Virus record (IMG/VR): IMGVR_UViG_3300032214_000273
Coordinates: 1-22,836 of that record
Direction: 5' to 3' (one strand)
DNA from: a virus
Length of the DNA stretch: 22,836 nt
The translations under genes were made by a program, and so were the position numbers. The notes under the pieces were generated by a model. The model was not told where the DNA came from. It worked only from the letters and a program-made list of their open reading frames with translations, and searched no databases. Position 1 is the stretch's first letter, and each line of letters starts with the position of its first letter. Shown in pieces: positions 1 through 22,836 of this stretch.

Positions 1-1
1 A

Positions 2-1921
2 GAAGGATTCCCAGAAGAAGGTGACTATGGTTATCACCCAAATCCTGGTCTGAAACCACAGGAGAGCGATAGTGATGAAGATATGGATGTCGCATACAAG
101 AAAGCAACCGAGAAAGAGGGTCGTAAACCATTGAATGCAAAGATTATTGAAGGTGCGTCTAATCCAGAAATCAAGAAAGCGTATGCCGATCTTATAAAAA
201 CTCCTGGTGGTTCTCCTGAGCGCAAGGCTGCTATCCGTCGTTACAAGAGTCTTCGTCAGAATGCTGTCAAGGAAGAAACAGAACTCGAAGAGAAGCGTGG
301 ACTGTGGGATAATATTCATGCCAAGCGTAAGCGCATTAAAGCAGGTTCTGGTGAGCGTATGCGCAAACCTGGATCCGAGGGTGCGCCATCTGCAGCAGAC
401 TTGAAGGCATCACAGACTGAAGAAGTAAACATAGACAAGTATGCCGACATGTTGATAAAGCGCGATAAACAAAATCTTAGTAAAAGTCATGTAGTCCACG
501 CAGCTCGTGTTGCGGGCGTAGATCATAAGAAACTTATGTCCGCTGTTAATCAAAAAGTAGGTCGCATTAAAGAAGAATCTGAGATCGAAGAAGCATACGG
601 CATGTGGAAGGTAGACTTCCCTAAGCAACATGCTGGTAAGGCAGTCGCTGCTGGTTCGGTTCACGTCAAGGCACAGAACACTGCTCATGCTCACAAGGTT
701 GCTGCTAAGAGAGTCGGTGTTGATCACAAGATGTTCAAGTCGAAGGTTACTAAGTCGTCTATTCTTCCTGAAGAACTTGGTAAGGACAACGAATGGGGTC
801 GCCCAGAACTGCGCAAGAAGTATGCTGCTATGACTCCTGGTCAAGAATCAATGGCAGCAGATAAGATCCCATCATTCGATCCACGTTACGACAATGTAAC
901 TACTCAGCATCTTGGTCTACACCCTGTTCGCGAAGGTTATCTCGCTGAAATCTCAGCAAAGGCATCTATCGCTAGAGATGAATTCAGAAGAAAAATGCAG
1001 AAAGCACTGACTGATCCAAAGAATATTGCACGTGCAAAGAAAGTTCTTGCGAAAAAGAAAGAAGCAGAGAAAGCAAAGGAAGCACCTCACCTCGTAATGC
1101 AACTACGTAAAGTAGTAAGCATCGGTTCTAAGGTTCAATTCCAAGATGGTCAGCATCACACAATTGCTCCTAACCATGCTGATGTATTCATGAACAAGTA
1201 TAACTCTGCCAAGTCTTCTATCGAAAAAGAAGCACTACAAAAACGTGCGCATAAATCTCATGCTGAATTTATGAGAACAATTGCTGAAGAAGCGCATGAG
1301 AATTGCGGAACTCCAGACTGCTGTCAGATGTGCGACACCGCAGAAATGGGAACACACCATGTTGATTCCTATGAAGCGCACAAGGGTTCGGGTGATCAGA
1401 TCTCCCCAGTAATTTCACATGATGATGAAGACATCCGCTTTCAAGATTTCGATGAAGAAGCATTCGAAAAAGAACTAGAAGCAGATGTCCTTGCTCTTTC
1501 GTGGGATGATTTAGTAGATCTCTATGACGAAGATGAAATTGAATATGATGACTCGCCTGAAACAGAAGAAGGTGAAGAACTAGAAGAAGGAATTACTCCT
1601 GCTGGTCGCCTCAAGAAAAAATTCAATGCGATGCGCACAAAGAGTCGCCGAATGATGGCAAGAAATATTGCAATCAAGCGTGTGTCTTCACCAGAAAAAC
1701 TTAAATCGAGATCGATTCGTGCTGCTCGACGCATGGTATACAAGAGACTGTTGCGTAACAGAGATATTTCTACAGTATCTTCATCTGAAAAGACACGTCT
1801 CGAAGCACAGATAAAGCGTATGGCACCAATGGTTGCTCGTCTATCTGTCAGAGTCATGCCAGCAGTTCGTAAACTTGAGCAATCAAGAATCAAGAACAGC
1901 AGAAACAGAAAGAAAAAGTAA
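2..1921 (+). CDS. Modular acidic/basic virion-type protein, left-truncated
   Basis: The reading frame is open from base 2, so the gene begins left of the window; the first ATG (83) is internal. Visible modules in order: a Lys/Arg-rich stretch; a block starting after ELEE near 290 (RGLWDNIHAKRKRIKAGSG, then a GAPSAADLK motif) of a type recurring in aquatic phage proteins; a second block after EIEE near 587 (YGMWKVDFPKQHAGKA); two related GVDHK motifs near 520 and 715; a Cys cluster CGTPDCCQMC near 1306-1335; a strongly acidic segment (about 1420-1590, including SWDDLVDLYDEDE); and a very basic tail (1590-1918). I recall the acidic and basic tail as conserved in T4-like aquatic phages, without a known function. 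It overlaps the next ATG by one base (TAATG). A scaffold, head-internal or DNA-associated role is inferred from charge, neighbours and the ELEE/EIEE junctions. Confidence 0.75.
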   Translation, partial: EGFPEEGDYGYHPNPGLKPQESDSDEDMDVAYKKATEKEGRKPLNAKIIEGASNPEIKKAYADLIKTPGGSPERKAAIRRYKSLRQNAVKEETELEEKRGLWDNIHAKRKRIKAGSGERMRKPGSEGAPSAADLKASQTEEVNIDKYADMLIKRDKQNLSKSHVVHAARVAGVDHKKLMSAVNQKVGRIKEESEIEEAYGMWKVDFPKQHAGKAVAAGSVHVKAQNTAHAHKVAAKRVGVDHKMFKSKVTKSSILPEELGKDNEWGRPELRKKYAAMTPGQESMAADKIPSFDPRYDNVTTQHLGLHPVREGYLAEISAKASIARDEFRRKMQKALTDPKNIARAKKVLAKKKEAEKAKEAPHLVMQLRKVVSIGSKVQFQDGQHHTIAPNHADVFMNKYNSAKSSIEKEALQKRAHKSHAEFMRTIAEEAHENCGTPDCCQMCDTAEMGTHHVDSYEAHKGSGDQISPVISHDDEDIRFQDFDEEAFEKELEADVLALSWDDLVDLYDEDEIEYDDSPETEEGEELEEGITPAGRLKKKFNAMRTKSRRMMARNIAIKRVSSPEKLKSRSIRAARRMVYKRLLRNRDISTVSSSEKTRLEAQIKRMAPMVARLSVRVMPAVRKLEQSRIKNSRNRKKK

Positions 1922-1953
1922 TGTTATCTTTCAAACAATTTATCACTGAAGCA
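1921..1953 (+). other. Capsid-targeting-like peptide (MLSFKQFITEA)
   Basis: The first eleven codons of the DUF6321-type gene encode a peptide matching the pattern of the T4 capsid-targeting sequence: M, a K or T/S pair, an aromatic residue, Q/K/E, F, I-x-E, then A. The expected cleavage is between E10 and A11. The similarity is visible; processing is inferred. Confidence 0.6.
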
Positions 1954-2208
1954 GCAGTTGACGGTAAGGGTCATAAGAGTTCTACTGGTGGTCTAACCCA
2001 GAAGGGTCGTGACTATTACAACAACAAGTATGGCGGCAATCTACAGGCACCAGTAACAACCAAACCTTCTAAGTTGAAGGCAGGCAGCAAAGCAGCGAAT
2101 CGTCGCAAGTCTTTCTGTGCTAGAATGTCTGGCGTCGATGGTCCAATGAAAGATGAAAAGGGTCGCCCAACTCGCAAGGCACTAGCACTAAGAAAATGGA
2201 ATTGTTAA
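1921..2208 (+). CDS. Small basic DUF6321-type protein with capsid-targeting-like N-terminus
   Basis: This 95-residue basic protein starts MLSFKQFITEA. The peptide closely resembles the T4 capsid-targeting sequence of internal proteins (MKTYQEFIAEA), which the prohead protease gp21 cuts after an (I/L)-x-E site; here that would be ITE before A11. The rest, GKGHKSSTGGLT through SFCARMSGVDGPMKD to a final ALRKWNC, matches my memory of DUF6321, a small domain common in aquatic phage virion-region proteins. The start is fixed by the TAATG overlap with the upstream gene; the ferritin gene follows after one base. Inference: it is packaged inside the head and processed, perhaps binding DNA or injected with it. 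DUF assignment is from memory. Confidence 0.8.
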   Translation: MLSFKQFITEAAVDGKGHKSSTGGLTQKGRDYYNNKYGGNLQAPVTTKPSKLKAGSKAANRRKSFCARMSGVDGPMKDEKGRPTRKALALRKWNC

Positions 2209-2209
2209 T

Positions 2210-2647
2210 ATGGATGAACTGAACACATCAATGAAGATAGTGCTCGCAAATACTTTCGCGATGTATTTCAAAGCACATGGGCATCACTGGAATGTAGAAG
2301 GTAAAGACTTCTCCCAGATGCACGATTTCTTTTCTAGTATCTATGAAGAACTATTCGCTGCGGTTGATCAGATTGCTGAGCAGATTCGTGCACTAGATGA
2401 TTATGTGCCATATGGTCTAGATACTGTGTCTAGTATTGCAACTATTAAAGATTCATCAATCAATGGTAACAGTATTCCGTCGATGCTTCAAGATCTTATG
2501 GATGCGAACGCATCAGTCATCGAAGCATTAAATGCTGCACATAAGTTGGCGGAAGCAGAGGGTAACAGAGGTCTTGTTAATCATATTGAAGGGCGTCTTG
2601 ATGTTCATGCTAAGCATGGTTGGATGCTTCTCGCAACCTCAAAGTAA
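2210..2647 (+). CDS. dps: Dps-like ferritin
   Basis: At 145 residues it is the usual Dps core length. Dps proteins oxidise and store iron in twelve-subunit shells and protect DNA. Ligand spacing follows E. coli Dps (H51, H63, D67, D78, E82): His26 in the HHWNVEG motif, His38 in QMHDFF, Asp53 and Glu57 in VDQIAEQIRALD. The residue at the D67 position is Ser42, so one ferroxidase ligand appears replaced. The C-terminal HAKHGWML is also typical. The N-terminus is short, without the Lys-rich DNA-binding tail of E. coli Dps. It sits between virion-type genes and just upstream of a late promoter, with a one-base gap to the previous stop. Possible roles, inferred: protecting phage or host DNA from oxidative damage late in infection, or handling host iron. 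Confidence 0.88.
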   Translation: MDELNTSMKIVLANTFAMYFKAHGHHWNVEGKDFSQMHDFFSSIYEELFAAVDQIAEQIRALDDYVPYGLDTVSSIATIKDSSINGNSIPSMLQDLMDANASVIEALNAAHKLAEAEGNRGLVNHIEGRLDVHAKHGWMLLATSK

Positions 2648-2655
2648 TATAAATA
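2648..2655 (+). promoter_or_regulatory. T4-type late promoter (TATAAATA)
   Basis: An exact match to the T4 late -10 octamer read by the gp55-type sigma factor, placed immediately after the ferritin stop. T4 spacing would put transcription start near 2661, giving a 20-base leader with GAGGAA (2668-2673) seven bases before the ATG at 2681. The octamer could occur by chance about once per strand in a window this A+T-rich; the position is what supports it. Confidence 0.7.
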
Positions 2656-2680
2656 GATAAAAGATTAGAGGAATCATTTA

Positions 2681-4243
2681 ATGAGACTAGAACAAGTTAT
2701 TAGGTCAACCATGACTGAAGCAGCAGATATGGACGGTAGACTCGACCAGTTGGTTCGTGCTGGTTTGATGCCAACAAGTTCGTTGCCACTTCTGAAGCGT
2801 GCCATTTCTAGAATGCATGCTGGTATGTCACTTCAGGGTGCCGAGCGTGATGTAATGAACATGTTCATCAGTTCGATGATGTTCATTGTTCTCGGTGATG
2901 ACACTGTATTCAATAAGGCACGTGCTGGTGCTAAGACTTATGCTACTGAAGCAAAAGAAAAGACAGAGTATGACTACGAAGGTGACATGGCAATGGGTCA
3001 ACTGAAGTCAATCATTGCGAACTCGCAACGTATGCATGATATGCTTTCTGATGACACCAATCTTCCTGAGTGGGTACAATCTAAGATTACTTTGGCAGAA
3101 GATTATATCTCCACCGCGAGCAACTATATGCAAGGTGAGATGAACGAAGAAAAAATGCCATTCGAAGGTCCATATAGAAAAGTCGGCGAGCGCAAAGACA
3201 AGTATGGTAACACAATAAAGAATGCTGCCAAGCACCTTGCTAAGAAGGCAATGAATGCTCAGAAGAATGAAGAAGTTGAGCAGATTGATGAAATTCTACC
3301 TGTAGTTGCTGGAGCAGCGGCAAGATATGTAGCAGGAAAAGCAGGAGCAGGTGCTGTTGGTAGAGCTGTAGCAGGAGCAGCAACTAAGTATGCAGTTTCT
3401 AAGTCTATGAAGAAAGAAGAAGTCGAAGAACTCGACGAACTCTCAAAGAAGACCATGGGTTCTTATGTTAAGAAAGCATCAGGTGCTGAGCAACCAAAGA
3501 ATGTAATGAGTCCAAAGAATGTTCCTTTGACAAAGATCGCTGCCTACCAAGGTGACAGTGAAACAGGACACTTCGGTAAGAGATTCAACCAAGCAACTTA
3601 TGATAAGGCAGAGCGTCTCCGTAAGAATCGTGAGACAGGCATCAAGAGAGCAGTTGATAAGATTACCAAGGAAGAAGTCGAACAGGTCGATGAGATCTCG
3701 AAGGCAAAACTTGGTCGTTACATCAACAAAGCGAAAGACTCTATTGACATGACATCATATAGAAGCGGTATAAAAGATGGAACAGCGATTTCTTCATCGA
3801 CTCCATATAAATCAAATAATCCGCTAGAGAAAAAACTCTCAAAGCGCCACAAGGGTATCGAAACTGCTGTCAAGAAGTTGACTAAGGAAGAATCTGAAAA
3901 CCTTGACGAACTGTCAAAGGCAACAATGGGTCGTTATATCAATAAGGCTGCCACAAAAATGGGCAGTCAAGGTGTTACTGCTGGTCTAAAGATTGCTGCT
4001 GACGAAAAGTCAAGCAAGAACTTCAAGGACATGGGCAAGCGCGAAAAGGGTATCTCGAGAGCAGTTAACAAACTGACTAAAGAAGATATTGATGCAGTAA
4101 AGAAAATGAACGAGTCATATAAGACTGCATTTGAAACTGCTCTTAATGAATATGGCATCAAGTCTCCCTCGGAACTTGATGAATCGAAGAGAAAAGAATT
4201 TTTCAACTACGTAGATCTAGAATTTAAAAAGGGAGACAATTAA
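2681..4243 (+). CDS. Repeat-bearing head-type structural protein
   Basis: This 520-residue protein starts with a good SD (GAGGAA) behind the late promoter. Residues 1-90 are helical. Residues 98-152 carry YDYEGDMAMGQLKSIIANSQR and LPEWVQSKITLAEDYISTA, a block I recall from many T4-like aquatic phage structural proteins. Residues 208-240 are Ala/Gly-rich. A degenerate repeat follows: GIxxAVxKLTKEE, then E-x-(L/I/V)-D-E, then (L/I)SKxxxGxYxxKA, with its parts at 197-204, 246-266, 319-351, 392-423 and 457-470. The C-terminal AFETALNEYGIKSPSELDES and EFFNYVDLEF also recur in such proteins. The IDE/LDE/VDE triplets resemble T4 prohead protease sites. It overlaps the next ATG by one base. A prohead core or internal head role is inferred. 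Confidence 0.75.
   Translation: MRLEQVIRSTMTEAADMDGRLDQLVRAGLMPTSSLPLLKRAISRMHAGMSLQGAERDVMNMFISSMMFIVLGDDTVFNKARAGAKTYATEAKEKTEYDYEGDMAMGQLKSIIANSQRMHDMLSDDTNLPEWVQSKITLAEDYISTASNYMQGEMNEEKMPFEGPYRKVGERKDKYGNTIKNAAKHLAKKAMNAQKNEEVEQIDEILPVVAGAAARYVAGKAGAGAVGRAVAGAATKYAVSKSMKKEEVEELDELSKKTMGSYVKKASGAEQPKNVMSPKNVPLTKIAAYQGDSETGHFGKRFNQATYDKAERLRKNRETGIKRAVDKITKEEVEQVDEISKAKLGRYINKAKDSIDMTSYRSGIKDGTAISSSTPYKSNNPLEKKLSKRHKGIETAVKKLTKEESENLDELSKATMGRYINKAATKMGSQGVTAGLKIAADEKSSKNFKDMGKREKGISRAVNKLTKEDIDAVKKMNESYKTAFETALNEYGIKSPSELDESKRKEFFNYVDLEFKKGDN
3269..4090 (+). repeat. Degenerate LDE-(L/I)SK-x-x-(L/M)G-x-Y repeats within the head-type protein
   Basis: Protein-level repeats. Junction motifs are EEVEQIDE, EEVEELDELSKK, EEVEQVDEISKA and EESENLDELSKA; three are followed by (L/M)G(S/R)Y(V/I)(N/K)KA. 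Two are preceded by a GI-x-x-AV-x-K-(I/L)-TKE helix, and a last AVNKLTKED lacks the following block. The DNA copies have diverged, so this is an old duplication rather than a recent repeat. Confidence 0.8.
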
Positions 4244-5778
4244 TGTCCGCATGGGGTAATAAAGACGATAAGACATCGGCAGGAACGGTAACTCTTACTG
4301 CGCCTGCTATCACATTCAATGGTGCAACTGGGCATGCCGCTGGCGTGTATACTTCTGCTGCACATCCATTCCAACTTGGCGATCCTGTTGCATATGCAAA
4401 CGGTGGAGGAACCTCTGTTGTTGGTCTAACATCTGGTAGCACATACTATGTTACCAATGTAACAGAAAATACTTTCAGTGTTGCAACAACAGAAGCAAAT
4501 GCGCTTCACAATGTTCCAACCATTGTCGCTTCGACTGACGGTGTTGGTGCATCGCATACCTTCACACTAAGTCTAGATTACGGTCGTGGCACTCTAACAG
4601 GTTCAAGCACAAACTTCGATCCTGCTCTTGCAGTTGGTGATGTTGTTCGTGTTGGTGATCAGGAAATGATTGCTATTGCTGTTGCCAGTGACACAGTTGC
4701 TACAGTAATTAATGCGAATCCAGGATCAGTTCTTACTGCATTTTCTGGTGAGAATTATACAATCAGTGAAAAACCAACGTCAATCGCTTCGGTTTCGACA
4801 ACAAATTTCCAATCAACCCAAGTCTTTGGTGTTGACAATACTGAAATCGCTGCTGGTGGTGACAATGTTGCCTCGGTTGCTCTGATTCAAGGTGGCACAC
4901 GTTATCTCGAAGTTCCTGCCGTAGCATTCTCAGGTGGTGGTGGTGCTGATGCTGCTGCAACTGCAACTATTGCTGCTGGTTCGGTTACTGCAATCGCTGT
5001 AACAAACACTGGTTCGTCATATGAAACTGTTCCTACTGTGAACCTTTCGGTTCCACGCAGAACTATTCCTACATCTGGTGTTAATACTTCAAATGATACC
5101 ATTACTTATGCCACTCACGGATTATCTGCTGGTGAAGAACTCAAGTATTATCACAATGGTGGTACTGCACTTGCTGGTCTAACAAACGGAACATCTTACT
5201 ATCCAGGACAAGTAACTACAAATACTTTCAAACTGTATAATAGTGCTGCTCGTGGCGCCACCGCTGTTGCGACATTGGTAATTGCTACTACTGGTGTTAA
5301 CACAACTACTAATACTTTCACATCAACTGCCCATGGACTAGTTAATGGCGCAGAACTTAACTACAACAACCAAGGTGGTACTACAATCACTGGTCTTACT
5401 TCGGGTACTGATTACTTTGTTGTCAACAAGACTACCGATACATTCCAACTAGCATTGACTTCGGGTGGCGCTGCTATCGATATCAGCGGCACTGGTAACA
5501 ACTCGCAGACATTCGCATCGACTGGTAACTATGACCTAACTGGCACTGGAAACAATGCTCAGTATTTCGATCTTATGACAGCGACAACTGCAACTGCAGT
5601 TGCTGCTAAGGGTACAGGCGCAACTGGTACCTCTGCTCCTCACTCTGGTTGGGTGCAGCGCACAGTTGGAACTGGTGCTCATGCTGGTCGTGTGAAGTAT
5701 GAAGTTCTTGTAGCACTCTCCAAGAATGCGATTGCATCTAGCGATGCTGCTGATGATATTGAATTCCCAGACGCATAA
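4243..5778 (+). CDS. Beta-repeat virion structural protein
   Basis: This 511-residue protein is rich in Gly, Thr, Ala and Val and starts MSAWGNKDDKTSAGTV. It contains three copies of a beta repeat (residues about 35-84, 279-335 and 350-408) with the pattern AHGL-x-x-G-x-x-L-x-Y, GGT, GLT-x-G-T-x-Y-(Y/F)-V and TxxTF-x-L. Between them, residues 217-269 hold two half-repeats of the G-x-x-Y-x-x-VP-x-V type with a Gly-rich centre, seen in many phage tail and decoration proteins. The C-terminal HSGWVQRTVGTGAHAGRVKYE and acidic IEFPDA end resemble my memory of a conserved phage structural C-terminus. SD AAGGGAGA precedes the TAATG-overlapping start. Neck, decoration or tail location cannot be decided from sequence. 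Confidence 0.75.
   Translation: MSAWGNKDDKTSAGTVTLTAPAITFNGATGHAAGVYTSAAHPFQLGDPVAYANGGGTSVVGLTSGSTYYVTNVTENTFSVATTEANALHNVPTIVASTDGVGASHTFTLSLDYGRGTLTGSSTNFDPALAVGDVVRVGDQEMIAIAVASDTVATVINANPGSVLTAFSGENYTISEKPTSIASVSTTNFQSTQVFGVDNTEIAAGGDNVASVALIQGGTRYLEVPAVAFSGGGGADAAATATIAAGSVTAIAVTNTGSSYETVPTVNLSVPRRTIPTSGVNTSNDTITYATHGLSAGEELKYYHNGGTALAGLTNGTSYYPGQVTTNTFKLYNSAARGATAVATLVIATTGVNTTTNTFTSTAHGLVNGAELNYNNQGGTTITGLTSGTDYFVVNKTTDTFQLALTSGGAAIDISGTGNNSQTFASTGNYDLTGTGNNAQYFDLMTATTATAVAAKGTGATGTSAPHSGWVQRTVGTGAHAGRVKYEVLVALSKNAIASSDAADDIEFPDA
4345..5466 (+). repeat. Three dispersed beta repeats in the structural protein
   Basis: Copies lie at about 4345-4494, 5077-5247 and 5290-5466. Each encodes about 50 residues with the shared AH(G/P)(L/F)...GGT...GLT(S/N)G(S/T)xY...TxxTF pattern. 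The second and third copies are adjacent and closer to each other; the first is separated by about 195 residues. Confidence 0.75.
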
Positions 5779-5789
5779 GGCATTAAACA

Positions 5790-6242
5790 ATGGCAGACAG
5801 TAAAGTAACCGCCATGACTGCAGCGACATCGGTCTCACCGACCGATGTCCTGTATCTCGTGAAACCAAATACAAGTCCATATGATCATAAGGTTACTGTT
5901 GCCAATCTGTTTGGTGGCATTTCAGTTCCCGTAGTTTTACAAGACGATCTGATTCTTGGTGGCACCGTGCAGACATTAACTTCTGCTGGTGCCATCAGCG
6001 TTTCTACACTAGTGACTAGAATCAACTCGCCAGATGGTGCAGGAACTTTGACTATTCCTGATGGCGTAGATGGTCAGATTAAGGTTATTGTGATGGTCGG
6101 CAACAATGCTAATCATGCATTGACAATCAATTCTAATATTGGTCACTCTTCGATTGTTTTTAACTCGGCAGGTGATACTGCCAATCTAATATTCTTGGCA
6201 GGGAACTGGTATTTCCTTGGGGGAACGGCGACTGTAACATAA
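5790..6242 (+). CDS. Small virion structural protein
   Basis: A 150-residue beta-rich protein beginning MADSKVTAMTAATSVSPTDVL, a start I recall from phage tail or fibre-associated structural proteins in which short SKVTALT and DVLYLV motifs recur. The rest contains TINSPDGAGTLTIP-like and NANHALTI strands ending FLAGNWYFLGGTATVT. There are no membrane segments or Cys. It lies 11 bases after the large beta-repeat gene and probably shares its transcript. Bases 5825-5849, 35 bases into the gene, form a perfect 10-bp hairpin. Function is inferred from neighbours and composition. Confidence 0.65.
   Translation: MADSKVTAMTAATSVSPTDVLYLVKPNTSPYDHKVTVANLFGGISVPVVLQDDLILGGTVQTLTSAGAISVSTLVTRINSPDGAGTLTIPDGVDGQIKVIVMVGNNANHALTINSNIGHSSIVFNSAGDTANLIFLAGNWYFLGGTATVT
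5825..5849 (+). repeat. Perfect 10-bp hairpin inside the small structural gene
   Basis: GACATCGGTC (5825-5834) pairs fully with GACCGATGTC (5840-5849) around a TCACC loop. It is not followed by a T-run, so it is not a standard terminator. It begins 35 bases after the start codon. Confidence 0.75.
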
Positions 6243-6243
6243 T

Positions 6244-6606
6244 ATGCTTGATTTAAATAATGATACCTTCTTGATTTACGCGATAAAAAATTATGACAAT
6301 CCCAGTTGTAATGGGATGCCTGATTTAGAAGAAGACCTAAAGAGATTTAAATATATCAAACGATTGTTTAAGAGATATGAGAAAACTGATGTCTTGAATG
6401 AACGTTTGATATTGAATCATATAATTGTTTTATATAATGTGTTTGGTAATGCGGCAACTAAGATGCTGTTTTATAAAATAGAAGAAAAATATTGGCACTA
6501 CTTGAAAACATTCCTCGTGTTTCTCAACAGAATGACAAGTAGTTCTATGGTTGAAGTCAACTTGGACCATAACATAGTTACAAGATTAAGGGAACTTAAT
6601 GTCTAG
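6244..6606 (+). CDS. Conserved T4-like hypothetical protein
   Basis: A 120-residue mostly helical protein. The central part (DLEEDLKRFKYIKRLFKRYE, then RLILNHIIVLYNVFG and TKMLFYKIEEKYWHYLKTFL) matches my memory of a strongly conserved small protein of T4-like aquatic phages with no known function. It starts two bases after the previous stop with only a weak distant SD-like GGGGGAA, suggesting translational coupling, and overlaps the next gene by eight bases. It is more A+T-rich than the structural genes upstream. No membrane segment or catalytic motif is visible. Confidence 0.75.
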   Translation: MLDLNNDTFLIYAIKNYDNPSCNGMPDLEEDLKRFKYIKRLFKRYEKTDVLNERLILNHIIVLYNVFGNAATKMLFYKIEEKYWHYLKTFLVFLNRMTSSSMVEVNLDHNIVTRLRELNV

Positions 6607-7147
6607 ATTTGTAGATGCACTAATAACATATCGAATTCTAAGGTTGTTGACTACACCTTTCGATCAACAAGATGCATTTCGTCTGGGGTTGATTGATAAG
6701 CATGGTAATCGATTGAAGAAAGAGAATGAGATAAATACCACGGAAGAACAAGAGGCATATAGTCTGCTTCATAGAATGGTATTTAGATTAAAAAGAATCA
6801 TTGAAAAGATTCCGCTGGAAAATAAGAACTTCCTATCGTTTGCTACTGCAGTTGCTCTAGTAAGGGAACAGATAGAATATGATGATGACGTATTAGAGGA
6901 AGTATTTTATATGACACAAGAACGCCAAGACGTTAAAGACCTCGCCGAAGAACTAGAGGCAGGAAAGATTAGTTCGTTTAAACAGTTTATGGAAGAGATG
7001 GGTGTCGCTGGGGGTGGAGTTGCTGGGATTGGTATTCCGCATCCAACCAAACCAAACCAAGCAGAACCTGGAATCACCAAAAGACAACAGAAAAAATATA
7101 AAAAGAAGAACAACTCAAGTTCTCCTGTATTGGTAAGAAGGAAGTAA
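6599..7147 (+). CDS. Conserved T4-like hypothetical protein with internal SFKQF motif
   Basis: This 182-residue protein has a helical N-terminal two thirds (MSRFVDALITYRILRLL, then AYSLLHRMVFRLKRIIEKIP) that I recall as conserved next to the preceding gene in T4-like phages. Residues 126-135 read SFKQFMEEMG, like the start of capsid-targeting peptides but internal. A Gly-rich GVAGGGVAGIGIPHP segment and a basic tail (KRQQKKYKKK) follow. The ATG overlaps the previous gene by eight bases. The C-terminal GGG-x-AGIG pattern followed by a basic end also recurs in aquatic phage proteins. Function is unknown; a head-related role is a weak inference. Confidence 0.75.
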   Translation: MSRFVDALITYRILRLLTTPFDQQDAFRLGLIDKHGNRLKKENEINTTEEQEAYSLLHRMVFRLKRIIEKIPLENKNFLSFATAVALVREQIEYDDDVLEEVFYMTQERQDVKDLAEELEAGKISSFKQFMEEMGVAGGGVAGIGIPHPTKPNQAEPGITKRQQKKYKKKNNSSSPVLVRRK

Positions 7148-7148
7148 T

Positions 7149-7604
7149 ATGAAGGGTATATTGGATTTCGTAAAGGTATCTAACAATATCGACTCTCTAG
7201 AAAAACTAGAGATCGAAAAGGGTAAAGTCCAGATCATGATCATGAAGATGGCAGCGATTACGCTGGGATCTATCATGCTTTCAGTTGTGATCATGATGTT
7301 GATCGGATTGTTTATGCCAAACGCAATGATCGATAACAATGAGATCTTCAAGATTATTGGTCCAGCATTCTCGATGATTGTTGGTGCCTTCGTTGGTGCC
7401 TTTGCTACCATGATGAATATGAAAGTTTCTGAGTTCGATCCTAATGTCAAGGTCCAAGAAATGGGCAAGACTGACTATAAACATATCGCCGAAGCGCATA
7501 CTGAACATGCCAAAGCAGAGTCGATCGAAGCAGACACTGAAATTAAACTGATGGCAGCGGTCGACAAGTATAAAGACAGCGACGACGACTTCGGTCCATT
7601 CTAA
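7149..7604 (+). CDS. Two-helix membrane protein, holin candidate
   Basis: A 151-residue protein with two predicted membrane segments, residues about 34-57 and 67-90, the second containing KIIGPAFSMIVGAFVGAF. A long charged hydrophilic tail ends DSDDDFGPF. It sits 10 bases upstream of the endolysin, the usual place for a holin or other lysis protein, but it is longer than typical two-helix holins because of the roughly 60-residue tail. The short N-terminal region is amphipathic. Membrane topology is read from hydropathy by eye; the holin role is inferred from position only. Bases 7191-7214 can fold as a short hairpin. Confidence 0.6.
   Translation: MKGILDFVKVSNNIDSLEKLEIEKGKVQIMIMKMAAITLGSIMLSVVIMMLIGLFMPNAMIDNNEIFKIIGPAFSMIVGAFVGAFATMMNMKVSEFDPNVKVQEMGKTDYKHIAEAHTEHAKAESIEADTEIKLMAAVDKYKDSDDDFGPF
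7191..7214 (+). repeat. Hairpin inside the two-helix membrane protein gene
   Basis: TCTCTAG (7194-7200) pairs with CTAGAGA (7206-7212) around AAAAA. With C7193 bulged, GA (7191-7192) can also pair with TC (7213-7214). The arm begins about 42 bases after the start codon. Confidence 0.45.
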
Positions 7605-7614
7605 GGAGTAGATA

Positions 7615-8796
7615 ATGACACAACTAACTGAACATTTTACTCTCGCAGAAATGATTGTATCGCCAACCGCAAAGCGTCTTGGCATTCCTAACACACCAAC
7701 TCCTGCACACATTGAGAACATGCGCTACTGCTGCGAAAAGATTCTCGAACCTGTTCGTGCCAAGTTTGGTCCAGTAACAATCAACTCTTCGTATCGTGCA
7801 CCACTTGTCAATAAGGCAGTTGGTGGTTCGGCAACTTCCCAGCACGTTAATGGTCAAGCGATTGACTTTGAAGTAAAGGGTGTTGACAATAAGAAGGTTG
7901 CTGACTGGGTTGCGGACAATCTAGAGTTTGACCAAGTCATCCTAGAATTCTATGCTGCTGGGGACAAGAACTCTGGTTGGGTTCACGCATCTATTAAGAA
8001 AGAAGGCGGAAACCGCAAGCAGCGTCTGATTGCTACTAAATCTAAGGCAGGTGGCACAAAGTATACTCCAGTCAAGGACTTCGATCCAAGCACAACTAAG
8101 GAAGCAGGTGCACCTGTTCTAGAAACAGTTGCTAAAGTTGCTAAAGCAGCGCCAAAGGCAGCACCTCCTGCTGTAACTGGACTTGGTCCAATGGCATCAC
8201 TTCAAGCGAAGTGTGGTGTCGGTGCTGATGGTAAGTGGGGTCCAGGAACTTTCAAGGCAGCAAAAGATTACTTCAAGTTGTCGACTGCACAAGCAGCGCA
8301 CTTCTTCGGACAGTGCGCTCACGAGTCAGGTGGATTTAAGGTATTCTCTGAGAATCTAAACTACTCAGACAAGGGTCTGAATGGTATCTTCAAGAAGTAT
8401 TTCCCAACACTCGCATCGACTGCTGGATATGCTCGCAAACCAGAAAAGATTGCCAACAAGGTCTATGCTAATCGTATGGGCAATGGTCCAGAATCTTCAG
8501 GCGATGGATATAAGTTCCGTGGTCGTGGTCCGATCCAGTTGACTGGTAAGGATAACTATACTGCATTCGCCAAGGACATTAAGCGTCCTGATGTTCTGAC
8601 AAATCCAGACATCGTAGCAACTGAACTAGCATTCGAATCAGCACTTTGGTTCTTCAACAAGAACGGTCTGTTCGCAATTGCTGATAAGGGTGTCACTGAT
8701 GCAGTTATCGGTCAAATTACTCGTCGTGTAAACGGTGGGACGCATGGTCTAGATGACCGCATTAAGAAAACAAAACAATACGCAGCATGGGGATAA
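7615..8796 (+). CDS. Bifunctional endolysin: M15 peptidase plus GH19 muramidase/chitinase-type domain
   Basis: This 393-residue endolysin has two catalytic domains. Residues 1-145 match peptidase family M15_3: zinc site His77 and Asp84 in SQHVNGQAID and His124 in GWVHAS; such enzymes cut peptidoglycan peptide links. After an Ala/Pro/Lys linker (172-187) comes a short LQ...GVGADGKWGPGT segment (195-212) like a peptidoglycan-binding repeat, then a GH19 glycoside hydrolase domain with general acid Glu237 in AHESGGF, second Glu246 in SENLNYS, and GRGPIQLTGKDNY. A good SD (AAGGAG) fixes the start. No signal peptide is visible, so export would need a holin. It lies between a membrane protein and two small genes in a probable lysis cassette. 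Confidence 0.92.
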   Translation: MTQLTEHFTLAEMIVSPTAKRLGIPNTPTPAHIENMRYCCEKILEPVRAKFGPVTINSSYRAPLVNKAVGGSATSQHVNGQAIDFEVKGVDNKKVADWVADNLEFDQVILEFYAAGDKNSGWVHASIKKEGGNRKQRLIATKSKAGGTKYTPVKDFDPSTTKEAGAPVLETVAKVAKAAPKAAPPAVTGLGPMASLQAKCGVGADGKWGPGTFKAAKDYFKLSTAQAAHFFGQCAHESGGFKVFSENLNYSDKGLNGIFKKYFPTLASTAGYARKPEKIANKVYANRMGNGPESSGDGYKFRGRGPIQLTGKDNYTAFAKDIKRPDVLTNPDIVATELAFESALWFFNKNGLFAIADKGVTDAVIGQITRRVNGGTHGLDDRIKKTKQYAAWG

Positions 8797-8800
8797 GAAT

Positions 8801-8971
8801 ATGCTAACTCAAATTAAAGACGCACTAAAGAAACTCTTCGGATTTGTTGATGCTAACAAGGACGGCAAGGTCGATCTCGCTGAGATTACTGCAGCAGTCG
8901 ACAAGGCAGAAGCAAAGGTTGAAGAAGTCAAGGCAGTTGTAAAAAAAGCACGTAAACCAAAGGCGAAGTAA
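8801..8971 (+). CDS. 56-residue EF-hand peptide
   Basis: The start at 8801 follows GGGGATAAG and is preferred over an upstream ATG (8753) inside the endolysin gene. The peptide has an amphipathic N-terminal helix (LTQIKDALKKLFGFV), then a canonical 12-residue EF-hand loop, residues 17-28 (DANKDGKVDLAE): D17, N19, D21, D25 and E28 at the calcium positions, Gly22 at position 6 and Val24 at position 8. An acidic/basic helix and a Lys-rich tail follow. A single EF-hand would have to dimerise or work alone. It sits between the endolysin and a tail-anchored coiled-coil gene, ending one base before that gene. A calcium-responsive lysis or envelope role is speculative. Confidence 0.78.
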   Translation: MLTQIKDALKKLFGFVDANKDGKVDLAEITAAVDKAEAKVEEVKAVVKKARKPKAK

Positions 8972-9439
8972 TTGGAATCTTTGGAAACAAAAGTCGCGGT
9001 AATTGAACACGATCTGAAGCAAATTCAGGTCGTGTTCAGTCGCCTCGATCTCGCCATCGAAAAGATTGGTGATGTTTCCAACTGCATCAATAAGATGCTC
9101 GCTGTGCATGAAACTAAACTCGACGCACAAGAAACAGTCAACGAAGACATTTATGAGAGTTTAGAAGTGCACAGACAAGAAACCAAGGCAAGTAACGCCG
9201 AGTTACATTCGCGTATCACAACAACGACTCGTGAACTTGAAGCAAAGATTCAGTCAACTGAAGACAAGATGCTTGCTGCTATCAGAGACCTCAAGGGTTC
9301 TGTTGATAAAGAAGAAGAAAAAAATAAAAATCGTATTGACAAATTGGAAAAAACCAAGTATCTTATGATAGGTGGTGGTATTGTCATCGGTGCTATCATC
9401 ACCAAGATACTTCCATTGCTTATGAAATTTATCCAATAA
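8972..9439 (+). CDS. Coiled-coil protein with C-terminal membrane anchor
   Basis: A 155-residue protein from a TTG start immediately after the previous stop (TAA then TTG); no better ATG start exists nearby. The first 125 residues are heptad-rich helices (MESLETKVAVIEHDLKQIQV onward) and residues about 130-152 form one membrane helix (YLMIGGGIVIGAIITKIL). I recall similar coiled-coil plus tail-anchor proteins near lysis genes in T4-like phages. It could be a holin-like, antiholin-like or spanin-like part, but there is no signal or lipobox to support a spanin. The 5' part of the gene contains a 17-bp hairpin. The sequence ends just before the early promoter of the primase. Confidence 0.7.
   Translation: MESLETKVAVIEHDLKQIQVVFSRLDLAIEKIGDVSNCINKMLAVHETKLDAQETVNEDIYESLEVHRQETKASNAELHSRITTTTRELEAKIQSTEDKMLAAIRDLKGSVDKEEEKNKNRIDKLEKTKYLMIGGGIVIGAIITKILPLLMKFIQ
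9002..9040 (+). repeat. 17-bp intragenic hairpin with 5-base loop
   Basis: Bases 9002-9018 pair with 9024-9040 around GCAAA. All pairs are Watson-Crick except two G-T wobbles (9013-9029 and 9003-9039). The core GAACACGA pairs with TCGTGTTC. It lies in codons 11-23 of the coiled-coil gene, starting 30 bases after its start codon, with no T-run after it. Confidence 0.8.
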
Positions 9440-9443
9440 AAGC

Positions 9444-9472
9444 TTTACTTTTCCCTCGTTTCGAGGTATAAC
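9444..9472 (+). promoter_or_regulatory. Sigma70-like early promoter for primase
   Basis: TTTACT (9444-9449), a 17-base spacer, then TATAAC (9467-9472). Transcription would begin about 9478-9480, at the primase ATG (9479). It marks the switch from the virion/lysis block to the replication and metabolism block. Confidence 0.6.
9454..9466 (+). repeat. Small dyad in the promoter spacer
   Basis: CCTCG, TTT, CGAGG: a 5-bp perfect inverted repeat between -35 and -10. In RNA reading through from upstream it would pair GAGG (9463-9466), the only SD-like sequence before the primase ATG, 12 bases away. In DNA it could be an operator. Confidence 0.45.
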
Positions 9473-9478
9473 TATATT

Positions 9479-10513
9479 ATGAGTTTATATATTGACATCA
9501 AGTATCTGAACGCGATCGCGCATCGCCTCGAGAACTTCAAGAAAAAATCACAGGATCTATTCAACTGCAGATGTCCCCTCTGTGGTGATTCACAGCGTAA
9601 TAAGAAACGAGCACGTGGGTATTTCTATCGTGGTAAGCAGGATCTGTATTACAAGTGTCACAAATGTGGCGCTAGTCATCACTTCGGAACCTTCCTGAAG
9701 AACTTTGATCCCAACCAATACAGTCAGTATGTCGTTGAACGTTATGCTGATGGTGGACATGGTCGTGCCAATGCACATAAGAATGTCGAACAAGTTCTTA
9801 AGTTTGAAGAACCAAAGTTTACAAAGAAACCTGAACCAAAACTAATCGACTCGATTATGGATCGTCTCGATACACTACCAGATGATAATGAGGCAGTCCA
9901 ATATGCTATTAACCGCAAAATTCCTCGCGATGCTTTTGATCGGTTGTATTTCATACCTAATGTTAAAGATGTCATACAACTTAATGACAAATACAAAGAA
10001 TCGATTATTACATCGGAACCGAGACTCGCGATTCCTTTTTTTGATGGCACTGGCAAACTACTTGTTGTTAGCCTTCGCGGAATCAGAGGCGAGTCACTTC
10101 GTTATATTAACATTAAGGTAGATGAAGATGCGCCCTCGATTTTTGGATTGGATAAGGTCGACCCTACGCAAGAAGTATTCGTCGTCGAAGGGCCTCTTGA
10201 CTCCCTTTTTCTGCATAATTCTATTGCTTGTGCTGGAACCTCTTTCGGAAAGATTGATCAACTCCCAATCGCAAAAGATAAAATAACAATTATTTTTGAC
10301 AACCAACCTAAGAACAGAGACGTGGGTAAGTTGATGAATAAGTATATTGATCAGGGATATAGAATTGTCATCTGGCCAGATGTTCCAGGAAAAGATATTA
10401 ATGAGATGGTTGAAAATGGAATGACAACAGATGAAATTCAGGATATTATAAATCATAATAAATTCATTGGACTAGCAGCAAAGGCAAAGTATGCCATGTG
10501 GAGGAAGATATGA
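9479..10513 (+). CDS. 61: DNA primase, T4 gp61 type
   Basis: This 344-residue protein has nearly the length of T4 gp61, which makes RNA primers for lagging-strand synthesis with the gp41 helicase. The N-terminal zinc ribbon uses Cys32, Cys35, Cys60 and Cys63 (CPLCGDS and CHKCG), followed by HFGTFLKNFDPNQY, parallel to T4's PIGIYLKEFEPDLY. TOPRIM residues are Glu237 and Asp241 in VVEGPLDSLF, Asp274 in IIFDNQP, and the GKDINEM motif (304-310). The beginning YIDIKYLNAIAHRL aligns with the T4 start, supporting ATG 9479. Its end overlaps the next start by four bases (ATGA). It begins the early block behind its own promoter. The helicase gene is not in this window. Confidence 0.93.
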   Translation: MSLYIDIKYLNAIAHRLENFKKKSQDLFNCRCPLCGDSQRNKKRARGYFYRGKQDLYYKCHKCGASHHFGTFLKNFDPNQYSQYVVERYADGGHGRANAHKNVEQVLKFEEPKFTKKPEPKLIDSIMDRLDTLPDDNEAVQYAINRKIPRDAFDRLYFIPNVKDVIQLNDKYKESIITSEPRLAIPFFDGTGKLLVVSLRGIRGESLRYINIKVDEDAPSIFGLDKVDPTQEVFVVEGPLDSLFLHNSIACAGTSFGKIDQLPIAKDKITIIFDNQPKNRDVGKLMNKYIDQGYRIVIWPDVPGKDINEMVENGMTTDEIQDIINHNKFIGLAAKAKYAMWRKI

Positions 10514-10776
10514 GCGAGATGGTCGCTAATGAATATGGCGTAGAATTCGACCATATTCGAATCACAAAGTTACGTATTCATCGAACAGATGGTAAGTGGT
10601 TGGTCGAGTATCGCCGCGAACCTCGCTGGTTGCTTGGTCTAGACCGTTGGTGGTGGTTCGATGATGGCACGTATATCGACTATGCTGATGCATCTAATCG
10701 TGTAGATACCCTGTTGGGTATTGGTTTCGTTAGCAAGGCACAGTTCCAGACAGTCAAAGAGTTTGAAGTCGAGTAA
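10510..10776 (+). CDS. Small hypothetical protein
   Basis: An 88-residue protein from ATG 10510, which follows GGAGGA and overlaps the primase stop as ATGA; an in-frame ATG at 10498 lies upstream of the SD and is rejected. It is rich in aromatic and charged residues (WLVEYRREPRWLLGLDRWWWFDDG) and looks like a small beta-sheet fold. The C-terminus FVSKAQFQTVKEFEVE is acidic. No family recognised beyond a general resemblance to small T4-like phage proteins. It is translationally coupled at both ends (TAATG to the next gene). Bases 10531-10558 can form an 8-bp stem (GAATATGG with CCATATTC, 12-base loop). Confidence 0.7.
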   Translation: MSEMVANEYGVEFDHIRITKLRIHRTDGKWLVEYRREPRWLLGLDRWWWFDDGTYIDYADASNRVDTLLGIGFVSKAQFQTVKEFEVE

Positions 10777-11321
10777 TGCTTTACACTGGTTCAGGAAACA
10801 TACCGCATCATATTTACTGCTGGGTTCAATCATCATTCATTCGTAAAGACGTAGAACCTTATACCTTTGAACCTTGTATCTGGTTTGCATTACATTCAAA
10901 ACCTGGACACTCATGGGGGTGTCATGTTATGTTAGAATGTGGTGCCGTCTGGCGCAGTGTTCCGCCGCATGCTTTGGCATTTTCTGCAGAACCAGAGCCA
11001 TTTTGGAGACTTGATGATACACAGGTATGGGATTGCTATGGTGATCAGTTCTCAGTTGTTAGATATGATTATCTAAACACTCAGCGAGCAGAGATACGCA
11101 GCACTGGAGAGTTTGGTCGGTATCTGTTTACTGCCATTCCCATGAACGATGGTTACAGTATGCATCCCTCGCAGTCTAAAGAGTTTATGTTCATAGAACT
11201 AGACAATGGCAGACTTTGTATCATGCCAACAAATGAGTTGAGATTCCATGATAAGTCATTTACCGAGGGTGATTGGCCAACGAATATTAAATTGAACACA
11301 ACGTCATGGCGTGTTGAGTAA
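10776..11321 (+). CDS. Conserved T4-like hypothetical protein
   Basis: This 181-residue protein carries HSWGCHVMLECGAVWRSVPPHALAF, then WRLDDTQVWDCYGDQFSVV, and ends with KEFMFIELDNGRLCIMPTNEL and a short tail. I recall a family of this pattern in T4-like aquatic phages, often next to PP-loop genes, without known function. His and Cys residues (GCH at 48-50) could bind metal, but no catalytic motif is certain. It is TAATG-coupled to both neighbours, so it probably works with or is at least co-expressed with the PP-loop ATPase that follows. Confidence 0.7.
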   Translation: MLYTGSGNIPHHIYCWVQSSFIRKDVEPYTFEPCIWFALHSKPGHSWGCHVMLECGAVWRSVPPHALAFSAEPEPFWRLDDTQVWDCYGDQFSVVRYDYLNTQRAEIRSTGEFGRYLFTAIPMNDGYSMHPSQSKEFMFIELDNGRLCIMPTNELRFHDKSFTEGDWPTNIKLNTTSWRVE

Positions 11322-12238
11322 TGCAAGGCACTCTAGATGATTGGATCTCTGTTTCATTTACAGATACCGATATGGTCTGGAATGTAAACATCACAGAAGA
11401 AATGCTGGACGTTGCTTATTCAGCAACACTAGAAGAAAATTGTAAACTTGCAGTAATGAATCTACCATCTTCAGTTGGCAATCGACCTGCTGTATGTCTT
11501 AGTGGTGGTATAGATAGTCAAACTGTTGTAGATACCTTCCTGTATGCAGGAGTTACGCCTGAAGTTGTGATATTTAACTTCCTAGATGATCATAATATAC
11601 ATGATGTCAGTCATGCTATAAAGTTTTGTGAGACTCGAAACATAACTCCACGTTTAATTGACTTGGATGTTATATGGTTTTTAAACAATCAGTTATATGA
11701 TTTTGCCACCAAGTATAAAATCTCAAGTCCACAATTCGCAGTGCATTTATATCTGGCAGGAAAATTGAAAGACCTAGGATATACCTCTGCTATTTTCGGT
11801 GGTAATAACTTAACACAATTCACAGATTTTTCATGGTATACACCTACGAAAGAAGAAACTGACTGGTGTAAATACTCACAAGAAATAAACTTTCCAATTA
11901 TAGGTAGTTTTTGGTTACAGGATTGGAGACTTTCTTTGATGGCAACAATATTTACGCCATATGTTAGTACTACCGATGCAATGCATAGATACGAGTCAAA
12001 GATTCTTAGTTATAAAACTATGGGGTATGATGTAATACCTCAAGAGCAAAAATACAATGGATTTGAAACCATAAAGAAATATTATGAAGAGATGACAGGC
12101 GATGGGTGGACTTTCGAAAAACAATTTCGCAAACCAATTAGAAATTTTGCTGGATTTTACACAAATAATCCTATAACTGTCGCTCCTGAGATTTCAACAC
12201 GAATAAATATATTGAAACAAAAAATTAAGGAAATCTAA
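11321..12238 (+). CDS. PP-loop (asparagine synthase-like) ATPase
   Basis: A 305-residue protein with a clear N-type ATP pyrophosphatase loop, SGGIDS at residues 61-66 in VCLSGGIDSQTVV. A second region, IFGGNNLTQFTDFSWY (about 159-173), and a C-terminal KYNGFETIKKYYEEMTG with FRKPIRNF resemble phage PP-loop proteins I recall. Such enzymes activate a carboxyl, carbonyl or RNA/DNA base by adenylation (asparagine synthetase, QueC, TilS, ThiI families). There is no glutaminase domain, so the nitrogen or sulphur donor is unknown. The gene is visibly A+T-rich relative to the structural genes. It is coupled by TAATG to its neighbours, including the protease downstream. Substrate unknown; asparagine synthesis proper is unlikely without the amidotransferase half. 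Confidence 0.78.
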   Translation: MQGTLDDWISVSFTDTDMVWNVNITEEMLDVAYSATLEENCKLAVMNLPSSVGNRPAVCLSGGIDSQTVVDTFLYAGVTPEVVIFNFLDDHNIHDVSHAIKFCETRNITPRLIDLDVIWFLNNQLYDFATKYKISSPQFAVHLYLAGKLKDLGYTSAIFGGNNLTQFTDFSWYTPTKEETDWCKYSQEINFPIIGSFWLQDWRLSLMATIFTPYVSTTDAMHRYESKILSYKTMGYDVIPQEQKYNGFETIKKYYEEMTGDGWTFEKQFRKPIRNFAGFYTNNPITVAPEISTRINILKQKIKEI

Positions 12239-13905
12239 TGTCGTTTAATGTTCTCTTTGAAACTGCAGAAAAAAGAAACAGTTTCGCCAGTAAAGTTGGG
12301 CGTTCAAGTCAAGATTCAACCAGTATTACTGTTGATGCAAATCTATTCACATACGCAATGCGTTATCCTGGTGCGGAAGTTTCGTATGATGCGTCACCAA
12401 TAACACTCATTGTTCCGACTGCAGATTTATCTAGATGCCCAGAACATACTGTAGTCTCGACTGCAGGATCGTATTCAGTAGTAGAGACTTCCGATCCTAT
12501 TGGATTTTACGATGCTTGCTCTGGTAATATTGATTGCGCAGACACTGAAATAAAACTTCTGTCACAACTTTCAGGATCATCAATCACGACACCGAATGAT
12601 TGGGCAAGGCGCAGAGTCTCTAACCGCTTTAGACCGTTCAAAGAATTCAATACATTTGATATTAATACAACAAATAAACCAGCAGTTTTTGTCATTGACT
12701 CTGGTATTAATCCTCACGCCGAACTTCAAGGTGTTGAGATTGTAAACTTTGGTAAGTTATCCTATAGTTCTTACGCAGATAATCAAGGTCACGGAACTGC
12801 AGTTGCTTCTTGTATCGCTGGTAAAAAGGTAGGTATTACGCAAAACGTCACACTCTATAACTATAAAGTATTCGACAATGATACAAAACCTACGATTCTT
12901 CAGTTAGGTGGTGTTCTGGATGAGATCAAACAATTTAAACAAAATAATCCATCTAAAAACGTAACAATCAATGCTAGTTGGGCGACTCCATACAGTCCTT
13001 TCTTGAGAAACAAGTTCCTTGGTGCAATTTCGGTAGGTTGCATTGTTGTCTGTTCTGCTGGTAATGGAGCAGATGATGTCTCTAATTATACTCCAGCGGG
13101 TATGCCTGAAGTTATTACTGTTGGTGCTATTGATGATGATGATATTGTCGCAGGATTTACTGCTACTGCAGCAGCAGATGCATCTGCAACTTCACCGTAT
13201 GGACAAACCCTCGACATCTTTGCGCCAGGAGTTGATGTAGATGTTGCTTCGATAAGTGGTTCTTATGCGAGAGTAAGTGGTACTTCTTTCGCTGCACCAT
13301 ATGTTACTGCTGCAGCAGCATTGATGCAATCAATTTCTACATCTCCGCCAACTCATGCTGAAGTTTTAAATCTTTTATCTTTAATCTCAGTTAAGGGTTC
13401 TATTCTGTTTAACAGAGAAAACTTTACCAGTAATCAAAATAAGATTGTTCAAATTATCAACGGTGATTTTTCAGGGGACAACAAATATTATCTTGGAACA
13501 TTGAGTAGTTCTACTCCTAAGATTGTAATGGATACTGGTTCTTTAGGATTCAGTCATGTTACTACTGTTGTTGGTGATAATATCACATATACTGTGCAAT
13601 GGTTGGATACTACACAAAAACAAAAGTATGAAAGTTTTGTTCAACTGGACCCAGAATCAGGTGGATTTCTCGTCAATATTCCTACTGTATTACCTGAAGA
13701 TGAGTTCGAAAAAATTGAGTTGATTATTTCCAAGATTACGAATTACTCAACAGAAGTATCCACTGTTTTCTTCTATATTACTGATGCAGAAGAAATTACT
13801 GGAAATATTCTGGAAGATTTAGATTCTACTCCCCATGCGGACGTAAGTGTCGGCACTGCAGATATGGCCAACTATTTATACAGTGGTAACATCGGTAAAC
13901 CATAA
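12238..13905 (+). CDS. Subtilisin-like (S8) serine protease
   Basis: A 555-residue protein with an intact S8 triad: Asp154 (FVIDSGINPHAEL), His185 (NQGHGTAVASCIAGK) and Ser350 (VSGTSFAAPYVTAAAALM), with Asn276 (SAGNGAD) at the oxyanion position. Residues 1-120 are an unrecognised N-terminal domain, perhaps a pro-region or virion module. About 155 residues after the protease core (400-555) are beta-rich and end with an acidic TADMANYLYSG segment. No signal peptide is seen. The SD AAGGAAA precedes the TAATG-coupled start. In phages, S8 domains occur in virion proteins or act on phage or host proteins; here the gene lies among early-type genes next to PP-loop and GNAT enzymes, so the target is unknown. 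Confidence 0.85.
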   Translation: MSFNVLFETAEKRNSFASKVGRSSQDSTSITVDANLFTYAMRYPGAEVSYDASPITLIVPTADLSRCPEHTVVSTAGSYSVVETSDPIGFYDACSGNIDCADTEIKLLSQLSGSSITTPNDWARRRVSNRFRPFKEFNTFDINTTNKPAVFVIDSGINPHAELQGVEIVNFGKLSYSSYADNQGHGTAVASCIAGKKVGITQNVTLYNYKVFDNDTKPTILQLGGVLDEIKQFKQNNPSKNVTINASWATPYSPFLRNKFLGAISVGCIVVCSAGNGADDVSNYTPAGMPEVITVGAIDDDDIVAGFTATAAADASATSPYGQTLDIFAPGVDVDVASISGSYARVSGTSFAAPYVTAAAALMQSISTSPPTHAEVLNLLSLISVKGSILFNRENFTSNQNKIVQIINGDFSGDNKYYLGTLSSSTPKIVMDTGSLGFSHVTTVVGDNITYTVQWLDTTQKQKYESFVQLDPESGGFLVNIPTVLPEDEFEKIELIISKITNYSTEVSTVFFYITDAEEITGNILEDLDSTPHADVSVGTADMANYLYSGNIGKP

Positions 13906-13908
13906 TGT

Positions 13909-14373
13909 ATGATAAAACTTATATTATTTGAGGAAATACTTCCTCTTTGGAAAAAATTATGGCCCGATACCGAAGTAATCAAACCGCATAATGAGTGGGA
14001 ATTTCTGGGTGGATATAACCCAGAAGTTCCCTGCTCTGACGTTTGGTTTATAGGTTACTATGACGATGATAAATTAGTTGGTTGTAACTCTTGCTTCATG
14101 TCATCAAAGAACCATCTGCGGTCCAGAGGAATTTACATCCTGCCAGAATATCGTGGCAAGGGTATATCTAAGTTTCTCTTCGATAAAACAATAGAAATTG
14201 CTAAACAAAACGATGCGGAACTCATATGGAGTTATCCTCGTCTAGATGCTCTGCCCAGTTATTTGGCAGCAGGGTTTGAGACAATCGGCGACCCGTTTAC
14301 AGATTTTGATTATGGTCCAAATATATGGGCAGTAAAATATTTGAAAAAAGGGTTGACAACTACCCAAAAATAG
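13909..14373 (+). CDS. GNAT N-acetyltransferase
   Basis: A 154-residue protein with GNAT motif A at 71-100: RSRGIYILPEYRGKGISKFL, where R82-G83-K84-G85 forms the acetyl-CoA pyrophosphate loop. The later NDAELIWSYPR and YLAAGFETIGDPF fit motif B of this family. The start at 13909 is three codons too late to be coupled directly; another ATG at 13905 overlaps the protease stop but opens only an eight-codon frame. The target amine is unknown. Its position at the end of the PP-loop/protease run suggests a common modification pathway, but the link is positional only. Its end overlaps the -35 of the thyX promoter. Confidence 0.82.
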   Translation: MIKLILFEEILPLWKKLWPDTEVIKPHNEWEFLGGYNPEVPCSDVWFIGYYDDDKLVGCNSCFMSSKNHLRSRGIYILPEYRGKGISKFLFDKTIEIAKQNDAELIWSYPRLDALPSYLAAGFETIGDPFTDFDYGPNIWAVKYLKKGLTTTQK

Positions 14374-14381
14374 AGTATAAC
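14353..14381 (+). promoter_or_regulatory. Sigma70-like early promoter for thyX
   Basis: TTGACA (14353-14358), exact consensus, a 17-base spacer, then TATAAC (14376-14381). The thyX ATG (14411) lies 30 bases on with GGAG (14401-14404) as SD. This is the best promoter in the window. Confidence 0.78.
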
Positions 14382-14410
14382 TTAATTAATGAATAATAAT
14401 GGAGTCTTGA

Positions 14411-15115
14411 ATGAGTGAAGTAAATCTAATCGGTCTTACAAAACCGAGTGCATATTCAGAATGTAATACTGCCAATGAACTGGTTGCATGGGCAGCACGA
14501 GTATCTAATCCGAGTAACCAAAACAATACAGCAACAGCACCTAAGTTGGTTCAATATCTAATTAAGAACCAGCATTGGTCACCACTGGAGATGGTCCATG
14601 TATCAATGGAAATTAAAACAACTCGTGACATCGCTCGGCAAATTCTTCGCCATCGATCCTTTTCGTTCCAAGAATTTTCGCAGAGATATGCAGACCCGAC
14701 TGCAGACCTTGGATTCGTCATTAGAGAAGCACGATTACAGGATGCTAAGAACCGACAAAACTCGGTGGAATTGGGACCCGACGAAAACAGATTGGCCGAA
14801 GAATGGGCAATGAAACAGGCTGCTGGTCTTGATGCAGCGTTAGATGCGTATAAGTGGGCAATTGACAATGGTATTGCCAAGGAACAGGCACGTGCTGTTC
14901 TACCCGAAGGTAACACCGAATCGACTATTATCATGGCAGGTTCGCTACGATCATGGGTTCACTATTGTCAGTTGCGAATGGATAAGGCGACTCAGAAGGA
15001 ACATCGCATCGTCGCTGAACAGTGCTGGGATATTATCAGTCATCACTTCCCTGATGTTAAGAAGGCCCTTGATGATATGGCAGCATGGGCAGAGTTCGAA
15101 AGAAAACTTCCATGA
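14411..15115 (+). CDS. thyX: Flavin-dependent thymidylate synthase
   Basis: This 234-residue protein makes dTMP from dUMP using FAD and methylene-tetrahydrofolate. The ThyX signature is complete at residues 80-93 (RHRSFSFQEFSQRY), matching RHRxxSxxxxSxRY. The preceding NQHWSPLEMVHVSMEI and the C-terminal EGNTESTIIMAGSLRSWVHY followed by KEHR are also typical. It has its own consensus early promoter and a GGAG SD. It ends in an ATGA overlap with the MazG-like gene. Together with the reductase genes downstream it would supply deoxynucleotides for phage DNA synthesis, replacing the thyA-type td gene of T4. Confidence 0.95.
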   Translation: MSEVNLIGLTKPSAYSECNTANELVAWAARVSNPSNQNNTATAPKLVQYLIKNQHWSPLEMVHVSMEIKTTRDIARQILRHRSFSFQEFSQRYADPTADLGFVIREARLQDAKNRQNSVELGPDENRLAEEWAMKQAAGLDAALDAYKWAIDNGIAKEQARAVLPEGNTESTIIMAGSLRSWVHYCQLRMDKATQKEHRIVAEQCWDIISHHFPDVKKALDDMAAWAEFERKLP

Positions 15116-15813
15116 ATGATAAGATACAGGACGAGTCAACAGCGTACTTCCACTATTATGGTGAATTTGAAAGAGTTCCAAAGGAAACTACCTTGACCCA
15201 ATCTGGAAAAAAGTTTCAAAATTCTCGGGACGTGATTTTTTCGCGGCCAAATTTTGATTCCAAAAACCCGCACGAAACCGCAATTATTAAATATAATGAA
15301 GAAGAAGATTTTTACTATCTAGAGTCTGATGTGTTTGGACAGATGGGGTGGGAACCAGGAGATGACATCGTCTGGATTGAAAATGAAGATGGCAGTTTTA
15401 CATTAAGGAAAGAAGAAAATATTATGAATAACCAAAAAGACGTTACTGAATTTATGACTGCTGCTGATCAGTATGTTGGAACAACTCCACATTTGAACGA
15501 GAAAAACGAACAACAAGCACGACTATATATTGACCTGATCGATGAAGAATTCCGTGAACTTTGCGATGGATTTCTTCGTCGCCATATCGGAGACATTGCT
15601 GATGGTGGCGCAGACCTAGTCTGGGTTGTCCAAGGATTGTTTACAACTCTTGGTATTGACTTCAATAAGGTTTGGGAAGAAGTCCGTGCGTCAAACATGA
15701 GCAAGGTTTCTGATAACGGCAAGATTAAAAAGCGTCAAGACGGTAAGATTCTGAAACCAGAATCGTACTTTAAACCAGACATCGAACGAGTGTTGAAGGA
15801 ACAGGGACTATAA
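15112..15813 (+). CDS. mazG: AbrB/MazE-like domain fused to MazG-like NTP pyrophosphohydrolase
   Basis: The 233-residue frame starts at ATG 15112, overlapping the thyX stop as ATGA; 15085 would lie inside thyX. Residues 70-100 (LESDVFGQMGWEPGDDIVW, then DGSFTLRKE) resemble the hairpin of AbrB/MazE/SpoVT proteins. Residues 110-225 are an all-alpha MazG/HisE-like domain: E145, E146 and E149 in LIDEEFREL, D164 and D168 in IADGGADLVW as metal ligands, then ASNMSKV and DGKILKPESYFKPD, which recur in phage members. Met105 (15424) follows AAGGAAAGAAG and could start the MazG domain alone. Such enzymes hydrolyse nucleoside triphosphates or alarmones. It sits with thyX and nrdA in the nucleotide cluster. 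Confidence 0.75.
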   Translation: MNDKIQDESTAYFHYYGEFERVPKETTLTQSGKKFQNSRDVIFSRPNFDSKNPHETAIIKYNEEEDFYYLESDVFGQMGWEPGDDIVWIENEDGSFTLRKEENIMNNQKDVTEFMTAADQYVGTTPHLNEKNEQQARLYIDLIDEEFRELCDGFLRRHIGDIADGGADLVWVVQGLFTTLGIDFNKVWEEVRASNMSKVSDNGKIKKRQDGKILKPESYFKPDIERVLKEQGL

Positions 15814-17616
15814 ATGAAAAAAGAAACATATCTGGGTATAGAAATAGATTATTCACGCGATGCTCTATTTGATAAACTTGGTATCCAGCGACTAGAAGAA
15901 TCATACATGCGCGAGGACGAAACTTCTCCGCAGCATAGATTCGCCTATGTTTCTACTACGTTCGCATCGAATCTTGAGCATGCTCAGCGTTTATATGAGT
16001 ATTCATCTAAGCATTGGTTGTCCTATGCAACACCCATTCTTTCATTCGGTCGTTCCAAGCGTGGAATGCCAATTAGTTGTTTTTTAAATTTCATTGATGA
16101 CACGGCAGAAGGTCTAGTTGAAAATCTCAGCGAAACCAACTGGTTGTCCATGATTGGAGGAGGAGTTGGAATTGGTTTTGGAATTCGTGCTGCTGACGAT
16201 AAGTCTACTGGTGTTATGCCACATCTTAAAACTTATGACGCAAGTTCCATGGCGTATCGTCAGGGTCGCACTCGTCGTGGCAGTTATGCCGCTTATCTTG
16301 ACATTAGTCATCCTGACGTGGGACAATTTCTTGAGATGCGTAAACCCACTGGAGATCCCAACATCCGATGCCTCAATCTACATCACGGAATCAACATTAC
16401 CGATGACTTTATGGAAATCATCCAACGATGCATGGCAGACCATGAAGCAGATGACAGTTGGAATCTAACCGACCCTAAGTCTGGTGAAATTCGCGAAACA
16501 GTTTCAGCGAAGGAACTCTGGCAAAAGATTCTAGAACTGCGCATGATGACTGGTGAACCGTATCTCCACTTCATCGATACATCTAATCGTATGATGCCTC
16601 AGTTCCAGAAAGATCTCGGACTCAAGATTCACCAATCGAATCTCTGTTCTGAAATCATTCTGCCAACTGACAAGAAGCGTACTGCTGTTTGTTGCTTATC
16701 ATCAGTCAATCTAGAATATTATGATGCGTGGTCGCGCGATCCGCTATTCTTAAAAGACATGGCAGAGATGCTTGACAATGTCCTTCAATATTTTATTGAC
16801 AATGCTCCGAATACAGTAAAACGTGCTAAGTATGCAGCAATGCGTGAACGTTCAATTGGTATTGGTGCGCTGGGTTTCCATGCATATCTCCAGCGGAAGG
16901 GCATTGCTTGGGAATCAGCAGTTGCCAAGGGTACTAACATGCGTATCTTCAAGCATATCAAGAAGAAGTTGGACGAAGCAAATCTAGAACTTGGCGCAGA
17001 ACGTGGTGAAGCACCTGATGCCGTTGGTACTGGTCGTCGTTTCTCCCACACACAGGCAATCGCACCAAACGCATCTTCGTCAATCATCATGGGCAACACC
17101 AGTCCATCGATTGAACCGTGGAGAGCAAATGCTTATCGCCAAGATACACTATCGGGTTCATTTCTCAATAAGAATAAATACCTAGACGCGATTATTCTAG
17201 AAGAAGCAGCGCTCGGAAAGTATGCTGGTTGGTATGATGAGGTTTGGTCCTCGATTATCGCCAATGATGGTTCGGTACAACACCTTACATGGATGGATTC
17301 AATAACCAAGGAAGTGTTCAAGACTTCAATGGAAATTGATCAACGGTGGGTTATTGAGCATGCGGCAGACAGGCAGAAGTTTATTGATCAGGCACAGTCC
17401 CTCAATTTATTTTTCCGACCTGATGCAAATATCAAGTATCTTCATGCTGTCCACTTCCTCGCCTGGAAGCAAGGTTTGAAGACTCTATACTATTGTCGTT
17501 CAGAAAAAATAGGAAAAGCAGACAAGGTTTCTAAGCGTATTGAGCGTGAAGCAATTAAAGAAATTGACTTCAAGGCAATGATTGATGGTGATAACTGTGT
17601 TGCCTGCGAAGGATAA
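15814..17616 (+). CDS. nrdA: Class Ia ribonucleotide reductase, alpha subunit
   Basis: At 600 residues it is about 150 shorter than E. coli NrdA (about 760), mainly because the N-terminal ATP cone is absent; it starts near LEESYMREDETSPQHRF. Catalytic positions: Cys89 (PISCFLN) and Cys293 (TAVCCLS) as the redox pair, and Asn276, Cys278 and Glu280 (SNLCSEI) at the thiyl site. The C-terminus ends CVACEG with Cys595 and Cys598 as the shuttle pair. It reduces ribonucleoside diphosphates with NrdB and the glutaredoxin encoded nearby. Without the cone it should lack dATP overall-activity inhibition. It begins right after the MazG stop; the glycosyltransferase frame overlaps its last 32 bases. Confidence 0.96.
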   Translation: MKKETYLGIEIDYSRDALFDKLGIQRLEESYMREDETSPQHRFAYVSTTFASNLEHAQRLYEYSSKHWLSYATPILSFGRSKRGMPISCFLNFIDDTAEGLVENLSETNWLSMIGGGVGIGFGIRAADDKSTGVMPHLKTYDASSMAYRQGRTRRGSYAAYLDISHPDVGQFLEMRKPTGDPNIRCLNLHHGINITDDFMEIIQRCMADHEADDSWNLTDPKSGEIRETVSAKELWQKILELRMMTGEPYLHFIDTSNRMMPQFQKDLGLKIHQSNLCSEIILPTDKKRTAVCCLSSVNLEYYDAWSRDPLFLKDMAEMLDNVLQYFIDNAPNTVKRAKYAAMRERSIGIGALGFHAYLQRKGIAWESAVAKGTNMRIFKHIKKKLDEANLELGAERGEAPDAVGTGRRFSHTQAIAPNASSSIIMGNTSPSIEPWRANAYRQDTLSGSFLNKNKYLDAIILEEAALGKYAGWYDEVWSSIIANDGSVQHLTWMDSITKEVFKTSMEIDQRWVIEHAADRQKFIDQAQSLNLFFRPDANIKYLHAVHFLAWKQGLKTLYYCRSEKIGKADKVSKRIEREAIKEIDFKAMIDGDNCVACEG

Positions 17617-18574
17617 GATCTTTGTCAATATTGCAAGTTACAGAGACCCTCTACTAGCGAATACGATAGAACAAGCATATAAAAATGCAACTTGTAAACA
17701 AAACATTGTATTTGGCGTTGTTGAACAAGCATATGAAAAAGAATCTCTGAATCTGAACTTATTCCCGTTCAAAAAACAGATTCGGTATTTGAGAGTAGAA
17801 CCAGAGCAAAGCAGAGGATGTTGTTGGTCAAGGAGCATTGCTCAAAGCATGTGGCAAGGCGAGGAATACTATTTACAAATAGATTCCCACACTGAATTTG
17901 ATCGAAATTGGGACAGTATCTATCTTAATAAGTTTGCAGAACTAAAACGATGGCACGATAAACCTATAATAACTGGTTATCCGCATGGGTTTGATTTTAA
18001 GAATGGTGTTATAAGAAAACATATACGACCAAAAGATCCTGCAATTGATACTATACAGGTTGTCAGCGAAAACTGTTTTGTAAATGGATATTACGTACAC
18101 GCTAAGGGTGGGTTGTATAATACTACAGAAGAATTTACTCATGCTTTTATGTTGAGTGCTGGTTCTATATTTACTCTTGGTAGTTTTGTTGAAGATATTC
18201 CTTATGACCCATTTTTGTTTTTCAATGGTGAAGAACAATCCTTAGCACTGAGAGCGTGGACCAAAGGATATAATCTGTTTCATACTTCAAGTATACCACT
18301 ATACCATTGTTATGATAATTCTTACAGGAAAATGTATTGGGATAACGATGAAATAAAAATGGCAGACTGGAAACAATTAGAAAAAAATTCTATGAATCGG
18401 TTGCAACAAATTGTTACTGGCGAATATATAGGTAGTTATGGTATTGGCAATGAAAGATCTATTGAAGATTTTGCCAAGTTGTCAGGAATTGATTATAAAA
18501 ACAAGATATGTGACACCAAGGCACATTCTGGTATTGAAGTGTTTAAATTAGATTACAGACAAAAATATATTTAG
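17585..18574 (+). CDS. GlcNAc-type glycosyltransferase (PF11397-like)
   Basis: A 329-residue protein from ATG 17585, overlapping nrdA by 32 bases; later GTG (17597) and TTG (17600) starts are possible. KIFVNIASYRDPLL at the start of the domain, EQSRGCCWSRS (74-84), the D-x-H at 100-102 in LQIDSHTEFD, and IPYDPFLFFNGEEQSLALRAW (205-225) match my memory of the family that includes the Dictyostelium Skp1 GlcNAc-transferase. Members use UDP-sugars. No signal peptide or membrane helix is visible, so it would act in the cytoplasm on a protein, or on a nucleotide or virion target. The gene is visibly more A+T-rich than nrdA and nrdB and interrupts the usual nrdA-nrdB order, suggesting a later insertion. 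Confidence 0.8.
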   Translation: MVITVLPAKDKIFVNIASYRDPLLANTIEQAYKNATCKQNIVFGVVEQAYEKESLNLNLFPFKKQIRYLRVEPEQSRGCCWSRSIAQSMWQGEEYYLQIDSHTEFDRNWDSIYLNKFAELKRWHDKPIITGYPHGFDFKNGVIRKHIRPKDPAIDTIQVVSENCFVNGYYVHAKGGLYNTTEEFTHAFMLSAGSIFTLGSFVEDIPYDPFLFFNGEEQSLALRAWTKGYNLFHTSSIPLYHCYDNSYRKMYWDNDEIKMADWKQLEKNSMNRLQQIVTGEYIGSYGIGNERSIEDFAKLSGIDYKNKICDTKAHSGIEVFKLDYRQKYI

Positions 18575-18582
18575 GATAAGAA

Positions 18583-18819
18583 ATGACAAGTTATTTTGCA
18601 CAAATAGTATCAAAACCTGATTGCCCCTACTGCACTCTTGCGAAAGAGTTTATGGTAGGAATGGATATTCAGTATACCGAGATGGTAGTTGGTAAAGACT
18701 GCCTCTGGGAAGACATTACCGCACAGTTGCCCGACGTTAAGACTGTTCCTCAGATCTGGGTGAATGGTGAACATGTTGGCGGATACGACGATCTAGTAAA
18801 GTGGGCAGAAACAGTATGA
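18583..18819 (+). CDS. grx: Glutaredoxin
   Basis: A 78-residue thioredoxin-fold protein with active site CPYC at residues 14-17, a cis-Pro TVPQIWVNG segment and the GGYDDL glutathione-binding end, all typical of glutaredoxins. It should reduce the C-terminal disulphide of NrdA. The SD AGGATAAG precedes the start, and its stop overlaps the nrdB ATG as ATGA, which fits coordinated synthesis with NrdB. A 6-bp stem with a GCGA tetraloop is possible at 18634-18649. Confidence 0.93.
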   Translation: MTSYFAQIVSKPDCPYCTLAKEFMVGMDIQYTEMVVGKDCLWEDITAQLPDVKTVPQIWVNGEHVGGYDDLVKWAETV

Positions 18820-19790
18820 CCTTAATGACAGAACGAGCATACTTTAAACCATTCAACTACCCATGGGCATATGACGCATGGTTGAAACATGAGCAGTCAC
18901 ACTGGTTGCACACTGAAGTCCCGATGTCAGAAGATGTCAATGACTGGAAGAAGCGACTAAATGATGGTGAAAAACATTTCCTTACTAACATTTTCCGTTT
19001 CTTCACACAGGGCGACATCGATGTTGCTGGTGGTTATGTGAAGAACTATCTGCCATATTTCCCACAACCTGAAGTTCGCATGATGTTGATGGGGTTTGCG
19101 GCAAGGGAGGCACTTCATGTTGCAGCGTATTCTCACCTCATTGAAACACTGGGTATGCCAGAAACGACATACCAAGAATTCCTCGAATATGACTCAATGC
19201 GAGCAAAGCACGACTACTTTACAGATCTGTCGAATGCAAATGGAACTCCTGAATCAGTCGCGACCAATATCGCTGCATTTAGTGCATTCACTGAGGGTAT
19301 GCAACTGTTCTCATCCTTCATCATGCTCCTCAACTTCCCTCGTCACGGAAAGATGAAGGGAATGGGACAGATCGTTACTTGGTCGATTGTTGATGAAACT
19401 CAACACGCTGAAGGTATGATCAAACTGTTCCGCTCTTATGTCGAAGAAAACCGTGAATTGTGGAACGACGAACTAAAGGGAAAGATCTACACTATCGCTG
19501 AGAAAATGGTAGATCTTGAAGACAAGTTTATCGAATTGTCATTCTCGATGGGAGAGATGGAAAATCTAACACAGGATGATGTGAAAAAGTATATCCGTTA
19601 TATCTGTGACCGTCGACTGATTAGTCTCGGTATGAAGGGCATCTTCAAGGTAAAGAAGAATCCACTACCATGGGTCGAAGAAATGATTAATGCTCCTACG
19701 CATACGAACTTCTTTGAGAACCGTGCTACTGATTATGCGAAGGGTGCGCTTTCAGGTAAATGGGATGATGTTTGGGGAGTTGCCGCATAA
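18816..19790 (+). CDS. nrdB: Class Ia ribonucleotide reductase, beta subunit
   Basis: A 324-residue radical-cofactor subunit. The start at ATG 18816 (ATGA overlap with grx) is preferred to GTG 18801. All iron ligands of the family can be placed by E. coli spacing: Asp67 (E. coli D84), Glu98 and His101 (REALH), Glu160 (FTEGM), Glu194 and His197 (DETQH), with radical Tyr105 in HVAAYSH. It therefore looks like a functional tyrosyl-radical enzyme partnering NrdA. The next gene, a zinc ribbon, overlaps by one base (TAATG). Confidence 0.96.
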   Translation: MTLMTERAYFKPFNYPWAYDAWLKHEQSHWLHTEVPMSEDVNDWKKRLNDGEKHFLTNIFRFFTQGDIDVAGGYVKNYLPYFPQPEVRMMLMGFAAREALHVAAYSHLIETLGMPETTYQEFLEYDSMRAKHDYFTDLSNANGTPESVATNIAAFSAFTEGMQLFSSFIMLLNFPRHGKMKGMGQIVTWSIVDETQHAEGMIKLFRSYVEENRELWNDELKGKIYTIAEKMVDLEDKFIELSFSMGEMENLTQDDVKKYIRYICDRRLISLGMKGIFKVKKNPLPWVEEMINAPTHTNFFENRATDYAKGALSGKWDDVWGVAA

Positions 19791-19948
19791 TGGAAGAGTT
19801 AGAGTGTTTTTCATGTGATGCAGTCTTCACGGTCGATCATGACCTTGACGACGATTATTACAAAGTCAAACATTGTCCCTTCTGTGGAACAAAAGTCACT
19901 GAAGACGAAGAAGATTTGTCTTGGGATGATTGGGTCGAGGACGAATAA
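19790..19948 (+). CDS. 52-residue acidic zinc-ribbon protein
   Basis: ATG 19790 overlaps the nrdB stop as TAATG. The peptide has CFSC (6-9) and CPFCG (29-33), a four-Cys zinc ribbon, and a very acidic tail ending SWDDWVEDE. It is too short for most gene callers. Such tiny ribbons bind nucleic acid or protein partners; here the acidity argues against DNA binding. Its stop TAA lies next to the hairpin that covers the following start. Function unknown. Confidence 0.8.
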   Translation: MEELECFSCDAVFTVDHDLDDDYYKVKHCPFCGTKVTEDEEDLSWDDWVEDE

Positions 19949-19973
19949 ATAATCTACTTACGGAGTAGATTAT
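19949..19973 (+). promoter_or_regulatory. RBS- and start-codon-sequestering hairpin, possible late promoter overlap
   Basis: ATAATCTACT (19949-19958) pairs perfectly with AGTAGATTAT (19964-19973) around TACGG. The SD GGAG (19962-19965) lies in the loop and stem base, and the A and T of the start codon (19972-19974) are in the stem. AATAAATA (19944-19951) matches the T4 late octamer at seven of eight bases; a start six bases later (19957) would remove nearly the whole 5' arm and free the SD. Other 7/8 matches occur elsewhere in this window, so the promoter part is weak. Confidence 0.65.
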
Positions 19974-20328
19974 GGTAGTTAAGAAAAAACGTAAGCCGTT
20001 GCCGAAGAAGGTGCATAGAGTATACTGCACTTACTTCGACGACGGCAAATTTTATATTGGGTATTCATGTAAGACAGAGAAACTTTTCGAAGCATATTTT
20101 GGAAGTTCCTCATATGTGACTAACTATGAAGGCGAAATGCGCAAGGAAGTTGTTGCTGAATATGACAGCAAATCCCACGCTAAAGCAGTTGAACATATTC
20201 TACAGTGGGAACACAGACTCGACGACAGATGCATTAATCAAATGTGGAATGTGCGGTTGAGACTTGATCATTTGAAAGAATTAAAATTACCTGATTGGAG
20301 ACCTGGATGTTTTTCGCAGCACTCTTAA
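19972..20328 (+). CDS. Small GIY-YIG-like protein
   Basis: A 118-residue basic protein. Residues 17-31 (VYCTYFDDGKFYIGY) fit the GIY-YIG nuclease pattern with the first motif degenerate (VY), and FYIG intact at 27-30; YFGSS (42-46) and a later Glu80 in LQWEHRL occupy plausible positions. GIY-YIG enzymes include freestanding homing endonucleases of T4-like phages. The catalytic Arg after YIG is not evident, so it may be inactive or a divergent member. Its RBS is inside a hairpin. The next gene starts within its last 22 bases. An alternative is a small phage protein only superficially similar to GIY-YIG. Confidence 0.6.
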   Translation: MVVKKKRKPLPKKVHRVYCTYFDDGKFYIGYSCKTEKLFEAYFGSSSYVTNYEGEMRKEVVAEYDSKSHAKAVEHILQWEHRLDDRCINQMWNVRLRLDHLKELKLPDWRPGCFSQHS

Positions 20329-21278
20329 TGCTAGTAGCACTAGCGATTACTGGTGTCGCTGGTTACTTTTCGATATTGGGTTTGATGGCGATTTTCCCTG
20401 CCTCGCCGATTGCTGTTGCAGCGATGGGTGTAGTTCTAGAACTTGCTAAACTCGTTACAGCGAGTTGGGTATATCGTAACTGGAAAACCGCTAACAAATT
20501 ATTGAAGACATACTTTACGATAGCAGTCGTCATCCTCTCGTTCATTACGAGCATGGGTGTATTCGGTTATCTAAGTGGTGCACACATTGAACATACCACC
20601 GTTGGTGGATCAGCGCAATTAAAGATCGAGCAACTCGAGAACAAAAAAGAGTCAGCAGAAAGGAGACTGAAGAATGCGCAAACATCTTTGGATACTTTGG
20701 ACAGACTCACTACTGCAGAGGATGTGCTCGATGCTAACTTCATTCGAAATCGACAGAAACGGGAACGTGCGTCCCTCAATAAAGAAATTGAGGGTGCGAC
20801 TGCAGACATTGAGACTATTGAGACTGATCTCATACCGCTCAAAACAGAAAACCTTAAACTCGAAGCAGAAGTAGGTCCAATCAAATACGTTGCTGAGTTA
20901 TTCTACGGTAGCGGCGACGATGCCACTATCGGTAAAGCAGTGCGTATGATGATTATCATTCTCATCTTCGTGTTCGATCCTCTCGCGATTCTTTTAATTA
21001 TTGCTGCGAATATGACATTTTTAGGCTTGACAAAGAAGGAAGAATCAGGTATAGTAGACTATGTCGTCGTTGATAAGGATGAACCAAAAAAAGTTGTTCC
21101 TGCTGCTAAGAAACCAAAGAAGAAGAAACCTGTTGTTGAAACGCCAGACTTCTTTGCTTTCGAGAAACATGAGAATAAACCTGCGTCAACGCATGATATA
21201 CCAGCGCCAGATCCTCCCAAGAAATCTTGGAGGGATGGCAAGATTATTATAGATGAAAACAATATAAGGAAAATGTGA
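20307..21278 (+). CDS. Multi-pass membrane protein with internal coiled coil
   Basis: A 323-residue protein from ATG 20307, six bases after GGAG; TTG 20295 is less likely. Hydrophobic segments lie at about 1-22, 23-52 (with a Pro/Ala break), 67-89 and 212-240. Residues 100-190 form a long charged coiled coil between the third and last membrane segments. The tail after 242 is Lys/Pro-rich (AAKKPKKKKP) and ends KIIIDENNIRKM. I recall similar proteins (GYFSI near the start, TIAVVILSFITSMGVFG) in T4-like aquatic phages, with no known function. It overlaps the previous gene by 22 bases. Envelope remodelling or superinfection exclusion is speculative. Confidence 0.75.
   Translation: MFFAALLMLVALAITGVAGYFSILGLMAIFPASPIAVAAMGVVLELAKLVTASWVYRNWKTANKLLKTYFTIAVVILSFITSMGVFGYLSGAHIEHTTVGGSAQLKIEQLENKKESAERRLKNAQTSLDTLDRLTTAEDVLDANFIRNRQKRERASLNKEIEGATADIETIETDLIPLKTENLKLEAEVGPIKYVAELFYGSGDDATIGKAVRMMIIILIFVFDPLAILLIIAANMTFLGLTKKEESGIVDYVVVDKDEPKKVVPAAKKPKKKKPVVETPDFFAFEKHENKPASTHDIPAPDPPKKSWRDGKIIIDENNIRKM
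21027..21055 (+). promoter_or_regulatory. Candidate intragenic sigma70-like promoter
   Basis: TTGACA (21027-21032), a 17-base spacer, TATAGT (21050-21055), inside the membrane-protein gene just after its last membrane segment. It would serve the small SH3-like gene 220 bases downstream. Same spacing as the other three promoters; placement inside a gene lowers confidence. Confidence 0.45.
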
Positions 21279-21535
21279 TGGATATTATGAACCAAGAATG
21301 GCGTGATGGATTGAAGGAACGTCTTGCTCAGGGCGAAGCGACTGTCTCGTTCACTAAACTTAATGGGCAAGAGCGTGTCATGCGCTGCACTCTACAGGAA
21401 GGTGTTATCCCTCCATATAGTGAAAAGGGAACAAAGACAAAACCGCCAAGTGGTGAAACCCTCGCAGTTTGGGACTTGGATAAGAATGAGTGGCGAGCAT
21501 TTCGGTACGACCGTATCACCTCTGTTAAATTTTAG
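21278..21535 (+). CDS. SH3-like DUF2693-type protein
   Basis: An 85-residue protein from ATG 21278, sharing one base with the previous stop (TGATG), with AAGGAAA as SD; GTG 21275 and ATG 21290 are alternatives. VSFTKLNGQERVMRCTL, then ETLAVWDLDKNEWRAFRYDRITSV matches my memory of DUF2693, a small beta-barrel family common in T4-like phages and predicted to bind nucleic acid. Actual role unknown. The family assignment is from memory. Confidence 0.72.
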   Translation: MDIMNQEWRDGLKERLAQGEATVSFTKLNGQERVMRCTLQEGVIPPYSEKGTKTKPPSGETLAVWDLDKNEWRAFRYDRITSVKF

Positions 21536-21538
21536 GGC

Positions 21539-21567
21539 TTGACTTTTCCAGCAAAATATAGTATATT
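21539..21567 (+). promoter_or_regulatory. Sigma70-like early promoter
   Basis: TTGACT (21539-21544), a 17-base spacer, TATATT (21562-21567). Transcription would start about 21574, so the ATG at 21577 would have no leader; the ATG at 21595 with AAGGTGA (21584-21590) upstream is the likelier gene start. Confidence 0.65.
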
Positions 21568-21594
21568 GGATATATTATGAAGAAAGGTGAATCT

Positions 21595-22719
21595 ATGTAT
21601 AAGTTGAAAGTTCCTGTTGCTGATTCTAAGGCCATGGGTGCAGAACCTATCTGGTCTGAAGATTATGAACCAGTAAACTATCAGTCTGAATATGGTAACG
21701 CATTGAACTGGTATAACTTCATCGTCGACCAGAAAGATTGTCGTGCGTTTCTCGTTGACTGGTTCAAGGGTGATGCAACCAAACTCAAAGCATTGTCCCA
21801 GTTGTCTGATAAGATGCTCCCTCGGACATATGCTAACAGTGCACGTATCGCTATGCGTGGATTCCCTCTCACTGATGAGCATAAGGCACGCATCTGGGAA
21901 AAGGTTGAAGAACGAGTCAACAAGAAGATTGTTCTGATTGATGATGAAGATACAACTCCTGAACCTGTTGTCAAAGTTGCTAAGAAACCATTGATTGCGA
22001 TGAATTTCATTGTATCTGATGTTGATGATGAGATTGAGAAACTTATCGATGGTGAAGATACTCGTAACATCGCGCAGATTCTGATGCCTTACCGCATGTC
22101 AGATAAGAACTATCTTGACTGCGTGCAAAAGATTGAACCTATGCTCGCAGAATTTGCTGAACTTGTAGAAGTTCGTCGACTTCCCAAGAGTCAACTGACT
22201 GACTCACAGGAGCAATTGCTCGAGTGTTACTCACACTTGACAACAATGAAGTCTGTCAAGGATATTGTCAAACTACTCGAAACATACATTGGTGACCTCA
22301 AGAAGTCATATGTCAGCAAGCAGGTTGCTAAGGTTCGTAAGAAGAAACCAAAGGATAAGTCCAAGTTGGTTCAGAACCTAAAGTTCCTTGTGACTGACAC
22401 TGCACTTGGTGTCGCCAGCGTCGAACCTATCAACCTACTAAATTGTAGTGAAGTGTGGACATTCGATACCAAGACACGAAAGATCTCCAAATACTTCAAC
22501 CCAGTCAGCGGAAGCATCACTGTTAAGGGTGCAAGTCTTGTAGGATTTGATGAGAACTTCTCCAACTCACGACTGCTTCGTAAACCAGAGACCCAAGTAA
22601 AAGAATTTTCTGAACTTAAGAAAAATGACTTGACAAAATGGTATTCAGCCGTTAAGAGTAAGAGTGGACCTGTGCGTGCGCGACTGACTCCAACTACATT
22701 AATTTTGAAAGTGTTTTAA
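21595..22719 (+). CDS. Conserved T4-like hypothetical protein
   Basis: A 374-residue protein from ATG 21595, which has a proper SD; ATG 21577, six codons earlier, lies at the predicted transcript start. The N-terminal half is helical, with LNWYNFIVDQKDCRAFLVDW and NSARIAMRGFPL; a Lys-rich stretch (VAKVRKKKPKDKSK) lies near the middle; and the C-terminal third is beta-rich, with NCSEVWTFDTKTRKISKYF and a final RARLTPTTLILKVF. I recall related proteins in T4-like aquatic phages, without function. No transmembrane or catalytic motif found. It is a probable early gene from its promoter, and it is coupled to the next gene by TAATG. Confidence 0.75.
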   Translation: MYKLKVPVADSKAMGAEPIWSEDYEPVNYQSEYGNALNWYNFIVDQKDCRAFLVDWFKGDATKLKALSQLSDKMLPRTYANSARIAMRGFPLTDEHKARIWEKVEERVNKKIVLIDDEDTTPEPVVKVAKKPLIAMNFIVSDVDDEIEKLIDGEDTRNIAQILMPYRMSDKNYLDCVQKIEPMLAEFAELVEVRRLPKSQLTDSQEQLLECYSHLTTMKSVKDIVKLLETYIGDLKKSYVSKQVAKVRKKKPKDKSKLVQNLKFLVTDTALGVASVEPINLLNCSEVWTFDTKTRKISKYFNPVSGSITVKGASLVGFDENFSNSRLLRKPETQVKEFSELKKNDLTKWYSAVKSKSGPVRARLTPTTLILKVF

Positions 22720-22836
22720 TGAACGATAATAGCGATAATGTTACCTACCTGAAGACGAATGTAACTAAAGAGATTGACAAAGAATCTCTGAGTTATTTCC
22801 TTGAAGGCGCCACAGAATATGCAGCATACCAGGATG
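22719..22836 (+). CDS. Hypothetical protein, cut by right window edge
   Basis: ATG 22719 overlaps the previous stop as TAATG, and the frame stays open to the end of the window (39 codons: MNDNSDNVTYLKTNVTKEID, then an acidic helical segment). Too short to identify. Confidence 0.6.
   Translation, partial: MNDNSDNVTYLKTNVTKEIDKESLSYFLEGATEYAAYQD

Follow-up and report, generated by a model that had tools for sequence, protein, structure and literature searches.

A single EF-hand peptide in a lysis gene block of a T4-like water phage: a possible membrane-associated, calcium-binding accessory

The stretch of DNA analysed here (the window) is a virus record of 22,836 bases, and the source of the 56-residue protein described below is a T4-like water phage. 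The genes surrounding this protein form a lysis block, a tight row of endolysin, EF-hand peptide, DUF7201 and primase genes (Table 1), in agreement with the lysis setting proposed in a preliminary description of the locus. That description had also placed the peptide between the endolysin and a tail-anchored protein. Indeed, the stop codon of the M15 and GH19 endolysin gene (8794-8796) is followed by 4 nt and then by the ATG of the peptide gene at 8801, while the stop codon of the peptide gene (8969-8971) is immediately followed, at 8972, by the TTG with which the DUF7201 gene starts. The DUF7201 protein shows a weak match to phrog_937, annotated as hemolysin, a label that we take to be of the XhlA type. 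No confident family was found for the two-TM protein (7149-7604). The phrog_451 profile matches the DUF7201 protein and the primase alike (window 8972-10513), which hints at a DUF7201-primase fusion in some phages. A 555-aa protein encoded at 12238-13905 displays, by eye, the subtilisin-like motifs DSGIN, GHGT and GTSFAAP.

Table 1. Features of the lysis gene block in the window, and Rz-like genes in related records
Feature	Coordinates	Strand	Evidence
Two-TM protein, likened to holins solely on position and topology	7149..7604	+	Two hydrophobic segments
Endolysin, M15 peptidase and GH19 domains	7615..8796	+	Peptidase_M15_3 E=4e-19, Glyco_hydro_19 E=8e-11
EF-hand peptide gene	8801..8971	+	56 aa; start and loop kept in relatives
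N-terminal (E) helix, strongly amphipathic and cationic; may serve as membrane anchor	8804..8848	+	Codons 2-16
Canonical 12-residue EF loop, DANKDGKVDLAE	8849..8884	+	Codons 17-28; ligand codons unchanged in orthologues
Lys/Arg-rich tail VVKKARKPKAK	8936..8968	+	Codons 46-56
DUF7201 coiled-coil protein, C-terminal TM	8972..9439	+	DUF7201 E=7e-15; C-terminal hydrophobic segment
DNA primase (T4 gp61-like), end of conserved block	9479..10513	+	phrog_47 E=2e-75
Rz-like i-spanin and embedded Rz1-like lipoprotein frame, record G001	100129-100638, 100322-100609 (L274:129-638, 322-609)		
Rz-like i-spanin, embedded lipoprotein frame, contig L209	-1672 to -1160 before DUF7201		

Translation of 8801-8971 on the forward strand yields a product of exactly 56 aa (MLTQIKDALKKLFGFVDANKDGKVDLAEITAAVDKAEAKVEEVKAVVKKARKPKAK), and the single canonical EF hand that had been described was confirmed. 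Residues 17-28 read D17-A-N19-K-D21-G-K-V-D25-L-A-E28, a 12-residue loop with ligands at positions 1, 3, 5, 9 and 12 and glycine at position 6. Canonical EF hands have a helix residue like F13, four positions before the loop start, here D17. The Pfam profile EF-hand_5 scored the window peptide (P0001) at 23.2 bits (E=4.3e-5), 2.7 bits below the curated cut-off of 25.9, which is exceeded by the relatives P0002 (27.2) and P0003 (30.9). The loop was never produced in 200,000 shuffles of the peptide. Six-frame translation of the fetched loci, many of which were chosen through their match to the peptide, gave 6,652 distinct ORFs between 40 and 134 aa; 42 of them carried the loop, against 0.2 expected after shuffling. 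The list of rows from this comparison was limited to plus-strand ORFs below 135 aa outside loci L130-L134. A chance motif is ruled out by the shuffling together with the conservation of the ligand codons. The frame extends upstream and would give 72 aa if begun at 8753; a wrong start or frame was rejected, since the ATG at 8801 is kept in relatives and the longer frame merely overlaps the end of the endolysin gene. A C-terminal domain of the endolysin is ruled out by the separate reading frames.

The amphipathic helix reported beside the loop was likewise recovered, with a hydrophobic moment of 0.64 over codons 2-16 that was reached by 0.28% of 1417 15-mers from window ORFs. The whole peptide has a net charge of +5. 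Its final 20 residues are also net +5 (+4 to +8 in 9 relatives), and Lys/Arg-rich tails recur among the relatives. An AlphaFold model places helices at residues 2-19 and 26-50 on either side of the loop; with a mean pLDDT of 57, which is low confidence, the model is consistent with an EF hand. The window peptide contains a single loop, with no second, paired EF hand in the same chain, and a hydropathy scan of it found no TM segment, of which a holin would have one or more.

Sequence comparison indicates that the peptide is one canonical EF hand under strong purifying selection. Across 19 distinct orthologues (peptides fitting a start pattern, three rows having a small insertion near codon 45), the five ligand codons displayed zero non-synonymous differences amid heavy synonymous change, the lowest non-synonymous change within the peptide, and dN/dS was about 0.08 over codons 1-48 by a simple count of our own. 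Conservation of the loop in relatives was the point on which the preliminary description had staked its proposal, and the ligand codons came through without amino-acid change. In a wider set of members, D17, N19, D21 and G22 are invariant in 25/25 aligned sequences, down to 30% identity; S or K can replace the residue at position 25, and D or L that at position 28. The weakest aligned member, L153, has lost the ligand at loop position 12. Several members have Asp at this position, a substitution that can favour magnesium in EF loops.

A scan of 2.9 million virus contigs revealed 35 loci matching the peptide. The loop was found in 34 of them, the remaining one (L032) being cut by the contig end, and all seven long phage records contain exactly one copy of the gene. 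Tblastn searches of 50,697 phage records gave no match for P0001 or the diverged member P0008, and for P0010 just a weak local match to a Lactobacillus tail protein. PHROGs gave nothing convincing for P0001, and three weak matches, in Sphingomonas and Phenylobacterium, came from the scan of bacterial and archaeal genomes. To call such a phage gene unusual, as had been done, is too strong, since small proteins with EF loops are found repeatedly among aquatic phages.

The expected position beside endolysins was borne out in part. Among the best 80 endolysin matches listed, the EF gene lies directly 3' of the endolysin gene in 28; it is absent in 46 with at least 300 bases downstream, and 6 are too short. 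A strict partnership with the endolysin is thereby ruled out. In 43 of the 46 loci lacking the EF gene, the next ORF of at least 60 aa is on the opposite strand, so the endolysin is located elsewhere in those genomes. Among the best 80 DUF7201 matches listed, an EF ORF lies at most 3 kb upstream of DUF7201 in 21, 51 with at least 1 kb upstream have no such ORF (41 of these hold at least 3 kb), and 8 are too short; only strict loops were scored for the endolysin and DUF7201 loci, so that L153 is counted among the loci without. Eighteen of the 21 are the closest ones listed (L135-L152), with the EF gene directly upstream of DUF7201 in 17 and, in L149, at -2.4 kb behind two inserted genes. On contig L209, the order is Rz-like gene (with embedded lipoprotein frame), 71-aa ORF, EF gene, two-TM gene, 79-aa hydrophobic ORF and DUF7201; here DUF7201 follows the EF gene at a distance of 0.9 kb, and about 230 bases separate the EF gene from the preceding Rz-like gene. 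The endolysin of L209 is elsewhere on the same contig, at the EF-less endolysin locus L074. This EF gene without an adjoining endolysin, together with the locus counts, links the gene more closely with the block that ends in the primase than with the endolysin. In L125, the EF gene is found between Rz-like, holin-like and DUF7201 genes. A 188-aa ORF in L074 (6208-6774, minus strand), Hsp20-like by eye, is convergent with the endolysin gene of this EF-less lineage.

The same slot is filled differently in other relatives. In L151, the endolysin is followed by a protein with a TM helix, an EF loop and a basic tail, and then by DUF7201; the TM helix stands in place of the amphipathic N-helix, which suggests membrane attachment of the peptide. 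The slot protein of L153 consists of an amphipathic helix, a degenerate loop and a basic tail, and those of L154 and L155 have a membrane-type N-terminus and a basic tail with the loop absent. Calcium binding is thus not essential to the protein at this slot. As read from these sequences, its theme is a membrane-type or amphipathic start plus a basic tail, the EF loop being a frequent yet dispensable insert. In L035 and L128, the protein encoded upstream of the primase gene has an amphipathic N-terminus, bears one or two loops and ends in a basic tail. In the same region of related marine Kyanoviridae (e.g. Melnitz), a TM coiled-coil gene and a lipoprotein gene look, by eye, like a spanin pair. 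Distant relatives in L033, L036, L122, L124 and L126, proteins with TM or lysine-rich parts, have the loop in common with the peptide, as well as a tail that is basic or charged; by eye, their neighbours are tail, SOD-like, Dps-like or metabolic genes and not recognisable lysis genes. The L126 protein (L126:5938-6288) combines a TM helix and an EF loop with a C-terminal part that is similar to one segment of the prohead protease inhibitors of phages (phrog_8608, 1.7e-5), and against the phage records it was matched solely in this C-terminal part.

The peptide shares the 12-residue loop ligands of the EF-hand superfamily (calmodulin, troponin, SCaMC, cyanobacterial Asr1131), and its helix-loop-helix, predicted at low confidence, is consistent with theirs. 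With a profile built from eight members, E<=0.01 was reached by 46 distinct PDB sequences, among which SCaMC-1, a calcium-binding mitochondrial carrier, scored best (4.6e-8); Asr1131 scored 0.0039. Unlike these proteins, the peptide is a single hand within 56 aa, with a basic tail, no partner hand and a place in a phage lysis block. Diverged members (P0007, P0008, P0025 and P0026) lie above the Dockerin_1 cut-off, whereas in the window peptide an EF-type helix precedes the one loop; P0001 had no Dockerin_1 match up to E=1 and does not have two duplicated F-hand loops. A dockerin-like loop (DANKNGKVDGHD) occurs in a 152-aa probable structural protein of G001 (67855-68313; L272). Acinetobacter phage phiAC-1 is said, in the available part of a report, to carry an EF-hand protein (PMC5795418). 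Its EF-type loop (DSNGNGIIEKGE; L268 28618-29121) lies within a gene annotated as lysozyme-like, and as this was the sole loop match among the phiAC-1 ORFs, it is not a relative of the peptide. The EF-hand of MetSV was set aside as a host gene, not a viral one, going by the portion of the source available (PMC9694453).

We tentatively regard the peptide as an accessory to the lysis gene block that binds calcium and associates with the membrane, a role that is quite possible on the present sequence comparisons while falling somewhat short of an even chance. Calcium may in this way help time the escape of these viruses from their hosts, and the peptide perhaps responds to calcium entry at holin opening. 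The N-helix would lie on the inner face of the cytoplasmic membrane, because a TM helix takes its place at the L151 slot. A calcium gradient across the inner membrane is well established, and at sub-micromolar cytosolic calcium the EF loop would be empty. Once the holin opens, outside calcium would enter and the loop would fill. The calcium-bound peptide, perhaps a dimer completing an EF pair, could then bind differently to the membrane or to a partner, e.g. the DUF7201 protein or the endolysin, and so help commit the cell to lysis. The distant look-alikes outside lysis genes and the loop-less slot proteins count against this reading, as do the endolysin and DUF7201 loci without the EF gene, the members with Asp at loop position 12, and the positions of the two-TM genes of HTVC008M and Melnitz given below.

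Since a primase lies within the block, a role in replication is possible, and we consider it rather unlikely that the peptide is a membrane-bound nucleic-acid or replication factor, with a tail that binds DNA or RNA, an EF hand that is a structural calcium or magnesium site, and the primase rather than the endolysin as partner. In the closest members DUF7201 and the primase gene come after the EF gene, which keeps company with this block more consistently than with the endolysin, the two proteins of the block share their match to phrog_451, and the Lys/Arg-rich tails recur. However, spanin-like and holin-like genes occur in the same region of relatives, and in other phages a different family of EF-loop proteins has endolysins as neighbours. 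To a similar degree we doubt that the peptide is a passive part, a calcium-stabilised small protein that senses nothing and serves as a chaperone-like partner, an antiholin-like regulator or a virion component. Weak binding is common for single EF hands, the slot proteins of L153-L155 have a degenerate loop or none, and EF-like loops are found in the probable structural protein of G001 and the lysozyme-like protein of phiAC-1. Against such a part stand the ligand codons, lowest in non-synonymous change within the peptide, and the recurrence of EF loops in membrane proteins next to endolysins.

Still less likely is a disruptin-like peptide that breaks the outer membrane instead of spanins, with an EF hand that would either remove divalent cations from LPS or gate the activity. 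The window peptide is indeed short, cationic (56 aa, net +5) and strongly amphipathic in its N-helix, it adjoins an endolysin, and the archetype from phiKT is, as far as the available part of the source goes, a short amphipathic antimicrobial peptide (PMC12819732). However, a protein matching the Rz-like spanin family phrog_8821 at 4e-7 was present in 8/10 long records searched, a count that includes the record of the query itself (G001), and was not found in the distant G007 (88 kb) and the 55.5-kb G009. To our knowledge, known disruptins have no such EF hand. In G001 and L209 a lipoprotein frame is embedded within the Rz-like gene, and in G001 about 8-9 kb separate the EF gene from the Rz-like gene and a small holin-like gene, both upstream of it. 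Most of these phages thus do not lack spanins, and in those records the peptide adds to the usual set and is not simply a spanin substitute; the long records do not point to spanin replacement, the window itself being a fragment too short to tell. The idea of a pure substitute is weakened accordingly.

The timing of phage lysis is usually put down to the build-up of holin and to membrane potential. If EF-hand proteins of lysis cassettes sense calcium, lysis would be set or sharpened by the level of external calcium, in which lakes, estuaries and the sea differ. No separate EF-hand protein in a phage lysis cassette was described in the literature searched, partial texts for the most part outside subscription journals, which is weak evidence of absence. 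Reported calcium sites lie inside endolysins, e.g. the calcium-dependent CHAP endolysin LysGH15, described as 'EF-hand-like' (PMC4022735); it resembles the peptide in having a calcium loop linked to lysis, but there the loop is inside the enzyme and here it is on a separate peptide.

A second EF-loop family was observed on small phage proteins with two TM segments. It includes the 111-aa proteins of L184 and L202, with two hydrophobic segments after the loop in L184. In common with the peptide, these are small phage proteins bearing an EF loop, and the roseophage copies lie in lysis cassettes; they differ in having two TM segments and a loop near the N-terminus, and no likeness was seen beyond the loop. 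The loop is present in 48/48 IMG/VR loci (24 distinct sequences). An endolysin-like gene was found at most 1.3 kb downstream in 42/42 loci with at least 1 kb downstream, 41 of which also have a holin- or spanin-like gene, as judged with reference holin, spanin and endolysin proteins taken partly from the tested loci themselves. Among these references, the CRP-810 holin has strong family support, and several others have weak support. Reference P0034 matches GTA_holin_3TM at 2.5e-20 and the spanin-like reference of L221 matches phrog_1804 at 1.6e-4; Peptidase_M15_4 in L221 (0.0016) and GH19 in L232 (0.047) are both below cut-off, and the holin-like reference of L232 matches only an unknown family. 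The two-TM protein could be a holin or antiholin.

With at least two EF-loop families showing no visible likeness outside the loop, calcium entry might be a lysis commitment signal in many aquatic phages, a generalisation from sequence that we regard as improbable at present. Here, a membrane-skimming peptide in T4-like phages and a two-TM protein in roseophages would both read the calcium rush after holin opening, and both would then fire or synchronise the next step of lysis. The loop is present in all five isolates with the two-TM gene. Among the roseophages, annotations place it beside a lysozyme gene in CRP-207, spanin and endolysin genes in CRP-345, and holin and GH108 genes in CRP-810. 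In HTVC008M it lies between a baseplate-hub gene and the tape-measure gene, and in Melnitz between a baseplate-hub gene and a hypothetical gene. Loci L220-L267 and L215-L219 are mostly beside endolysin-like genes in roseophage-like contigs, and in the isolates the protein is annotated as hypothetical.
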